From assembly GCF_003052295.1 (NCBI RefSeq), contig NZ_QBLC01000003.1, positions 248,001 through 312,000 of the forward strand: a stretch of DNA of 64,000 bases, written 5' to 3'. The position numbers and the translations under genes were made by a program. The DNA comes from Trichococcus paludicola. GTDB lineage: Bacteria > Bacillota > Bacilli > Lactobacillales > Aerococcaceae. Shown piece after piece: positions 1 to 64,000 of this stretch; the stretch's first letter is position 1; each line of letters opens with the position of its first letter. The notes under the pieces are model-generated. The model was not told where the DNA came from, did not search any database, and saw nothing but the letters and a program-made list of their open reading frames with translations.

Positions 1-633
1 TTGGCGAAAATCGGACTACCTTCAGCGCTGGAGCAACTAGTGCTGCGTTCCGGAATGATTCTGTTCATCCAGATCGTGTCGGGCTTGGGAACCGTCGTCT
101 TTGCCGCCCACAACATCGGCATGAACATCCTGTCGTTGTCATTCACGCTCGGACAAGCCTTCGGTATTGCGGCGTCAGCTTTGGTCGGCAGGGCATTGGG
201 TGCCGGTAACGCAAATCTGGCCGAAAAATATGCCTCGCGGACAGGTAAAATCGGAAGCCTGTGGGGTGCAATCCTCGGAGTGGCCTTCTTTTTCGGGGCC
301 GAGTACATCGTCGGCTTCTATTCCACTGATCCGGAAATCATCCGGAATGCCGCAATCGCCATCCGGGTTGCGGCCATCACCCAGCCTTTCCAGTCGCACC
401 AGCTGATCGTCGCGGGTTCGTTGCGCGGGGCAGGAGATACGATTTTCCCGCTGATCTCGACCTTTCTAGGAATATTGATCATCCGTGTCGCAGCTGCCAC
501 CTTCTTTGTGCAGGTGCTCGGACTCGGCATCCTCGGTGCTTGGCTGGCCGTCATGCTCGATCAGATCATCCGTTGGTTCCTGATCGCGATGCGCTTCCGC
601 TCAGGGAAATGGAAAAAGATGAAGCTGGCCTAA
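1..633 (+). CDS. MATE family efflux transporter, C-terminal part
   Basis: This is the C-terminal part of a MATE (multidrug and toxic compound extrusion) inner-membrane exporter, which expels drugs or metabolites in exchange for Na+ or H+. The 210 residues seen are almost wholly hydrophobic helices. They include the family-like stretches SALVGRALGAGN near residue 60 and GSLRGAGDT near residue 140. Family members are about 450 residues, so roughly half is cut off by the window edge. The TTG at position 1 is therefore probably an internal Leu codon and not the start. The tail is basic (RFRSGKWKKMK), and a strong hairpin terminator follows. Confidence 0.85.
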   Translation: MAKIGLPSALEQLVLRSGMILFIQIVSGLGTVVFAAHNIGMNILSLSFTLGQAFGIAASALVGRALGAGNANLAEKYASRTGKIGSLWGAILGVAFFFGAEYIVGFYSTDPEIIRNAAIAIRVAAITQPFQSHQLIVAGSLRGAGDTIFPLISTFLGILIIRVAAATFFVQVLGLGILGAWLAVMLDQIIRWFLIAMRFRSGKWKKMKLA

Positions 634-666
634 GTTCATCCCCACAAAATTCAACAAACCTCAGCT

Positions 667-703
667 AATCCGCCTCTTTCTGAAAAAGAGGCGGATTTTT
701 TTC
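667..703 (+). terminator. Rho-independent terminator after the MATE gene
   Basis: A perfect 13-bp stem pairs 667-679 (AATCCGCCTCTTT) with 685-697. The loop is 5 nt and a T run follows the stem. Confidence 0.9.
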
Positions 704-730
704 ACATGCATTGCTTAAAAATGGTATACT
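701..730 (+). promoter_or_regulatory. sigma-A type promoter of the CHAD gene
   Basis: The -35 box is TTCACA (701-706) and the -10 box is TATACT (725-730), separated by 18 bp, with a TG just before the -10 box. The leader that follows can form a short hairpin (GCGGTTAC at 744-751 with GTAGCCGC at 765-772, one G-U pair). Confidence 0.6.
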
Positions 731-806
731 GTTAAATGAGGTAGCGGTTACAAATCATCATCTGGTAGCCGCAAGAAAGAGGTCAATATTAAGGAGGATG
801 AGCAGT

Positions 807-2177
807 ATGGAAGGACAACTGATACTGATTCGGCACGGAAGCGCGGAAGAGCGTACGCCTGAAGGGGACGACTTCTACAGAAAACTGACGGAGGCAGGAG
901 TGGAGGAACTGACTGCGTTTCTGCCCGACATCGCACCCTTACTGACCGAGAACGGAAACTTGAAGATATGGACGAGCCCGTTGATCCGGGCGCGCCAAAC
1001 AGCTGAGTTGGTGGCTGAAGCCACGGCTGTCGAAGAGATCCAACAGCAGGAATTTTTGGCGACCGGCGATTTCGTAGCCTTCATGGATGCATTGAAACAG
1101 GAGGACGAGGGTTTCAATTTGGCGCTTGTCGGGCACGAACCGTATATGAGCAGCTGGACGAAAGAATTGATCGGTGCCGCGATTCCGTTCAAAAAAGGGG
1201 CGGTTGCATTGTTCACGGTCGATGTGACCGCGGAACCGATAGGCAATCTGGAGTGGCTTTTGGCGCCGGGAGAATCAGCGAAATGCAAACACGCAGAAGT
1301 CTCAGAAAAAAAACATGCGGCGGATAAGTATGAAGGGACCGCGGATTGTTATCAGGGCGAGGGCGAAGACACTTTGTACGCCGATATCATAAATGAACAG
1401 GTGGCAGGCGTTCAGCATGCCTATGCGGCTTACCAACAGGATCCGGTCGAACCGGAATCGGCGCATGCGCTACGCGTCGCGATCCGCCAACTGCGGGCTT
1501 TGTTGAATTTCAACAAAGCGAGCGGCGAAGAGAAATATTACCGGGAAGCGGGCGAAGACTGGCGTGACATCGCAACCACCTTCGGATACCTGCGCGAGCT
1601 GGATGTGCTGATGGAAGAATGCCGCGAACTGCGCGGGTTGTATCCGGATATGCTGGCCGAGGACGGCCAGGTCATGAGTTGGTTGATGGAAGGGCGTCAA
1701 GGCGAGCAGGACAGCATCCATGAATTGATCACAAGTGGCGCATTGACGGAACGCATCCTGGATGCGGAAGCCGCAACTGCCCATTTCCTGAAATCCATCA
1801 GTTTGGATGATGACCAGCAGAAAAAAGCGACAATCAAGAAAATTGAAAAGATGAAGAAACGACTGATGCGCAAGTGGGAAGAAGTCGACTTCTCCAACCA
1901 TGAACAGACCCACAGCCTGCGCATCAACGCCAAGAAACTGCGTTATGCCGCGACCTACCTCGCTCCGATTATGGGCGAGATGGACAAGCAAACCATCAAA
2001 GAGATGAAGAAAGTCCAGACCGCACTCGGTACGCTCTGCGACTTCGACATCAACGGCCACCTGCTTTTGGAGATGGCCGATAAGACCGACGATCCCGAAC
2101 TGCAGCACCACTTCAGAACACTCAGCGAACACCAATTCCAGCGCAGGGAAGCGATATTGAACGACGAAGCTGATTGA
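807..2177 (+). CDS. SixA-like histidine phosphatase fused to a CHAD domain
   Basis: The N-terminal part (about residues 1-140) is a histidine-phosphatase fold of the SixA type. It has the RHG signature (LIRHGSAEER, residues 6-15) and a second His in LVGHEPY. The C-terminal part (about residues 190-450) is a CHAD domain, rich in conserved His and Arg/Lys (for example HALRVAIRQLRALL and HSLRINAKKLRYAA). CHAD domains are known to bind polyphosphate, so a role in phosphate or polyphosphate metabolism is likely but unproven. I chose ATG 807 because AGGAGG lies 9 bp upstream; the ATG at 798 touches that site, and reading starts back to 711 would enter the promoter. The gene has its own promoter and terminator. 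Confidence 0.82.
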   Translation: MEGQLILIRHGSAEERTPEGDDFYRKLTEAGVEELTAFLPDIAPLLTENGNLKIWTSPLIRARQTAELVAEATAVEEIQQQEFLATGDFVAFMDALKQEDEGFNLALVGHEPYMSSWTKELIGAAIPFKKGAVALFTVDVTAEPIGNLEWLLAPGESAKCKHAEVSEKKHAADKYEGTADCYQGEGEDTLYADIINEQVAGVQHAYAAYQQDPVEPESAHALRVAIRQLRALLNFNKASGEEKYYREAGEDWRDIATTFGYLRELDVLMEECRELRGLYPDMLAEDGQVMSWLMEGRQGEQDSIHELITSGALTERILDAEAATAHFLKSISLDDDQQKKATIKKIEKMKKRLMRKWEEVDFSNHEQTHSLRINAKKLRYAATYLAPIMGEMDKQTIKEMKKVQTALGTLCDFDINGHLLLEMADKTDDPELQHHFRTLSEHQFQRREAILNDEAD

Positions 2178-2197
2178 ACAATTTAAGATTTTTTACT

Positions 2198-2236
2198 TAG
2201 GTCCATACTCGTTAGCGGGGTATGGATCTTTTTTTG
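2198..2236 (+). terminator. Terminator after the CHAD gene
   Basis: A stem pairs 2200-2208 (GGTCCATAC) with 2220-2228 (GTATGGATC, one G-T pair). A run of T residues follows. Confidence 0.85.
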
Positions 2237-2258
2237 CATTAAAAAATCCATTAAGATA

Positions 2259-2285
2259 TAAACAAAACAAAAAAGATACCGATTA
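2259..2285 (+). promoter_or_regulatory. FliA/sigma-D type promoter before the first chemoreceptor
   Basis: TAAA (2259-2262), a 15-bp spacer, then ACCGATTA (2278-2285). The Gram-positive flagellar sigma consensus is TAAA-N15-GCCGATAT, and FliA itself is encoded at 37077. The same arrangement recurs before the che operon, fliC and the second chemoreceptor. Confidence 0.75.
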
Positions 2286-2330
2286 CAAACAAAGGGAAAT
2301 AGAAGCAGCATAGAAATGGGAGTGGGAAAT

Positions 2331-4088
2331 TTGGAAGTAAGAGAAACTTTTATCAGCAATATCATGAGCCACAGTAAGAAAATAAATCTGCCAAAATTAT
2401 TGAATTTTAAAAGTATCCGCATAAAATTGTTGGCTGGGTACTTCACTATCATTGCTTTGATAGCAATCTTAGGAGTCAACAGTTACGTGACGACGAAAGA
2501 GATCAATGATAACACGAAGGACATCATCGAAAAGGATATTATTGTTTTAGAAAGCGGAGAAGAGTTCAAATTTCTGATTTCTCAACGTATCGCAGTGGCG
2601 CGTGCGTACTTGATGACCGGCGATGTGGCCTTCAAGGACTTGTTTACTCAATTTACCGAAGAGAGCGACGTTATTAAAGCAGAAATACTGGCTCTGGACA
2701 ATTCAAAAAAAACTGCCGCATTATTTGAAGCGAACGATCAGTGGGCAGAATTGATGGAATCGGAAGTTCTCACATCTTATCAAGCAGGGAATGCAGAAGC
2801 AGCCGTGCTGACTATGGTGAACGTTGCGGATCCTGTCGTTCGCGAGCAGATTGATTCAGTAAGCGGAATGTTGGAAAGTAAAGTCCAGACGATCGATAAA
2901 AATGGCCACGAGATAATCGCGAGAGGTCAAAAATCGCTGATGCTTGTTGTTGCACTATCCGGGGCTGCTGTAATTATGAGCATTGTGATTGCGTTCGTGC
3001 TTTCAAATGAAATCTCCGGTAAAATCAAGCTTATCAAGGAGCGTATGGGCTTGATCGCTGATGGCAGATTGAATGTCGAACCGATTGAAATAGCAGGACG
3101 AGATGAACTGGCTGAGTTGGCAATCGCGACCAATACAATGCATGAACAATTAACTGCAATTGTTGTCAATATCCTGGATTCATCTGAACAATTAGCAGGT
3201 CATAGTCAAGAATTGACTCAATCTGCAAATGAAGTGAAAATTGGGTCGGAGCAGGTTGCTTTAACCATGCAAGAATTGGCAACGGGATCCGAGGCTCAAG
3301 CGAGCAATGCCAGCGCACTTGCAAATGTCATGGAAACCTTCAATGAAGAATTCAAAGTTGTTAACGAAAACTCATTGATCATTGCGGATGCGTCTCGTCA
3401 AGTGATCGATCAATCAAACGAGAGTGAACAGTTGATGAACTTGTCCAGTCAACAAATGGATAAAATAGAAACAATCATGAAACAAGCTGTGGTCAAAATG
3501 CAATCTTTGGAATTCCAAACGCAAGAAATCACGGCGCTGGTGAGATTGATTCAAAATATTGCAGATCAAACCAATCTGCTTGCTCTTAATGCAGCAATAG
3601 AAGCGGCACGAGCAGGTGAACATGGTAGAGGATTTGCGGTCGTAGCTGATGAAGTCCGGAAATTATCGGAGCAAGTCGCTGTTTCTGTAAAAGACATTAC
3701 CGGATTTGTCGGTAAGATTCAGACTGAGTCGAGAGACGTGAGTGTATCCTTGGAGCAAGGATATACGGAGGTTAAAGCAGGAGCGGAACAAATCCAAAGA
3801 ACAACAGATGTGTTGAATGAAATGGAAAGTTCATTAAACAACATGATCCAGAATATTCTGCTTGTTTCAGACAAAATGTCCAGTCTGACGGAAAATACTG
3901 CAAGCATGAGTGTGGCGATTGAAGAAATAGCTTCCATTTCTCAAGAGTCTGCAGCCGGTGTCGAAGAGACTTCCGCAGCTACGCAGCAAATCAACAGTTC
4001 CATGGAAGAAGTATCAATCAATTCGGAACAGATTTCCGGTTTGGCAGAAATGCTGCATGCGATTGTTAACCACTTTAAATTCCAGTAA
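2331..4088 (+). CDS. methyl-accepting chemotaxis protein 1
   Basis: A transmembrane chemoreceptor that signals to the CheA-CheW complex. It has an N-terminal membrane helix ([17 protein letters not shown]), an extracellular helical bundle of about 150 residues of the four-helix-bundle sensor type, and a second membrane helix ([22 protein letters not shown]). A HAMP region and a long cytoplasmic coiled coil follow. The invariant hairpin tip is present ([20 protein letters not shown], then [17 protein letters not shown]). The TTG at 2331 has GGGAG 8 bp upstream; ATG 2316, five codons earlier, has no good site. It is clearly paralogous over its whole length to the receptor at 40342. The ligand cannot be told from sequence. 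Confidence 0.93.
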
Positions 4089-4100
4089 TAAAAACTGATT

Positions 4101-4135
4101 CTCCCCGCCAAAGTGATTTTGGCGGGGTTTTTTTG
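4101..4135 (+). terminator. Terminator after chemoreceptor 1
   Basis: A 10-bp stem pairs CCCCGCCAAA (4103-4112) with TTTGGCGGGG (4118-4127), and seven or more T residues follow. Confidence 0.93.
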
Positions 4136-4205
4136 AGCATAAATTCACTTTCCGAATAAAATCAAAGGGACTGTTGTATGAAGAACTGTAATTATGCCGA
4201 AGGAC

Positions 4206-4232
4206 TAAATAATTTCAAAAGTATGCCGATTA
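4206..4232 (+). promoter_or_regulatory. FliA/sigma-D type promoter of the che operon
   Basis: TAAA (4206-4209), a 15-bp spacer, then GCCGATTA (4225-4232). This is the best match in the window to the flagellar sigma consensus. I see no convincing sigma-A promoter between the preceding terminator and cheW. Confidence 0.8.
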
Positions 4233-4297
4233 AGATAAGAATACCAGAATCATAAATAGTATGAATCATATACCAAAAAATTGATGGGAGTCACATC

Positions 4298-4741
4298 ATG
4301 AAAAAATTTATCGTGTTTATCTGCAGTCAGCAGCAATTCGCCATTCCAATTGAAATCATTGAGAAAATATTGCCTTTAGGAAAGGCAACCTTGATTCCGG
4401 AAGCTTCACCATACGTCAGTGGTGTTATCCAATACGCTGAGACCACAATGCCTATCGTCGATCTGAGCAAGCGGCTCTTCGATAACGATATGGAGATTAC
4501 GGAAAACGTCAAAATCATCGTAGTGTCCGACAATGAATTGAGATTCGGAATTGCGGTGGACAGCGTCGTTTCAGTCAGTGAATTCGATGAAGAACTTCCG
4601 ACAGTAAACGGCAATGTCGAAAATAAAGTCCAATATATCGAGCACCTGTTCAAGACGGATACAGACATCATCATCCATATCGACATCAATGCTTTGTTCC
4701 ATCCTGATGGCAGGGAAGAGTTAGTTGCATTAAATGGATAG
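4298..4741 (+). CDS. cheW: CheW-type chemotaxis coupling protein (first copy)
   Basis: A 147-residue CheW domain, which couples CheA to chemoreceptors in the polar arrays. It starts with the usual beta strand (KKFIVFICSQQQFAIPI) and contains the hallmark segments SGVIQYAETTMPIVDLSKR and RFGIAVDSVVSVSEF. GGGAG precedes the ATG. It is the first gene of the che operon and differs strongly from the second CheW at 10145. One possibility is that it acts as an alternative coupler or as a CheV-like adaptor without a receiver domain. No CheV is present in the window. Confidence 0.85.
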   Translation: MKKFIVFICSQQQFAIPIEIIEKILPLGKATLIPEASPYVSGVIQYAETTMPIVDLSKRLFDNDMEITENVKIIVVSDNELRFGIAVDSVVSVSEFDEELPTVNGNVENKVQYIEHLFKTDTDIIIHIDINALFHPDGREELVALNG

Positions 4742-4774
4742 CGGGTCAAGTTCAAAAGGGGTTGATTACATATT

Positions 4775-5257
4775 TTGGAAAAGGAACTAAAGGTCGGGAT
4801 TTCTGATTACAAAATCGGGGAAGCGCCACAGTCCTTGTTTACAATCGGGCTGGGGTCATGTGTAGGCATAGCGATTTATGATCCAACCACCCGTGTAGGT
4901 GGATTAAGCCATATTATGCTCCCCGACAGCAGCATGTTCAATGGGGAAAAAAAGATCGAAAAGTTTGCCGATTTGGCCATTCCGCATATGATTTCGGAGC
5001 TTACAAAAAAAACACCAAAAAGAAGGCTGGTTGCGAAAATAGCTGGTGGATCAAGCATGTTCAAAAACTCTTTGAATACGCCTCAAGCGAATATCGGATT
5101 GCGCAATGTAGCTGCTGTTGAAACTATTCTCAAAGAACAAGGAATCCCTATTCTGGCAAATCATACAGGAGGTTCAATGGGGAGATCCATGTTCTTCGAT
5201 CTTCACACGCTTCAAGTGAAAGTTAGGATGGGGAATCGAGAAATTTTTGATCTATAA
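4775..5257 (+). CDS. cheD: chemoreceptor glutamine deamidase CheD
   Basis: CheD deamidates specific glutamines on chemoreceptors and, in Bacillus-type systems, exchanges partners with CheC in adaptation. The 160 residues include the catalytic region GLGSCVGIAIYD (nucleophilic Cys) followed by GGLSHIMLPDS with the catalytic His. A conserved GGSSMF segment and NHTGGSMGRSMFFD follow. The start is TTG with AAAGGGG somewhat far upstream (about 13 bp), so translation may be modest. It lies 33 bp after cheW, in the same operon. Confidence 0.92.
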   Translation: MEKELKVGISDYKIGEAPQSLFTIGLGSCVGIAIYDPTTRVGGLSHIMLPDSSMFNGEKKIEKFADLAIPHMISELTKKTPKRRLVAKIAGGSSMFKNSLNTPQANIGLRNVAAVETILKEQGIPILANHTGGSMGRSMFFDLHTLQVKVRMGNREIFDL

Positions 5258-5278
5258 ATTTCAACGGGGGGAACAGTA

Positions 5279-6298
5279 ATGGAAATAAATATCTTATTAG
5301 TGGATGACTCAGCATTCATGCGGCAGATACTAAAAGAGAAAATAGCGGAAATCGATGGGCTGAATGTTATCGCGACAGCAAGGAACAGCCAAGAAGCTTT
5401 TCAAAAAATTAAGCAGTTCAATCCGGATCTGATCACGTTGGACATCGAAATGCCTGGGATGAATGGCCTGGAGACATTGAAGGTCATCAAAGCGAGTTGC
5501 GACATACCCGTGATGATGATGAGCTCCCTGAGCGGCAAAGAAATTACGATTGAAGCGTTGGAAGCTGGAGCGATTGATTTTATCGAAAAGCCCGCAAACA
5601 TAAGAAATCAAGGGGAGTCTTTTAAAAAACAAATTGAATTTGTCATGAAGCAGTTCTTCAACCGAACCCAAGAGATGACCGCTCTCCGGATCAATGATGA
5701 GGGATCGATTCCAGCTAAATCCCGTCCAAATACAGTGCGGGCTTTAGTGATTGGAGCATCAACCGGCGGACCAAGGGCGCTTTTACAAGTGATGAAGAAC
5801 TTGCCGGAAGGGATCAATGTGCCCATTTTTATAGTGCAGCATATGCCAAAGGGGTTCACTGCATCATTTGCACAACGTATGGACGCGGTTTCGCCAGTAA
5901 AGGTGATTGAGGCTTACGACGGCATGCCGGTTGAGGGTGGAAAAGCCTATGTAGCCCCGGGAGACTATCATATGACGGTGAAAAATCGCCGCATCCAACT
6001 GTCTCAAGCCGATAAAATTCATGGTGTGAGGCCAGCTGTGGACCATCTTTTCAGCTCAGCAGCCGAAAGTTACGGTAACCGTCTGATTGGGGTTGTGCTT
6101 ACCGGTATGGGTAAAGACGGTACGGAAGGTCTAAAGAAAATAAAGACTAATGGAGGATATACCTTCGCTCAGGACAAAGAATCTTCCTTGGTTTTTGGCA
6201 TGCCCGGCAATGCCATCCAGAATAAGGTGATCGACGAAGTAGTCAATCTGGAAGAATTGACAGATGCGCTAAACCAAGTACTAGGCGGGAGGAAATAA
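5279..6298 (+). CDS. cheB: CheB protein-glutamate methylesterase/response regulator
   Basis: A two-domain adaptation enzyme that removes methyl groups from chemoreceptors when phosphorylated by CheA. Residues 1-120 form a receiver with the acid pocket DD near residue 10, the phospho-acceptor Asp55 (LITLDIEMPGMNG) and Lys in FIEKP. After a linker, the esterase domain carries GASTGGPRAL with the nucleophile Ser161, QHMPKGFTASFAQR with the catalytic His, and VLTGMGKDGTEGL with the catalytic Asp. Full length at 339 residues. The stop codon directly abuts the cheR start, so the two are likely translationally coupled. Confidence 0.96.
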   Translation: MEINILLVDDSAFMRQILKEKIAEIDGLNVIATARNSQEAFQKIKQFNPDLITLDIEMPGMNGLETLKVIKASCDIPVMMMSSLSGKEITIEALEAGAIDFIEKPANIRNQGESFKKQIEFVMKQFFNRTQEMTALRINDEGSIPAKSRPNTVRALVIGASTGGPRALLQVMKNLPEGINVPIFIVQHMPKGFTASFAQRMDAVSPVKVIEAYDGMPVEGGKAYVAPGDYHMTVKNRRIQLSQADKIHGVRPAVDHLFSSAAESYGNRLIGVVLTGMGKDGTEGLKKIKTNGGYTFAQDKESSLVFGMPGNAIQNKVIDEVVNLEELTDALNQVLGGRK

Positions 6299-7069
6299 AT
6301 GTTGGACTTTAACTGGTTTTATGCTTGGTCAGAAAAAACGTTGCATTTGAATTTGATAGCATACAAAGAAGGGCAATTACAAAGACGGATTGAGACCATC
6401 ATGAAAAAATCCGGAGCAACCGATTTGAAGCAATTTGCCAAAATGATTGAAACCGATGAAAATATAAAAAAGAGTTTTTTGGATTATATCACAATAAACG
6501 TGACGGAATTCTATCGCAACAAGGAAATATTTGAGGAATTTGAAGAAGTATTCATCAATAGACTTTCCTCGAAATTCAAAGCCTTGAAAGTATGGAGTGC
6601 GGCCTGTTCGACGGGAGCGGAGGCTTATTCGATCGCTATGATTCTGAAAAAAAATAAGCTGACTGCGAACAGCAAGATAATCGCCACAGATATAGACGAA
6701 ACCATTTTGTCAAAAGCTAAGGCTGGAACGTACTCCAAATTGGAAGTGCAGAACGTTCCTCCCATGGAAAAAAGACTCTATTTTACCGAGCAGAACAACC
6801 GATATGTGTTGTCGGATGACATCAAAAAAACGGTTCATTTCAAAAAACATGATCTGATTCTGGATTCCTACGAAAAGGGCTACCATGCCATTGTCTGCAG
6901 AAACGTCACAATCTATTTCAAGAATGAAGTAAAAGAAAAGATATACCAAAACATCGCGGATTCGCTAGTGCCTGGGGGATTGTTCTTTATAGGCGCTACG
7001 GAGTCTGTCTACAAACCTGAACAATACGGGCTAAAAAAAGTAGCTGCATTTCTGTATGAAAAGGTGTAA
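6299..7069 (+). CDS. cheR: CheR chemoreceptor methyltransferase
   Basis: An S-adenosylmethionine-dependent methyltransferase that methylates glutamates on chemoreceptors, opposing CheB. It has 256 residues: a helical N-terminal domain, then the SAM fold with VWSAACSTGAEAYSIAM (motif I), IIATDIDETILSKAKAGTY, and a CRNVTIYF motif near residue 200. GFFIGATES-like residues near the end are also typical. GGGAGG inside the end of cheB serves as its ribosome site. It ends 41 bp before cheA. Confidence 0.95.
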   Translation: MLDFNWFYAWSEKTLHLNLIAYKEGQLQRRIETIMKKSGATDLKQFAKMIETDENIKKSFLDYITINVTEFYRNKEIFEEFEEVFINRLSSKFKALKVWSAACSTGAEAYSIAMILKKNKLTANSKIIATDIDETILSKAKAGTYSKLEVQNVPPMEKRLYFTEQNNRYVLSDDIKKTVHFKKHDLILDSYEKGYHAIVCRNVTIYFKNEVKEKIYQNIADSLVPGGLFFIGATESVYKPEQYGLKKVAAFLYEKV

Positions 7070-7110
7070 ATAAGTAAAGCAGCGGACTACGAGAGGAAGG
7101 CTGGGATTCA

Positions 7111-9171
7111 ATGGACGATAACAGTAAATACAGGGAACTCTTCTTTGAAGAAACCGATGAACATCTGCAAAATTTGAACGACCAAGTGATGGAGCTGGAA
7201 AATGATCCGGAAAGAGTCAGCATTTTGGACGAGATTTTCCGTTCCGCGCATACGCTTAAAGGCATGGCGGCTACTATGGGCTATACAACCATGGCCGAAT
7301 TGACGCACAAAATGGAAAACGTGTTTGAATTGCTCAAAACGGGCAAGCTAGCTGCAGACGAAGGGATCGTTACGTTGATCTTCGATTGTCTGGATATGCT
7401 CTCCGCCATTGTGGAAGATCTGAGAGCTGAGAATGAAGGGGAGCAGGATACTACAACGCTCAAAAACAAATTGGACAATCTTTTGGCAAGCACAAAAGCA
7501 GCACCGAAGGATGAGACAGTCAGCGAAGCCAATTTAAACGAGACGACGATTGATGATTCAAACTTTGCATTGGAAAAACTTGATTCCTCAGATATTTCGG
7601 TCATCCGCGATGCCCACGAGAAAAACTACCATGCATTTTTTATCAAGGTCAGTCTCGATGAAACCAGCATGATGAAGAATGCCAGAGTTTATGTGGTCAT
7701 CAATAAACTGGAGAAGAGCGGAGATATTCTTTATTCCGATCCCGATGTTGTGACGATGGAGAATGAAGACTTCGGGAATGAGTTCACCATCGTCTACCTG
7801 ACTAAGACAGAAAAAACGGCTGTCGAAGAACAGATTCTGGAAACCAGTGAAATAGACGGCGTAATCATTCAAGAAATAACGGCAGAGGCCCTCAACGCAG
7901 AGACTGCTGTCGTCGAAGCAGCTATTCATCCTGAAGCAGATGAACAAAATGCAGAGACCGAAACAAAGCCAACAATTATAGCTAAGCCGAAACAAGCCAC
8001 GAATCATAACAACGCGATGAATCAGTCGATACGGGTTGATATCGAGAAATTGGATTCCTTTATGAATCTTGTGTCGGAATTGGTCATCTATCGTACACGA
8101 TTGGAAGAGATCAGTGAGGATCTGCAAAGGTCCGAACTGCGGGAGCCATTGGAACAAGTGAGCCGGATTGCGACGGATCTCCAAGAATTGGTGCTCAAGA
8201 TCCGCATGCAGCCCCTCAGCGTTGTCACGAATCGGTTCGGCAGAATGATCCGTGACTTGAGCAACGAATTGGAAAAAGATATTGATCTGGTCATCGAAGG
8301 CGATGATACAGAATTGGATAAGACCGTCGTATCAGAATTGGGTGAGCCACTCATCCATCTTCTGAGGAATGCTGTGGACCACGGAGTAGAAAAACCTGAA
8401 GCCAGAACGGCAAAAGGAAAGAACCCTAAAGGAACGATCCGGATAACAGCTTACCAAGAAGGCAACAGAGTGTTCCTGACGGTATCCGATGATGGCAAAG
8501 GTGTGAATCCGACAGTCATCAAAGAAAGTGCTGGCCGAAAAGGGATCGAAACCGACCATTTATCCGATAAGGAAATCCAACAATTGATTTTCCATCCAGG
8601 CTTCTCCACTGCAATAAACGTGACCAACATTTCCGGACGGGGAGTTGGCATGGACGTTGTGAAGCAAAAAATCAATGAGTTGGGCGGTTCGATTGAGATC
8701 ATCAGTGAAGTCGATAAAGGAACCGAATTCCGAATGAGCTTGCCGCTGACATTGTCGATCATTCAAGCTTTGCTTGTTACAGTTGGAACGGAGCAGTTTG
8801 CGCTGCCGCTGGGTGTTGTCAGAAAAGTGATTCGCCCTGAACCGGAAGAGATTGTCCAGACGCACACCGGTGAGGTATACTATTTTGAAGACGAGACGAT
8901 TCCGGTCGTTCGCCTGCAGGATAGTTTGGATATCCATACCGGAGTGGAAGAGAAACCTTATCTGATAATCGTAAAAATTGATGAGCGCCTGTACGCTTTG
9001 GCAGTGGATAATCTGATCCGTCAACAGGAAATTGTCATTAAAGAACTAGGCAAAGAGCTGAAGACTATCAATAAGTACCTGGGAGCCACCATCATGGGGA
9101 ACGGGAATATCATCTTGATCCTGGATATCACCGCAATATGCAACGAAAGAAATGTGGCTGTCTATGTATAA
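7111..9171 (+). CDS. cheA: CheA chemotaxis histidine kinase
   Basis: The central chemotaxis kinase, which autophosphorylates and passes phosphate to CheY and CheB. Domains in order: P1 Hpt (residues 1-105, phospho-His47 in SAHTLKGMA), P2 (about 165-260), an acidic linker, P3 dimerisation (about 315-370), and P4 ATPase. P4 shows the N box in HLLRNAVDHGVE, the G1 box in VSDDGKGV and the G2 region GRGVGMDVV. A C-terminal P5 CheW-like domain follows (about 550-680). The 686-residue length is normal. Its end overlaps the start of cheC by 20 bp. Confidence 0.97.
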   Translation: MDDNSKYRELFFEETDEHLQNLNDQVMELENDPERVSILDEIFRSAHTLKGMAATMGYTTMAELTHKMENVFELLKTGKLAADEGIVTLIFDCLDMLSAIVEDLRAENEGEQDTTTLKNKLDNLLASTKAAPKDETVSEANLNETTIDDSNFALEKLDSSDISVIRDAHEKNYHAFFIKVSLDETSMMKNARVYVVINKLEKSGDILYSDPDVVTMENEDFGNEFTIVYLTKTEKTAVEEQILETSEIDGVIIQEITAEALNAETAVVEAAIHPEADEQNAETETKPTIIAKPKQATNHNNAMNQSIRVDIEKLDSFMNLVSELVIYRTRLEEISEDLQRSELREPLEQVSRIATDLQELVLKIRMQPLSVVTNRFGRMIRDLSNELEKDIDLVIEGDDTELDKTVVSELGEPLIHLLRNAVDHGVEKPEARTAKGKNPKGTIRITAYQEGNRVFLTVSDDGKGVNPTVIKESAGRKGIETDHLSDKEIQQLIFHPGFSTAINVTNISGRGVGMDVVKQKINELGGSIEIISEVDKGTEFRMSLPLTLSIIQALLVTVGTEQFALPLGVVRKVIRPEPEEIVQTHTGEVYYFEDETIPVVRLQDSLDIHTGVEEKPYLIIVKIDERLYALAVDNLIRQQEIVIKELGKELKTINKYLGATIMGNGNIILILDITAICNERNVAVYV

Positions 9172-9769
9172 AGATTATTCAGAGATGCAACTGGACATCA
9201 TAACCGAGTTTTTTTCGATAGGCGGAGGGAATGCAGCGACAAGTCTATCGCAGTTGATCAATCACCCTGTCGTAATGACGGTGCCATTGGTGGAAACAAT
9301 GGACTATTCCGAATTGTTTGAAGGGATCATGTCCGATGAGAGCAGCGTGAATGCTGCAATTACAATGATTCATGGAGAACTGGAAGGCGCGTTTTTGTTT
9401 GTGATCAGGGATGATGAAGCCGACAAACTGGTGTCATTGATGCTGGGTGAGACACAGGGCGATCATGAAATGGCCGCGTCCGCTTTTATCGAATTGGTCA
9501 ATATTATCGTCAACACCTTTTTGAATGCAATCTCGCAAGTGTTTGATGTGACCGTGACGACAGGCATCCCATTCATGATAGAAGACATGTTTGGCGCAAT
9601 CATCAGCAGCATCTACATGGAGCAAGGTGTATATGAAGAAAATCTGTTCATCATAAAGAATGAATTTTCTTATTTGGGAGAACGCCTGGATGCATCCTTG
9701 TACTTTATCCCAAAGCAAGGCGTTTTAGACGAATTATTAAATGGAATCACAACTGAAAAGGAGAATTGA
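9152..9769 (+). CDS. cheC: CheC CheY-phosphate phosphatase
   Basis: CheC dephosphorylates CheY-P and works with CheD in adaptation. CheC proteins usually have two D/S-x3-E-x2-N active sites. The second is intact here (SAFIELVNIIVN, about residue 110). The first reads DIITEFFSIGGGN, where the Asn after Glu is replaced by Ser, so it may be inactive. The 205 residues match the family. ATG 9152 is preceded by a GAAAGA stretch; ATG 9164 is an alternative. It overlaps cheA at its start and its stop falls just before the cheY start. Confidence 0.9.
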   Translation: MWLSMYKDYSEMQLDIITEFFSIGGGNAATSLSQLINHPVVMTVPLVETMDYSELFEGIMSDESSVNAAITMIHGELEGAFLFVIRDDEADKLVSLMLGETQGDHEMAASAFIELVNIIVNTFLNAISQVFDVTVTTGIPFMIEDMFGAIISSIYMEQGVYEENLFIIKNEFSYLGERLDASLYFIPKQGVLDELLNGITTEKEN

Positions 9770-9771
9770 TT

Positions 9772-10131
9772 ATGGCGAAAAGTGTAATGATTGTTGATGA
9801 TGCAGCATTTATGAGGATGAAACTGAAGGACATTCTGGAAAAGAATGGGTATAGTGTCGTAGCGGAAGCACAGAATGGCATCGAAGCGATCGAAAAATAT
9901 AAAGAAGTGCGTCCGGAAATTGTGACGATGGACATCACGATGCCGGAAATGGACGGGATTGAGGCCTTAAAGGGAATCAAGGTGATTGATGCAAATGCGA
10001 AAGTGGTTATGTGCAGCGCCATGGGCCAACAAGGTATGGTAATGGATGCCATTCGGGCAGGGGCGGCGGACTTTATCGTGAAGCCTTTTGACACAGATCG
10101 CGTCATCAAAGCATTGGATAAAGTCATTTGA
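9772..10131 (+). CDS. cheY: CheY chemotaxis response regulator
   Basis: A single-domain receiver (119 residues) that carries the CheA signal to the switch proteins FliM and FliY. It shows the acid pocket (MIVDDAAFMR), the phospho-acceptor Asp54 in IVTMDITMPEMDG, the conserved Ser/Thr position in MCSAMG, and Lys in FIVKPFD. I chose ATG 9772 because AAGGAG lies 9 bp upstream, which is better than the in-frame TTG at 9766. The cheC stop lies within this site. Confidence 0.95.
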   Translation: MAKSVMIVDDAAFMRMKLKDILEKNGYSVVAEAQNGIEAIEKYKEVRPEIVTMDITMPEMDGIEALKGIKVIDANAKVVMCSAMGQQGMVMDAIRAGAADFIVKPFDTDRVIKALDKVI

Positions 10132-10144
10132 TCAGGAGGGCAAC

Positions 10145-10558
10145 ATGCAAATAATCGTCTTTACTTTAAAAGAAAAGTATTATGCTATACCTACTGAAGA
10201 TGTCGAAGAAATAGTCAAGGAAATGCCTCATACCCATGTGCCGAAAGCCCCGTCCTGGGTGGAAGGATTGATCAATATCCGTGGAAATGCCATCACCTTG
10301 ATTAATTTGTATAAATTACTTAGTAACACTAGTGAAACAGAAGAACTGTGTTACAATAGTATCATCATTTTGAAGAACAACGATAAAAAAGTTGCTTTTG
10401 CGGTGGACTCTGTTGAATCTGTTTCGGAAATTGATTCAAATGATATACAAATGACTGACTACGCGAATGCAAAGGAAGTAGCAGGCATCATCAGATTAAA
10501 CAACAAAATGATCAGTCTAATAAGTATGGAAGCATTATTTTCTATAAATGAGGGGTAA
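10145..10558 (+). CDS. cheW: CheW-type chemotaxis coupling protein (second copy)
   Basis: A 137-residue CheW domain (MQIIVFTLKEKYYAIPTEDVEEI). It has the family segments WVEGLINIRGNAITLINLYKLL and KVAFAVDSVESVSEI, and is a canonical coupling protein between CheA and receptors. ATG 10145 has AGGAGG directly upstream at a normal spacing. Its place between cheY and fliM resembles other Firmicutes che/fla operons. It shares only a general fold-level resemblance with the CheW at 4298, so the operon carries two different couplers. Confidence 0.92.
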   Translation: MQIIVFTLKEKYYAIPTEDVEEIVKEMPHTHVPKAPSWVEGLINIRGNAITLINLYKLLSNTSETEELCYNSIIILKNNDKKVAFAVDSVESVSEIDSNDIQMTDYANAKEVAGIIRLNNKMISLISMEALFSINEG

Positions 10559-10560
10559 GC

Positions 10561-11553
10561 GTGAGTAAAGTTCTATCTCAACAGGAAATAGATTTATTGA
10601 TGGAAAGTGTGAAAAGTGGAGAAATTGACACCGAACTAGTAGAGGAAGCGGAACACGTTAAGATCAAGACATACGATTTCAGAAGGCCGGCACGGCTCTC
10701 GAAAGAATATATGACGACTTTAACGATGTTGCTCGAGGAATATGCTAAGATTGCAAGTAATTTAATAACAACTCAAGTGCGTTCAAATGTTACGCTGCGG
10801 GTTGCATCGATCGAACAAATCAGTTTTGATGAGTTTTTGCATTCTATTCCTTACTTTACTTTGATGGGTCTATTCCGATCAGAGCCACAAGAGGGTATGC
10901 AGATTGTCGAAATCAATTCTCAGGTTTGTCTGCAGTTATTGCAGCTGTTATGCGGCGGACCGGATACAAGATTATCTGATACAGGCAACAGCAAAGACAG
11001 CTTTACGGATATCGAGATTGCCATTTTGGAAGAAGTGGTCGGCAATTTTGGGCATGCACTGCAATTGGCCTTCAGGGATATCGTAGAGTTGAACGTGAAG
11101 ATGGAAGCAATGGAAACGAATGCACAGCTGCTGCAGACGATGTCCCCCAATGAACCTGTCATCATGACTACGTTCATCATTGAATTGCTGGAGGACCAGA
11201 CATTCATCAATTTGTGCATCCCGTATGTCTTTTTTGAGAGCATGTTGGAGAAGTTGAGTTTTCGTAATTGGTTCCATTCAGGCCGCACCACGGATCCTTC
11301 AGACAAAGATAATTTGACTAAAAATCTGCAATCTGTTCCGGTGGGCGTAGAGGTTTTGCTTGGGAAAACGATCGTATCGATGGATAGTTTTTTGCAATTA
11401 GAGTTGGGTGATATCATCACCTTGGATAAACCCACACACGAGCCATTGGTCATGTCCATCGAGAATCTGCCAAGTTATTTGGTGAAGCCTGGTGTACTGG
11501 GGAATAAAATGGCGGTTGAGGTATTACACTATATCGGAGGAGACATGGAGTAA
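10561..11553 (+). CDS. fliM: FliM flagellar switch protein
   Basis: A C-ring protein that binds CheY-P and transmits the rotation signal to FliG. The N-terminus has the CheY-binding peptide (LSQQEIDLLMESV). A central CheC-like domain follows (about 45-225), and then a C-terminal SpoA/FliN-like domain (VGVEVLLGKTIVSMDSFLQLELGDIITL). It has 330 residues, the usual length. The start is GTG, 2 bp after the cheW stop. It lies in the che operon, apart from fliG at 22491. Confidence 0.96.
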   Translation: MSKVLSQQEIDLLMESVKSGEIDTELVEEAEHVKIKTYDFRRPARLSKEYMTTLTMLLEEYAKIASNLITTQVRSNVTLRVASIEQISFDEFLHSIPYFTLMGLFRSEPQEGMQIVEINSQVCLQLLQLLCGGPDTRLSDTGNSKDSFTDIEIAILEEVVGNFGHALQLAFRDIVELNVKMEAMETNAQLLQTMSPNEPVIMTTFIIELLEDQTFINLCIPYVFFESMLEKLSFRNWFHSGRTTDPSDKDNLTKNLQSVPVGVEVLLGKTIVSMDSFLQLELGDIITLDKPTHEPLVMSIENLPSYLVKPGVLGNKMAVEVLHYIGGDME

Positions 11554-12615
11554 ATGAGCACGGAAAAACTAACACAAGAAGAAATCGACCGCATGATGAG
11601 TGAATTAACCCAAGCGCCAGTTGCCGCATCCACAACCATCAGCCAAATGGAGAGCGACATCATCGGGGAAGTCGGTAATATCTCTATGTCCCAAGCGGCT
11701 ACGACATTGTCCGAAATTTTAGGTCATAAAGTACACATCACAACGCCCCAAGTATTCGTCAAAAGTATCCGTGAGGTGATAGATGCTGCGGTTAAGCCTA
11801 AAATCATTACCTCGATCGGCTTCAAAAAAGGTTTGACGGGGAATAATCTCTTGCTGATGGATGCGCAGGACTCCGTGATCATCGCCAATTTGATGATGGG
11901 TGGTGACGGCCAAGTAACCAGTTCGGAATTAACGGAATTGGAATTGAGCGCGGTCGGTGAAGCCATGAATCAGATGATGGGATCTTCCGCAACGGCCATG
12001 GCGACCATGCTGGGGAAAATGATCGATATTTTGCCTCCGGAAGTGCATTTGGTAGATGATAAAGAACAATTTAATGTCGATATCGGTGTGGATAATTTGA
12101 ACGCAGATGTCTGTCTGATCGCATTCCAACTGGAAGTGGAAGGCATTCTCCAGAGTGAAATTATGCAAGTGTTCACAATGGACGCCGTCAAAGAGATCAC
12201 TGAGATCATGTTGGCGGATCAAGGAGAAGTGCTTGCTCCAGTCGAACGGAAGCACGAAGAGCGGCCCGCGCAACCACCTTTGCAGCCAGCAGTAGATGTG
12301 GTTCCGATTCAAAAACCTGCTTTTCAAGAATTGCATAAATCCGATAGACAACATCTTCCGCAAAATTTGGAGCTGATACTGGATGTCCCGTTGGAATTCA
12401 GTGTGATGCTGGGAGAAAGCAAGAAAACTATCAAAGATATCCTTTCGTTAGGGACGGGCTCCGTTGTGGAACTGAACAAACTGACGGAAGAACCTTTGAG
12501 CATCTACGTGAACGGCAAGCGGATCGCTGAAGGCGAAGTTGTGGTCATCAACGAGAATTTCGGTATCCGCATCACAAACATCCTGAGCAAAGAAAAACGC
12601 ATCGAAACGCTATAG
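11554..12615 (+). CDS. fliY: FliY flagellar switch phosphatase
   Basis: The Gram-positive equivalent of FliN, with CheY-P phosphatase activity at the C-ring. It has a short CheY-binding-like N-terminus (LTQEEIDRMMSEL) and a CheC-like domain with two plausible active sites: DIIGEVGNISMSQAATTLS and SELTELELSAVGEAMNQ. A proline-rich linker (about residues 225-255) follows, and then a C-terminal SpoA domain (LILDVPLEFSVMLG to GIRITNIL). Its ATG directly follows the fliM stop. A terminator follows, so it closes the che operon. Confidence 0.95.
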   Translation: MSTEKLTQEEIDRMMSELTQAPVAASTTISQMESDIIGEVGNISMSQAATTLSEILGHKVHITTPQVFVKSIREVIDAAVKPKIITSIGFKKGLTGNNLLLMDAQDSVIIANLMMGGDGQVTSSELTELELSAVGEAMNQMMGSSATAMATMLGKMIDILPPEVHLVDDKEQFNVDIGVDNLNADVCLIAFQLEVEGILQSEIMQVFTMDAVKEITEIMLADQGEVLAPVERKHEERPAQPPLQPAVDVVPIQKPAFQELHKSDRQHLPQNLELILDVPLEFSVMLGESKKTIKDILSLGTGSVVELNKLTEEPLSIYVNGKRIAEGEVVVINENFGIRITNILSKEKRIETL

Positions 12616-12655
12616 AAAGCAGCACCTTTGGAAAGAGGCGCTGCTTTCTTTCTAT
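12613..12655 (+). terminator. Terminator of the che operon
   Basis: A stem pairs GAAAGCAGC (12615-12623) with GCTGCTTTC (12640-12648), followed by a T-rich tail (TTTCTATTT). Confidence 0.8.
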
Positions 12656-12693
12656 TTATCAATCATTCCGTGGGCTTTTTCTGGATTTTGACT

Positions 12694-12719
12694 TAACTTT
12701 TCAGCAAAGTGGTCGACAA
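12694..12719 (+). promoter_or_regulatory. possible FliA-type promoter of the flgM operon
   Basis: TAAC (12694-12697), 14 bp, then GTCGACAA (12712-12719). Five of eight -10 positions agree with GCCGATTA. It is weaker than the other four sites, but the position before flgM and the late genes flgKL fits. Confidence 0.45.
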
Positions 12720-12778
12720 TAGTGATGTGGATACAATAAGATAGATACATACTAACCAGTAAAAAAGGAGTGAGTTGC

Positions 12779-13072
12779 ATGAAAATCGGCAACGGCTATA
12801 ACAGTTACCTGAAAGCAATCCAAAAGGACACAACCCATAAAGAAACGATCAAGACTGAACCGCTTAAACCAAGAGTAAATGAGGCGGCGGTAAAAGTCGA
12901 GATTTCCGAAGAAGCGAAACGCTTGGCTGAAAAGACAATCGCTAGCGCCCCTAGCGCCAAAGCCCAAGAGATAAAAGCAGCCATCCAAAATGGCACGTAT
13001 AAAGTAAGTGCGGAAAACATTGCAGCGGGCATGATGAAAGCAATGGAAGAACAAGGAGCTGGCTCGGAATGA
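12779..13072 (+). CDS. flgM: FlgM anti-sigma factor
   Basis: A small (97-residue) inhibitor of FliA, exported through the finished hook-basal body so that late genes switch on. The C-terminal half has the FlgM pattern: VEISEEAKRLAEK, then AQEIKAAIQNGTYKVSAENIAAGMM. The N-terminus is polar and low in hydrophobic residues, as expected for an unfolded export substrate. ATG 12779 follows AAAGGAG at 8 bp; an in-frame GTG at 12770 overlaps that site and is rejected. Its stop overlaps the flgN start by 4 bp. Confidence 0.88.
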   Translation: MKIGNGYNSYLKAIQKDTTHKETIKTEPLKPRVNEAAVKVEISEEAKRLAEKTIASAPSAKAQEIKAAIQNGTYKVSAENIAAGMMKAMEEQGAGSE

Positions 13073-13440
13073 TGGAAACCAGACAAAATGGCTTATCCTT
13101 GTTGCTAGCACTCAAAGAAACCTTGCAGCGCGAAAAGCAAGCTCTGATGGCGAATGACAGTGCCGCATTCGAAAACATTGTCACCGAAAAACAGGCATTT
13201 TTAAACCTATTAAAAGAAGCTTCTTTTGAAGACTGCGACCGTCTTACTGTCGAAAAAGAAGCAAGTGAAATAAAGGAACTGCAGGAATGCAACGTTTTGT
13301 TGACAAGACAAGCAATCAGTTATCATGACAGCGTTTTGGATGCTTTAAGCGAAGGGATGGAAAAAAAATCCCGGACGTACTCCAAGAAAGGGCAACTGTC
13401 CCCTGCCAAAAATGCAGGTCTGTTCAATCAATCAGTGTAA
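13069..13440 (+). CDS. flgN: FlgN-like export chaperone
   Basis: A mostly helical protein of 123 residues in the flgN position between flgM and flgK. FlgN chaperones the hook-filament junction proteins FlgK and FlgL to the export gate. The sequence shows a long heptad-like helix (LLLALKETLQREKQALM) and FENIVTEKQAFLNLLKEA, typical of FlgN. Identification rests on these helices and on gene order, because the family is weakly conserved. Confidence 0.75.
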   Translation: MMETRQNGLSLLLALKETLQREKQALMANDSAAFENIVTEKQAFLNLLKEASFEDCDRLTVEKEASEIKELQECNVLLTRQAISYHDSVLDALSEGMEKKSRTYSKKGQLSPAKNAGLFNQSV

Positions 13441-13452
13441 GGTGGAGGTAGC

Positions 13453-14976
13453 ATGGCAGGATTATTTGGAGTACTAAATGCAGGAACGAACGGCATGAGC
13501 GCAGCGCAGGCGGCGATGCAGACAACAAGCAACAACATTTCAAATGCAAATACGGATGGTTATTCCCGACAACGGGTGAATTTGGTAACGAATAATCCTT
13601 ACACGCTTTCTGGAGTGGGCCAACTCGGAACAGGCGTACGCATGGAATCCGTCACACGTGTCGTCGACGATTATTTGGTGAAGCAGACTTTCACGGAAAA
13701 TGGATCTTTGGAAAAATTCACGCAAAAAGCTGATGTATTGGGCCAATTGGAGTCCGTTTTCAACGAACCTTCCGAAACGGGACTCAACAATAAATTGACC
13801 GATTTCTATGAATCCTGGAAATATCTGGGGAATAATCCGGAACTGACGACATCCAAAACGATGGTCAGCCAGCAGGCGCAGACATTGACGGATACGGTCT
13901 CGCATATGGGCGCGCAATTGGACACCCTTCAGGAAGGCACCGTTCAGGCAATTTCCAAGAAAGTCTTGGACTTCAACACGAAAGTCGAGCAACTGGAAGC
14001 AATCAACACGCAAATTTTTTCCGTGGTCACAAAAGGCGAAATGCCGAATACCTTATTGGATCAGCGGGATCAATTGGTGGGAGAACTCTCAGGAATCACT
14101 TCGGTGGAAGTGAAGACGGATGCTTACCAACGGACTTTCATCAGCATTGAGGGCGAAGAAATTCTCGGAGCAAATAAGCGCCAAGAATTAAGTGTAGCAA
14201 TCGGAGCTGCTTCCGGAGACGGAACACGCATCTCGACCAACGGCAGTACCTCGAAAACGGTCGAATCATCCGAAGCTTTCCCAGCCGGAACGCTGTTGCT
14301 TCAGAAAACTGCTGAAGACGGTTCGGTGCAATTTACGGAACTAGCCAGCAAGAGCGGCCATATCAGTGGTTCCCAGGAAGCGCTGGTCGAAATCGATCGA
14401 GGCATCCAGGAATTGAATCAGCTGGTCTCGACTGTGGCAAAAGCGGTCAATTTGGTTCATAGCGACAATGGAACCGGGATTCCCTTTTTTGATTTGGGCG
14501 ATGATCCGGATAAGGTCATTTCCAACTTCAAAGTGAATTCCGCCATCACGGAAGACCCAAGCAAGATTGTTTCAGGCAAATCGCTAACGGGCCAGATAGC
14601 CGGTGACGGCACCCGGGCCCGCGCCATTGCCGACATCCAATCAGCCGTGCTCAGCTACACTTCGGAAGAGCCGCTCGCTTTTGATGCGGACACGATGAAG
14701 ATTACAGCGCAGCCAAATGGCACGACTACAGCGGATGCGTACAATGACATCATCACCCGAGTGGGGATTTCGAAGCAACAGGCCGACTTCATGATGGAGA
14801 ACCAAAACGAAGTGGTTTCCTTCCTGGAACAACGAAAGAGTTCCATTTCCGGTGTTTCCATCAACGAAGAAGTCGTCAACATCATGAAATTCCAAAGTGC
14901 GTTTCAGGCAAACGCTAAGGTGTTGGCCGTCACCTCCGAGATGCTGGACACTTTGATCAATCGGACGGGGGTATAG
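13453..14976 (+). CDS. flgK: FlgK hook-filament junction protein 1
   Basis: Hook-associated protein 1 (507 residues), part of the junction between hook and filament. The N-terminal rod/hook signature is present (LNAGTNGMSAAQAAMQTTSN, then NISNANTDGYSRQRVNL). The C-terminal helix is also typical (SGVSINEEVVNIMKFQSAFQANAKVLAVTSEMLDTLI). The central region is variable and hydrophilic. GGTGGAGG precedes the ATG. It lies 12 bp after flgN and 2 bp before flgL. Confidence 0.95.
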   Translation: MAGLFGVLNAGTNGMSAAQAAMQTTSNNISNANTDGYSRQRVNLVTNNPYTLSGVGQLGTGVRMESVTRVVDDYLVKQTFTENGSLEKFTQKADVLGQLESVFNEPSETGLNNKLTDFYESWKYLGNNPELTTSKTMVSQQAQTLTDTVSHMGAQLDTLQEGTVQAISKKVLDFNTKVEQLEAINTQIFSVVTKGEMPNTLLDQRDQLVGELSGITSVEVKTDAYQRTFISIEGEEILGANKRQELSVAIGAASGDGTRISTNGSTSKTVESSEAFPAGTLLLQKTAEDGSVQFTELASKSGHISGSQEALVEIDRGIQELNQLVSTVAKAVNLVHSDNGTGIPFFDLGDDPDKVISNFKVNSAITEDPSKIVSGKSLTGQIAGDGTRARAIADIQSAVLSYTSEEPLAFDADTMKITAQPNGTTTADAYNDIITRVGISKQQADFMMENQNEVVSFLEQRKSSISGVSINEEVVNIMKFQSAFQANAKVLAVTSEMLDTLINRTGV

Positions 14977-14978
14977 AC

Positions 14979-15938
14979 ATGCGCATCACGGACAGAATAA
15001 CATCAACGAACATGATCCAAAGCATCAACCGAAGCCAAGGCAAGTTGGAAAAATACAACAACCAATTGTCTTCTATGAAGGAAATCAGCAAACCATCAGA
15101 CGATCCCCTTAGAGCTTCGCAAATCATGAATTTAAACAACAGCTTGATCCAGAATGAGGAGTTTTCCGTAACGATTGCGGACACTACCGATTGGACCAAC
15201 ATGCAGGATTCCGCTTTGGAAAATGCCACCAATTCACTCAGACGGATCACTACGCTGATCCAGTCGGCTTCCACCGGAACGATGTCGGATTCGGACCGCC
15301 AAGCCGTGAAAGCCGAAATGGAAACCGAAATCAGCACATTGGTCGACTCGCTGAACACAAATTTTGGCGGCAAGTATGTCTTCTCCGGTATGAACACGAC
15401 GACCAAGCCGTTCGAAATCAGTCGGGATACTGCAGGGGCAATGACCGGTATCCAATATCAGGGGACAGTTGACGGAACCGATGCAAACGGCAATGTTATC
15501 CCAGTAAAAGCTGATTTATCCCGCACAATCGCGACAGGCGTGGATGTCTCGCTGAAGACGGATGGCAGACAGCTTATGAATGAGCAGGGAACTCCTGCAG
15601 AAAAAGACGATCTCGGCACCTTCCTTACGGATGCGCTGAAGGCTTTGGATGCCAATGATACCGAAGCTCTCTCAGGCATACTGCTGGCTCGTTCCAACGC
15701 AGAGACGGAAAACGTCGTCAATATGCGGACCGAAATCGGCGCCATCTCCAACCGGCTGAAATCCGCCCAAGAGCGGAACACTTCCGAAAACATTAACCTC
15801 CAGTCGATCCGTTCCAACAAGCAAGATGTTGATCTGGCCGAGAAGTATATGGAGTTCACGATGGAACAGCAAGCTTTCCAATCGGCGTTGTCGATGGGCA
15901 CCAAGATTCTCCAGACCAATATTTTAGACTATCTTTAG
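14979..15938 (+). CDS. flgL: FlgL hook-filament junction protein 3
   Basis: Flagellin-like junction protein (319 residues) that joins FlgK to the filament. The N-terminus (MRITDRITSTNMIQSINRSQ) and LSSMKEISKPSDDPLRASQIM are typical. The C-terminal helix (EKYMEFTMEQQAFQSALSMGTKILQTNILDYL) matches the flagellin/FlgL family. Its stop codon lies inside the loop of the terminator that ends the operon. Confidence 0.95.
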   Translation: MRITDRITSTNMIQSINRSQGKLEKYNNQLSSMKEISKPSDDPLRASQIMNLNNSLIQNEEFSVTIADTTDWTNMQDSALENATNSLRRITTLIQSASTGTMSDSDRQAVKAEMETEISTLVDSLNTNFGGKYVFSGMNTTTKPFEISRDTAGAMTGIQYQGTVDGTDANGNVIPVKADLSRTIATGVDVSLKTDGRQLMNEQGTPAEKDDLGTFLTDALKALDANDTEALSGILLARSNAETENVVNMRTEIGAISNRLKSAQERNTSENINLQSIRSNKQDVDLAEKYMEFTMEQQAFQSALSMGTKILQTNILDYL

Positions 15939-15957
15939 GATAGTCTATTTTTTTTTT
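15925..15957 (+). terminator. Terminator of the flgM-flgL operon
   Basis: A perfect 9-bp stem pairs TAGACTATC (15925-15933) with GATAGTCTA (15939-15947), and a run of about 10 T residues follows. It overlaps the last codons of flgL. Confidence 0.93.
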
Positions 15958-15978
15958 GAAATTCAGCAAAATAATGCT

Positions 15979-16004
15979 TAACTATTTCAGAGCCGCTCCG
16001 ATTA
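15979..16004 (+). promoter_or_regulatory. FliA/sigma-D type promoter of fliC
   Basis: TAAC (15979-15982), 14 bp, then TCCGATTA (15997-16004). It lies 55 bp upstream of the flagellin start, right after the flgL terminator. Confidence 0.7.
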
Positions 16005-16058
16005 TATAGATATAGGCAAGGCCTTAACAAAACGAAAACACACTAGGAGGAAATACAC

Positions 16059-16877
16059 ATGAGAATCGGAACAAATACAGCAGCAACGAATACATATTCA
16101 AACTTGAAATCAGCTAACGCTTCAAAAGCAGGTTCATTGGCAAAACTGTCTTCAGGCTTACGCATCAACAAAGCCGGAGACGACGCTGCCGGACTTTCCA
16201 TCTCGGAAAAAATGAAGAACCAAATCAGCGGATTGACACAAGCAACACGCAATGCACAAGATGGCATTTCCTTGATCCAAACGGCTGAAGGCGCACTGTC
16301 AGAAACACACAGCATTCTGAACCGTATGCGTGATTTGTCTGTCCAAGCTGCCAATGAGACAAACAGTTTAGCTGATTCAACTGCAATTAAGGGAGAAATG
16401 GGTGACTTAAGCAAGGAAATTGATAGAATTGCTAAAACTACAAAATTTAATGAAAAATCTTTATTAGATACAGCAGATAAAACATTTGTGTTACAAATTG
16501 GCGCAAATGTGTCAACAGACGATTCTTTGACAGTTACTATTGATGCAATGGATGCATCAACCTTAGGCGTGGGTGCCTTGGATGTCACAACCACTGCTGG
16601 TGCTACTGGCGCTATTACAGCGCTGGATACAGCAATTAAAACTGTATCAACTCAACGTACATCCTTAGGAGCAAATCAAAACCGCCTAGACCACACTATC
16701 AACAATCTTACCACTACAAAAGAAAACTTGTCTGAAGCGAACTCACGTATCACCGATGTGGATATGGCTGAAGAAATGACTTCATTCACGAAGTCAAACA
16801 TCTTAGCGCAAGCAGCAACCTCTATGTTGGCGCAAGCGAACCAAATGCCGCAATCTGTACTTTCTTTGTTACAATAA
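16059..16877 (+). CDS. fliC: flagellin
   Basis: The filament subunit, a compact flagellin of 272 residues made essentially of the D0-D1 domains with a small variable centre. The N-terminus (MRIGTNTAATNTY; LAKLSSGLRINKAGDDAAGL) and C-terminus (RITDVDMAEEMTSFTKSNIL; MPQSVLSLLQ) are canonical. AGGAGG precedes the ATG, and it is a single-gene unit with its own FliA-type promoter and terminator. The middle of the gene (about 16370-16560, residues 105-168) is visibly richer in A+T than the ends, which suggests exchange of the surface-exposed part. It is the only flagellin gene in the window. Confidence 0.96.
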   Translation: MRIGTNTAATNTYSNLKSANASKAGSLAKLSSGLRINKAGDDAAGLSISEKMKNQISGLTQATRNAQDGISLIQTAEGALSETHSILNRMRDLSVQAANETNSLADSTAIKGEMGDLSKEIDRIAKTTKFNEKSLLDTADKTFVLQIGANVSTDDSLTVTIDAMDASTLGVGALDVTTTAGATGAITALDTAIKTVSTQRTSLGANQNRLDHTINNLTTTKENLSEANSRITDVDMAEEMTSFTKSNILAQAATSMLAQANQMPQSVLSLLQ

Positions 16878-16886
16878 TAGCTTTAG

Positions 16887-16926
16887 ATCAAAGGCCGGCC
16901 ATATGGCTGGCCTTTGATTGCTTTAT
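16887..16926 (+). terminator. Terminator after fliC
   Basis: A 14-bp stem pairs 16887-16900 with 16905-16918, with one G-T pair and a 4-nt loop. The tail is only moderately T-rich. Confidence 0.75.
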
Positions 16927-17024
16927 AGGGCCAAAAATATTATCATGTCGTAAAGCGGCACCATGCAGCTTCAATAATTAGAACCAGAACCCAACAGCCA
17001 AGCTGTACGGAACGGAGTGAAAGA

Positions 17025-18500
17025 ATGAGTGTATCCAACAGTTTAAATTTTTTGGGATCCTATTCAGGGATCACTTCTGAAACAATCGATTCCTTGATTG
17101 CCGCGCAATCCGGTAAATTGACCCAATACAATAACCAAAAAGAAACATTGACCAAAGAAAAAACAGCCTGGTCGGATATCCAAACCAGATTAACGAACTT
17201 GAATACAAAAATGGATGCATTGATGGATCCAAAAAGCTTTTTTTCGAAAAAAACTACGAGTTCCGATGAAACAAAACTCGCGGTGACTGCCGCAACAAAC
17301 GCCGTACCTGGCGATTATACGATTGCGATAGAAAGACGGGCGACCGCTTCCCAGCTGCTATCGGGAGAAATCCTGACGACAGGGCAAACCTCGACCTCGG
17401 CTTTGGGATTTGAAGGCACTTTTAAGCTGGCAAGTCAGGATACGAGTGAAATTGGCTCAAGTAGTCCAACGACATTGAAACAAGCGGATATTACCGTTAC
17501 CAGTACAGATACCTTGAAGGACATCATTATCAAGATCAACGCAACAACGAAAGATAGTGGTATTTCCGCCACCATCATCGATGGACGCTTGTCGCTTACC
17601 GATGCGCAGATGGGCGATCGCACGATTTCGGCGACAAGCACAACCGATTTGGCTGATAAACTGGCCTTAAACCCTGCCGCGCCCGGTGCCGCTAAAGCCA
17701 CATTAGCAACCGGAAACACAGCCAAAATTATCGTTAACAACATGATTACGTTGGAACGGAATACCAATACCATCACGGACGCGATCGAAGGCATGACGCT
17801 CAATCTGAAAGGGACCACTTCTGGCTCTTCAGTATCCGTATCTGTTGCGGATGACACCGACAATACCCTGAAGGTCGTAAAGGATTTCGTCGAGCAATAC
17901 AACTCGACAGTGAGCTTCATCACCGAAAAACTGTCGGTCGGAAATCCTACTTCAACAACTAACGTGTCGGGAGCACTTAGCGGTGACAGCACATTGATGC
18001 GTCTGCAATCCAGCCTGAGACAAATGCTGACCGGTGGGGTGGCAATCCAAAAAATAAATCCTACCGACCCGAACGAAACACAAAAATACGATTTTATCGG
18101 TTCTCTCGGCATTTCTGTCGATCGTTTCGGCAAAGCCAGCATCGATGAAACCAAACTGAAGGAAGTCATCACTAAGGAACCTGATCGGGTTGCCGGCTTC
18201 TTCAGCAGAAGTATTACGGTCGACGGGACCAGTGAAAAGAAAAAAGTTGGTTTGGCGGAAAAATTGCAGACTGTAGTAAACAGCTTTGTGGATTCCAAAG
18301 ATGGCATGATCACCGCCAAAAATAAGACTTACGATAAAGCGATGGATGACATCGCCAAGAAAATTGAAGCATTCAATGTACGGATGGAAGCGCAGCGAGC
18401 GCGCTACGTCAAGACCTTTACGGCTTTGGACACGGCGATGATGCAAGCAGAGTCGCAGATGTCCTACTTATCCAGCCAGTTGACGAGTTCCAATGACTAA
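17025..18500 (+). CDS. fliD: FliD filament cap protein
   Basis: The capping protein (hook-associated protein 2, 491 residues) that assembles flagellin at the filament tip. The N-terminus has the FliD pattern (SGITSETIDSLIAAQ, followed by a coiled segment), and the C-terminus ends in the FliD helix (RMEAQRARYVKTFTALDTAMMQAESQMSYLSSQL). The middle includes a typical LGISVDRFGKASIDETKL segment. The leader 16927-17024 contains no promoter I can name with confidence. Confidence 0.95.
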   Translation: MSVSNSLNFLGSYSGITSETIDSLIAAQSGKLTQYNNQKETLTKEKTAWSDIQTRLTNLNTKMDALMDPKSFFSKKTTSSDETKLAVTAATNAVPGDYTIAIERRATASQLLSGEILTTGQTSTSALGFEGTFKLASQDTSEIGSSSPTTLKQADITVTSTDTLKDIIIKINATTKDSGISATIIDGRLSLTDAQMGDRTISATSTTDLADKLALNPAAPGAAKATLATGNTAKIIVNNMITLERNTNTITDAIEGMTLNLKGTTSGSSVSVSVADDTDNTLKVVKDFVEQYNSTVSFITEKLSVGNPTSTTNVSGALSGDSTLMRLQSSLRQMLTGGVAIQKINPTDPNETQKYDFIGSLGISVDRFGKASIDETKLKEVITKEPDRVAGFFSRSITVDGTSEKKKVGLAEKLQTVVNSFVDSKDGMITAKNKTYDKAMDDIAKKIEAFNVRMEAQRARYVKTFTALDTAMMQAESQMSYLSSQLTSSND

Positions 18501-18531
18501 TGATCACGGAGGAAAGAAGGTGTCGTGAAAG

Positions 18532-18885
18532 ATGCAGGACGCAGATTTCGCTAAGCAAAGATTGGATATTTTACTGGAAATGAAACAATTATTTGATTCA
18601 TGGGACGGCACAGCGACACACGGAATCAAAGTGATCGAAAAAAATAAAGAACATATTGCTTCTCTGCAAATATTTGATAGCTTTGAAGACGTAAGTCCAT
18701 TTTCCAAACCGGAAAATGAATTACTCATCAAGGTTATTCAAAAACAGAAATTAGTGATGTATACTTTAAGGAACAGTAAAGAAGAATTGCTTCAGAAAGC
18801 AAAAAAAGTGAATCAAAAAAGCCGCATCATCGAAAGCTACATAAACATGAAGAAAACGCCGGTTTTTGTTGATAGAGGCATGTGA
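18532..18885 (+). CDS. FliT-like small helical protein between fliD and fliS
   Basis: A 117-residue, highly charged, helical protein. I do not recognise a motif. Its position between fliD and fliS matches fliT, the FliD export chaperone, in many flagellar operons, and size and composition fit. It begins MQDADFAKQRLDILLEMKQL and ends with a Lys-rich tail (QKAKKVNQKSRIIESYIN). The start has AAGAAGG upstream. The call rests mainly on context. Confidence 0.55.
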   Translation: MQDADFAKQRLDILLEMKQLFDSWDGTATHGIKVIEKNKEHIASLQIFDSFEDVSPFSKPENELLIKVIQKQKLVMYTLRNSKEELLQKAKKVNQKSRIIESYINMKKTPVFVDRGM

Positions 18886-18898
18886 ATGGGAGAGAAAA

Positions 18899-19261
18899 AT
18901 GTATAACCGAAATAAGCAGAATGTTTATCTACAGAATCAAGTCATGACGGCAACGCCAAAGAAATTGATCATCCTGCTTTATGATGGCTGCATCAAGTTC
19001 ATGAACTTGGCGGAACGGGCGATCCTGGACAAGAAAATGGAGGATGCGCATATCAATCTGATCAAGGCCCAGAACATCGTTATGGAACTCAAGGGGACAT
19101 TGAATTTTGAAGACGGGGCAGCAATCGCTGAGGAACTTGATACGATCTATGGCCATCTCCACGCAGCACTGATAAAAGCGAACATCGACAAAGATGCGGA
19201 GCAAGTGAAAAAATGTTGCAGTATCATGCAGAATTTGAGAGCATCGTGGGTTGAAGTTTAA
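18899..19261 (+). CDS. fliS: FliS flagellin export chaperone
   Basis: A 120-residue helical chaperone that binds the C-terminus of flagellin and prevents early polymerisation. It has the conserved features YLQNQVMTATPKKLIILLYDGCIKFMNLAERAI and a helical C-terminal half. ATG 18899 follows GGGAGAG and gives the typical N-terminus MYNRNKQNVY. A terminator follows closely. Confidence 0.94.
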   Translation: MYNRNKQNVYLQNQVMTATPKKLIILLYDGCIKFMNLAERAILDKKMEDAHINLIKAQNIVMELKGTLNFEDGAAIAEELDTIYGHLHAALIKANIDKDAEQVKKCCSIMQNLRASWVEV

Positions 19262-19275
19262 TTAAAAATGATTGT

Positions 19276-19312
19276 AATAGAGTATGCATCGCGCATGCTC
19301 TATTTTTTTGGG
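19276..19312 (+). terminator. Terminator after fliS
   Basis: A 12-bp stem pairs 19276-19287 with 19293-19304 (one G-T pair, 5-nt loop), followed by seven T residues. Confidence 0.9.
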
Positions 19313-19482
19313 TGCGCCCGGCAGAAGGATAAGCTGGTTTCACCTTCTTGTCTTCATAGTCCTATACGACTAATTGGATTGAATTGTATTTTTCTTCTTT
19401 ATAATTTAGTTAACAAACAGTCTGTATTTGAAACCGTTATTTTTGAGTTGAATTTCACACTTTTTTCATGTAGTGTATCCAT

Positions 19483-19549
19483 AGAGAGAACCCCAATCTG
19501 ACATGGTTGTGTTGTGGTGACTTAATCATGTCAGATTGGGGTTCTTTTT
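19483..19549 (+). ncRNA. strong isolated hairpin between fliS and flgB: terminator or small RNA
   Basis: A perfect 19-bp inverted repeat (19487-19505 with 19527-19545), extendable by G-U and A-U pairs on both sides, ends in a short T run. It lies about 180 bp beyond the fliS terminator and about 140 bp before flgB. Upstream is a possible promoter: TTGAAT (19448-19453), 17 bp, then TAGTGT, which is a poor -10. It could terminate a short transcript, act as a stand-alone hairpin RNA, or serve as a boundary. The rest of 19313-19482 is A+T-rich and I see no gene in it. Confidence 0.45.
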
Positions 19550-19596
19550 GTATGCCCACTATCCTTTCAGAAAATAGTAGCAATTATATTTTATAC

Positions 19597-19628
19597 TTGC
19601 AAAGTGAATGTGGTGTATAATGTATAAG
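19597..19628 (+). promoter_or_regulatory. candidate sigma-A promoter region of the flgB operon
   Basis: TATAAT (19616-19621) lies 68 bp upstream of flgB and overlaps a second TATAAG (19623-19628). The nearest -35-like TTGCAA (19597-19602) is 13 or 20 bp away, neither ideal. No FliA-type element is seen here, which fits an early (class II) operon. Confidence 0.35.
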
Positions 19629-19688
19629 CTTGATGAAATTTGTGTGACTAAAGTGTGAACAAAACGGTACATAGAGCGGGGATAATGA

Positions 19689-20069
19689 ATGAATGACATA
19701 AATTATAACTTGCTGAGAAATGCATTAAATGCATCCTCTATGCGGCAAGAGATTATTTCGAGTAACATCTCGAATGTTAACACAGACAATTATAAAGTGG
19801 GGCAAGTTCAATTTGAATCGCTTTTAAGTCAATCAAACAATAGTTTGGAAATGGAACAAACGAACGATTTGCATATTGGGTTCGACGATTTGACCCAAAT
19901 TGATCCGGTGGTGACAAAAAGGACGGATACTGCTGTCAAAGAGAACGGAAACAATGTGGATATTGATATGGAGATGGCGAACCAAGCTCAAAACAGTTTG
20001 TACTACAACGCGCTTGTAACGCAGATGAATGCAAAGTTGGGCCTTCTGAATACTGCTATATCCAGTTGA
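19689..20069 (+). CDS. flgB: FlgB proximal rod protein
   Basis: A rod component of the basal body (126 residues). It shows the rod signature near the N-terminus (NALNASSMRQEIISSNISNVNTDNYKVGQVQFESLL) and a C-terminal helix (QNSLYYNALVTQMNAKLGLLNTAI). It is the first gene of the large hook-basal body operon that runs to flgG. The start follows a GCGGGG site. Confidence 0.95.
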   Translation: MNDINYNLLRNALNASSMRQEIISSNISNVNTDNYKVGQVQFESLLSQSNNSLEMEQTNDLHIGFDDLTQIDPVVTKRTDTAVKENGNNVDIDMEMANQAQNSLYYNALVTQMNAKLGLLNTAISS

Positions 20070-20094
20070 TAAATGAAAGGGGTTAAAAGAACGA

Positions 20095-20529
20095 ATGTCT
20101 ATTTTTGATTCGTTGCACATCAACTCAAGCGGCCTTAGTCTGGAACGATTGAAGTTGGATGTCATATCCACGAACATAGCGAATGTCAATACGACTCGAA
20201 CGGAGGAAGGCGGTCCGTATTTGAAGAAGTCGGTTTCTTTCGAGGAGAGCATGAAAAGGACAACGACTCCCGGTCTTAACGGTTCGACAGAAAAGAGCTT
20301 CGGCGTGCGCCCAACTGCAATCGATTCAGATGAAACGGCAGTCATCAGGGAGTACGACCCGACACATATAGACGCAGATGAAAATGGATACGTCATCAAA
20401 CCGAATGTGAATATGGCAGACGAGATGGTGGACATGATGCTGACGATGCGTACTTACGAAGCGAATGCTACTGCTTTGGAAGCAAGTAAAGACATGCTGA
20501 AGCGAGCGCTGCAAATTTCAGCTGATTAA
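20095..20529 (+). CDS. flgC: FlgC proximal rod protein
   Basis: A rod component of 144 residues. It has the N-terminal pattern SLHINSSGLSLERLKLDVISTNIANVNTTRTEEGGPY and the C-terminal helix MVDMMLTMRTYEANATALEASKDMLKRALQI. AAAGGGG precedes the ATG. It follows flgB in the standard flgB-flgC-fliE order. Confidence 0.96.
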   Translation: MSIFDSLHINSSGLSLERLKLDVISTNIANVNTTRTEEGGPYLKKSVSFEESMKRTTTPGLNGSTEKSFGVRPTAIDSDETAVIREYDPTHIDADENGYVIKPNVNMADEMVDMMLTMRTYEANATALEASKDMLKRALQISAD

Positions 20530-20556
20530 TCAATAAATGAATGAATGGAGTGTCAC

Positions 20557-20889
20557 ATGGCTATCAGTTTACCAATATATAATTTAGGCAGCAGTCCCAC
20601 CATCAGCAATCTTACATCTGAAATCAGCTCGTTAAGTGGAACGACGGGCATTCAGAACCAGAGCGATCCAGCATCGTTTGATAATCTTCTCGGAAAATCG
20701 ATGACACTGCTGAATGAAACACAGAATGCCTCCGATGCTGCAACGCAAAGTCTGATCATGGGAAACAGTGAAAACCTACATGATGTCATGATAAAGGCTA
20801 CTGAAGCGCAGTTGGCTCTTGATTTGGCAGTACAGGTCAGAAATAAAAGTTTGGAAGCTTTCAATGAAATCAAAAATATGCAATTTTAA
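20557..20889 (+). CDS. fliE: FliE rod-MS ring junction protein
   Basis: A small basal-body protein (110 residues) that links the MS ring to the rod and is the first rod substrate exported. The C-terminal half is typical (LIMGNSENLHDVMIKATEAQLALDLAVQVRNKSLEAFNEIKNM). I chose ATG 20557 (MAISLPIYN) because GGAG lies 6 bp before it. The upstream in-frame ATG 20545 overlaps that site. Confidence 0.93.
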   Translation: MAISLPIYNLGSSPTISNLTSEISSLSGTTGIQNQSDPASFDNLLGKSMTLLNETQNASDAATQSLIMGNSENLHDVMIKATEAQLALDLAVQVRNKSLEAFNEIKNMQF

Positions 20890-20913
20890 TGATAAGCAAG
20901 GGGAATAAGCAAC

Positions 20914-22479
20914 ATGAATCAATTGAAGAGCACAATGGGGGCGATTCGAGAAGGATGGCTTGGTCTCAGCACTCCAAAGAAAGCAGGGCTGATCACAGCG
21001 CTCCTTTCAATCTTTCTTCTTGTTTCAGGACTCTCTTATTATTCCCAACGCGTGGAATACACAACTTTATTTTCCGGCTTGGAAGAGGCAGATGCAGGCA
21101 TAATCGTAAATGATCTGGAAGCAAAAGCGATCTCTTATAAGCTTGAGGATAACGGGAGAACGATTCTGATCGATGACACACAACTTGATAAATATCGGAT
21201 TCAACTGGCTGTCGATGGGATGATGCCGGAGACCTCGACAGGTTTCGAAATTTTTGATGAGACGAGCATGATGGCTACGGACGAGGACCGCAACATCATG
21301 TACCAACGGGCTGTGACAGGGGAATTGGAACGTGCCATCACCTCTCTCCAATCTGTTGAGTCAGCCAAAGTCATCTTATCCATTCCGGAAGGAAGCGTCT
21401 TTGGGACGGAACAACCGGAAGCCAGTGCATCCGTTGTGATCGCGACGAAGGGAAATCAACAGTTGTCTTCTGCCACGATTCAAGGGGTAGTTTCCTTGGT
21501 GTCTGGTGCGGTGGAAAATTTGCCGGCCAACAACATCAAAATCGTCGACAAAAGCGGGAATGTCTTAGGAAATGTAGCATTAGCTGGTGCGGATGAGTAT
21601 TCTCCTGAGCTGGTGAGCCGCTACAGCGCAATCGTGAGCAGCTACGAACAGCAACTGCAACAGAAATTGCTGGCAGCACTCGCGCCAATCTATGGAATGG
21701 ATAATCTCTCCATTGCTTTGACTGCCGAGATGGATTTTGATTCCTTGGAACAGGAAATTGTCGATTATGGAGATGCAGCGATCCGAAGCCAGAATGTTGC
21801 AGCTACCGGTGGAACCGTCGATGTGAATGAAGCGGCAGGTGAGACCGCAAATGATAACACGATAAACGAAGTCATCTCGGAAGAAGACGGTGGACAGTCA
21901 TCCTACGAACAGACAATCAATAATGAGTTGGATTCGACAACCACTGTCCGGGTAAGTGCCCCTGGAACGATAAAAAGGGTAACAGCGACTGTCATCTACA
22001 ATGGCACTTTGAGCAATGAACAAAAGATTCAACTTGATAATATCACAAAAGCAACGATCGGATTTGATGCAGGACGGAATGATAGGGTCGAAATCGAAGG
22101 AATTCCATTTATTGCGCCGGAAGATCCAGCAGAATCGATTGTCGACAATCAGACGAGCTTTGCCTTTTACCTAAAAGAATATGGCTTGTATATTGCGGCG
22201 GGCATAGGCGGACTGTTGATTTTGTCTCTGATCGCTTTCTTTTTCCGCAACAGCAAGGAAAAGAAATATCGCGCGTTTGATGAGGAAATGGCTAATGCAA
22301 CACGCGTTGTAGAGGAGAAAAATATTCCTCAACCACCTTCTGTGAACAATCAAGAGGATGATTTGTTTGATTTTACTCAAAATCCTAAGTTCCAGAGGGA
22401 TGCAAAAATGAAGGTTTATGCGAAAGAGAATCCGGAAATGGTCGCGGATATGATAAAAATATGGATGAAAGATAAGTAG
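20914..22479 (+). CDS. fliF: FliF MS-ring protein
   Basis: The membrane ring that houses the export gate (521 residues). Two membrane helices flank the periplasm-equivalent region: LITALLSIFLLVSGLSYY near residue 30 and LYIAAGIGGLLILSLIAFFF near residue 430. The ring-building region contains TLFSGLEEADAGIIVNDLEAKAI and YQRAVTGELERAI. The acidic C-terminus that binds FliG is present. The first ATG is preceded by AAGGGGA. Confidence 0.97.
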   Translation: MNQLKSTMGAIREGWLGLSTPKKAGLITALLSIFLLVSGLSYYSQRVEYTTLFSGLEEADAGIIVNDLEAKAISYKLEDNGRTILIDDTQLDKYRIQLAVDGMMPETSTGFEIFDETSMMATDEDRNIMYQRAVTGELERAITSLQSVESAKVILSIPEGSVFGTEQPEASASVVIATKGNQQLSSATIQGVVSLVSGAVENLPANNIKIVDKSGNVLGNVALAGADEYSPELVSRYSAIVSSYEQQLQQKLLAALAPIYGMDNLSIALTAEMDFDSLEQEIVDYGDAAIRSQNVAATGGTVDVNEAAGETANDNTINEVISEEDGGQSSYEQTINNELDSTTTVRVSAPGTIKRVTATVIYNGTLSNEQKIQLDNITKATIGFDAGRNDRVEIEGIPFIAPEDPAESIVDNQTSFAFYLKEYGLYIAAGIGGLLILSLIAFFFRNSKEKKYRAFDEEMANATRVVEEKNIPQPPSVNNQEDDLFDFTQNPKFQRDAKMKVYAKENPEMVADMIKIWMKDK

Positions 22480-22490
22480 GTGTTATATAA

Positions 22491-23495
22491 GTGAGCGATG
22501 TAGCTGGAATCAAGAAGGCAGCAATTTTGCTTATCTCATTAGGAACAGAAACCTCTGCAGAAATAATGCGGCAACTGCCTGAAAGTTATATTCAAAAAAT
22601 AAGCTATGAGATAGCAAACATTGATTATGTCAATCCAGATGAAGTAGACGAAATCGCTACAGAGTTTTTGGAAATGGCGCAAGCGAGAGAATATGTCTTG
22701 GATGGCGGGGTAGAGTATGCCCGCAACTTGTTGAATATGGCATTGGGTGCGCAGCGAGCAAAAGAAGTCATTGACATGCTGAATCAGATCCAATTACGGG
22801 AACGTCCTTTTGATATAGCCAGAAAAGCCGATCCGCAGCAGTTGACGAATTTGCTCCTGCACGAGCAGCCTCAGACAGTAGCGTTGATCCTTTGTTACAT
22901 GCAGCCGGATAAAGCGGCGATGATTCTGTCCCAGTTTTCTATAGAAAAACAAGCAGAGATTGCGGAAAGAATCGGAACGATCACGCGCACAACGCCTGCA
23001 GTAATAGAAAAAATCGAAAGAGTGATCGAGACAAAATTCTCGAGCTTTGTGGATAACGAAACGGAGTCAGTGGGAGGAGTCCATACGCTGGTTGAAATCC
23101 TCAACTCTGTAGGGCGTAGCACGGAGAAAAACATCATCTCGATGCTGGAGGAGAAACAACCTGAATTGGCTGATGAAGTCAAAGCCAATCTGTTTACGTT
23201 CGAAGATATTGTCGGCTTGGAACGTGGAGATGTTCAAAAAGTTCTGCGTGAAGTGGATAATGACCAATTGGCATTGGCGCTTAAAGGCGTATCTGAAGAC
23301 ATCAAGCAATTTATTTTCCAAAATCTGTCCAGTCGTGCCGTCGAAACGCTGCAGGAAGAGTTGCAGTTTATGGGGCCGGCGCGCTTATCTGCTGTAGAAG
23401 AAGCACAGCAGAAAGTCGTGGCAGTCATCAGAAGGCTGGATGAAGTCGGCGAGATATACTTAAGAAGAGGTGAACAAGATGCCGTCATCTCATAA
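22491..23495 (+). CDS. fliG: FliG motor switch protein
   Basis: The C-ring protein that contacts the MotA stator and generates torque (334 residues). The N-terminus (GIKKAAILLISLGTETSAEIMRQL) binds FliF. The middle has the EHPQ-like motif as LLHEQPQTVALIL. The C-terminal torque helix includes the charged run FTFEDIVGLERGDVQKVLREVD. The start is GTG. Its 3' end overlaps fliH by 17 bp. Confidence 0.97.
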   Translation: MSDVAGIKKAAILLISLGTETSAEIMRQLPESYIQKISYEIANIDYVNPDEVDEIATEFLEMAQAREYVLDGGVEYARNLLNMALGAQRAKEVIDMLNQIQLRERPFDIARKADPQQLTNLLLHEQPQTVALILCYMQPDKAAMILSQFSIEKQAEIAERIGTITRTTPAVIEKIERVIETKFSSFVDNETESVGGVHTLVEILNSVGRSTEKNIISMLEEKQPELADEVKANLFTFEDIVGLERGDVQKVLREVDNDQLALALKGVSEDIKQFIFQNLSSRAVETLQEELQFMGPARLSAVEEAQQKVVAVIRRLDEVGEIYLRRGEQDAVIS

Positions 23496-24279
23496 CATCA
23501 TTAAGTCGCACCAATGGAAGTCGGATGAAACGACTTCAGATATCGATACAAAATTATCCTTGAGCCAAAAAGCGGCATTGCTTTCCGCCAACAAAAAAGG
23601 GATGAATGAAAACCGACAAGCCGATACCGCCACCCCTTTCGCTGCTCAAGCCGATCAGATCGGACAGCTTTTGCTGGAGGCCCAGGAAGAACGACAAAGT
23701 GTCATTGCCCAAGCCGTTGAAGAAGCAGACCGCATCAAGCAGAAGGCAAACGAAGAAGGATTGCTGCAAGGGAAAGAAATGGGCATGCAAGAAGGTTTTC
23801 TAGCCGGCTATGAAAAAGGTCGGCTAGAGGGATTAGCGACAGTTTCCAAAATCCGGGTAAGCCTGCTGAATCAACTGAAAGAAACCGATACACTTGTATC
23901 GGCCTATTATAAAGATAATAAAGAGGCGATCATTGATCTGGCTGCGCAGATGGCAGAACAAATCGTGCACCATTCCATTGATAGGACGGATGAAAAAATC
24001 ATGCTTCTGCTCAATCCAATCCTAAAAAGAATGGAAAAAAACGAGCCATTCATTACGATTACAGTGCGTCCGGAAGATACTGGAATGGTCAAATCAAAAG
24101 TAACCGAACACGAAGCGGATGAATTTACAGCGCGTTATATCGTGTTGAGCGATGACACGTTGGAAAAGAATGGCTGTATCATAGAGTGCAGCCGTTCCAT
24201 CATCGATTTGCAGATAAAGAAACAATTGGCTGCGATTGTCGCAGATTTGAATGTTCTGGGAGACAATAGCCATGTTTGA
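23479..24279 (+). CDS. fliH: FliH export ATPase regulator
   Basis: A stator-like partner of the ATPase FliI (266 residues). It has a charged N-terminus, a long coiled segment with glycine-spaced repeats typical of FliH (NEEGLLQGKEMGMQEGFLAGYEKGRLEG), and a C-terminal domain related to the F-ATPase delta subunit (DLAAQMAEQIVHHSI). ATG 23479 follows AAGAGGTGA; GTG 23470 lies inside that site. It overlaps fliG upstream and fliI downstream. Confidence 0.92.
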   Translation: MPSSHNIIKSHQWKSDETTSDIDTKLSLSQKAALLSANKKGMNENRQADTATPFAAQADQIGQLLLEAQEERQSVIAQAVEEADRIKQKANEEGLLQGKEMGMQEGFLAGYEKGRLEGLATVSKIRVSLLNQLKETDTLVSAYYKDNKEAIIDLAAQMAEQIVHHSIDRTDEKIMLLLNPILKRMEKNEPFITITVRPEDTGMVKSKVTEHEADEFTARYIVLSDDTLEKNGCIIECSRSIIDLQIKKQLAAIVADLNVLGDNSHV

Positions 24280-25582
24280 AATTCCTTTTGAAACCTATCA
24301 TAAACAAATCAGAGGAAAAAAATTCTATCTAAAGATGGGTAAGGTGAGTCAAGTCACCGGAATCATCATCCGAGTAGAGGGTCTGGACGCCTTTATTGGT
24401 GAAGTTTGCGAGATTCAGATCAGGTCGACCGGAAGCACAGTCCTAAGCGAAGTAGTCGGCTTTGTGGATGCAACAGTGTTGCTGATGCCGCTTGATGAAA
24501 TCGATGGAATAGGACCGGGCTGTTTGGTGCGTCCGACCGGAAAGACGTTGCAGATTGAGGTCAGTGATGAGCTGCTGGGCACCACACTGGATGGTCTGGG
24601 AAGACCGATGGACCAATCAAAGCAACTGAATGGTGTTCCGTTTAAAGTGAACAGAAGCGCACCAGATCCATTCAGACGCAACAAAATAGAGCAGGTCATA
24701 CCTACCGGAATCAAAGCGATCGATGGGCTGCTTACAATCGGTGAGGGACAGCGTGTGGGTATTTTTGCGGGTAGTGGGGTCGGGAAAAGTACCCTGTTAG
24801 GGATGATCGCACGATACTGCGAAGCGGACGTCATTGTGATTGGTCTCATCGGAGAGCGTGGACGTGAAGTGTTGGAATTCATCGAAAAGGATTTGGGTGA
24901 AGAAGGCTACCGTAAATCCGTGGTCGTCTGTGCTACTTCAGACTCTCCGCCGTTGGTCCGGCTAAAGGGTGCGTATGTTGCCACTGCGATAGCAGAGTAT
25001 TACAGGGATCAAGGGAAAAAAGTGATTTTGATGATGGACTCCGTGACACGTGTCGCAATGGCACAAAGGGAAATCGGATTGGCTACAGGGGAACCGCCCA
25101 CCTCGAAAGGGTATACGCCGTCAGTGTTCACCGTCCTTCCGAAATTATTGGAGCGAAGCGGCATGTCCGAACATGGTTCGATCACTGCCTTCTACACCGT
25201 CTTGGTTGAAGGAGATGACATGAACGAGCCCATCGCAGATGCGGTCCGAGGAATTTTGGACGGACACATCATCCTTTCAAGGAAAATTGCCGCAGAGAAT
25301 CAATATCCGGCAATCGATGTTCAAAATAGTGTGAGTCGTTTGATGAAAGATATTGTTCCGGAATCCCACAGCCGTGCAGCCGGAATGCTGAAAGAGAATA
25401 TGGCCATTTATGCAGAAGCGAAAGACTTGATCGATGTAGGTGCCTATCGGAAAGGGAGCAGCCCTGAAATTGATCGGGCTATTTTGGTTGCGCCTATCAT
25501 CAAAAACTTCTTGAAACAGCGTGTGGATGAACCGCATTCTCATGATGAAATTGTGGCTACTTTACAAAATTTGTTTAAATGA
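24272..25582 (+). CDS. fliI: FliI flagellar export ATPase
   Basis: The ATPase of the flagellar type III secretion system, related to F1-beta (436 residues). Walker A is FAGSGVGKST near residue 166. Walker B is KKVILMMDSVTRVAMAQREI. The segment GLATGEPPTSKGYTPSVF is characteristic of FliI. ATG 24272 follows GGGAG at 8 bp. The in-frame ATG 24251 lacks a site and would extend the overlap with fliH. Confidence 0.97.
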   Translation: MFEIPFETYHKQIRGKKFYLKMGKVSQVTGIIIRVEGLDAFIGEVCEIQIRSTGSTVLSEVVGFVDATVLLMPLDEIDGIGPGCLVRPTGKTLQIEVSDELLGTTLDGLGRPMDQSKQLNGVPFKVNRSAPDPFRRNKIEQVIPTGIKAIDGLLTIGEGQRVGIFAGSGVGKSTLLGMIARYCEADVIVIGLIGERGREVLEFIEKDLGEEGYRKSVVVCATSDSPPLVRLKGAYVATAIAEYYRDQGKKVILMMDSVTRVAMAQREIGLATGEPPTSKGYTPSVFTVLPKLLERSGMSEHGSITAFYTVLVEGDDMNEPIADAVRGILDGHIILSRKIAAENQYPAIDVQNSVSRLMKDIVPESHSRAAGMLKENMAIYAEAKDLIDVGAYRKGSSPEIDRAILVAPIIKNFLKQRVDEPHSHDEIVATLQNLFK

Positions 25583-25605
25583 TCAGAAAATCAAGGTGAT
25601 ATCAG

Positions 25606-26040
25606 GTGAAAAAACATAAGTTCTCAATGGAAAAAATTCTGGAGTGGCGAATCACAGAAGAAGAGAACGCAAGGAAATCCGTTCTCCATGCCCAAAATCA
25701 GATGCAGCAGCAGCAACAGCAACTCAGGCATCTGGTTAATGAAAATACGAAATTGAAACATGAACAAATGAAGTTGACGGAGATACATACTTTAAGATAT
25801 AACCATCACCTCAAAGGTCTGATCGACGAAAAAATAGTCATTCAAAAAAATGCTATCGATCAAGCGCAAAGTGACATGGAGCAGCTTCAAGAAGCGTTGC
25901 TACAAGCACACAAAGACCGCAAAATAATGGAAAAATTAAAAGAACGCGAAAGTGTGCAGGTGCTTGCGCAAGTAAAAAGTGAAGAACAAAAGGAGCTTGA
26001 CGAAATCGCTACCCTACAGTATAAAAAAAGTTACTTTTAA
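25606..26040 (+). CDS. fliJ: FliJ export chaperone
   Basis: A coiled-coil protein (144 residues) that sits in the FliI ring and escorts substrates. The N-terminus (KKHKFSMEKILEWRITEEENARKSV) and a Gln-rich heptad region (QNQMQQQQQQLRHL) fit FliJ. It starts at GTG and follows fliI by 23 bp. Identification rests on coiled-coil character and gene order. Confidence 0.88.
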   Translation: MKKHKFSMEKILEWRITEEENARKSVLHAQNQMQQQQQQLRHLVNENTKLKHEQMKLTEIHTLRYNHHLKGLIDEKIVIQKNAIDQAQSDMEQLQEALLQAHKDRKIMEKLKERESVQVLAQVKSEEQKELDEIATLQYKKSYF

Positions 26041-26081
26041 GTCGATATAGTATAGGGTGGGTATCGAAAGGAGGTGAAAAA

Positions 26082-27515
26082 TTGATTACTGGTGCATCAT
26101 CCGGAATTTCAGCGCAATTTCTCAATCCGGCTCAGTCATCTGCCACAAAAGCAGACGGTATAATTTTTGACAGTGTTTTATCCGGCTTGATCAAAGCCAA
26201 GGAACCAGCGACTATCATGCAAGAAGAGCCATCCGTCTCCGCGGAAACGGAGGATTCGCAAGAGAGCACTGATCAGGAGGCAACAGAACAGGGCTATTTG
26301 AATCTCTACCCCTACAGAATCCTTCAGGATGGGAAAGCTACGGTATCAGTCAGGAATGTTCCGACAGATGAAGAATCAGATCAGACTGGAACGTGGCTCG
26401 TCAGCGTGGCCGAGAAACAACAAGTGATAACAGAGAAACTTGGCTACGCTGCGCCCACAGAAACGCCTGTACTACCTGAAGAGATTGAAGCTAAATCGCA
26501 CATGGAAAGCTTGCCTGTTTCTTCCGTACAGGAAAGCAGCCCGCCTGAGGAATCCTTGACAAACTATCCGGACGGATCAGCAACAGATGAAAAAGCAGAT
26601 CAGACAGGAACGGGGCTTGTCAGCGTGGCAGAGAAACAGTCAGTGACAACGGATAAATTGAACTACGCTGTGTCCACAGCGAAAACGCCTGCACGACCTG
26701 AAGCGTTTGAATCTAGGGCTCACATTGAACAATTGCCTCTCTCGGACGCCGCTATCACCACCAGCGCAAGCGGATCGCAAGAGGATGAGCAGGTATCCAT
26801 TACAGAACGCATAGGGATAAGCGAACACGGAGAAAAAAAGCACTATCCGACCACGGTTGATATGCGGAAACAACAAGTTGATTTTAATTCGGGAGAACCT
26901 GAAAACCTCTTCGAACAGGAAGCAGAGAACAACTTGATTTCTGATGAAGAACATAATCTAGACTTACCGGAAGCAGCGGGAAAAACACCAAATGTAAATG
27001 AAAACAAAGCACTGATGAATCAGGGACCAGTTATCCGTGAACTGGCCACAGAGACTGTGTTTGGGCATAAGCCGTCAAAAGTGACTGCATCTCATATCGA
27101 AGACATCCAAAAGACGATCGAAATGCAGATAGAAAAAACGCCCGTGTTGGGTACCACAGTCGTGAAAATACTTCTTACTCCCGATAATATCGGGGATATC
27201 CATGTGCAGCTGATCAAAACGAAAGACAGCATCACTGCTGTCCTGCATGTCCAGGATGCCGAAACGAAGGGGCTATTGGAGGATCAATTGCCACTATTGA
27301 TGGAGCCGTTCAAACATAGCGTTTCTGAAAGTCCGCTAACACTTACGGTTGTTGCTGACCCGAGTTTGGCTTTTTCATTTTCAGAAGGAGCTGATCCAGG
27401 CCATCGAAAAATGGAACGGCAAGAATCCAGAAAAAGAACATCAAAAGAAAAGACAGAAACAAAAAAAAATCCAACAACGAAACAGTCATCAAGAGGGCTG
27501 AGCGTATTGGCATAA
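26082..27515 (+). CDS. fliK: FliK hook-length control protein
   Basis: A secreted ruler protein of 477 residues that sets hook length and switches export specificity through FlhB. The C-terminal domain fits the Flg_hook family (TVVKILLTPDNIGDIHVQLIKTKDSITAVLHVQDAETKGLLEDQLPLL). The N-terminal half is a low-complexity, Glu/Thr/Ser-rich ruler region containing a tandem duplication of about 73 codons (units from 26364 and 26583). The start is TTG with AGGAGGTGA upstream. It sits between fliJ and flgD as expected. Confidence 0.9.
   Translation: MITGASSGISAQFLNPAQSSATKADGIIFDSVLSGLIKAKEPATIMQEEPSVSAETEDSQESTDQEATEQGYLNLYPYRILQDGKATVSVRNVPTDEESDQTGTWLVSVAEKQQVITEKLGYAAPTETPVLPEEIEAKSHMESLPVSSVQESSPPEESLTNYPDGSATDEKADQTGTGLVSVAEKQSVTTDKLNYAVSTAKTPARPEAFESRAHIEQLPLSDAAITTSASGSQEDEQVSITERIGISEHGEKKHYPTTVDMRKQQVDFNSGEPENLFEQEAENNLISDEEHNLDLPEAAGKTPNVNENKALMNQGPVIRELATETVFGHKPSKVTASHIEDIQKTIEMQIEKTPVLGTTVVKILLTPDNIGDIHVQLIKTKDSITAVLHVQDAETKGLLEDQLPLLMEPFKHSVSESPLTLTVVADPSLAFSFSEGADPGHRKMERQESRKRTSKEKTETKKNPTTKQSSRGLSVLA
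26364..26747 (+). repeat. tandem duplication inside the fliK ruler region
   Basis: Unit 1 begins TDEESDQTGTWLVSVAEKQ (DNA from 26364) and unit 2 TDEKADQTGTGLVSVAEKQ (from 26583). They are offset by 219 bp (73 codons). Similarity continues for about 55 residues, through KLGYA/KLNYA and TPVLPE/TPARPE to ESLPVS/EQLPLS, with one single-residue insertion. Confidence 0.88.
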
Positions 27516-27533
27516 AGAGGAGGTGAACAGAAA

Positions 27534-27956
27534 GTGGATATCACATCAAATTTTACGATCGGATCGACGGAACAGCTGATCAGCAATAAAAGCCAAAGCA
27601 ATTCTGATCTTTCCATGGACGATTTTTTACAGATCATGGCTGCAGCCATTAAAATGCCTGCCATGTCAGAAGAAGGCGGGGGAAGCAGTGGCGGCTCCAC
27701 CGATTACATGGCTCAAATGATCCAATTCAGTACAATGGAACAGTTGAAGGATTTGACTGAATCATTGAACACGACCATGTTGATGACCCAACAACAACAG
27801 GCATTAGCAATGATCGGGAAAACCGTTACTGTGACTGGGGAAGCAAGCATCGTCACAGGAGTAGTGGATAAGGTGAAATTTTCAAATGGATTTGCAACGC
27901 TGATGATCGGCGGAAAGGACTACTATTTGAATGACGTACAGTCGATTGGAGAGTAA
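27534..27956 (+). CDS. flgD: FlgD hook assembly scaffold
   Basis: The hook cap needed for FlgE assembly. This is a short form of 140 residues, as in Bacillus. The N-terminal signature DLSMDDFLQIMAAAIKMP and STDYMAQMIQFSTMEQL are FlgD features, and a short beta domain follows. The start is GTG with AGGAGGTGA. The 3' end is followed 4 bp later by the next gene. Confidence 0.92.
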   Translation: MDITSNFTIGSTEQLISNKSQSNSDLSMDDFLQIMAAAIKMPAMSEEGGGSSGGSTDYMAQMIQFSTMEQLKDLTESLNTTMLMTQQQQALAMIGKTVTVTGEASIVTGVVDKVKFSNGFATLMIGGKDYYLNDVQSIGE

Positions 27957-27960
27957 CCGG

Positions 27961-28341
27961 ATGGACATAAGAGCGAATACCGATATCAAGAGGGTTGAGC
28001 CACTCCGACAAAACAGTAAGAATCAACAAGTATCAAGAGAGTTCCAAACAATCATGCAAGAGGCGCTGAGCCAAAGCAAAGATGACAAAGAGTTGAAGAT
28101 TTCCAACCATGCTCAAAAACGTCTGGATCAAAGAGGATTCTCATTGGAGGGTGAAGATATGAGTAATCTGAGCCAAGCGATGGATGAACTGGATGACAAA
28201 GGTTCAAAAAATTCTTTATTATTTTATAAAGATATGGCCTTGATCGCAAGCATCGACAACCGCACGATCATTACCGCATTGAATCAAAATGAGTTGGATA
28301 CAGTGATGAACATCGACAGCACCAAGTTCATCAAAGATTAA
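27961..28341 (+). CDS. flagellar operon protein (TIGR02530-like)
   Basis: A 126-residue protein found between flgD and flgE in many Firmicutes. Its recognisable segments are LKISNHAQKRLDQRGF, then an AMDELDDKGSKNSLLFYKDMALIASIDNRTIITAL core. The exact function is unknown to me; a hook-assembly accessory role is inferred from position. ATG 27961 follows GGAG. An earlier in-frame ATG at 27931 would overlap flgD. Confidence 0.78.
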   Translation: MDIRANTDIKRVEPLRQNSKNQQVSREFQTIMQEALSQSKDDKELKISNHAQKRLDQRGFSLEGEDMSNLSQAMDELDDKGSKNSLLFYKDMALIASIDNRTIITALNQNELDTVMNIDSTKFIKD

Positions 28342-28423
28342 AAAACGGCCGGACCGATAAGGAAGCCGTGCGATCCTTGAATGACAGATAGGATCAAGAT
28401 GTTAACTACTAGGAGGAAATCAA

Positions 28424-29308
28424 ATGTTAAAATCATTATACTCTGGCGTTACAGGCATGAAAAACTTACAAACAAAGATGGATGTAATCTCGAATAATAT
28501 AGCTAACGTAAACACAACCGGATTCAAGAGCGGAAGGGTACGTTTTGAAGATATGATCAGCCAATCAATGGCGAGTGCCCAAGAAGGCGTAAATGCGAAG
28601 CAGGTTGGATTAGGCGTTCAAACAGGCGCCATCGACACCATCATGAACGGCGGATCTTTACAGGCGACAGGAAGAGAACTGGACTTCGGGATTGAAAATG
28701 GCGACAGCTCATTCTTTGTAGTGAGTGGGGATGGTGGCGTCAACAATTACTATACCCGCGATGGGGGATTCTATCTTGATGCCGAGAACAATTTGGTGAC
28801 GAGTGCTGGTTACAGTGTGATGGGGGTCAACAATACTGAAGGTGATGGAACCGAGACGCTGGAAAACTTGAGTGTACCTGCCTATATCCAGGTCAATGCT
28901 GACGAAACGATTACGGCAATCGACAGTATCCCGGATGGAGCAACAAACGTGTTTGGTTTGAAGAGTCATTCAGTTGACAGTAAAGGTGTCATCACAGGTA
29001 ATTACGGAAATGGCGAATCTTATGTGATCGGACAAGTGGCTATGGCTAAATTCGCTAATGCCTCCGGATTGGAAAAAGCAGGCGGCAATCTGTACGTTGA
29101 ATCAGCAAACTCTGGAACTCCCAAACTAGGTTTTCCCGCAGACGATGGTTATGGCGTTATCAGATCAGGCTTTTTGGAAATGTCAAATGTCGATCTTGCG
29201 AATGAATTCACTGAAATGATCATCGCCAACAGAGCCTATCAAGCTAATTCCAGAAGCATAACGACCTCCGATTCGATGTTGGAAGAGTTATTGGCATTGA
29301 AACGCTAA
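28424..29308 (+). CDS. flgE: FlgE flagellar hook protein
   Basis: The subunit of the hook (294 residues, a short Gram-positive form related to FlgG). N-terminal signature: LYSGVTGMKNLQTKMDVISN, NIANVNTTGFKSGRVRFEDM. C-terminal signature: SGFLEMSNVDLANEFTEMII, ANRAYQANSRSITTSDSMLEELL. AGGAGG precedes the ATG. The 82-bp gap before it (28342-28423) holds only the leader. Confidence 0.95.
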   Translation: MLKSLYSGVTGMKNLQTKMDVISNNIANVNTTGFKSGRVRFEDMISQSMASAQEGVNAKQVGLGVQTGAIDTIMNGGSLQATGRELDFGIENGDSSFFVVSGDGGVNNYYTRDGGFYLDAENNLVTSAGYSVMGVNNTEGDGTETLENLSVPAYIQVNADETITAIDSIPDGATNVFGLKSHSVDSKGVITGNYGNGESYVIGQVAMAKFANASGLEKAGGNLYVESANSGTPKLGFPADDGYGVIRSGFLEMSNVDLANEFTEMIIANRAYQANSRSITTSDSMLEELLALKR

Positions 29309-29334
29309 ACTTCAAAAAGAAATGAGGAAAGCCC

Positions 29335-29538
29335 ATGATAGCTTTAACCAGTGTTTCAGGCGAGGCGTTTTTTCTAAATTGTGACCTGATTTACCGTATC
29401 GACGAAGCGTACGATACGATAATAACCTTGTCCGATGGTCAGCACATTCGTGTGAGTGAACCGGCAACCAAAATCGTAGAAAAAATTGTGGACTATAAAA
29501 GAAAGATTTATCTTGCTTTACCGGAGGTTGGAAAATGA
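29335..29538 (+). CDS. flbD: FlbD/SwrD family small protein
   Basis: A 67-residue protein of the FlbD family, known in Bacillus as SwrD, where it increases motor torque by stabilising the stators. The sequence (MIALTSVSGEAFFLNCDLIYRI, then DGQHIRVSEPATKIVEKIVDYKRKIY) fits the family. Its stop overlaps the motA start by 4 bp (ATGA), which couples it to the stator genes. Confidence 0.88.
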   Translation: MIALTSVSGEAFFLNCDLIYRIDEAYDTIITLSDGQHIRVSEPATKIVEKIVDYKRKIYLALPEVGK

Positions 29539-30347
29539 AGAAAAATCCGATCCCACCATTGGCCCTTGTCATTGGAGTAGCTTTAATCATCTGGTCCATT
29601 AATCAGGGCGGAAGCATGGGTGGGTTTATTGATGTACCGTCTTTAATCATTACATTAGCCGGCTCGTTCTGTGCCTTGCTGATCAGCTTTCCGTTTGCTG
29701 CTATAAAAAACATTCCAACAATAATCAAAAAAGTGATCGGAGCTCCCAGTGAGAACAAAAATGATCTGATTGAAAAATTCACAGAACTCTCTCGTCTGTC
29801 CCGAAGCAAAGGGATTTTGACTTTGGAACAAGAAATCAGCAAGATAGATAATTTGATCTTACGAGAGGGACTTCAGATGGCAGTGGATGGTATGGATCCT
29901 GCCGACATAAAAAGCATCATGGAAATAAAAATCGATAATATGGAAGCCAGACATGGCGTCGGCCAAGCCATATTCCTGAAATGGGGAGAGTTGGCTCCTG
30001 CGTTCGGTATGATCGGCACCTTGATCGGGCTGATCAATATGTTAAGCCAATTAAATGATCCCAGCACAATCGGCAGCGGGATGGCTGTCGCTTTGATCAC
30101 CACTTTCTACGGAAGTTTTTTTGCCAACCTGCTATTCATTCCGATTGCGACGAATCTGAAGATGCAGACCGAAGCGGAGCTGGAAGTTTGCGAAATGATC
30201 ATCGAAGGCGTGCTGTCGATTCAAGCCGGGCAAAATCCTCGGACAATCGAACAGAAATTGAACGGCTACTTGGATAACAAACCTGTGAAAAATAAAAACA
30301 AAAATAGGAATACGAACGCTGCTGCTGTTCAAAGCGAGGTAAATTAA
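29535..30347 (+). CDS. motA: MotA stator protein
   Basis: The four-helix stator subunit of the proton or sodium channel (270 residues). Helices lie near the N-terminus (LALVIGVALIIWSI; LIITLAGSFCALLISFPFAAI) and at 155-205 (GMIGTLIGLINMLSQL; AVALITTFYGSFFANLLFIPIA). The cytoplasmic loop that contacts FliG lies between them. It forms a complex with MotB, encoded 3 bp downstream. Which ion is used cannot be told from this sequence alone. Confidence 0.95.
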   Translation: MKKNPIPPLALVIGVALIIWSINQGGSMGGFIDVPSLIITLAGSFCALLISFPFAAIKNIPTIIKKVIGAPSENKNDLIEKFTELSRLSRSKGILTLEQEISKIDNLILREGLQMAVDGMDPADIKSIMEIKIDNMEARHGVGQAIFLKWGELAPAFGMIGTLIGLINMLSQLNDPSTIGSGMAVALITTFYGSFFANLLFIPIATNLKMQTEAELEVCEMIIEGVLSIQAGQNPRTIEQKLNGYLDNKPVKNKNKNRNTNAAAVQSEVN

Positions 30348-30350
30348 CCT

Positions 30351-31175
30351 ATGAGTAAACGGCGGAAACGAGGTGCCGAATCAGGTGGGGGCGCCCCGGA
30401 ATGGATGACAACATTCTCGGATTTGATGACGCTTTTGCTGACCTTCTTCATTTTGTTGTACTCATTCTCCAGTGTCAGCAATGACAAGTTCACCCAAGCC
30501 GCAGATTCTTTGCAAAATTCTTTTGTGGGATCCGGGCAAAAAAGTATTTTGACTGGAGGACAATGGATACCTGAGAAAAATGATCATGCAGCAAGCGGAG
30601 ATTCCGCATCCTTATCAGAAGCGGAAGAAGCTGCTGTTCAAGCGGTAAAAGCTGAAGCTGCTCGGGCAGAGTCCTTGGCTGCAGAAGGTCAAACAATGAT
30701 AGCGGTGGACCCGGAAGTCGTCAAAATGTATCAGGAAGTCATCGATTTTGTCGAAAAAAATGGATTGTCCGAAGAAATCAGTTTGAGTATGGATGCTGAT
30801 GGTGTCTACATGAACGTGAAGGCAGCGATCTTGTTCACGCCGGGCAGTGCGGTTATTACCGAAAGTGGCACGGCGGCTTTACAAAAAGTGGCAGAATTGA
30901 TCGGGAATTTTGAAAATAAGATCATGATAGAAGGGCATACGGACAACGTTCCCCATCATGATCAAAAATTTGAGAGCAACTGGGAGTTATCTGCAGGCAG
31001 AGCTCTTGCTGTGCTCAGGCATTTGGCCGAGCAGCAAAATATTGACCCCGCACGTCTAGCCGCTGTCGGCTATGGAGAATACAATCCGCTTGTCCCTAAT
31101 GACACGGCCGAACAGCGTGCTGAAAATCGAAGAGTCAATATTGTGTTGGTCTACGAACCGGAGGGAGCAGAATAA
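30351..31175 (+). CDS. motB: MotB stator protein
   Basis: The peptidoglycan-anchored stator subunit (274 residues). The single membrane helix with the ion-binding Asp is at PEWMTTFSDLMTLLLTFFIL. The C-terminal OmpA-like domain includes KIMIEGHTDNVPH, NWELSAGRALAVLRHL and RRVNIVLVYEPE. The linker region is Ala/Glu-rich. Its stop codon overlaps the fliL ATG by one base. Confidence 0.95.
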   Translation: MSKRRKRGAESGGGAPEWMTTFSDLMTLLLTFFILLYSFSSVSNDKFTQAADSLQNSFVGSGQKSILTGGQWIPEKNDHAASGDSASLSEAEEAAVQAVKAEAARAESLAAEGQTMIAVDPEVVKMYQEVIDFVEKNGLSEEISLSMDADGVYMNVKAAILFTPGSAVITESGTAALQKVAELIGNFENKIMIEGHTDNVPHHDQKFESNWELSAGRALAVLRHLAEQQNIDPARLAAVGYGEYNPLVPNDTAEQRAENRRVNIVLVYEPEGAE

Positions 31176-31648
31176 TGGAAAAAGAAGCACAGTTGCCCAA
31201 GAAGCAGAGCGTTCCGAAGCTTGTTCTGATAGCTGTCATTTTGATGGTTTTAATGGTCGGCGGAGGAATGATCGGTTCTTTGATGACGAACGGGCTAGCA
31301 ACGGAATGGATCGCTAACTTCAACAAAAAAGATGCGGAAACCATCCTTGTTCCGCAAGAGGAATTTCTGGTGAATTTAAAATCCAATGATGGCAGTCTCG
31401 ATGATTTTTTGAAAATCGAAATGTCCGTAGAGACAACTGATGAGGACAATGGAGCCATTCTGACCGAAAAGGCGGCGATTGTGCGCGATGCGATCATCAG
31501 CGTTCTCAGGAGTAAATCTACAGCCAATATTTTGGATGAAGCAGATGGAGCCCTGGTCATCAAGCAAGAGATCATCGCCAAAATCAATCAAAGTTTGGGC
31601 TCGGAAATCGCGAGTGATTTATACATTACAAATATCGTCATGCAATAG
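31175..31648 (+). CDS. fliL: FliL basal body-associated protein
   Basis: A single-pass membrane protein (157 residues) that surrounds and supports the stator. The N-terminal membrane helix is VLIAVILMVLMVGGGMIGSL. The extracytoplasmic domain contains EEFLVNLKSNDGSLDDFLKIEMSVE and a SEIASDLYITNIVMQ ending typical of FliL. Confidence 0.92.
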   Translation: MEKEAQLPKKQSVPKLVLIAVILMVLMVGGGMIGSLMTNGLATEWIANFNKKDAETILVPQEEFLVNLKSNDGSLDDFLKIEMSVETTDEDNGAILTEKAAIVRDAIISVLRSKSTANILDEADGALVIKQEIIAKINQSLGSEIASDLYITNIVMQ

Positions 31649-31674
31649 CGAAGTGGAAGGTGTGCGTCAAGGAA

Positions 31675-32046
31675 ATGGAAAATGAACTGTTATACATCGG
31701 GAAAAGTTTTATCGTGTTGATTTTTGTGATTTTTGCGATAAATTATCTGTTGAAATTATTGGATCGATTCGTCAACAAGAACGGCAAATACATCACCATG
31801 ATAGAGCGTGTTCCAATGAACCGCACATCGTCGCTTTGTATCGTTAAAGTCTCGGAATCCTACTATTTGATGAGCTGTACAGATACAAAGAATGAGATTT
31901 TGAAGGAATTGAACATTGAAGACATCAAGGAAGAAAAGACTGTTTTGGACATCGCGCAGCATAAAAGATTCCGCCCGGCCAGCCCAGTGGTTTTGGATGA
32001 AGTCGATGAGGGTGGCAGAATTTCACGAAGAGGGATGAGAAAATAG
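31675..32046 (+). CDS. fliO: FliO export component
   Basis: A small membrane protein (123 residues) of the FliO/FliZ family that helps assemble the FliP ring of the export gate. It has one helix (IGKSFIVLIFVIFAINYLLKLL), then a cytoplasmic part with GKYITMIERVPMNRTSSLCIVKVSESYYLMSC. ATG 31675 is chosen over GTG 31660, because GGAAGG lies directly before the latter. The call is supported by its place before fliP. Confidence 0.83.
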   Translation: MENELLYIGKSFIVLIFVIFAINYLLKLLDRFVNKNGKYITMIERVPMNRTSSLCIVKVSESYYLMSCTDTKNEILKELNIEDIKEEKTVLDIAQHKRFRPASPVVLDEVDEGGRISRRGMRK

Positions 32047-32047
32047 G

Positions 32048-32782
32048 ATGGTGAAAAAAGGGATTGTCACGAGCGGCGTTGGATTGTTATTTCTGACATT
32101 TCCTCAAAAAGTTCATGCGGCGGAAATCGTAGACACGGTTCAAAATGCTCTGGGCGGGACATCGGATGCTGTAAAAATGTATGTGTTGATAGGTCTTCTG
32201 AGTGTCATACCGGCATTTTTGATATTGACTACGTGTTTTACGCGGATCATCATTGTCTTTTCTTTTTTGAGAAGTTCGTTAGGCACACAGCAAAATCCTC
32301 CCAACACTGTCTTGATAGGCTTGGCGGCCTTCTTGACATTTTTTATCATGAGGCCAGCCTATACGGAAGTTTACCATGAGGCGGCGGTTCCGTTGATGGA
32401 GGATCAGATCGGCATCGAAGAGTTCTTTTATATAGCAGAGGACCCGATCCGGGACTTTATGCTTAAGCAGACGAGGGAGAAGGATCTTACCCTCTTTCTG
32501 GATCTGCAGGGGGATGACATGCCAACCAATACGGGAGATGTAAGTTTGCTCAGTCTCATTCCGGCCTTTGCGATCAGCGAATTGCGGACGGCCTTTACGA
32601 TCGGGTTTTTGATCTTCATTCCCTTTCTGGTGATAGACATCGTGGTTGCAAGTATTTTGATGTCCATGGGGATGTTCATGTTGTCGCCGGTAATGATTTC
32701 GTTGCCGTTTAAGTTACTTCTGTTCGTCTTGGTGGATGGTTGGTATTTGGTCGTTGAGTCGCTGGTATTAGGTTTTCAATAG
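32048..32782 (+). CDS. fliP: FliP export gate protein
   Basis: A core component of the flagellar export gate (244 residues). An apparent signal sequence (VTSGVGLLFLTFPQKVHAAE) is followed by the conserved helices. Family motifs: LLSVIPAFLILTTCFTRIII, VFSFLRSSLGTQQNPPN, FIPFLVIDIVVASILMSMGM, MLSPVMISLPFKLLLFVLVDGW. It starts right after the fliO stop. Confidence 0.97.
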   Translation: MVKKGIVTSGVGLLFLTFPQKVHAAEIVDTVQNALGGTSDAVKMYVLIGLLSVIPAFLILTTCFTRIIIVFSFLRSSLGTQQNPPNTVLIGLAAFLTFFIMRPAYTEVYHEAAVPLMEDQIGIEEFFYIAEDPIRDFMLKQTREKDLTLFLDLQGDDMPTNTGDVSLLSLIPAFAISELRTAFTIGFLIFIPFLVIDIVVASILMSMGMFMLSPVMISLPFKLLLFVLVDGWYLVVESLVLGFQ

Positions 32783-32792
32783 GGGTGCATGA

Positions 32793-33056
32793 ATGTCGAT
32801 AGAAAAAGTTTTAGATGTTTTGAGAGAAGGCTTCATGACCATTCTGATAGTTGCCGGACCGACGCTGGCCATCGCCTTGGTGGTAGGCTTGATCATCAGT
32901 ATTATTCAAGCAGCAACACAGCTGCAGGAACAGACATTGAGTTTTGTTCCAAAAATATTGGCCGTAATCGGAGCCTTGGTTGTGTTCGGCAATTTTATGC
33001 TGAACGCATTGATCGCTTATACAGAAAAAATATTCGAGTTGATTGCTGGATTGTGA
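32793..33056 (+). CDS. fliQ: FliQ export gate protein
   Basis: A two-helix export gate protein (87 residues): VLREGFMTILIVAGPTLAIA, LVVGLIISIIQAATQLQEQT, LSFVPKILAVI. A classic FliQ of normal length lying between fliP and fliR. Confidence 0.97.
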   Translation: MSIEKVLDVLREGFMTILIVAGPTLAIALVVGLIISIIQAATQLQEQTLSFVPKILAVIGALVVFGNFMLNALIAYTEKIFELIAGL

Positions 33057-33066
33057 TGGCTAAAGG

Positions 33067-33822
33067 ATGCTGATTACATTACAGAAACTCATATTGATCT
33101 TTATGCGGATAGGTTCTTTCGTTTTTATAAGTAAGGGATTTTCATTCAAAGGTGTACCAACTGTTGTGAAGATTGCCATTTCTTTGGGCTTGAGTTTGCC
33201 GGTTTACATCATGATACCCGCCATGGAGTCCGAGCTGGGTTTGGTGCAACTGGCGCTTTTCGCGCTGAAGGAATCCCTGGTCGGGCTGGCGCTAGGCTAT
33301 ATCACAAACCTCTTCTTTTATGCGGTTGAGATAGCCGGGAATTTTGCCGATTTCCAGGTCGGGTTTTCGATGTCGGCCGTCTTTGATCCTGCTTTAGGGT
33401 TCCAGGCTTCTTATTTCGGGAAAATATATTATTGGATGGCGCTGTCCATCTTCTTTTTTACGGATATGCACCATCATGTCTTGAGGGCATTGGTATCCGG
33501 ATTCGCGGTTTTCCCCATCGAAGCGTTTTCCGTAGGGGATTTTGGAGTGAAAGGGATTGTCACTCTGTTCTCGATGATGTTTGAGATAGCGTTGAATCTC
33601 TCGGCCCCTATCGTTATTGTGGCTTTGTTGACGGAAGTCGTTTTGGGAGTTCTCTCTCGGACTGTGCCTCAGATAAATGTGTTGATGCTTAGTATGCCTT
33701 TAAAGATTCTGGTCAGTATGTCACTTATGCTGGTTCTGTTGCCTAATTTGATGGACAGTATGACAGAGATGCTGCCGTTGATGGTGAAATACATGACTGA
33801 ATTTATCCAGTCACTAAGCTGA
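33067..33822 (+). CDS. fliR: FliR export gate protein
   Basis: A polytopic export gate component (251 residues). Segments such as ESLVGLALGYITNLFFYAVE, AGNFADFQVGFSMSAVFDPA and VALLTEVVLGVLSRTVPQIN are typical of FliR. It follows fliQ by 10 bp and precedes flhB by 15 bp. Confidence 0.96.
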   Translation: MLITLQKLILIFMRIGSFVFISKGFSFKGVPTVVKIAISLGLSLPVYIMIPAMESELGLVQLALFALKESLVGLALGYITNLFFYAVEIAGNFADFQVGFSMSAVFDPALGFQASYFGKIYYWMALSIFFFTDMHHHVLRALVSGFAVFPIEAFSVGDFGVKGIVTLFSMMFEIALNLSAPIVIVALLTEVVLGVLSRTVPQINVLMLSMPLKILVSMSLMLVLLPNLMDSMTEMLPLMVKYMTEFIQSLS

Positions 33823-33837
33823 TGAAGAGGTGATCAT

Positions 33838-34905
33838 GTGAGTGAGAAAGATGGAAAGACTGAAAAACCCACCCCAAAAAAGCTGAAGGATGCCCGAAAA
33901 CGTGGAGAGATAGCCAAGAGCCAAGAATTCAATTCCGCCTTTACTTATATCATGTTCATGATGTTCGCGATCGCGCTATCCACGCACGCCCTTCAATACG
34001 GGTATGTTTATCTGAAAAGTGAATTTGCGGTTGTTTATGATGTGGGTGGCCTTGAAAATAATCTCAATGATATCGGGATGAAGGCTATCTTATACATATT
34101 CATCTTAGCGGGACCTTTCTTAGGGATTGCTTTTATAGGGGCTTTGATTGCAAATATCATCCAAACAGGATTATTGTTCTCAACAGAAGCCCTAAAATTT
34201 AAAATGAGCCGACTGAACCCAGTGAGTGGTCTTAAAAATATGTTCAGTAAAAAGGCGCTATTCACTTTGATCAAAAATATTCTTAAGATGATCCTGATTG
34301 GTTACGTCTGTTACATATCGTTCGAAAAATCGGGTTACTACATCATCAACTCATCTGCAGTTGGAACCGAAAAACTCTATTTTTTGATTCTGGAACTTGT
34401 CAAAGATATCAGTACGAATCTTGCCATCTTGTTGTTTCTTTTAGGGATGGTGGATTTCATCTATCAAAAATATGACTATAAAAAGAATTTGAATATGACC
34501 AAACAAGAAATAAAAGATGAATACAAAGAATCAGAAGGCGATCCTTACATAAAATCATTAAGACGTCAAAAATATAAACAATTTAGTAAACAAATGCTGA
34601 AGGATGTGGAGTCTGCGACTGTCATCATCACAAACCCAACGCACTTGGCAATTGCCGTGCGTTATGATAAAAAACGCGACCAGGTGCCCGTAGTCGTCGC
34701 CAAGGGTGCAGACTATGTGGCAGAAAAAATCAGGGAAGCAGCTTCAAAAAATAATATTCCGATTATGGAAAACAAACCAGTGGCACGCGCCATGTACCGA
34801 TCAGTTGAGATCGGCCAGCCGATACCATTGGACTTTTATGAAGCGATAGCTGAGATGATTGCGTTGATCTATCAGATCGATGAAAGCAACAAGAGGAAAA
34901 TATAA
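33838..34905 (+). CDS. flhB: FlhB export switch protein
   Basis: A membrane protein of 355 residues that controls the switch from hook to filament export. It has a basic N-terminus (KTEKPTPKKLKDARKRGEIAKSQEF), four membrane helices, and a cytoplasmic domain with the self-cleavage motif NPTH at residues 266-269 (ITNPTHLAIAVRYD). GTG start with AAGAGGTGA. FliK, its partner, is encoded at 26082. Confidence 0.97.
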   Translation: MSEKDGKTEKPTPKKLKDARKRGEIAKSQEFNSAFTYIMFMMFAIALSTHALQYGYVYLKSEFAVVYDVGGLENNLNDIGMKAILYIFILAGPFLGIAFIGALIANIIQTGLLFSTEALKFKMSRLNPVSGLKNMFSKKALFTLIKNILKMILIGYVCYISFEKSGYYIINSSAVGTEKLYFLILELVKDISTNLAILLFLLGMVDFIYQKYDYKKNLNMTKQEIKDEYKESEGDPYIKSLRRQKYKQFSKQMLKDVESATVIITNPTHLAIAVRYDKKRDQVPVVVAKGADYVAEKIREAASKNNIPIMENKPVARAMYRSVEIGQPIPLDFYEAIAEMIALIYQIDESNKRKI

Positions 34906-34925
34906 GTGAGAGAAAGAGTGATGTA

Positions 34926-37016
34926 ATGGCTGCACAACTAACCAAAAAAAATCGGAATGCTTCAGCGTTTATGGATGTAGGGATTGCGACGTTTGTAGTC
35001 CTCATTTTGGCAATGATCATTATTCCATTACCTGCACCACTTCTTGATTTACTGTTGATTGTGAATCTAGCCTTGTCCATGACGATCCTGTTGTTGACGT
35101 TATTCACTAAAAATGTCCTGGAATTTTCAACTTTTCCGACGCTCCTTTTACTGACGACCATGTTCAGGTTGGGGCTGAATATCTCTTCAACGCGGTTGGT
35201 TCTGACTGAGGGCGATGCTGGCAAGGTTATCGATACATTCGCGAATTTGGTTGCCGGAAATAATATCATAGTCGGTGCCGTCATTTTTATCATCATTTTC
35301 ATCATCCAAATGATCGTCGTGACGAATGGTGCGGGTCGGGTATCGGAAGTATCCGCACGTTTCACGTTGGATGCGATGCCAGGGAAGCAAATGTCGATCG
35401 ATTCGGACTTGAATTCCGGTCTGATCAATGAACAGCAAGCAAAGCAACGACGCAACGATTTAGAGCGGGAAACACAATTTTTTGGGGCAATGGATGGTGC
35501 AAGTAAGTTTGTAAAGGGCGATGCTACCGCCGGAATCATTATTACCTTCATCAACTTGATCGGTGGAACGCTTATTTATTCTCTGCAACAAGGCATGCCC
35601 ATCATGGAAGCGTTGAATAAGTTCGGGAGATTGACAATCGGAGATGGTCTGGTCAGTCAGATCCCTTCCTTATTGATTTCAATCGGTTCAGGTATTTTGG
35701 TCACAAGGTCCGGAAACGCAAAAACATTCGGTACATCACTGATACCGGAATTGATGTCCAGTTCAAAGGTACTCTATCTGGTTTCCGCTATTTTACTCGT
35801 GTTCGCACTATTACCAGGGTTTCCAACATTCACCTTTTCAATGATGGCGATACTATTGGGCGGGTCGAGCTATCTTATCCAGCAAAATGAGACGAAAGCA
35901 CAATTTGAAAAAATAACCGAAGAACAACGCATTCTGGCAGGAGAGCGGATGCTTCAAAACCAGTCAAATGAGGAAACGGTCACTGCCCATCAAGTGGATC
36001 CTATATCCATTGAAATCGGCTACGGTCTGATCGCAATAGCTGATGAAACAAAAGACGATAATCTGATGAACCAAATACATAGCATCCGAAAACAGTGTGC
36101 CACGGAAATTGGCATTCTATTGAAGCCAATTCGCATCAAAGATAATCTGCAACTGAGCATGAATCAATATGTAATCAAAATTAAAGGGAACGTCTACGCA
36201 CAGGGTGAGTTGTATATGGATCGCTACTTAATCTTGTCGCCAGGAGATACAGAGTTTGCTTTTAACGGTATCGCAACAAAAGAGCCATCGTTCGGGCTGG
36301 ATGCCATGTGGATAACTGGGGATGATCGGGAAATGGCAGATTTGCAAGGGTATACGGTGGTAGACCCACTTACTGTGTTCGTTACACACCTTAAAGAAAC
36401 CATTTTTCAGCATAGTCAGGAACTGCTCGGCAGGCAAGAAGTGAAGCAACTATTGGAAACGCTGAAAGAAACGCATAACGTTGTCATCGATGAGTTGATA
36501 CCGGATATCCTTAGATTGGGTGAAGTGCAAAAAGTGCTTCAGAACTTGCTGAAGGAAAATATACCGATCACCGACATGGTTACTGTATTGGAGACGTTGG
36601 CTGACTATGGCACCACGGTAAAAGACATTGAACTACTGACGGAATACGTCCGTCAAGCACTGAAGCAAACCATCGTGAAAAATTATTTGGATGAAAATGC
36701 AGTGCTGAATGTCGTTACGATCCATCCAAACACTGAGGAAATGCTCGGTAAAAATATCCAAAAATCTTCATCGGGATCGATTCCACTGATTCAAGGAAAT
36801 AATGTCACAAAATTATTCGACAGCATAAAGAAAATCCATAACCATCTTGAAGCTGAGGGAAGACCGCATGTCCTGCTGGTGTCTCCAAAAATAAGACCCT
36901 CTTTAAAAAATCTGTTGACATTTAATTTTCCGGAAATAGCCGTATTATCTTTGAATGAAGTACCAAACGAAATCGCAATCGAATCAGTCGGTATGGTTGA
37001 GGATATTGCTATTTAA
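34926..37016 (+). CDS. flhA: FlhA export gate protein
   Basis: The largest export gate protein (696 residues). The N-terminal half has about eight membrane helices with family motifs FPTLLLLTTMFRLGLNISST, GNIIVGAVIF-like residues, and RFTLDAMPGKQMSIDSDLN (the FHIPEP region). The C-terminal cytoplasmic domain binds chaperone-substrate complexes (GYGLIAIADETK; LVSPKIRPSLKNLL). In many Firmicutes flhF and flhG follow; here fliA follows directly. Confidence 0.97.
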   Translation: MAAQLTKKNRNASAFMDVGIATFVVLILAMIIIPLPAPLLDLLLIVNLALSMTILLLTLFTKNVLEFSTFPTLLLLTTMFRLGLNISSTRLVLTEGDAGKVIDTFANLVAGNNIIVGAVIFIIIFIIQMIVVTNGAGRVSEVSARFTLDAMPGKQMSIDSDLNSGLINEQQAKQRRNDLERETQFFGAMDGASKFVKGDATAGIIITFINLIGGTLIYSLQQGMPIMEALNKFGRLTIGDGLVSQIPSLLISIGSGILVTRSGNAKTFGTSLIPELMSSSKVLYLVSAILLVFALLPGFPTFTFSMMAILLGGSSYLIQQNETKAQFEKITEEQRILAGERMLQNQSNEETVTAHQVDPISIEIGYGLIAIADETKDDNLMNQIHSIRKQCATEIGILLKPIRIKDNLQLSMNQYVIKIKGNVYAQGELYMDRYLILSPGDTEFAFNGIATKEPSFGLDAMWITGDDREMADLQGYTVVDPLTVFVTHLKETIFQHSQELLGRQEVKQLLETLKETHNVVIDELIPDILRLGEVQKVLQNLLKENIPITDMVTVLETLADYGTTVKDIELLTEYVRQALKQTIVKNYLDENAVLNVVTIHPNTEEMLGKNIQKSSSGSIPLIQGNNVTKLFDSIKKIHNHLEAEGRPHVLLVSPKIRPSLKNLLTFNFPEIAVLSLNEVPNEIAIESVGMVEDIAI

Positions 37017-37076
37017 TTTCACTCGAGGGTCAGTATACAAAATGAATTTTCAATCACCTGAAGATGGGAGCGGGAT

Positions 37077-37793
37077 ATGCAAAATATAGAGGACAGAGAA
37101 GCCACCATATTGAAGTACGTGCCTCTAGTCGAAAAAGTAGTCCGACACATTGGATTGAGTAATTCTGATTACGAGAAGAGCGATTTGGTGAACATCGGTG
37201 TCATCGGACTCATGGATGCCATCGATAAATACGATGAAGACAAGAAAGTCCCTTTTGAAAATTATGCATTTATTCGGATCAAAGGGACCATAATCGATGA
37301 GATTCGTCGTAATGGTCCGGTTTCCCGAACAGGGATGAATAAATTAAAGGATTACAGGCTGGCAGTGGAGTCGCTCCAGCACAGTTTAAAAAGAATTCCC
37401 ACCGAAGAGGAAATATGCCAAGAACTTCAGATCACTTCCAAACAATTAGGCCAAGTATATGATACGGCGTCTTATCTAGCTACGCAGTCATTGGAAAAAA
37501 TGATCTTTAATGATGAAGGCAGTGGCGTGGAATTGGGGGATATGCTCGTCGATACTCATGCCGTTTCCGTTGAGGAAGAATTGCTGAAGAACGAGCAGAT
37601 GGGAGCATTGAAGGGCGCAATCGGTCGCTTGAAGGAACGCGAACAATTGATTCTGCAACTGTATTATGTGGAAAAACTGCCGCTCAAGGAAATTGCCTTC
37701 ATACTGGAAGTTTCCGTCCCCAGAGTTTCTCAGATCCATGGGAAAATGATATTGAAATTGAAAGAAGAAATGAGGAGGGAAGAACTTGATTAG
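37077..37793 (+). CDS. fliA: FliA/SigD flagellar sigma factor
   Basis: The sigma factor for late flagellar and chemotaxis genes (238 residues). Region 2: YVPLVEKVVRHIGL, DLVNIGVIGLMDAIDKYDED, FENYAFIRIKGTIIDEIRR. Region 3 follows NGPVSRTGMNKLKDYRLA. Region 4 HTH: REQLILQLYYVEKLPLKEIA, FILEVSVPRVSQIHGKMIL. It should read the TAAA-N14/15-GCCGATTA-like promoters found at 2259, 4206, 15979 and 40247 and be held by FlgM. Its end overlaps the next gene by 8 bp. Confidence 0.96.
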   Translation: MQNIEDREATILKYVPLVEKVVRHIGLSNSDYEKSDLVNIGVIGLMDAIDKYDEDKKVPFENYAFIRIKGTIIDEIRRNGPVSRTGMNKLKDYRLAVESLQHSLKRIPTEEEICQELQITSKQLGQVYDTASYLATQSLEKMIFNDEGSGVELGDMLVDTHAVSVEEELLKNEQMGALKGAIGRLKEREQLILQLYYVEKLPLKEIAFILEVSVPRVSQIHGKMILKLKEEMRREELD

Positions 37794-38544
37794 AAGTTTG
37801 GATACAGTTGGCCATCAGTTCAACTTATTGCAGAAAAAGCAAGAAAACCTGAGCACAAATATCGCCAACGTGAATACCAGCGGGTACAAATATCAAGAGC
37901 TTGTCCAAAGTACAACTGAAACTTTTCAATTTGGGAATAACTTAAACGGTCCGATGCTGAATCAGCAGAATCCGATTGATGGACTGAATTTCGGAAATCA
38001 GATAGATACAGCTTACCGCAATCTGAGCCAAGGTGGCATTAAGGGCACGAATTCAAGCAATGATTTTGCTCTGATGGGGGATGCTTTTTTTACAGTTCAG
38101 ATGCCAAACGGTGGACAAGCTGTTACAAGAAACGGCAATTTTGCGGTTGATGCAACGGGCAATCTGACTACTCAGGAAGGCTACTTGGTGCTCGGCAGAA
38201 ACCAAGCTGGACAAATAGCTACCATTCCAGCAGGCAGTGTGCCGTTTACTGTCGACCAGACAGGAAATGTCAACGCTACCGGCGTCCGTTTTTTGTTGAC
38301 GGATAATGTGGAAGCAGAAAACCTTCAATCAATTGGGGATACGTTATTTTCTTATCAGGCAGGGATGACAACGGACGATGACACGCTTGTCCTTCAAAAA
38401 TATTTGGAAACTTCCAATGTTGACATGACAGATCATATGGTCCAAATGATGCAGCTGACAAGAGAGTTTGAAGCGAATCAAAAAATACTGCATGCTTCAG
38501 ATGAGACGTTAAGCAAAGCAGTCAATGAAATCGGAAAAGTGTAG
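37786..38544 (+). CDS. flgF: FlgF-like distal rod protein (FlhO-like)
   Basis: A flagellar rod/hook family protein (252 residues). N-terminus: SLDTVGHQFNLLQKKQENLSTNIANVNTSGYKYQELVQ. The centre contains ALMGDAFFTVQMPNGGQAVTRNG, and the C-terminus YLETSNVDMTDHMVQMMQLTREFEANQKILHASDETL. TTG start with GAGGAGGGA upstream. With the next gene it matches the Bacillus flhO-flhP pair, which makes the distal rod. Confidence 0.88.
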   Translation: MIRSLDTVGHQFNLLQKKQENLSTNIANVNTSGYKYQELVQSTTETFQFGNNLNGPMLNQQNPIDGLNFGNQIDTAYRNLSQGGIKGTNSSNDFALMGDAFFTVQMPNGGQAVTRNGNFAVDATGNLTTQEGYLVLGRNQAGQIATIPAGSVPFTVDQTGNVNATGVRFLLTDNVEAENLQSIGDTLFSYQAGMTTDDDTLVLQKYLETSNVDMTDHMVQMMQLTREFEANQKILHASDETLSKAVNEIGKV

Positions 38545-38564
38545 GAAGAAGGAGATAGACAACG

Positions 38565-39347
38565 ATGAGTCTACCGATTAATATATCCAAAACTGCCATG
38601 AAAGCATTCCAGACAGGGATGGATAATATTGCGAATAATATTGCGAATGTAAATACTAATTCCTATAAAGCAAAAAATGTGAATTTCCAGGAACTGCTAG
38701 TCAATAATCAAACAGAAAATCAAAACTTGTTATTTTCTGAGGGGGTTGGGGATTTAGCGATTTCGACTGGGGTATCGAGCAATGTTTCCGGAATGGATCT
38801 TTCCCAAGGAAGTCTGGTCGAAAGTGCTGGCGATTTTCACCTGGCGATTTCCGGAGAGGGCTTCTTCAGAGTCAATGATGAGAATGGGAATGTCTTTTAT
38901 ACGCGGGATGGCGCATTCCAAGTGGGGCCGGATGGCGTGGTGACCAACTCAGCAGGGAATACCCTCGCAATCGAGCAAAATCTGTTGCCGACGCTGGATC
39001 TTACCGATGGGACCGTTTCGATTTCGGACAATGGCGAAATCTGGGTAGGAAGCAAAGGCGCTGCGACATTGGCGGGAAGGATTCCACTGTTTTATCCTGC
39101 ATCTGCTGATGCACTAGTCCCGGCCGGAGAAAATCAATATGTAGTGGCGGAGGGGACGCGTATGTATTCCTCTGCAGAAGGTTTTACGTTGGGAGGCATC
39201 CAGCAAAACTTTTTGGAATCATCCAATGTCGATTTGGCAGCCGCATTCACCGATATGATTGTGACCCAACGCGCTTATTCAATGAACCTGAAAGCAGCGC
39301 AAACTTCAGATGAGATTATGGGTGTCATAAACGGATTCAAGAGATAA
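38565..39347 (+). CDS. flgG: FlgG-like distal rod protein (FlhP-like)
   Basis: A flagellar rod family protein (260 residues). The N-terminus (TAMKAFQTGMDNIANNIANVNTNSYKAKNVNFQELL), the centre LAISGEGFFRVNDENGNVFYTRDGAF and the C-terminus FLESSNVDLAAAFTDMIVTQRAYSMNLKAAQTSDEIM identify it. It is probably the last flagellar structural gene of the operon. Confidence 0.9.
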   Translation: MSLPINISKTAMKAFQTGMDNIANNIANVNTNSYKAKNVNFQELLVNNQTENQNLLFSEGVGDLAISTGVSSNVSGMDLSQGSLVESAGDFHLAISGEGFFRVNDENGNVFYTRDGAFQVGPDGVVTNSAGNTLAIEQNLLPTLDLTDGTVSISDNGEIWVGSKGAATLAGRIPLFYPASADALVPAGENQYVVAEGTRMYSSAEGFTLGGIQQNFLESSNVDLAAAFTDMIVTQRAYSMNLKAAQTSDEIMGVINGFKR

Positions 39348-39403
39348 TGTAGTAACGTGAAGGGATCTCCTGCGGGAGCAAAAGATGGAGGAAGAGAGAG
39401 AAG

Positions 39404-40129
39404 ATGGCAATAATCGAAGTGGCTGGCGTAACAAAAGAATATCCTAGGGGCATCAAAAGTCTGAAGGATGTATCGGTTACCATCGAAGCAGGAGAGTTTG
39501 TGTATGTATTGGGCGCCAGTGGATCAGGGAAGTCCACTTTCATTAAATTACTTTATCGGGATATCAAACCCACAAAAGGAACGGTGACAGTTTGTGGACA
39601 CAATGTCGGCAAAATGAATAATCACGTCATACACCATCTGCGGCGGGAAATTGGCATTGTGTTTCAGGATTGTAAATTGTTGGCTGGCAAAACAGTTTTT
39701 GAGAATATCGCTTTTGCGCTGGAGGTCATGGGAGAAGATAATGAGGCTATTTCGGATAAGGTACATCGCTCGCTTGAAACGGTGGGGTTGGCGGATAAAG
39801 CAAACAGTTATCCAGACCAACTGTCCGGCGGTGAAAAGCAACGGGTTGCGATTGCACGTGCTGTCGTACATTCTCCGAAAATCATTCTTGCGGATGAGCC
39901 TACAGGGAACTTGGACCCGCGGACTTCTCTGGAAATTTTCCGTTTGTTCTACAGAATCAACAAAAGTGGAACAACTATCCTGATGGCCACGCATGACCAA
40001 GGCATCATCGAAAATTTTCGTTTCCGGATTCTCGAGATGAAAGATGGCTATCTAATAAAAGATCAAGAGAAGAAACAGCAAAATACGCTTCAGTATGATT
40101 TCAAACGAAAAGAGTATTTCATCGTATAA
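39404..40129 (+). CDS. ftsE: FtsE-like ABC ATPase without an FtsX partner
   Basis: An ABC ATPase of the FtsE type (241 residues) with [20 protein letters not shown] (Walker A), [14 protein letters not shown] (signature) and [13 protein letters not shown] (Walker B). The N-terminus and the [14 protein letters not shown] segment are typical of FtsE, which with FtsX controls cell-wall hydrolases. No FtsX or other permease is adjacent. It ends in a 20-residue Gln/Lys-rich extension. It lies at the end of the motility operon, 56 bp after flgG, so a role in wall opening for flagella or in division is possible; this is inference. It may be a second copy. Confidence 0.82.
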
Positions 40130-40160
40130 TAAATGGTGTTTTTTGATCCATAAAAAAGTG

Positions 40161-40198
40161 AGAGCTGTTGTGCATTCCTTTGCGCAGCAGTTTTTTGT
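40161..40198 (+). terminator. Terminator after ftsE
   Basis: A 10-bp stem pairs CTGTTGTGCA (40165-40174) with TGCGCAGCAG (40181-40190) using two G-U pairs, and six T residues follow. Confidence 0.82.
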
Positions 40199-40246
40199 TT
40201 ATATTGATAAGCAAATTTTGTTATGGGATTTCCAACAAAGCACTAT

Positions 40247-40272
40247 TAAATTTTCACAAACATTGCCGATTT
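40247..40272 (+). promoter_or_regulatory. FliA/sigma-D type promoter before chemoreceptor 2
   Basis: TAAA (40247-40250), 14 bp, then GCCGATTT (40265-40272). It lies between the ftsE terminator and the receptor gene. Confidence 0.75.
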
Positions 40273-40341
40273 AATGTTAAGGGCCTAAGTCATTCTTTTT
40301 GGAATGAAACAGGTAAGAAACAGTAAAGGGAAGTGAAAGAA

Positions 40342-42099
40342 GTGCAAGCATCAAATACAGCAGCAACAAGCGCAAAGTCAAAAACGAAAAGAAAATTTAA
40401 GATCCAATTATTGCAGTTTAAAAGCATCCGTACAAATCTACTTGTAGGATTCTCAATCATTGTCGTGGCTATCTTTTTGCTTGGATACAATAGTTACAAT
40501 ACATCCAAACAAATAAATGAGGATACTGACCGTATCGTGAATGTCAGTGTTCCAATTTTGGAACAGGCTGCTGAAGTCAGTTATTTAGTTGCAAGCCGTA
40601 TGTCAGTTGTAAACAGCTATCTTTTATCAGGAGATCCGATCTATTTGGAATTGTTTGAAAACTATACCCAACAAAGTGAAGCTATCCAAGTCAGTATTTT
40701 GGAGGCCAACGGCAACAAACAGGTGATTGTGGAATTATTCGAAGGAATCGATGAATGGACCCGGATCACGCGAGAAGAAGTCATCAACGTGTATCAAGCA
40801 GGCAATCAGGAACAAGCCATAAATACAATGTTTGAGAAAGCAGAGCCACTTGCGATTGAAAATATTGGTGCCATGGAAGGAGCTCTTGATGCCAGAATTG
40901 CTTCTATTCATGAAGAGGGGGAAGCTGTTGTTGCCCATGGAGATCGAGCAATGAGAGTGACCTTCATCGTATCCATATTTGCATTATTGCTGAGTATCGC
41001 TATCGCATTATTGATTTCTTCCGATTTGATGAAGCGTATCAAGCTATTGATGGACAAAACAACCGAACTGACACAAGGAAAACTGAATGGAGAACCTATC
41101 GACATCAAACATTTTGACGAATTAGGCAAACTGGGTGATGCGATCAATCAAATGCAGCAACAGTTGAAAGCCATTATTGTAAGCATTTCAGAAGCATCAC
41201 ATACACTTGAGGAGAACAGTAGGGACCTCCATCAAGCTTCAAAAGAAGTGAAGATAGGCACTGAACAAGTGGCTATCACAATGCAGGAATTGGCGACAGG
41301 ATCTGAAACCCAAGCAAGCAGCGCCAGCAACTTGGCGACTGTCATCGACGTCTTCAATGATGAGTTCCAAGCTGTTAATCGGAACACCATTCAAATTGCA
41401 GAAGGTTCTAAAGAAATCCTTGCAAATACAAATCAAGGCGAAGAACTGATGCAAAAATCAAGTCTGCAAATGAACATAATTCAGGACATCATGCAAGAGG
41501 CTGTCGATAAGATGAATATTTTGGAAAATCAGACCCAAGAAATCAACAAATTGGTCGGACTTATCCAAAATGTAGCGGATCAAACGAATTTACTGGCTTT
41601 GAATGCAGCAATAGAAGCCGCACGAGCTGGAGAACATGGCCGCGGCTTTGCGGTTGTAGCCGATGAAGTCAGAAAGCTGTCTGAACAAGTCGCCACTTCC
41701 GTCATGGACATTACAGGTTTTGTTGACACTATCCAAAAAGAATCAAAAAACGTAAGTTCATCCTTACAATCGGGCTATACCGAAGTGAAGTCGGGTGCTG
41801 CCCAGATTGATAAGACGAGCAATACATTCAATACGATGAAAATGCAATTGGACAGTATGGTGACGAATATTTCCGGCGTAACCAATAATTTGGCGCTGTT
41901 GGCTGAGAATACAAATAACATGAGTACGTCCATCGAAGAGATTGCTTCAATCTCGGAAGAATCCGCTGCTGGAGTCGAAGAGACATCGGCTGCCAGCCAG
42001 GAAATCAGCAGTTCCATGGAAGAAGTTTCGATGAATTCAGAAAGAATCGCAGGCCTTGCAGATCTGCTGAATCTGTTGGTCAAAGAATTTAAATTTTAA
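40342..42099 (+). CDS. methyl-accepting chemotaxis protein 2
   Basis: A chemoreceptor paralogous to the one at 2331 over its full length. N-terminal membrane helix ([20 protein letters not shown]), an extracellular helical bundle, second helix ([20 protein letters not shown]), HAMP region and signalling coiled coil with the conserved tip ([20 protein letters not shown]). Shared stretches include the pre-helix FKSIR and [23 protein letters not shown] 40342 has AAGGGAAG at a suitable distance; GTG 40333 is an alternative. The sensor domains differ more than the signalling halves, so different ligands are likely. Confidence 0.92.
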
Positions 42100-42111
42100 T
42101 CCAAAAAACAG

Positions 42112-42153
42112 AAAACTCTCCAGTAAGCCGCTCAAGCTTACTGGAGAGTTTTT
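42112..42153. terminator. Bidirectional terminator between chemoreceptor 2 and the C39-like gene
   Basis: A perfect 17-bp stem (42112-42128 with 42137-42153, approximately) has A residues before and T residues after, so it can serve both convergent genes. Confidence 0.9.
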
Positions 42154-42183
42154 ATCTTCATCAATTGTGAAGGGTTCATTCAC

Positions 42184-42897
42184 TTATTCAATATAGATAG
42201 CCTGGCTGCCGAATTGCTCCCAAGAGGCAATGAATGCACTTTTTTCAACAGGTTGGTTTTTTTTGCCATAAGGATCATTTACGTAAAAAAAGGTATCATC
42301 ATAGCCAACTACAACGACACTGTGCTCATTATAACTGATGCTGACTTCCCCGGTTGGCGTTTGCCACACTTCCATATCAGCTACTGGGGCATAGCTTGTG
42401 CTGGTGATTGTCCAGACTGGGTATCCTTGATTCAAGGCATCAATCACAGCCTCAAATGGGCTGCCGGTGATATCCTTTATGCGATCTGATGACACGAAAT
42501 TAGAAGCTAAGATAGCTATCGGTCCATGGTAGACACTGAAACCAGAATTATAACCGGTAATGTCCCCTACGAAAGCATCGTTTGGGTTGCCGCGCAAGCC
42601 GTTTTCATAAATGATCGGAACAGAAGGGAGCCAAGCAGCGACATCATTTTTCGATACATCAACGTTGTTGTACTGCAGTATCATTGTAAGCGATGTCACC
42701 TCGCAACCATTATATAAAACAGGATGATCCATTTGGTTCAATAGAGGGACATCCAATAATACTTCTTTTGGAGCTTCTACTACAGCTGCCTGGTTATCCA
42801 AAACAGATGCACTTTCTGGGGGTGCAAGCCGGATGGATAATGTACTGACGATAATAATTATCAGCAACCCTCTTTTGAAAAGCGTTCGTTTCCGCAT
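42184..42897 (-). CDS. secreted C39-like cysteine peptidase family protein
   Basis: A 237-residue protein with an N-terminal signal or anchor (TLFKRGLLIIIIVSTLSI). A papain-like C39-type domain (Peptidase_C39_2 type) follows: YNGCEVTSLTMIL with the likely nucleophile Cys65, SYNEHSVVVVGYDD with His192, and YVNDPYG supplying the Asn/Asp at 207-208. The substrate is unknown; relatives are predicted extracellular peptidases. ATG 42897 follows GGAGG; reading further back to 43080 gives non-coding-like sequence. It is convergent with the chemoreceptor, and an inverted repeat lies in its promoter. Confidence 0.8.
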   Translation of the reverse strand: MRKRTLFKRGLLIIIIVSTLSIRLAPPESASVLDNQAAVVEAPKEVLLDVPLLNQMDHPVLYNGCEVTSLTMILQYNNVDVSKNDVAAWLPSVPIIYENGLRGNPNDAFVGDITGYNSGFSVYHGPIAILASNFVSSDRIKDITGSPFEAVIDALNQGYPVWTITSTSYAPVADMEVWQTPTGEVSISYNEHSVVVVGYDDTFFYVNDPYGKKNQPVEKSAFIASWEQFGSQAIYIE

Positions 42898-42924
42898 AAT
42901 TAGCCTCCTTCGAGTAGTGATGTA

Positions 42925-42955
42925 TTTATACAGTGCAAACAAACTGTTTGCACAA
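42925..42955 (-). promoter_or_regulatory. promoter and perfect inverted repeat before the C39-like gene
   Basis: On the minus strand a -10 (TATAAA, 42925-42930) follows a weak TTGTGC -35 (42950-42955) at 19 bp. Between and over them lies GTGCAAAC (42933-42940), 5 bp, then GTTTGCAC (42946-42953), a perfect inverted repeat placed like an operator. Confidence 0.5.
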
Positions 42956-43127
42956 TGCCAATGTAATAACTTATAAACCAAAATTAGAAATACCTGTATA
43001 ATAGTCGGCAGCAATCGAATAAAGTTAACCCGTTCTCCCAAAAATTCGCTGAAACAATAGAACCGAATCAAGCATGGCACGATCTTTGAGAAAGGAATGC
43101 TCCCAAAGAACAGCTATACTTATTTTG

Positions 43128-43155
43128 TTGACTCTGCTATCATAATAATTAGATT
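43128..43155 (+). promoter_or_regulatory. candidate sigma-A promoter of the lacI-type gene
   Basis: TTGACT (43128-43133), 16 bp, then TAGATT (43150-43155). It lies about 30 bp before the start codon. No copy of the operator found downstream occurs here, so the regulator does not look autoregulated through it. Confidence 0.45.
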
Positions 43156-43186
43156 GTAAGTGTATACAGGAAAGGAGGTGTTTCAA

Positions 43187-44170
43187 TTGGGAACAATGAA
43201 AGATGTAGCTGCTCTAGCGAAGGTTGGCGTCGGTACCGTATCGCGTGTGCTGAACAATTCTGGAGCTGTAAAAGAATCGACCCGCAGAAAAGTGGAAGCG
43301 GCGATGAAAGAGTTGAATTATATTCCTAATGCCTATGCACGCGGCCTGAAGATGAACAAGACGCACACGATCGCATTGATCATTCCGACAATCTGGCATC
43401 CGTTTTTTGCCGAATTTGCCTATTATGTGGAGCGGAATTTGTCTGAACATAAGTACAAGATGCTGTTGTGCAACTCTGATGTCAGCAATGACAAGGAACT
43501 GGAATATATTCAGATGGTTCAAGAAAATAAAGTGGACGGCATCATCGGCATCACCTATTCGGATTTGGATAATTTTGTCTCGTCGCATTTGCCTTTCGTC
43601 ACCATTGACCGTCATTTCAAGGAAGAAACGGTCTGTGTCACTTCGGACAACTTTCATGCAGGCCAGTTGGCTGTAGCAAAGTTGGTTGAGAAGGGTTGTA
43701 AAAAACTCGGGTATATCGGAACCCATTCACGCTTTCCGAGCGAGACGACAAAGAGAAGAGAAGGCTTTGTAGCGCAAGCTGAGCTTATGGAAATTCCTTA
43801 TGCCATCTACGATGGGGAAGACCCAGTTATGGAATTCAAGCAGGAGATACGAACCTTTCTCGAAGAAAATCCGGATGTGGATGGCGTATTTGCCCACACA
43901 GATTTTATTGCTTTGGATATTCTGGAAGTTTTGGAAGAAATGAATCGCAAAGTGCCGGAGGAAGTGCAGATTATCGGATGCGATGGCATCAAGATGGAAG
44001 CCGGTCGCAGACAGATCGTATCGACAATCCGTCAGCCCGTTGACTTGATGGCCAAAGCCGCAGTCGAAAAAATCATCCAAGTGATCGATGGCGAACCCGT
44101 CAAAACGAAGATCACTTTGCCAGTCCATTACGTAGAAGGACCGACAACAAAAAATGAAATTTTAAAATAA
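43187..44170 (+). CDS. LacI family transcriptional regulator
   Basis: A sugar-responsive regulator (327 residues) with an N-terminal HTH (TMKDVAALAKVGVGTVSRVLNNS) and hinge (YARGLKMNKTHTIALIIP), followed by a periplasmic-binding-like effector domain (TIWHPFFAEFAYYVE; DGVFAHTDFIALDILEVL; IIGCDGIKMEA). The start is TTG 43187, 8 bp after AAAGGAGG; ATG 43196 is too far. It most likely represses the adjacent ABC-GH32-fructokinase operon through the palindromic sites at 44251, 44381 and 44435. The effector is probably a fructose-containing sugar or a phosphate of one, by context. Confidence 0.9.
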   Translation: MGTMKDVAALAKVGVGTVSRVLNNSGAVKESTRRKVEAAMKELNYIPNAYARGLKMNKTHTIALIIPTIWHPFFAEFAYYVERNLSEHKYKMLLCNSDVSNDKELEYIQMVQENKVDGIIGITYSDLDNFVSSHLPFVTIDRHFKEETVCVTSDNFHAGQLAVAKLVEKGCKKLGYIGTHSRFPSETTKRREGFVAQAELMEIPYAIYDGEDPVMEFKQEIRTFLEENPDVDGVFAHTDFIALDILEVLEEMNRKVPEEVQIIGCDGIKMEAGRRQIVSTIRQPVDLMAKAAVEKIIQVIDGEPVKTKITLPVHYVEGPTTKNEILK

Positions 44171-44183
44171 TATGTTTTTGGTA

Positions 44184-44212
44184 TTGACAGAAAACGGTTA
44201 CTGAATTATTAT
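44184..44212 (+). promoter_or_regulatory. sigma-A promoter of the saccharide operon with overlapping cre-like site
   Basis: TTGACA (44184-44189), 17 bp, TATTAT (44207-44212): a near-consensus promoter. The spacer contains AGAAAACGGTTACT (44189-44202). This agrees with the catabolite-responsive element TGNAANCGNTNNCA except at the two outer bases, so CcpA control is plausible. Confidence 0.75.
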
Positions 44213-44230
44213 ATGTTTAAAGCAAAAACA

Positions 44231-44448
44231 TATTTTTTTGAAGCAAAGTGGAAACGTTTCAATTACCCATTAAACGTTTCCCTATTTTTGAAATCGCGGG
44301 CAGGCTGATGATTGATCAACCGCACCGATTTCAAAAGTAGCATGCCGATTCTTCAAAATTTATTTTTTTGAACTAAAGTGGAAACGTTTCAATTATCGAG
44401 CATGAATCTTTCCACATTTTTTTGAAGCAAAGTGGAAACGTTTCAATT
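44231..44448 (+). repeat. three copies of a promoter/operator-like repeat in the leader of the saccharide operon
   Basis: Copies at 44231-44265, 44361-44395 and 44416-44448 share a T-run, TTGAA, AAAGTGGAAACG and TTTCAATT. Each contains the palindrome GAAACGTTTC (44251-44260, 44381-44390, 44435-44444), as expected for a LacI-family operator. A related TAAACGTTTC lies at 44271-44280. All lie downstream of the strong promoter at 44184. Copy 2 itself resembles a promoter (TTGAAC, 17 bp, AATTAT). Between copies 1 and 2 an 11-bp inverted repeat (44286-44296 with 44326-44336) can form a hairpin. Confidence 0.85.
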
Positions 44449-44473
44449 TCCAAAAGGAGGAGTTAGATCAGTC

Positions 44474-45415
44474 ATGAAAAAAAGCCAGACAAGCATCAAA
44501 CCAAAGGGCACACAAACAAAATGGGAATTCATCAAACAGCACCGAATGCTCTACTATATGCTGTTGCCGGGACTGTTACTCACACTGGTATTTAAATATT
44601 TCCCGATGTACGGCATTCTCTTGGCTTTCAAGGATTACAACCCGCTGCGTGGGATCATGGGAAGCGAATGGGTGGGAGTGGAAAACTTCGTACAGTTCAT
44701 CGACTCACCGAACTTCTCAGTGTTATTGGAGAATACGCTCAAAATAAGTATTTACGGACTGGTCTTGGGGTTCTTCCCGCCGATCCTCTTGGCATTATCC
44801 TTGAATCATCTGATCAGCACAAAATGGAAGAAGCGATTCCAACTGATTCTGTATGCACCGAACTTTATTTCCTTGGTGATTGTTGTGGGGATGCTGTTCA
44901 TGTTCCTGGCCGCAGATGGCCCCATCAACGGATTTATTGAAACCATCACCGGTTCGCGGATCACGTTCATGACCGACCCGAATTATTTCCGGACTTTGTA
45001 CATCCTATCCGGCATTTGGCAAGGAATGGGCTGGGCATCGGTCCTCTACACAGCCACACTGGCAAACGTCAGCCAAGATCTGATCGATGCAGCTCACATG
45101 GACGGCGCCAATATCTTGTACCGGATCTGGTACATCGATCTTCCGGCGCTACGCCCGATCATGGTCATCCAGTTCATCCTTTCTGTCGGGGGGATCATGA
45201 ACGTTGGTTATGAGAAAGCTTTCCTGATGCAAACATCTATGAACCTACCTGTTTCGGAGATCATCTCGACCTACGTCTACAAAGTCGGGTTGCAAATGGG
45301 GGATTACGGATATTCAACGGCAGTCGGGTTATTCAATACAGTCATCAATGTCATCTTGCTGTTGGCCGTAAACATGATAGCGAACAAAGTAAACAATGAT
45401 GACGCGGCTTTATAG
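44474..45415 (+). CDS. carbohydrate ABC transporter permease, LplB type
   Basis: An inner-membrane permease of a binding-protein-dependent sugar importer (313 residues, about six helices). The N-terminus (YYMLLPGLLLTLVFKYFPMYGILLAFKDY) is typical of the LplB/UgpA type. The EAA loop is DLIDAAHMDGANILYRIWYIDLP. ATG 44474 follows AAGGAGG. An upstream in-frame ATG (44432) lies within the third operator and is rejected. It pairs with the next permease and the lipoprotein at 46359. Confidence 0.9.
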   Translation: MKKSQTSIKPKGTQTKWEFIKQHRMLYYMLLPGLLLTLVFKYFPMYGILLAFKDYNPLRGIMGSEWVGVENFVQFIDSPNFSVLLENTLKISIYGLVLGFFPPILLALSLNHLISTKWKKRFQLILYAPNFISLVIVVGMLFMFLAADGPINGFIETITGSRITFMTDPNYFRTLYILSGIWQGMGWASVLYTATLANVSQDLIDAAHMDGANILYRIWYIDLPALRPIMVIQFILSVGGIMNVGYEKAFLMQTSMNLPVSEIISTYVYKVGLQMGDYGYSTAVGLFNTVINVILLLAVNMIANKVNNDDAAL

Positions 45416-45430
45416 AGAGAGGAGAACAAA

Positions 45431-46312
45431 ATGATAACGTTGACAAAATTTGACCGCAGCGTCCTGCTGCTGAACCGCATTCTGATAGGGCTTCTGGTAT
45501 TGATCACTCTATCGCCGTTGCTGTATGTATTGATTGCTTCCTTCATGGATCCCTTCATTCTCCGCTCGCAAGGCCTGAGTCTGAATCCTGCGAATTGGAG
45601 TTTGGATGGCTATAATCGGGTGCTGAAGGACCCGGCAATCATAAGAGGTTTTGTGAATTCGATTTTCTATTCGTTCACTTACAGTGCATTGACCGTGGGG
45701 GTATCGATCTTGACTGCCTATCCTTTATCAAGAAAAAAACTGGTAGGCAAACGACCGCTAACAATCTTTTTTATAATCACGATGTTCGTAGGTGGCGGGT
45801 TGGTTCCTACTTATTTATTAGTGAAAAACCTGGGCATGTTGAACACCGTCTGGGCAATTGTCCTTCCAGGCTCAATCAATGTTTGGAACATTATCTTGGC
45901 TCGGACGTACTTTCAACAATTGCCCGCCGAGTTGGAGGAGGCAGCCATCATTGATGGCGCGAATGAACTGCAGATATTCTTTAAGATCATGCTGCCATTG
46001 GCGAAACCAATCATCTTCGTATTGTTCCTCTACGCTTTCGTGGGTCAGTGGAATTCTTACTTCGATGCCATGATTTACCTGAATGATGCGGACCTGCAGC
46101 CACTCCAAATTGTGCTGCGAAAAATACTGATTCAAAATCAACCACAACAAGATATGATCGGATCGGCGACTCAAATGGCGGAAATGGCCCAGTTGGCCGA
46201 ACTGATTAAATACTCAACAATCGTCATCTCCAGCTTACCGCTTCTGATCATGTATCCATTCTTCCAGAAGTACTTCGATAAAGGGATGATGGCAGGTTCA
46301 CTCAAAGGTTAG
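45431..46312 (+). CDS. carbohydrate ABC transporter permease, YtcP type
   Basis: The second permease (293 residues), of the YtcP/AraQ type. It has an N-terminal helix (LIGLLVLITLSPLLYVLIASF), a central segment LTIFFIITMFVGGGLVPTYLL, and the EAA loop ELEEAAIIDGANELQIFFKIMLP. It ends with a characteristic FQKYFDKGMMAGSLKG tail. It lies 15 bp after the first permease. No ATPase gene is in the operon, so a shared MsmX/MsmK-type ATPase encoded elsewhere is expected. Confidence 0.92.
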   Translation: MITLTKFDRSVLLLNRILIGLLVLITLSPLLYVLIASFMDPFILRSQGLSLNPANWSLDGYNRVLKDPAIIRGFVNSIFYSFTYSALTVGVSILTAYPLSRKKLVGKRPLTIFFIITMFVGGGLVPTYLLVKNLGMLNTVWAIVLPGSINVWNIILARTYFQQLPAELEEAAIIDGANELQIFFKIMLPLAKPIIFVLFLYAFVGQWNSYFDAMIYLNDADLQPLQIVLRKILIQNQPQQDMIGSATQMAEMAQLAELIKYSTIVISSLPLLIMYPFFQKYFDKGMMAGSLKG

Positions 46313-46358
46313 GCAATACGCAACACAAAATAAATACACTATAAAGGAGAAATACAAA

Positions 46359-47972
46359 ATGAGAGTAAAATACCTTGGCACAGCACTATTATCCACAGCA
46401 ACAGTCCTGACTTTAGCAGCATGCGGTTCTTCCGGCGGGGCCTCTTCCCCCGATTACGAATTGACCAATGTCTCGTTCCCTTTGGAGGAAGAAGTGACCT
46501 TGAAGATGTCCACTTCCAGTTCTCCGTTGGCACCGGCTGATCCGAATGAGAAGTTGATCTTCCAGCGTTTGCAGGAGCAATCGGGCGTGCAAGTCGAATG
46601 GAAAAACTATTCTTCGGATTACATTGAAAAAAGAAATCTGGACATTTCCAGCGGCGACTTGCCTGATGCCATGTGGAATGCCGGCGCCAGCGACTACGAT
46701 CTACTTTCTTGGGCGGAAGACGGCATCATCATTCCCTTGGAAGACCTGATCAATGAACATATGCCGAACTTCAAAAAGGTATTGGACGAAAACCCGGAAT
46801 ACCTGGCCATGATCACAGCGCCGGACGGCCATATCTACTCGCTGCCATGGATCGAAGAATTGGGCCAGGATAAAGAGTCCATCCATACCGTAAATGATAT
46901 TCCGTGGATCAATGTGGATTGGTTGGAAGCATTGGGCTTGGAGATGCCGCAAACAACGGAAGAATTGATGGTTGTATTGGAAGCATTCAAAACCCAAGAC
47001 CCCAACGGCAATGGCAAAGCGGATGAAATCCCGATGTCCTTCATCAATGATGGCGGAAATGAAGACATGAAGTTCCTCTTCGGCGCATTTGGCATCGGCG
47101 ACAACGATGATCACTTGGTAGTCAATGATGACGGCACAATCGACTTTACTGCCGACAACGAAGAATTCAAAAATGGCGTCACTTATTTCAACGAACTGTA
47201 TAATAAAAACCTGATCGATGTGGAAGCTTTTGAACAGGATTGGAATGCCTACGTGGCGAAAGGGAAAGAGCAACTGTTCGGCGTGTATTTCTCATGGGAT
47301 AAAGCCAACGTTTCCGGAGCGAACGATTCCTACGAGCCGCTTCCTGCGCTGGCTGGTCCGAGCGGAGAAAAACACGTTACGCGTACGAACGGCTTCGGAT
47401 TCAGCCGTGACCGTTTCGTCATCACAAGCGCCAACAAAAATCTGGAATTGACTGCCAAATGGGCAGATCAAATGTACGTGCCGATCCAATCTGTGCAGAA
47501 CAACTGGGGTACTTACGGAGATGAGACGCAGCAAAATATCTTTGAATACGTTGAAGCAACCAAATCATTGAAACACCTGCCGCTGGAAGGCACTGCACCG
47601 GGCGAATTGCGCCAAAAAACAGAAGCTGGCGGACCTTTGGCAATCTTGGATGAATACTACGGAACTGTGACGACGATGCCGGATGATGCGCAATGGCGTT
47701 TGGACATCTTCAAAGACACGTACTTGGCTGATGTTCATAATCAATTCAATTATCCACGCGTATTCTTGTCATTGGAACAGGCAGACCGGATTGCTCAAAT
47801 CGAAGCGGATTTGATGCCGTTCGTCAACAGAAAACGTGCAGAATGGATCGCTAACGGCAAAATTGCCGAAGAATGGGATGCCTATGTAGAAGAGCTGAAC
47901 CGTTTGGGATTGGAAGAATGGATGCAGATCAAACAAGATGCTTATGATACATACCTATCAAACAATAAATAA
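46359..47972 (+). CDS. extracellular solute-binding lipoprotein for a saccharide
   Basis: A large substrate-binding lipoprotein (537 residues) with a signal peptide ending in the lipobox LAAC (modified Cys22). It belongs with the large LplA-like binding proteins that accompany LplB and YtcP permeases. Residues such as PNGNGKADEIPMSF (an EF-hand-like Ca-binding loop) are common in that group. With GH32 and fructokinase downstream, the ligand is likely sucrose or a fructo-oligosaccharide; this is inference. Ends 41 bp before the GH32 gene. Confidence 0.9.
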   Translation: MRVKYLGTALLSTATVLTLAACGSSGGASSPDYELTNVSFPLEEEVTLKMSTSSSPLAPADPNEKLIFQRLQEQSGVQVEWKNYSSDYIEKRNLDISSGDLPDAMWNAGASDYDLLSWAEDGIIIPLEDLINEHMPNFKKVLDENPEYLAMITAPDGHIYSLPWIEELGQDKESIHTVNDIPWINVDWLEALGLEMPQTTEELMVVLEAFKTQDPNGNGKADEIPMSFINDGGNEDMKFLFGAFGIGDNDDHLVVNDDGTIDFTADNEEFKNGVTYFNELYNKNLIDVEAFEQDWNAYVAKGKEQLFGVYFSWDKANVSGANDSYEPLPALAGPSGEKHVTRTNGFGFSRDRFVITSANKNLELTAKWADQMYVPIQSVQNNWGTYGDETQQNIFEYVEATKSLKHLPLEGTAPGELRQKTEAGGPLAILDEYYGTVTTMPDDAQWRLDIFKDTYLADVHNQFNYPRVFLSLEQADRIAQIEADLMPFVNRKRAEWIANGKIAEEWDAYVEELNRLGLEEWMQIKQDAYDTYLSNNK

Positions 47973-48013
47973 CCATAAAGAAAATAAAACAAATCCAAGA
48001 AATGAGGGGTAGC

Positions 48014-49513
48014 GTGAGCATTCAAAGTCAAGTGGCCTATTCAACAGAGCGGGCCAACCGATACATAGCAGAAAATAAAGGGGCGGTGAATCCACTTTAC
48101 CGGAATCACTACCATGCATCACCGCCAGTGGGCTGGATGAACGATCCGAACGGCTTCGTCCAGTACCAAGGGGCGTACCACCTGTTTTATCAATTCCATC
48201 CCTATGATGCGAAATGGGGCCCGATGCATTGGGGCCACATGAAGTCGACGGACTTGATCAATTGGGAAGACTTGCCTGTCGCCTTGGCGCCGGATCAAGC
48301 GTATGACCGGTCCGGTTGTTTCTCAGGAAGCGCCATTGAGCGGGACGGAAAACTGTATCTGCTTTATACAGGTGTGACCGAAGCCAATGAAGAAGGCGTC
48401 CATCACCAGGTGCAGTGCCTGGCGGTGTCGGAGGATGGTCTGCACTTCGAGAAAGTGCAGCAAAATCCGGTCATCCCGGTTGCGGCTTTACCGGCAGATG
48501 CTTCCCAGATCGATTTCCGGGATCCTAAAGTTTTCGAACACGAAGGCATGTACTATACGGTAGTCGCCTCCAAGGCTGGCGACGAGACAGGGCAGATTTT
48601 GCTTTACCAATCTGCTGACTTGGTGGAATGGGAGTTTGCCTCCGTCTTCCTGAAGGGGAACAAAGAGCAAGGGATCATGTGGGAATGCCCGGATTTCTTC
48701 CACTTGGATGGGAAAGATTGCCTGATCTTCTCGCCGATGCAATGGCCGCAGGATGGGGACGACTATCAGAATCTGAATGCGTCGGTACTGGCTGTCGGCG
48801 AGGTGGATTGGGCGACGAAACAGTTCCACCCGGAAAGTTATCAAGAATTGGATCACGGTTTGGATTACTATGCTCCCCAAAGCCTTGAGGACGACAAAGG
48901 CAGAAGGATCTGCATCGGTTGGATGCAGATGTGGGGAAGAAATTTCCCGACAGATGAGCTGGGCCACGGCTGGACAGGATCGATGACGATCCCGAGAGAG
49001 CTGAAATGGGAAGATGGCAAGTTGAAGCAATATCCGATCGGCATCGTAGCGAACAGCGGCAATCAGGGAGAAATCAGCCCGGTGATCACGATGGCAGATG
49101 CCAAAGAAACAATCCCTGGTATCGCAGGGGATTGCGGATTGCTGACGCTGAAAGTGGACACGTCCGGATTGGAAAAACTGTCCATCCATCTCCGTGAGAA
49201 CGAGAACGAAAGAACCATAGTCTACTATGACAAAGCAAAGAATGAATTGGGAATCGATCGATCCGCAAGCGGCATCGAACTGAAGGGGGAGGAAGCACAC
49301 CCTCCTGTCAGCCGGAAAGTAGCATTGCCCGGAAAGAGCGATCATCTTGAACTCGCCATTTACTTAGACCGTTCGTCGGTTGAAGTGTTTGAGAAAAACG
49401 GCGAAGCGGTCATGACCGCGAATGTTTATCCTACCGAAAAAGCGACAGGCATTTCCTTTGAGTGCAGCGGCAAAGCGGTATTTGAGGAAGCAACTTTTAC
49501 GCCCTTCATTTAA
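48014..49513 (+). CDS. GH32 family beta-fructosidase (sucrose-6-phosphate hydrolase/fructanase type)
   Basis: A glycoside hydrolase of family 32 (499 residues) that releases fructose from sucrose, sucrose-6-phosphate or fructans. The five-blade propeller contains WMNDPNG with the nucleophile Asp44, a FSGSA segment, the RDP motif (Asp170, stabilising) and MWECPDF with the acid/base Glu224. A C-terminal beta-sandwich follows. No signal peptide, so it works in the cytoplasm on imported sugar. GTG 48014 follows GAGGGG; ATG 48002 is an alternative. Paired with an ABC importer rather than a PTS, it is more likely to act on non-phosphorylated oligosaccharides. Confidence 0.92.
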   Translation: MSIQSQVAYSTERANRYIAENKGAVNPLYRNHYHASPPVGWMNDPNGFVQYQGAYHLFYQFHPYDAKWGPMHWGHMKSTDLINWEDLPVALAPDQAYDRSGCFSGSAIERDGKLYLLYTGVTEANEEGVHHQVQCLAVSEDGLHFEKVQQNPVIPVAALPADASQIDFRDPKVFEHEGMYYTVVASKAGDETGQILLYQSADLVEWEFASVFLKGNKEQGIMWECPDFFHLDGKDCLIFSPMQWPQDGDDYQNLNASVLAVGEVDWATKQFHPESYQELDHGLDYYAPQSLEDDKGRRICIGWMQMWGRNFPTDELGHGWTGSMTIPRELKWEDGKLKQYPIGIVANSGNQGEISPVITMADAKETIPGIAGDCGLLTLKVDTSGLEKLSIHLRENENERTIVYYDKAKNELGIDRSASGIELKGEEAHPPVSRKVALPGKSDHLELAIYLDRSSVEVFEKNGEAVMTANVYPTEKATGISFECSGKAVFEEATFTPFI

Positions 49514-49567
49514 TCGGGTGTGCAGTTAGCTGTGCCGGACAAATATTTTAGGAATGAAGGAGACGTT

Positions 49568-50521
49568 ATGCGGAGAGTTTATACGATTGGAGAAATACTG
49601 ATTGATTTTTTCCCGAGTGAAATCGGCGTACCCTTGAAAGAGGTCCAAAGCTTTACCAAGCAGCCGGGAGGTGCGCCGGCGAATGTGGCTGTAACGGTCA
49701 GCCGCTTGGGTGGAAATGCGAGTTTCATCGGCAAAGTGGGCCAAGATGCCTTCGGTGATTATCTAACCGATGTCCTCAAACAGAATCAGGTGGATATCCG
49801 TCACCTTTTCAGGACCGCTGAGGCAAACACGGCGTTGGCGTTTGTGTCGCTCCAGGAAAATGGGGAACGCGAATTTAGTTTCTACCGCAATCCCAGCGCG
49901 GATATGCTGTTGGACAAGGAAGAGCTGAATGAGCTTGTTTTCAGCGCCGAAGATATTCTGCATTTTTGCTCGGTCGATCTGATCGAAGCACCCGTAAAGT
50001 ATGCGCATCTTGCGGCTCTGGAAAAAATGCAGCAGGCAGGCGGGACAATCGTTTTTGATCCGAATGTCCGCTTGAATCTCTGGCCGGATCCGGAAATGCT
50101 GAAGCAAACGATCCAGGAATTCCTGCCATATGCGGACATCCTGAAAATCAGTAATGATGAATTGGCCTTCATAACAGGCAAAGATTCAGAAGCTGATGGG
50201 CTAGCGGCATTGCTGAAGACGGAGCCGAAATTGTTGATCTATACAAAAGGTGGCAAGGGAGCGGACCTGTACTTCAAAGGTGAGAAGGCCAGTGTTGAAG
50301 GAATCAGCGTCAAAGCGGTTGATACGACAGGAGCAGGTGACTCGTTCATCGGTGCTTTCCTCTATCAGATCGCCGGCAAGGATGCTTGGGAAGACTGCAG
50401 TTTGGATGAAATCCGCGAGATGGGCACGTTCGCCAATCGTGTGGCAGCGTTGGTGACGACGCGACCAGGCGGCATGCAATCCATCCCGACCATGCAGCAA
50501 GTGTTAGGGTTAGAAGTATAA
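49568..50521 (+). CDS. PfkB family fructokinase
   Basis: A sugar kinase of the ribokinase/PfkB family (317 residues), which would phosphorylate the fructose freed by GH32. N-terminal pattern: YTIGEILIDFFPSE, then QPGGAPANVAVTVSRLGGNASFIGKVGQDAFG. The C-terminal catalytic signature is DTTGAGDSFIGAF with the base Asp258. ATG 49568 follows AAGGAG; an upstream in-frame ATG at 49520 is rejected. It ends the operon. Confidence 0.92.
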   Translation: MRRVYTIGEILIDFFPSEIGVPLKEVQSFTKQPGGAPANVAVTVSRLGGNASFIGKVGQDAFGDYLTDVLKQNQVDIRHLFRTAEANTALAFVSLQENGEREFSFYRNPSADMLLDKEELNELVFSAEDILHFCSVDLIEAPVKYAHLAALEKMQQAGGTIVFDPNVRLNLWPDPEMLKQTIQEFLPYADILKISNDELAFITGKDSEADGLAALLKTEPKLLIYTKGGKGADLYFKGEKASVEGISVKAVDTTGAGDSFIGAFLYQIAGKDAWEDCSLDEIREMGTFANRVAALVTTRPGGMQSIPTMQQVLGLEV

Positions 50522-50574
50522 TAAATGCAGCACTGAATTTATGCTCAGAAATAACCTGCAAAAACCATGTTAGC

Positions 50575-50683
50575 GGGGAAATCAGTTCGAATCACAGTCA
50601 GAAAACCCGCCAAAAACTGACTTGATGGGGAAATTGTCCACAGTAACCTCAATATTTCCCATCAAAATCACCTTCACGGGGAA
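50575..50683 (+). repeat. degenerate tandem repeat with GGGGAA cores
   Basis: GGGGAAAT at 50575, GGGGAAAT at 50627 and GGGGAATC at 50678 are spaced 52 and 51 bp. Each is preceded at a similar distance by an AAAA-rich stretch and a C-T-rich or T-G-rich stretch. The units are otherwise diverged. They lie in the gene-free stretch 50522-50735. Confidence 0.5.
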
Positions 50684-50735
50684 TCTCGAGACGAACTCGA
50701 ACCCAAAAACAAACAATTAGACACTCAGATCATCA

Positions 50736-50787
50736 AACCACAAGAAACCGGGTTGCCTCAAACGAGGCAACCCGGTTTCTTGTGGTT
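50736..50787. terminator. 24-bp perfect hairpin between the convergent fructokinase and ftsH genes
   Basis: 50736-50759 pairs perfectly with 50764-50787 across a 4-nt loop. It sits between two convergent genes and probably terminates both. Neither flank carries a true T run, so termination may be imperfect or the hairpin may have another role. Confidence 0.65.
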
Positions 50788-50805
50788 GAGTATCAGTTGA
50801 AGACA

Positions 50806-52680
50806 TTATTCCCCTAATATCTTCATGAACTCCGCACCGGTGATGGTCTCTTCGACCAGCAGGTGGTGGGACAGCTCATGCAGCTTCTCGCTATTTTCGT
50901 TCAATATGGCAATGGCTTTTTCGTGGGCCTGCTTGATGATGTCCAGCACTTCGCGGTCAACCTGCTCGGCCATCCCGGCGGACACATTCATGGAAGTGTC
51001 GCCGCCCAAATATTTGTTGGTCTGGGTTTCAATCTGCATCATGTCGAACGTGTCGCTCATCCCGTAGCGCGTGATCATGGCGCGCGCCATCCGGGTCATC
51101 TGCTCGATATCGTTTGACGCCCCGGTCGTGATGCTCCCGAAGACGATCTCTTCTGCGGCGCGACCGCCTGCCAGCGTCACGATTTTATTGAACAATTCCT
51201 GTTTCGTCATCAGCGATTTTTCGCCTTCCTCGATCTGCATCGTGTAGCCCAAAGCACCGGAAGTACGCGGAATGATTGTGATCTTGTGGACCGGCGCGGA
51301 TTCCGTCTGTTTGGCCGCTACCAGCGCATGGCCGATTTCATGGTAAGAAACGATTTCCTTTTCTTTCGGAGAAATGACCGCATTTTTGCGTTGGTAACCG
51401 GCGATGACGGTTTCCACTGATTCTTCCAAATCACTTTGGGTGACGGCGTTGCGGCCCTCACGGACTGCCCTCAGGCCACCCTCGTTGATGATGTTCGCCA
51501 ATTCGGCACCGGAAGCACCGGATGTGGCGCGGGCAATCGTATTGTAATTGATGGAAGGATCCATCTTGTAGTTCGTTGCATGCACTTTCAGGATGGCTTC
51601 GCGTCCTGCCAAGTCCGGTAGTTCGACCGGTACGCGACGGTCAAAACGACCCGGGCGCAGTAGGGCAGCATCAAGGGATTCCGGACGGTTGGTGGCGGCA
51701 AGAAGAATGATGCCTTTGTTGGCTTCGAAGCCGTCCATTTCCGCCAGCAGTTGGTTCAAGGTCTGCTCACGCTCATCATTACCCCCGCCGAAGCTACCAT
51801 TATCGCGTTTCTTACCGATCGTATCGATCTCATCGATGAAGACGATGCAGGGGGCTTTCTCGTTGGCTTCCTTGAACAGGTCGCGGACTTTGGCGGCACC
51901 GCGTCCGACGAACATTTCGACGAATTCGGAACCTGAAATGCTGAAGAACGGCACATCGGCTTCGCCTGCGACAGCGCGGGCCAACAAGGTTTTACCGGTT
52001 CCGGGAGGTCCGACCAGCAGGATACCTTTCGGATTCTTGGCACCGATATCTTGGTATTTTTTCGGTTGATGCAGGTAATCGACGACTTCGCTAAGCGCTT
52101 CTTTGGCTTCGTCCTGTCCGGCTACATCCTTAAATGTTTTCGAATCGCCTGCCTTCACGTAGACTTTGGCATTCGACTTGCCGAATGACAATGCGCCACC
52201 GGCTCCGCCGCCCATCCGTTTCGCCATCTGTTTCCCTAACAGGCTACCCAATCCCCAGAACAGCAGGAGCGGTAAGACCCAAGAAACCAAGATGGAAAGG
52301 ATCGGGGAGGCTTCAGTCGGGATATCCTTGCTGAAGGTCACGTCGGCTTCCTCCAGACGGGTGACGAGTGTCGGATCATCGATCAGGCCAGTGATGTAGA
52401 CTTGTTTGTCGCCCGCGTCATCGGTCGCGACGAAGGTGATCTGGGTTTCCTCCAGTTTGACTTCGGAAACGTCACCCGTCGATACCTGGTTCAGGAACGT
52501 GCTGTAAGTCACTTCCTCCACGCTTCGGTTCATATAGCTAGGCAATACAAAATAGTTCAGGAACATCAGGACGCTCAATGCCATCAACAAGTAATAGGCT
52601 GTCGTTCTGCGTTTATCGGGGTTTTCGTTGTTCAAATTCACATTCCATTTTCGATTGTTTTTATTTTTGTCATCTGCCAT
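50806..52680 (-). CDS. ftsH: FtsH-type membrane AAA protease
   Basis: A membrane-bound ATP-dependent zinc protease (624 residues). Two membrane helices (residues about 28-48 and 105-130) flank an extracytoplasmic domain. The AAA domain has [19 protein letters not shown] (Walker A), [14 protein letters not shown] (Walker B) and the pore motif [10 protein letters not shown]. The protease domain has HEIGH (His447, Glu448, His451); most FtsH proteins have HEAGH. It lies directly after a marR-type gene on the same strand, an unusual setting because housekeeping ftsH usually follows tilS-hpt. It may be a second, regulated copy. Confidence 0.93.
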
Positions 52681-52690
52681 TTATGTCAGT

Positions 52691-53146
52691 TCAATCCTCT
52701 CTTTGGTGTTCGTTCATTTCCTGTATTAAAAGCTGCAGTTCCTTGATGCCGACTGCAATTTTTTCAAGCCGCTCCTCGGACACGCCTTCCATCAGCAAGC
52801 AGTATTTGCTTTCAATATCCTGCTCCATTTTCTGAAGGATCGCTTGGCCATTCGGGGTGAGTTTCAGTGTGATGAAACGTTCGTCGTCCGCGCGCCGTTC
52901 CCGCGTCAGATAGCCTTGCTGTTCCAGCTTTTTGCAGATTGTGGAGACGTTGCCGTTGTTCATGTCCATCACCTTCGCCAAACGGTTGAGTGACAGATCT
53001 TCGCTCAGCTTGATTTCCATCAAAATCCGCAATTGCAGCGGGGTGATGCAATAGTCTTTAGCGACCGGGCACATCACGGTATCCTTGGAAACTTGGATGG
53101 TCCGCATCAAATCCCAGATCTCTTTTTTTAAAAAATCAATTTTCAT
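52691..53146 (-). CDS. MarR family transcriptional regulator
   Basis: A winged-helix regulator of 151 residues. DNA-binding core: DLSLNRLAKVMDMNNGNVST (helices 3-4), then KKLEQQGYLTRERRADDERFITLKLTPNGQ (wing). Long N- and C-terminal helices form the dimer interface. It ends 10 bp before ftsH and is very likely cotranscribed with it, so it probably controls the protease gene and itself. A Cys (VMCPVAKDYC) near the N-terminus could be redox-sensitive, but this is only a guess. Confidence 0.88.
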   Translation of the reverse strand: MKIDFLKKEIWDLMRTIQVSKDTVMCPVAKDYCITPLQLRILMEIKLSEDLSLNRLAKVMDMNNGNVSTICKKLEQQGYLTRERRADDERFITLKLTPNGQAILQKMEQDIESKYCLLMEGVSEERLEKIAVGIKELQLLIQEMNEHQRED

Positions 53147-53170
53147 TTTGAAATCCGCTCCTTTTCCGGA

Positions 53171-53220
53171 TAATAGTTGTGATGTAAAAATATTTTAAAT
53201 CAAAACTATTATTTGTGCAA
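53171..53220 (-). promoter_or_regulatory. promoter and probable operator of the marR-ftsH operon
   Basis: On the minus strand TTGCAC (53215-53220), 17 bp, TAAAAT (53192-53197). An 8-bp inverted repeat TAATAGTT (53171-53178) and AACTATTA (53204-53211) places one arm in the promoter spacer and the other just past the transcription start. This suits autorepression by the MarR protein. Confidence 0.6.
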
Positions 53221-53344
53221 GCGGTTCAACTTGTTCTTAAGCAAATCCTAAAGGTTCATCCTCAGCAGGAATGATGTGAACCTACTATAGAGCTAGTGTG
53301 TGAAGAAATCGTGAAGATGCTTGAAATAATTTCATAAGAAATGT

Positions 53345-53530
53345 TTGCGGCGTGCGCCGCTCTTCGGAGGAGAGTAGCCGGAAGGGGCTTCAGCTCCGAC
53401 GAGAGCGCCCTCGTCGGAGGAACGCTCAAAAAAATTGCCCCAGCTCCGAGGAAGCCCGTCTCCCCGGAGGTGAGCACCCGGAATGCGGGGCGAACTCCGG
53501 CGAAGCCTGCGTTCACCGGAGGAAACAAAA
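53345..53530. repeat. GC-rich tandem hairpin repeats, about 50-bp period
   Basis: CTCCGAC (53394), CTCCGAG (53444) and CTCCGGC (53495) are spaced 50 and 51 bp. Each is followed about 20 bp later by CGGAGG or CCGGAGG, so each unit can fold as CTCCG with CGGAG. A partial unit (TCGGAGG near 53364) precedes them. The stretch is far richer in G+C than its surroundings. I see no credible gene in 53147-53625; an inverted repeat AGGTTCA (53252-53258) with TGAACCT (53277-53283) lies before the array. Confidence 0.75.
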
Positions 53531-53533
53531 AAA

Positions 53534-53579
53534 CGCACGCAAGCGATTCAGCGGGGCAGCCCCCGCGCGCTTGCGTGCG
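53534..53579. terminator. long GC-rich hairpin closing the repeat array
   Basis: CGCACGCAAGCG (53534-53545) pairs with CGCTTGCGTGCG (53568-53579), and GCGGGG (53551-53556) pairs with CCCCGC (53561-53566) inside. Seven A residues precede it (53527-53533), so on the minus strand it looks like a terminator with a T run, serving the minus-strand pair at 53626-54244. Confidence 0.7.
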
Positions 53580-53625
53580 ACAAAACATTCTAGTGGATAT
53601 TTATTTGGTACAAAATAAAAGCTTA

Positions 53626-54033
53626 TTAATCTCTGAAGCGATTCGCGTATCTAAGCAGTCCGTAAATAATAATTGCAACTACTGTCCCACTGATCAAAGC
53701 CAATATCGGATGGACTTGCAGGAAAGCAAAATAGAAAAAAATAGTCGTGATAAGAAAAACGCCCAAACTAATGAAAGCAATTTTTTTGTGGGTCATTTTT
53801 TCCTTGTCCTCCATAGGACCACTTACATTCACAGACAGAACAACCAGCGTGTATGTACCTATCGCAAAGACGGCCCAGAGCGGGTTGCCATATGTAAAGA
53901 CGCCGCTTGTATCTTGTGACTTGATAATTTGATAAACCAGAAAAATCAGGATCGCTAAGTTTTGAACTATCCAAGCAATGCGTATGTTCATCAGATTCCT
54001 CAGGATAAGCCGTTCATCTTTAATTTTTTTCAT
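53626..54033 (-). CDS. small membrane protein of unknown function
   Basis: A 135-residue protein with about four membrane helices (WIVQNLAILIFLVYQII; LWAVFAIGTYTLVVLSV; IAFISLGVFLITTIFFYFAF; ILALISGTVVAIIIYGLL). A basic N-terminus (MKKIKDERLILRN) is present. I do not recognise the family. ATG 54033 has AAGGAG 9 bp upstream. It overlaps the end of an XRE-type regulator gene by 14 bp. Such regulator-membrane protein pairs are common in Firmicutes, and the regulator likely controls it. Confidence 0.75.
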   Translation of the reverse strand: MKKIKDERLILRNLMNIRIAWIVQNLAILIFLVYQIIKSQDTSGVFTYGNPLWAVFAIGTYTLVVLSVNVSGPMEDKEKMTHKKIAFISLGVFLITTIFFYFAFLQVHPILALISGTVVAIIIYGLLRYANRFRD

Positions 54034-54244
54034 TTTCAGTTGCTCCTTCCAATTGTTCGATCCAAAAAACGTCATCCAATGTTTTGTTGAGTGCATAGCA
54101 GAGTTGAAGACAGAGTTTGAGCGAGGGGTTGTACTCGGATTTTTCTATAAGACTTAAGGTTTGCCTTGTAATCCCCGCATAGTCTGCAAGTTCTTTTTGT
54201 GAAAGATTTTTCTCTATTCTGAATTTTTTCACATGATTTTCCAC
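54020..54244 (-). CDS. XRE family HTH regulator
   Basis: A compact helix-turn-helix regulator (74 residues): VKKFRIEKNLSQKELADYAGITRQTLSLIEKSEYNPSLKLCLQLCYALNKTLDDVFW. The start is GTG 54244, 8 bp after AAGGAG. This matches the widespread short XRE group that forms two-gene operons with small membrane proteins. An 11-bp inverted repeat lies over its promoter. Confidence 0.88.
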   Translation of the reverse strand: MENHVKKFRIEKNLSQKELADYAGITRQTLSLIEKSEYNPSLKLCLQLCYALNKTLDDVFWIEQLEGATENEKN

Positions 54245-54263
54245 CGGGCAGTCTCCTTGTCGT

Positions 54264-54322
54264 GTAATATATATCTTCCGTATATGTAAAATATATATTA
54301 CTTTTTCTGTTTGTAAAGTCAT
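54264..54322 (-). promoter_or_regulatory. promoter and operator-like inverted repeat of the XRE operon
   Basis: GTAATATATAT (54264-54274) and ATATATATTAC (54291-54301) form a perfect 11-bp inverted repeat with a 16-bp spacer. On the minus strand a TTTACA -35 element and a TATATT -10 overlap it. The position suits autoregulation by the HTH protein. Confidence 0.6.
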
Positions 54323-54436
54323 TTCAAAAGACCATTCATAGCATAGCTACCGTGCGAATGCTTCCTGTTGCCGCCGCCGCTGTGTATAATGAAAGAGAGA
54401 AATCTTGTGATTACGAAAAAAGGACTGATGATCAGT

Positions 54437-54949
54437 ATGAAAGCATATAAATATATCCAAACGCCGCTGGGGAAATACTTGCTGGCTGAAAACGGCAAGG
54501 GCATCACGTTTCTGGAGCATGTTGCATTGGAATTGGATCCGCGGATCGAGAAGGAAATCGCGGCTGGAGAAATGGTTGAGGCGGACACGCCGTTATTGAT
54601 GGAAGGGGAGCGTCAGCTGCAGGAGTATTTCAATGGTGAGCGTCAGGAGTTCGAGCTGCCTTTGGATGCAGCCGGTACGCCTTTCCAATTGAAAGTGTGG
54701 GAAGCCTTGCGCCAAATCCCTTACGGCGAGACGCGCAGCTACAAGGAAATAGCCATCGCTGTCGAAAACCCGAAAGGCGTCCGCGCAATCGGCATGGCCA
54801 ACAACCGTAACCCGATATCGGTCATCACCCCTTGCCACCGCGTCATCGGCACGAACGGGAAACTAATTGGGTATGCCGGTGGGTTGCATTTGAAGGAATA
54901 TTTGCTGAATCATGAGACAAAGGTTGCAATCGAAAATGCCACTGTCTAA
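54437..54949 (+). CDS. ogt: methylated-DNA--protein-cysteine methyltransferase
   Basis: A suicide repair enzyme that takes alkyl groups from O6-alkylguanine (170 residues). The N-terminal domain is degenerate, and the C-terminal domain carries the active site PCHRVIG with the acceptor Cys133, the Arg-finger region YGETRSYKEIA, and the NRNPISVI segment. I used ATG 54437 (MKAYKYIQTPLG). ATG 54428 is an alternative but lies only 3 bp after AAAGGA. Single gene with TATAAT at 54385-54390 upstream. Confidence 0.93.
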   Translation: MKAYKYIQTPLGKYLLAENGKGITFLEHVALELDPRIEKEIAAGEMVEADTPLLMEGERQLQEYFNGERQEFELPLDAAGTPFQLKVWEALRQIPYGETRSYKEIAIAVENPKGVRAIGMANNRNPISVITPCHRVIGTNGKLIGYAGGLHLKEYLLNHETKVAIENATV

Positions 54950-55110
54950 GTTGAGTTCTGAATGATTGGGAGAAACGATTCTCAATTAAACAGCTGATTC
55001 TCAATAAGATGAAAATAAACGTACATATGTGCTTTCGTAAGATCATGAGGAAACAGTACCTGAAGAAACAGCTTCAGGTTGCGAACAATGAAAAATCAAA
55101 TTAGAAATGC

Positions 55111-55150
55111 AAAAAGAGTCCGGGACAACACGTTCCGGGCTCTTTTATTT
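55111..55150 (+). terminator. hairpin terminator downstream of ogt
   Basis: A 13-bp stem with two G-U pairs (about 55112-55125 with 55133-55146), followed by a T-rich tail. It lies about 160 bp after ogt; 54950-55110 shows no gene. Confidence 0.75.
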
Positions 55151-55250
55151 GAATAGACTTACGCGATACGCAAATGAAGCAATGAAATATTGAGGATAAA
55201 TAAAATAAACTTCTGACTAACTAATTAGAGGTTTGTTTGTAATCGTTATC

Positions 55251-55271
55251 ATCATAAGTTAAACCTATGAT
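55251..55271 (+). promoter_or_regulatory. LysR-type binding site of the prpF-like operon
   Basis: ATCATAAGTT, 5 bp, TATGAT: an inverted repeat (ATCATA with TATGAT) whose first ten and last six bases recur exactly at 58918-58938. Its centre is about 65 bp upstream of the inferred transcription start (near 55326), the classic position for LysR-type activation. Confidence 0.75.
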
Positions 55272-55289
55272 TTAGATAAAAATGATTGA

Positions 55290-55319
55290 TTGGATATTTG
55301 GTTAACCAGAATTTATACT
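55290..55319 (+). promoter_or_regulatory. sigma-A promoter of the prpF-like operon
   Basis: TTGGAT (55290-55295), 18 bp, TATACT (55314-55319). The palindrome TGGTTAACCA (55299-55308) lies in the spacer. The leader is then about 120 nt long. The stretch 55151-55250 is A+T-rich and I see nothing else in it. Confidence 0.55.
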
Positions 55320-55448
55320 TCAGATATCAAGTTGAGTAATGAGCAATCAATAGAACTGCAGTCTATATGAACTTGTTACTAAAAAGGATTCAACTGGATA
55401 ACCACAAATCCATGGATAATTGAAAACGCAAACATTTGGAGGGACGAT

Positions 55449-56585
55449 ATGTTAAGAGAGCTACAATGCAGCATCTTTCGAGGCGGCACAAGCAAAGGTG
55501 CATTCGTAATGGAAGAAGATTTACCGGAAAACAAAGAGGAACGTGATCAGATCCTGTTAAAAATCATGGGCAGCCCTGATCAACGCCAAATTGATGGTTT
55601 GGGTGGGGCAGTCTCCACGACCAGTAAAGTCGCCATCATTTCAAAAGAGACTGCAGAAGATTGGGACATCAACTATACATTTGCGCAGGTTCAGATCGAT
55701 AAACCTTTTGTCTCCTATGCAGGGAACTGCGGGAACATTTCATCTGCTGTAGGAGTCTTCGCACTTGAAAATAATCTGGTGGATATTACCTCCCCAATCA
55801 CGACTGTCAGGGTATATAATACAAACACAAAGAAAATCATTCACGAGCATATCCCTACTCCTAACGGAGAGATCACCTATGAAGGCGACTTCAGTATCTC
55901 AGGTGTTCCCGGAACTGGCTCGAAGATCGAACTGGAATTTTTGAATCCGGAAGGTTCCTTCACCGGCAAATTGTTGCCGACAGGGCAAACCAAAGACGTG
56001 CTTGAAATCGAAGATTACGGAGATGTCGAAGTATCGATCGTCGATGCGGCAAACCCGTTGGTGTATGTGAGAGCGGGAGATATCGGCTTTATCGGATCCG
56101 AAACGGCAGCCGTGATCGATGCTGATCCAGCGAATCTTGAACTGTTGGAAAAAATCAGGGGAGAAGCAGCCGTCAAAATGGGCTTGGCTGATAAATGGGA
56201 AGAAGCCGCTACGGTGACGCCGGGAGTGCCCAAAATGACGATCGTGTCAGCAGCGCAGGATTTCATTACCGACAGCGGGAAAGAAATAAAGGCATCCGAA
56301 TATGACCTTTCTATCCGGATGATGAGCATGCAGAAAGCCCACAAAACCATCGCTTTGACGGGTGCTTTGTGCACAGCCGCAGCCTGCGCAATCCCGGGTA
56401 CCATCCCGAATGAAGTGTTGGGGAACGAAAATGTGAAAAATGAGCTCGTGCTTGGGCACAGCGACGGCCTCATTTCCGTAGCCATGAAGTACAAGAACGA
56501 AGATGGAAAAATCAAAATTGAATCCGTATCGAGCCACAGGACCGCGAGAAAAATCATGGTCGGTAAAGTCTACTATCAAGGATAG
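55449..56585 (+). CDS. PrpF family aconitate/methylaconitate isomerase-like protein
   Basis: A PrpF family protein (378 residues, two-domain diaminopimelate-epimerase-like fold). PrpF members move the double bond or change cis/trans geometry in tricarboxylates such as 2-methylaconitate and aconitate. Signatures: FRGGTSKGAFV (residues 10-20), LGGAVSTTSKVAI with Lys60 at the place of the reported catalytic lysine (from memory), and SYAGNCGNISSAVG with Cys94. Methylcitrate-cycle partners prpB and prpC are absent. Its neighbours are a citrate-type transporter and aconitase, so aconitate isomerase is the most likely activity. AGGGACG precedes the ATG. Confidence 0.85.
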   Translation: MLRELQCSIFRGGTSKGAFVMEEDLPENKEERDQILLKIMGSPDQRQIDGLGGAVSTTSKVAIISKETAEDWDINYTFAQVQIDKPFVSYAGNCGNISSAVGVFALENNLVDITSPITTVRVYNTNTKKIIHEHIPTPNGEITYEGDFSISGVPGTGSKIELEFLNPEGSFTGKLLPTGQTKDVLEIEDYGDVEVSIVDAANPLVYVRAGDIGFIGSETAAVIDADPANLELLEKIRGEAAVKMGLADKWEEAATVTPGVPKMTIVSAAQDFITDSGKEIKASEYDLSIRMMSMQKAHKTIALTGALCTAAACAIPGTIPNEVLGNENVKNELVLGHSDGLISVAMKYKNEDGKIKIESVSSHRTARKIMVGKVYYQG

Positions 56586-56614
56586 AAATAACACAAAGAA
56601 TAGGAAGTGTTGAA

Positions 56615-57991
56615 ATGTTAGCATTGTTAGGCTATGGAATGATCATTACCTTCATGGTTTTGTTATTAACCAAGAAAATGTCACCTTTTGCAGCATTAAT
56701 TTTAGTTCCCGTCGTTTTTGGTTTAGCTGCAGCATTTATAAGTGGAACACCACTTTTGGAAGTATTTGATTGGATTTTTGGAGGGTTGTATTACTCACTT
56801 GATGGGGATGGGAAACTTATCGGTAAAGGTGTAGCCCCAACGATTACCTTATTGCTGTTCGCCATTCTTTACTTCTCGGTTATGTTGGACGTAGGTCTAT
56901 TCGACCCATTGGCTACGAAGATGATCAAATGGGCAAAAGGCGATCCAATGAAGATTTGTGTCGCTACTGGTGTTATCTCTTTAATCGTGTCACTGGATGG
57001 TGACGGGACAACAACTGTGCTGATCGTAACGACAGCGGTTCTGACGCTTTTCAAGAAGATGAGGATGAACCAGCTTTACTTGGCGGTAATCATCGGATTC
57101 TGCAACTCGGTAATGAACTTAGTCCCTTGGAGTGGACCGATGGCGCGTGCGATGCCGGTGCTGAACTTGACACCGAAAGAATTCTTCGTACCCGTTATCC
57201 CAGGTATGATCGGTGCAACATTCCTGGCATTGTATATGTGCTACTACTATGGTAAAAAAGAGCGCGCTCGTCTGGGCTATGAAAAAGGCAGCGGCATCAT
57301 CCATGACAGCGACTTGGAACACATCATTAAAGAAATCAACGAAAAAGATGCGTATTTGAAACGCCCTAAATTGATTTGGTTCAACTTTTTGCTTACCGCG
57401 GCAATCATGACAATGTTGATCATGGACATCATCAATGGCGGTATCCTCTTCGTGCTTGGTACAGCTATCGCGTTGCTGGTCAACTACAGACAGTTGAATC
57501 TGCAGTCTTCCCGTCTGATCGCAAATGGTGGAGAAGCATTAGGACCAGTGAGCTTAGTTTATGGTGCTGGTATCATCATGGGTGTCCTGAACGGCAGCGG
57601 CATGAGTGCAGCCATCGCACAACAAATGGCTGGCATGATTCCGGAAAACATGGGTGCCTACATTCCATTCTTCCTGGCTTTGATTTCTTTACCAGGGTTG
57701 TTCTTCTTGCCAAATGACGCTTTCTACTTTGGGATCCTGCCGGTATTGGCACCAATTGCTTATCAATACGGTGCAACACCGACTGAAATCGGTGTCGCTT
57801 CCATGATGGGTCAAGCCATCCGCTTTGCAAGTCCATTAGTGGCATTTCTTTATGTTTTGGTTGACAGAACAGAGGTCAGCTTTGGTGATTACTCAAAAGA
57901 ATACCTGAAATGGGGTCTTCCAAGCTTTGTGATCCAAACGGTTATCGCCATTCTGATCGGTGCGATTCCGCTGCCTTTCTTGTTCAATTAA
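56615..57991 (+). CDS. CitMHS family citrate/tricarboxylate transporter
   Basis: A membrane transporter of the CitMHS family (458 residues, about 12 helices), which moves citrate, often complexed with a divalent metal, in symport with protons. Typical segments: SLDGDGTTTVLIVTTAVLTL, GFCNSVMNLVPWSGPMARAM, FLPNDAFYFGILPVLAPIA and GQAIRFASPLVAFLYVLVD. It lies 29 bp after the PrpF-like gene, in one operon. With an isomerase and aconitase, the substrate could be trans-aconitate, citrate or a related acid. It ends 3 bp from the convergent lysR stop, and no terminator is visible between them. Confidence 0.92.
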   Translation: MLALLGYGMIITFMVLLLTKKMSPFAALILVPVVFGLAAAFISGTPLLEVFDWIFGGLYYSLDGDGKLIGKGVAPTITLLLFAILYFSVMLDVGLFDPLATKMIKWAKGDPMKICVATGVISLIVSLDGDGTTTVLIVTTAVLTLFKKMRMNQLYLAVIIGFCNSVMNLVPWSGPMARAMPVLNLTPKEFFVPVIPGMIGATFLALYMCYYYGKKERARLGYEKGSGIIHDSDLEHIIKEINEKDAYLKRPKLIWFNFLLTAAIMTMLIMDIINGGILFVLGTAIALLVNYRQLNLQSSRLIANGGEALGPVSLVYGAGIIMGVLNGSGMSAAIAQQMAGMIPENMGAYIPFFLALISLPGLFFLPNDAFYFGILPVLAPIAYQYGATPTEIGVASMMGQAIRFASPLVAFLYVLVDRTEVSFGDYSKEYLKWGLPSFVIQTVIAILIGAIPLPFLFN

Positions 57992-57994
57992 GCA

Positions 57995-58903
57995 TCAAAC
58001 GACTTCTCGGCAAAGGTCAATCAAGGTTCTGATGTAAGGAGGCAGTTTTCGCCCTTTTCGGTAAGCCACAATCATATCGGCATAATGTGGCTTACCCTCG
58101 AAAGAGAAGAAGCGCGGAGCATTGCCGAATTTCAAGTGACGGATATGGGTTTCATTCAAAAAAGAGATGCCATATCCCGTCATCGTCAGATTGACGGCTG
58201 TCTCGATATTCCGTGTATGCGTCACTTTATTGGGGACGAAATGATGTTCCGCAAAAATCGCTTCGGCGATCTGGCCGGTACGCTGATCGGGGAAATGCAG
58301 AATGAACCGATCCTTTTTGAACAAATGCAGATCAATGGAAGGGTAGCTGCTGTTCGGATTAGGCTTCCCTTGGTCGATGCAAGGATGCCCTGACGGCACA
58401 GCCAACAGGATCTCTTCCGACTTGATGATTTCGTAGTCCAGATTTAAAGCGTGATGCGGCATGTTCATGATTGCGATATCCGCTTCTCCGTTGTTGATTT
58501 TTTCTTCTACAACTTTGGAAGACTCTTCAAGCAACTCGACTTCGATATTCGGGTAGATTTCATTGAATTTCGGCAAGATATCAGGAGCCAGATAAGAACC
58601 CCGCATAAAGGGAATGGAAACGCGCAGACGGCCGATTTTGTTGTCCAGTATGTGGGAAGCTTCATCGTAAAAATTTTCGCGCATGCGCAGAATCTCGATT
58701 CCGGCAGCTAAAAAACGTTCACCAAGGAAAGTCAGTTCATATTTCTTTCCGATTTGATTGAAGACTGGGAATCCCAAGCGGGCCTGCATATTTTTGATGT
58801 ACATGCTCAATGAGGGTTGTGAGATGTATAGAGACTCAGCTGCCCTTGTCAAACTGCCGCAGTCGTTGATCGCCTTCACGTATTCGATATCTTTCATTTC
58901 CAT
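57995..58903 (-). CDS. LysR family transcriptional regulator
   Basis: A LysR-type regulator (302 residues) with an N-terminal winged HTH (DIEYVKAINDCGSLTRAAES, LYISQPSLSMYIKNMQARLG) and an effector domain (YPNIEVELLEES; TGYGISFLNETHIRHL). It lies between the isomerase-transporter operon and divergent acnA. The same 21-bp site occurs at 55251 and 58918, so it likely regulates both units and, because the second site touches its own leader, itself. ATG 58903 follows AAGGGGA. The inducer is probably a tricarboxylate. Confidence 0.92.
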   Translation of the reverse strand: MEMKDIEYVKAINDCGSLTRAAESLYISQPSLSMYIKNMQARLGFPVFNQIGKKYELTFLGERFLAAGIEILRMRENFYDEASHILDNKIGRLRVSIPFMRGSYLAPDILPKFNEIYPNIEVELLEESSKVVEEKINNGEADIAIMNMPHHALNLDYEIIKSEEILLAVPSGHPCIDQGKPNPNSSYPSIDLHLFKKDRFILHFPDQRTGQIAEAIFAEHHFVPNKVTHTRNIETAVNLTMTGYGISFLNETHIRHLKFGNAPRFFSFEGKPHYADMIVAYRKGRKLPPYIRTLIDLCREVV

Positions 58904-58917
58904 AGAATCATCCCCTT

Positions 58918-58938
58918 ATCATAAGTTTTGATTATGAT
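58918..58938. promoter_or_regulatory. LysR-type binding site between lysR and acnA
   Basis: ATCATAAGTT, 5 bp, TATGAT, matching 55251-55271 in both arms. Its centre is about 65 bp upstream of the inferred acnA start (near 58993) and it adjoins the lysR ribosome site. A second inverted repeat, ACATAAA (58941-58947) with TTTATGT (58962-58968), lies next to it toward acnA and may be the activation half-site. Confidence 0.75.
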
Positions 58939-58957
58939 ATACATAAAAAATATATAT

Positions 58958-58999
58958 TTCATTTATGTTTATTATAGGGATACAATCACACTAAGTAAA
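58958..58999. promoter_or_regulatory. overlapping divergent promoters of acnA and lysR
   Basis: For acnA (plus): TTCATT (58958-58963), 17 bp, TACAAT (58981-58986). For lysR (minus): TTTACT (58994-58999), 17 bp, TATAAT (58971-58976). The two overlap, so activation of acnA should interfere with lysR transcription. Confidence 0.55.
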
Positions 59000-59033
59000 T
59001 ACAAGAATATAGAAATTGGAGAGGTACTATACT

Positions 59034-61727
59034 ATGAACAGCAAGCAGAAATCAATTAAAACCATCAATACAAATGGGAAGGAGTATAAGTACTACGATC
59101 TGAAATCACTGGAAAATGAAAAAGTGACGATCGCCAAATTGCCATATTCCATCCGTGTTTTGCTGGAAAACTTGTTGCGACAAGAGGACGGCAACGTCAT
59201 CACCGAACAACACGTCCTGTCCTTAGCCAACTGGAAACCTGTAAACGAAGTGAAAACAGAGATCCCATTCAAACCATCCCGTGTCATTCTGCAGGATTTG
59301 ACAGGCGGAGCGGCGATCGTGGACTTGGCAGCATTGCGTTATGTGACCGATAAATTGGGTAAAGATTCCGCAATCATCAATCCGGACATACCGGTGGATT
59401 TGGTCATTGACCATTCCGTTCAAGTCGACTACTCAGGATTCAATGATGCTTTCAGAATGAACGCGGAAATTGAGTTCGATCGGAATCGTGAGCGTTACGA
59501 ATTCTTCAGTTGGGCGGAAAAATCGTTTGATTCCTTCAGTGTGGTGCCGCCAGCGACAGGGATTGTCCATCAGGTGAACTTGGAATACCTGGCGGATGTC
59601 GTGAAGGAAGCCGAAGCCGATGGGGAAACCATCCTCTACCCGGATACTTTGGTCGGAACCGATTCGCACACCACGATGATCAACGCTTTGGGTGTCCTTG
59701 GTTGGGGCGTCGGCGGCATCGAAGCCGAGGCAGGCATGTTGGGGCAACCGTGCTACCTGCAACTGCCGGATGTCGTGGGAGTTCGCTTCACAGGCAAACT
59801 CCAAAACGGGGCAACGGCAACTGACTTGGCTTTAAAAATGACCCAAGTACTGCGTGAACGGAAGGTAGTCGGAAAGTTTGTCGAATATTTCGGTGAAGGT
59901 TTGAAAAACCTGACGATCGCCGACAGATCGGTCATTGCCAATATGGCACCGGAATACGGTGCGACCTGCGGCTTCTTCCCGGTCGATGACGAAACATTGG
60001 GCTATCTGCGCTTCACCGGCAGAGAAGATGCGAAAGTGGACAGGATCGAAACCTATGTCAAAGCGAACAACCTGTTCTACAATGATGCAATCGAACCAGA
60101 GTATTCAGAGCTGATCGAAATCGAACTTTCAATAGTGGAACCAAGCTTGGCAGGTCCGAAAAGACCGCAGGACTTAGTGAAGCTATCCGATGTCAGCAAA
60201 GAATTTAAAGAGGCATATGCCGCACCGATGGGGAATCAAGGCTTTGGGTTGGAGGCAGCCGATATCGACAATAAAGTGACGATCACCTATGAAGACGGCT
60301 ATCAAGAAGAGATGGAAAATGGAGCGGTATCCATCGCAGCCATCACCAGCTGCACGAATACAAGCAACCCGTACCTGATGCTCAGCGCCGCTTTATTGGC
60401 CAAAAATGCAGTCGAAAAAGGATTGACCGTCAAACGCTATGTCAAAACATCCATGTCGCCGGGGTCGAAAGTGACGGCGCGCTATTATGAAAAATCGGGC
60501 TTATTGCCTTACCTGGAAGCATTGGGCTTCAACATCATCGGCTACGGCTGCATGACGTGCGTGGGCAACTCCGGACCGCTGAGACCGGAAGTCAGCGAAG
60601 CGGCCAAAGAGGGCAACATCCTGCTTTCGGCTGTATTGAGCGGTAACCGCAACTTCGAAGGACGCATCCATGCGGAAGTGAAAGCTGGCTACCTGGCAGC
60701 GCCGCACTTGGTCATCGCCTATGCTTTAGCAGGAAATGTCAAAGTGAATCTGGCCACTGACCCGATCGGTACAGACAAAGAAGGCCAGCCTGTCTATTTC
60801 AAGGACATTTTACCGAGCAACGAAGAAGTCCAAAAAGTTGTGAATGAATCGGTTCTGGCGGATATGTTCAAAGAAGAATATCGTTCCGTATTCGATTCAA
60901 ACGACTTGTGGAACAAAATTGAATCTGCAGATAAACCAGTCTACGATTGGGATGCCGATTCGACCTATATCGCAAATCCGCCATACTTCGAAAACTTCCA
61001 ATTGGAAACAGAGCCGATTACGACTCTGAAAGGATTGCGTGTTTTAGGGAAATTCCAGGATTCGATCACAACCGACCACATTTCACCGGTTGGAGCCATC
61101 GCAATGAAGTCTCCGGCTGGAAAATATCTGATGGAGCATGGCGTGAAACCGAAGGACTTCAATTCGTATGGCAGCCGCAGAGGACACCATGAAGTGATGG
61201 TGCGCGGTACCTTCTCGAATATTCGCCTGAGAAACGCTTTGGCTGACGGACTGGAGGGTGGATTCACCAAATATATCCCGACCAACGAAATCATGCCGAT
61301 TTTCGATGCCAGCGTGAAATACAAAGAAGATGGCACGGGATTGGTCATCCTGGCCGGCGACGACTATGGGATGGGATCTTCCCGTGACTGGGCGGCAAAA
61401 GGCGCCAGACTGTTGGGCGTCGATGCGGTCATCGCGAAAAGTTTCGAACGGATCCACCGCTCCAACCTGATCATGGTGGGTGCGCTCCCGCTGGAATTCC
61501 TGAAAGGTGAAGATGCGGAAACGTTAGGATTGACTGGATTGGAAGAGTACGCGATCGCGATCACGGATGAGGTAAAACCGAATGAAGTGATCACTGTGAC
61601 AGCACAAGCTGCGGATGGAACGGAAAAAACATTCCAAGCTATCGCAAGACTGGATTCTGAGATCGAGATCGACTACTACCGCAACAAAGGGATTTTGCCG
61701 ATGGTGCTCAGAAACAAGATCAAATAG
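59034..61727 (+). CDS. acnA: aconitate hydratase (AcnA type)
   Basis: Aconitase of the cytosolic AcnA/IRP type (897 residues), interconverting citrate, cis-aconitate and isocitrate through a 4Fe-4S cluster. Cluster ligands are Cys440 (SCTNTSNP), Cys506 and Cys509 ([10 protein letters not shown]). Other motifs: [37 protein letters not shown] and the swivel-domain [19 protein letters not shown] 59034 has GGAGAGG 9 bp upstream; ATG 59016 lies before it. AcnA length and N-terminus argue against the methylcitrate enzyme AcnD. No citrate synthase or isocitrate dehydrogenase gene is in the window. Confidence 0.95.
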
Positions 61728-61796
61728 GCTTTTCTTAACTTGCTACTTCGAGTAAAACTATAAATAGAAGAAGCCGGCCCCGACTCCGGTTTCCAG

Positions 61797-61844
61797 AATA
61801 CGCAAAAAGCAGGCCCGTAACAGCCTGCTTTTTGCGTATTTTAC
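61797..61844 (+). terminator. Terminator after acnA
   Basis: A perfect 18-bp stem (61797-61814 with 61823-61840) with an 8-nt loop and a TTTTA tail. Confidence 0.85.
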
Positions 61845-61910
61845 CTTTAGCAGACCATTTTTGGAGGACGATGGCAATTTCAACTCTACCGGAGTTTGAG
61901 GTTGGTTTGA

Positions 61911-61961
61911 TTGACTAATAAGAATGGGTACCTTATAATATTATGTAATAATAAATATTAC
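61911..61961 (+). promoter_or_regulatory. promoter and operator-like repeat of the unknown two-gene module
   Basis: TTGACT (61911-61916), 17 bp, TATAAT (61934-61939): a near-consensus sigma-A promoter. GTAATA (61945-61950), 5 bp, TATTAC (61956-61961) forms an inverted repeat right at the expected transcription start, a position suited to repression by the HTH protein of the module. Confidence 0.7.
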
Positions 61962-62010
61962 GTGTTACGAGGTTGCTGCTATACTGCGCACTGAGGAGTT
62001 GTGGGAAATC

Positions 62011-62637
62011 ATGGTAAGGATAAACCGACTCGGTGAAGTTGATGGCTGGTACAGCATCGACAGCAACCAGGTTCAGCCAGATGAGTTATTGCATCACTAT
62101 TTAGCCGATTTAGACGCTCAAGACGACATCAAATCGCTAGCACTATACAACTTTATTATCGCTGTTTTGGAACAGATTAATGGCTATGATTTTGATTGGT
62201 GGGATAACTTTACAGTTCCTAAAGATAAGTCAATCGCTATTCGGGTTAGGGGACATGAGGTGGAGATGAGTCTAAGGATCATCCAAAAGTTGAACAATAA
62301 GCAACTCTCAACAGGCAATCGTATCTATGAATTTCGTCTGGATTTGAATTCACGTTTAAAGGGAGCTAAGCAAGAGATTTTTGGAGAGACTGATATCATC
62401 TTAAGGGGCGTTTTTCAGCTAGGTCAGGAAATGGTTGAGATTGGCGAAACATATTCATACAATAAATATGTTGTTGGCGTATTTGACAAGGCGTATTCTA
62501 ACTCTTCGTTTACGCCGTCGAGCTACTCTGGACAAAGAAATGTTGATAAGACGGATATAATGGCATTGGCTCTGGATGGTTCCGTAGAGATACAAGATAT
62601 GATCGAACAACTGGAAAGGGATGATACTGATGGGTAA
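62011..62637 (+). CDS. unrecognised protein, first gene of an HTH module
   Basis: A 208-residue soluble protein that I cannot assign. It is acidic and mixed alpha/beta in appearance, with YDFDWWDNFTVPKDKSIAIRVRGHEVEM near residue 55 and a polar C-terminus (DMIEQLERDDTDG). No signal peptide or membrane helix. ATG 62011 (MVRINRLGEV) is my choice; TTG 61999 is in frame but sits directly on GAGGAG. It has a strong promoter and overlaps the next gene by 8 bp, so the two are translationally coupled. The layout resembles a toxin-antitoxin or defence-type pair, but the sequence does not prove this. Confidence 0.65.
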   Translation: MVRINRLGEVDGWYSIDSNQVQPDELLHHYLADLDAQDDIKSLALYNFIIAVLEQINGYDFDWWDNFTVPKDKSIAIRVRGHEVEMSLRIIQKLNNKQLSTGNRIYEFRLDLNSRLKGAKQEIFGETDIILRGVFQLGQEMVEIGETYSYNKYVVGVFDKAYSNSSFTPSSYSGQRNVDKTDIMALALDGSVEIQDMIEQLERDDTDG

Positions 62638-63325
62638 GGAACATCTTACTTCTGAGCAATATACTGAGTTGAAGCCTTTTAAAGACGAGAAGAGCAGGTA
62701 CGACGCTCCTTTTGGAAAACAATCTTTGGAAATGCAACATTTCATGGCGGCATTGGATGTTTCCAGAGAAGAGTTGATGAAAGACTACGCGATTGATGAA
62801 TTGCAATTAAAAGAATTTCTATTTGGGACACCCGAAAAATCAGCTGAAGGTAAATTTTTTTACATCTATTATGATTTAAAGAACAAAGTAGATGAACAGA
62901 AGCAAGCCAGCAATAAGAAAGCCTTGATAAAACTATTGAATTCCGGCAAAGCATTTGAGAAAAAGATTTTTTATAAATTATTCAGGACCGTATTAGGGAT
63001 TACTCAGAAAGAGTTTTCGGAGATTGTTAATATGAACATATCCACCATCAGGTCGTGGGAGCAAGGGAAGTCTGCTGCTTCGGGTTCTTCACAAATGTTG
63101 ATCTATATGGCGTTGCCTGAAGAGGTCAAGAAAGAGTTGGAAGTCAATAAAAAAGCAGAAAACTGTAGGCCTTCTGCTGAAGTAAGGGTATTTGAAGGGA
63201 CCATTCGAAGTCCAAGAGGGAAAGCTATAGTCAGAATCAAAGGCGGAAGAAAAATAAACCGCTCAAAATCTAATACAATACAAAATTTGGAAAAAGTCTC
63301 TGAAATAGTCAAGGAATTAAACTGA
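62630..63325 (+). CDS. HTH protein, second gene of the unknown module
   Basis: A 231-residue protein with a helix-turn-helix in its middle (about residues 115-150): LGITQKEFSEIVNMNISTIR, then SWEQGKSAASGSSQMLIYMA. This resembles the HTH of HigA2/NadS-like antitoxins, where WEQG and a following small-residue turn are typical. A charged N-terminal part of about 100 residues and a basic C-terminal tail (IVRIKGGRKINRSKS) flank it. ATG 62630 follows GAAAGGG. It probably binds the inverted repeat at 61945 and controls its own operon. Longer than ordinary antitoxins. Confidence 0.72.
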   Translation: MGKEHLTSEQYTELKPFKDEKSRYDAPFGKQSLEMQHFMAALDVSREELMKDYAIDELQLKEFLFGTPEKSAEGKFFYIYYDLKNKVDEQKQASNKKALIKLLNSGKAFEKKIFYKLFRTVLGITQKEFSEIVNMNISTIRSWEQGKSAASGSSQMLIYMALPEEVKKELEVNKKAENCRPSAEVRVFEGTIRSPRGKAIVRIKGGRKINRSKSNTIQNLEKVSEIVKELN

Positions 63326-63364
63326 AAAAGAGGCAACCTCAATTTTTGAGGTTGCCTCTTTTGT
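63326..63364. terminator. Bidirectional terminator between the HTH module and the amino-acid permease
   Basis: A perfect 15-bp stem (63326-63340 with 63348-63362) has A residues on the left and T residues on the right, so it can end both convergent genes. Confidence 0.92.
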
Positions 63365-64000
63365 CATTCCACATATAAAGATAATTTCTTCTCGATGCGT
63401 GTCTGGAAAGCAGCGAAGACGCTGCAGACCGCCCAGTAGATGAGCGCGACTAGGATGTACATCGTCATATAGTCGAACTCGCGGCCGCCGACGATTTTGG
63501 CGTTCTGGAACATTTCCGGAACGGTGATCATCGCCGCCAAAGATGATCCTTTGATCAGGTCCAACAGCACATTGCTCATCGGCGGAATGGCAATCCGCAA
63601 TGCTTGCGGCACGATCACTTTCCGCATAATGAATGACCATTTCAGCCCCAGCGCATAGGCCGCTTCCCATTGTCCGTGGTTGACGGAATTCAACGATGAG
63701 CGGATAATTTCCGCACTGTAGGCAGCCGAGCTCATACTGAAGCCGATGATGGCCGCCGTGACGGCAGTGAATTGGATGCCGATGAACGGAAAGCCGAAGT
63801 AGAGCAGGAACAAAATGACCAAAGTGGGGGTTCCCCTCATGAAGGAGATGTAGAGCCGCGCCAGCCAGCGCAGTGGTTTCAACTTGGCCAGCTGCAGGAG
63901 GGCAAGGAAAAAGCCAAGCAGCGTGCCATTCACCATGCTGGTCAACGCGATTCCAAGTGTATAGCCCATCCCTTTCAGGACGTACGGGAGGCTGTCGAGA
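63364..64000 (-). CDS. amino-acid ABC transporter permease (HisM/GlnP type), N-terminus cut off
   Basis: The permease of a polar amino-acid importer. The frame continues to the window edge with LDSLPYVLKGMGYTLGIALT, a usual N-terminal region of this family, so only a short N-terminal piece is missing and Met at 63969 is internal. Family motifs: YISFMRGTPTLVILFLLYFG, AAYSAEIIRSSLNSVNHGQWEAAYALGL (the EAA-like loop) and VPQALRIAIPPMSNVLLDLIKGSSL. The substrate cannot be told. Partner ATPase and binding-protein genes are expected beyond the edge. Confidence 0.9.
   Translation of the reverse strand, partial: LDSLPYVLKGMGYTLGIALTSMVNGTLLGFFLALLQLAKLKPLRWLARLYISFMRGTPTLVILFLLYFGFPFIGIQFTAVTAAIIGFSMSSAAYSAEIIRSSLNSVNHGQWEAAYALGLKWSFIMRKVIVPQALRIAIPPMSNVLLDLIKGSSLAAMITVPEMFQNAKIVGGREFDYMTMYILVALIYWAVCSVFAAFQTRIEKKLSLYVE

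What the first reader, a model, noticed from the sequence alone, without database searches (positions are those of the whole stretch)
55251..61727. LysR-controlled tricarboxylate regulon: PrpF-like isomerase, CitMHS transporter and aconitase sharing one operator
The same inverted repeat (ATCATAAGTT, 5 bp, TATGAT) occurs exactly twice in this locus, at 55251 and 58918. In both cases its centre is about 65 bp upstream of the inferred transcription start, the usual LysR activation position; the second copy also abuts lysR itself. This ties a PrpF-like protein, a citrate-family transporter and AcnA into one regulon. PrpF proteins are known to act on trans-aconitate, and prpB, prpC and isocitrate dehydrogenase are absent. 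The simplest reading is uptake of trans-aconitate (a plant acid), isomerisation to cis-aconitate and hydration to citrate/isocitrate. Alternatively the flow runs outward, making and exporting trans-aconitate as in the tbrAB-type system reported in Bacillus thuringiensis (from memory).
Basis: partly seen in the sequence, partly recalled or inferred. Interest (0 to 1): 0.78.

Follow-up and report, generated by a model that had tools for sequence, protein, structure and literature searches.

The report
Trans-aconitate uptake locus with own aconitase
Four neighbouring genes in a fermenting bacterium most likely import the plant acid trans-aconitate, turn it into cis-aconitate and feed it into central metabolism with a spare, slightly unusual aconitase kept for this job; the pathway is known in outline, the dedicated aconitase is the new part.

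Summary
ATCATAAGTT-N5-TATGAT occurs exactly twice in the held own genome (a Trichococcus, 1.94 Mb, 63% complete): before prpF and before acnA/lysR. Across 9 Trichococcus genomes the prpF copy is strongly conserved (18/21 columns), the acnA copy only loosely (11/21).

The order prpF-citMHS-lysR-acnA recurs in 9 of 13 Trichococcus genomes and four loci outside the genus. This acnA is not the TCA aconitase: all 13 genomes have another beside citrate synthase. The cassette acnA occurs in exactly the 9 genomes with prpF, groups with Enterococcus cassette enzymes and has fixed changes in otherwise invariant motifs. Related loci carry other hydratases instead (PrpD family, NF008503), in Oribacterium beside citrate lyase.

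Best reading: LysR-controlled trans-aconitate assimilation. It works like published TarRAB, but with a CitMHS transporter, another LysR clade and its own aconitase. The methylcitrate cycle is disfavoured (no prpB, no second citrate synthase); export as in tbrAB is less likely, not excluded. Substrate, transport direction and LysR binding are inferred. New variant of a known kind.

The parts
55251..55271 (+). Operator 1, ATCATAAGTT-N5-TATGAT, centre about -65 of the inferred prpF start
   Evidence: 18 of 21 columns invariant in 9 Trichococcus genomes; binding not shown
55290..55319 (+). Inferred prpF promoter (TTGGAT/TGGATA and TATACT)
   Evidence: 9 of 12 consensus; not above chance as a scan hit
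55420..55434 (+). cre-like site (CcpA), starting 29 bases before the prpF ATG and running up to its ribosome site
   Evidence: Matches a recalled consensus; present in 9 of 9 Trichococcus promoters; the pattern is somewhat frequent in the window (6 against a mean of 1.97, 4 of 100 shuffles reach 6)
55449..56585 (+). PrpF-family isomerase, probable aconitate isomerase
   Evidence: PF04303 440.6 bits; below both NCBIfam equivalog cut-offs, as is B. siamensis TarA; Lys60 and Cys94 match PrpF K73 and C107
56615..57991 (+). CitMHS-family transporter
   Evidence: TIGR00784 395.2 bits, cut-off 259.7; substrate and direction inferred
57995..58903 (-). LysR-family regulator
   Evidence: PF00126 and PF03466; clade with the LysR of the Enterococcus and Streptococcus loci
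58918..58938 (+). Operator 2, contains ATAA-N7-TTAT; 14 bp before the lysR ATG, centre about -65 of the inferred acnA start
   Evidence: 11 of 21 columns invariant in 9 genomes; binding not shown
58971..58999 (-). Inferred lysR promoter (TTTACT, 17, TATAAT); operator 2 would then lie downstream of the lysR start
   Evidence: 10 of 12; hexamers kept in 9 of 9 genomes
59034..61727 (+). Second aconitase, AcnA2
   Evidence: TIGR01341 1344.7 bits, cut-off 945; present in the 9 of 13 Trichococcus genomes that have prpF; 13 clade-specific positions

Best explanation
A trans-aconitate assimilation regulon. The CitMHS protein imports trans-aconitate (inferred). The PrpF-family protein isomerises it to cis-aconitate (inferred from homology). 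A dedicated second aconitase, AcnA2, hydrates cis-aconitate to citrate and isocitrate (family shown, substrate inferred). Citrate can then go to citrate lyase and isocitrate to isocitrate dehydrogenase, both encoded in the genome. The LysR protein, presumably with a tricarboxylate as co-inducer, binds palindromes near -65 of both promoters and activates them, and may repress its own gene from the second site (site conservation shown, binding inferred). A cre-like site before prpF suggests repression by CcpA when sugar is present (inferred).
For: Same gene order in 9 of 13 Trichococcus genomes, two Enterococcus records and two more genomes of the order. Two conserved sites. The PrpF-like protein is 46% identical to TarA of B. 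siamensis, whose locus has the published geometry of the B. velezensis tar genes (173 bp and 43 bp gaps, same gene lengths); TarA and TbrA, both proven isomerases, share 33% (PMC11495376, passages). Catalytic Lys and Cys kept. In relatives other hydratases stand in the aconitase slot: PrpD family in Streptococcus, NF008503 type in Clostridium, a MAG and Oribacterium, the last with citD and citF over cut-off. Citrate lyase alpha over cut-off in 13 of 13. No PrpB over cut-off in 13. Acidaminococcus ferments trans-aconitate via citrate (PMC3035267, passages). dN/dS well below 1 for all four genes between the window and G009.
Against: No assay. The nearest solved relative of the PrpF-like protein is 3-methylitaconate isomerase (310.8 bits, against 260.5 for PrpF). 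AcnA2 differs at motifs near the active site, which could mean another substrate. The acnA operator is only loosely conserved and neither operator is kept outside the genus. Two genomes of the same family have a 47% LysR relative with none of the other three genes in the 12 kb fetched. CitMHS proteins are named for citrate, not aconitate.
Confidence: 0.7

Rival explanations
1. Outward flow, as reported for tbrAB of B. thuringiensis: AcnA2 makes cis-aconitate from citrate, the PrpF-like protein converts it to trans-aconitate and the transporter exports it.
For: The isomerase works both ways, with a preference for trans-aconitate in vitro (PMC11495376, passages); an extra aconitase would also supply cis-aconitate. 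Direction is said to be set mainly by the transporter (same paper).
Against: CitMHS is a family of citrate:proton symporters, that is importers (family name; general knowledge). Related loci contain citrate lyase or oxaloacetate decarboxylase genes, which are catabolic. A cre-like site before prpF fits a catabolic operon.
Confidence: 0.13
2. A fragment of the 2-methylcitrate cycle (AcnD/PrpF type) acting on methylaconitate.
For: PrpF and aconitase-family proteins occur together in that cycle (PMC5690661, passages); the Streptococcus loci carry a PrpD-family gene.
Against: No PrpB over cut-off in 13 genomes (the own genome is 63% complete); one citrate synthase gene per genome, beside the other acnA. 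AcnA2 scores 787 bits against the AcnD cut-off of 1419.85 and is over the AcnA cut-off. Both PrpF and oxalomesaconate equivalog cut-offs are missed.
Confidence: 0.06
3. The LysR is a CcpC-type citrate regulator and the locus is mainly a citrate-responsive aconitase and citrate-uptake unit.
For: Site 2 contains ATAA-N7-TTAT and its centre is near -65; the citB dyad of B. subtilis is centred at -66 with boxes ATAA and TTAT (PMC8514465, passages; the N7 spacing is recalled).
Against: 62.5 bits against the CcpC cut-off of 400. B. siamensis CcpC (L248) groups with TarR, away from this clade (long branches flagged). The other acnA of the own genome has no such site within 3 mismatches nearby. It leaves the PrpF gene unexplained.
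Confidence: 0.1

Closest known systems
TarRAB trans-aconitate assimilation system of Bacillus velezensis FZB42 (PMC11495376; abstract, sections 26 and 27 and passages seen)
   Same: PrpF-family isomerase (46% identical to B. siamensis TarA), transporter gene just downstream, LysR regulator nearby with sites upstream of the isomerase gene.
   Different: TarB is an MFS protein (PF07690, TIGR00895 best), here CitMHS. TarR belongs to another LysR clade, with CcpC, and lies divergent to tarA; here lysR is divergent to acnA and convergent with citMHS. Three TTATAA motifs against a T-N11-A palindrome. No aconitase gene is described in tar in the parts read.
tbrAB trans-aconitate production operon of B. 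thuringiensis (seen only as described in PMC11495376 and PMC13188880, passages)
   Same: PrpF-family isomerase with a transporter gene.
   Different: Runs outward; the original paper was not held, so gene families and regulation could not be compared.
CcpC control of citB in Bacillus (PMC8514465, passages)
   Same: LysR family, ATAA/TTAT dyad near -66 of an aconitase promoter.
   Different: Other LysR clade; here the aconitase is an accessory one and a PrpF-transporter operon is tied in.
Trans-aconitate fermentation via citrate in Acidaminococcus fermentans (PMC3035267, passages)
   Same: Proposed route trans-aconitate, citrate, oxaloacetate, pyruvate.
   Different: Sodium-dependent uptake; its gene organisation was not compared here.
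AcnD/PrpF 2-methylcitrate cycle (PMC5690661, passages)
   Same: PrpF fold family with catalytic Lys and Cys, and an aconitase relative.
   Different: prpB, prpC and AcnD are not found.

Membership tests
TarRAB system | PrpF-family aconitate isomerase | tested here: inconclusive
   Family and catalytic residues met, 46% to TarA; activity not testable
TarRAB system | MFS importer TarB encoded downstream | tested here: not met
   The transporter is CitMHS; TarB of B. siamensis is MFS
TarRAB system | TarR-type LysR, divergent to tarA | tested here: not met
   26% identity over 152 residues, other clade, lysR divergent to acnA
TarRAB system | Trans-aconitate binds the LysR and activates transcription | not testable with these tools
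   Needs binding and expression assays
CcpC regulator | NCBIfam NF058504 cut-off of 400 bits | tested here: not met
   62.5 bits; B. siamensis CcpC 514 bits
2-methylcitrate cycle (AcnD/PrpF) | prpB and prpC in the genome | tested here: not met
   PrpB 0 of 13 over cut-off; one citrate synthase per genome, beside the other acnA
4-oxalomesaconate tautomerase or PrpF equivalogs | NCBIfam equivalog cut-offs (440 and 440.55 bits) | tested here: not met
   363.5 and 312.3 bits; B. siamensis TarA also fails both, 335.4 and 249.8
CitMHS transporters | TIGR00784 cut-off | tested here: met
   395.2 bits against 259.7
AcnA aconitases | TIGR01341 cut-off; cluster and catalytic motifs | tested here: met
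   1344.7 bits against 945; [23 protein letters not shown] kept
tbrAB production operon | Export of trans-aconitate | not testable with these tools
   Direction needs uptake and culture-fluid measurements

The most novel reading that the evidence does not exclude
AcnA2 is a pathway-specific aconitase that tolerates trans-aconitate, which is both the pathway's substrate and a known competitive inhibitor of ordinary aconitase. Its fixed changes in motifs otherwise invariant among the aconitases compared (FTGVP to LTGGA, ASPP to AAPH, ADRAT to ADRSV) would be the basis, and the cassette carries its own resistant copy so that uptake does not stall the citrate branch.
Probability: 0.3. Interest if true: 0.68.

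Novelty: new variant of a known kind. Interest (0 to 1): 0.52.

Why it matters
Trans-aconitate is plentiful in grasses, sugarcane and sorghum and inhibits aconitase (PMC11495376, PMC8871043 abstract, passages). How bacteria live on an inhibitor of their own TCA enzyme is not explained in the parts of the TarRAB paper that I read. A cassette with its own, motif-shifted aconitase, found in two or more families of Lactobacillales and with other hydratases in its place elsewhere, makes that question testable with one enzyme comparison. It also offers a neighbourhood rule for telling aconitate isomerases from methylaconitate and oxalomesaconate isomerases, which the curated models tested here do not separate.

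Tried and rejected
Methylcitrate cycle: disfavoured for lack of prpB and of a second citrate synthase. CcpC orthology: rejected. TarR orthology: rejected. Window acnA as the only aconitase: rejected. A larger regulon: a third ATCATAA-N8-TATGAT palindrome (G000:C2:179415) recurs exactly in at least 7 of 13 genomes (listing truncated), among them G010, which lacks the cassette, so it was not counted as a target. Met507 and Ser475 of AcnA2 as unique: rejected, human cytosolic aconitase has both. Exact operator in Enterococcus and Streptococcus: not found. Rfam over 40-64 kb: no match at gathering score. Plasmids: 10 records, all under 60% identity. Literature: PrpF+aconitase+CitMHS 0 papers; Trichococcus+aconit 1 paper, judged unrelated by its listing; Trichococcus+citrate 29 papers, 15 listed, none opened; some searches gave the tar/tbr, CcpC, PrpF and Acidaminococcus papers. 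Rows left out: the LysR tree used ORFs of 250 aa or more from 36 chosen loci; the aconitase tree used 25 sequences, among them 5 of the 8 other Trichococcus cassette copies and 5 of 13 housekeeping copies; PrpF alignment A1 used 10 of the hits. Structure prediction was not run, since sequence matches to solved relatives were strong.
Full report
WHAT IS THERE. The window lies in a Trichococcus genome (inferred): a same-genus held genome, G011, has a contig of 123,353 bases with the locus, and the record of that length with the locus is titled Trichococcus pasteurii DSM 2381. The four genes are prpF-like (55449-56585 +), citMHS (56615-57991 +), lysR (57995-58903 -) and acnA (ATG 59034, to 61727 +). 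Families: PF04303; TIGR00784 over cut-off; LysR with no cut-off reached among the 25 shown of 46 matched models; TIGR01341 over cut-off.

THE OPERATOR. The two repeats are exact and the only exact pair in the held genome. 0 of 60 shuffles of the window gave a pair of identical perfect-arm sites; at 3 mismatches the excess is modest. Each has a T-N11-A core, the usual LysR form (recalled). In nine aligned Trichococcus promoters the prpF box is 18/21 invariant while about 100 bp further upstream is hardly conserved; the acnA box is 11/21 invariant, and the exact 16-base pattern stands at both promoters in 4 of 9 genomes. That is good evidence for a regulator site before prpF and fair evidence before acnA. 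The inferred lysR promoter would put operator 2 downstream of the lysR start, which suggests autorepression. A cre-like site begins 29 bases before the prpF ATG in 9 of 9 genomes and none stands between lysR and acnA; the pattern is recalled and somewhat frequent in the window (6 against a mean of 1.97).

THE ACONITASE IS A SECOND ONE. All 13 held Trichococcus genomes have an acnA 61-62% identical to the window's, within 100 bases of the single citrate synthase gene; in the own genome an isocitrate dehydrogenase gene follows. The window acnA (92-100% in the genus) occurs in 9 of 13, exactly the 9 with this prpF. Of the four genomes lacking both, three are 99% complete and one is 51%. The cassette acnA forms a clade with that of two Enterococcus records, support 100/100, apart from 16 other Lactobacillales copies and one Chloroflexi sequence. 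At 13 positions all 10 cassette enzymes share a residue that differs from one invariant in 17 others. Human cytosolic aconitase shares two of the 13 with the cassette (Ser475, Met507), differs from both groups at two (46, 162), and has the common residue at nine, which include FTGVP/LTGGA, ADRAT/ADRSV, ASPP/AAPH and SPAG/SPVG (my reading of the alignment). I recall that the FTGVP segment adjoins a substrate-binding glutamine. Cluster and catalytic motifs are kept, and dN/dS between the window and G009 is about 0.03-0.08 for the four genes, so these look like working genes.

RELATED LOCI. By my count, 16 of 80 have a CitMHS relative and 32 of 80 an aconitase-superfamily relative in the fetched flanks (up to 8 kb); many of the latter are weak and may be isopropylmalate-dehydratase-like. 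Two of the 80 (L135, L136) are Trichococcus contigs also held as G012 and G011. Three Streptococcus records have prpF, citMHS and lysR and no acn in the fetched flanks; upstream stands a PrpD/MmgE-family gene, tested by Pfam in L143, matched by ORF in L138 and by sequence in L140. Clostridium sp. 12(A) (L142) and a Bacillota MAG (L137, partial gene) have an NF008503-type hydratase over cut-off. Oribacterium (L146) has one such hydratase over cut-off, a second aconitase relative seen by tblastn only, an isocitrate-dehydrogenase-family gene below cut-offs, LysR, prpF, a CitMHS-family transporter, citD and citF over cut-off and a citE relative below it. Different hydratases of aconitate kind thus fill one slot, which argues that the PrpF product is an aconitate. 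In 395 sampled genomes of the order the LysR (E up to 1e-40) occurs in 13: nine Trichococcus, the two f3 cassette carriers, and two with none of the other three genes in the 12 kb fetched; that is against a strictly dedicated regulator. In the same sample PrpF (E up to 1e-60) occurs in 12 of 395. In 398 sampled genomes of the class, 37 have a PrpF relative, at most 50% identical outside the own genome.

REGULATOR. The LysR belongs with those of the Enterococcus and Streptococcus loci (9 rows, 100/99). B. siamensis TarR groups with B. siamensis CcpC in another clade (12 rows, 100/99); the program flags long branches, so the depth of the split is unsure. TarR itself scores 280 bits on the CcpC model, the window LysR about 60. 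So the regulator is neither TarR nor CcpC by these tests, though site 2 resembles the CcpC dyad of citB in form and place (PMC8514465, passages). The four cassette loci outside Trichococcus keep their own promoter blocks and share with it only an ATCATAA half-site before acnA.

MECHANISM. Shown: gene content, order, co-occurrence, site conservation, the second aconitase, no prpB over cut-off and no second citrate synthase, citrate lyase alpha in 13 of 13. Inferred: substrate, direction, LysR binding, CcpA control. The published TarRAB work shows that such an isomerase with an importer suffices in B. velezensis (PMC11495376; abstract, sections 26 and 27 and passages), and Acidaminococcus ferments trans-aconitate via citrate (PMC3035267, passages). 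I commit to import and assimilation (0.7); export 0.13, a CcpC-like citrate unit 0.1, methylcitrate 0.06.

NOVELTY. It works like TarRAB but fails two of its defining features (importer family, regulator type), so it is not filed as TarRAB. The added, co-regulated, motif-shifted aconitase is the interesting part. No paper holding PrpF, aconitase and CitMHS together was found, and the one with Trichococcus and aconit- looked unrelated by its listing; the library is partial, and the supplementary tables that list tar homologues could not be read.

Noticed in passing
L045 (G008:C58:4500-14449): A second PrpF relative (37%) in one Trichococcus genome, with a CitMHS relative, citG, citX, oxaloacetate decarboxylase alpha and beta genes and a PucR-type regulator: it looks like a separate tricarboxylate fermentation cluster.
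   Followed up: partly
window 44225-44449: Three copies of a 41-base repeat with the core GTGGAAACGTTTCAATT between a LacI-family gene (43160-44170 +) and an ABC permease-like gene (44432-45415 +); probably LacI-type operators (the gene names are my reading).
   Followed up: no
L084 around 2416 (G000:C2:179415): A third ATCATAA-N8-TATGAT palindrome, exact in at least 7 of 13 Trichococcus genomes, also in one without the cassette; its role is unknown.
   Followed up: partly
   Followed up: no
L138, L140, L143: In three Streptococcus species a PrpD/MmgE-family gene precedes prpF-citMHS; whether it is an aconitate hydratase or another enzyme of that family is open.
   Followed up: no
L278, L279 (G573, G481): A 47% relative of the LysR in two genomes of the same family, with none of the other three cassette genes in the 12 kb fetched.
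   Followed up: no
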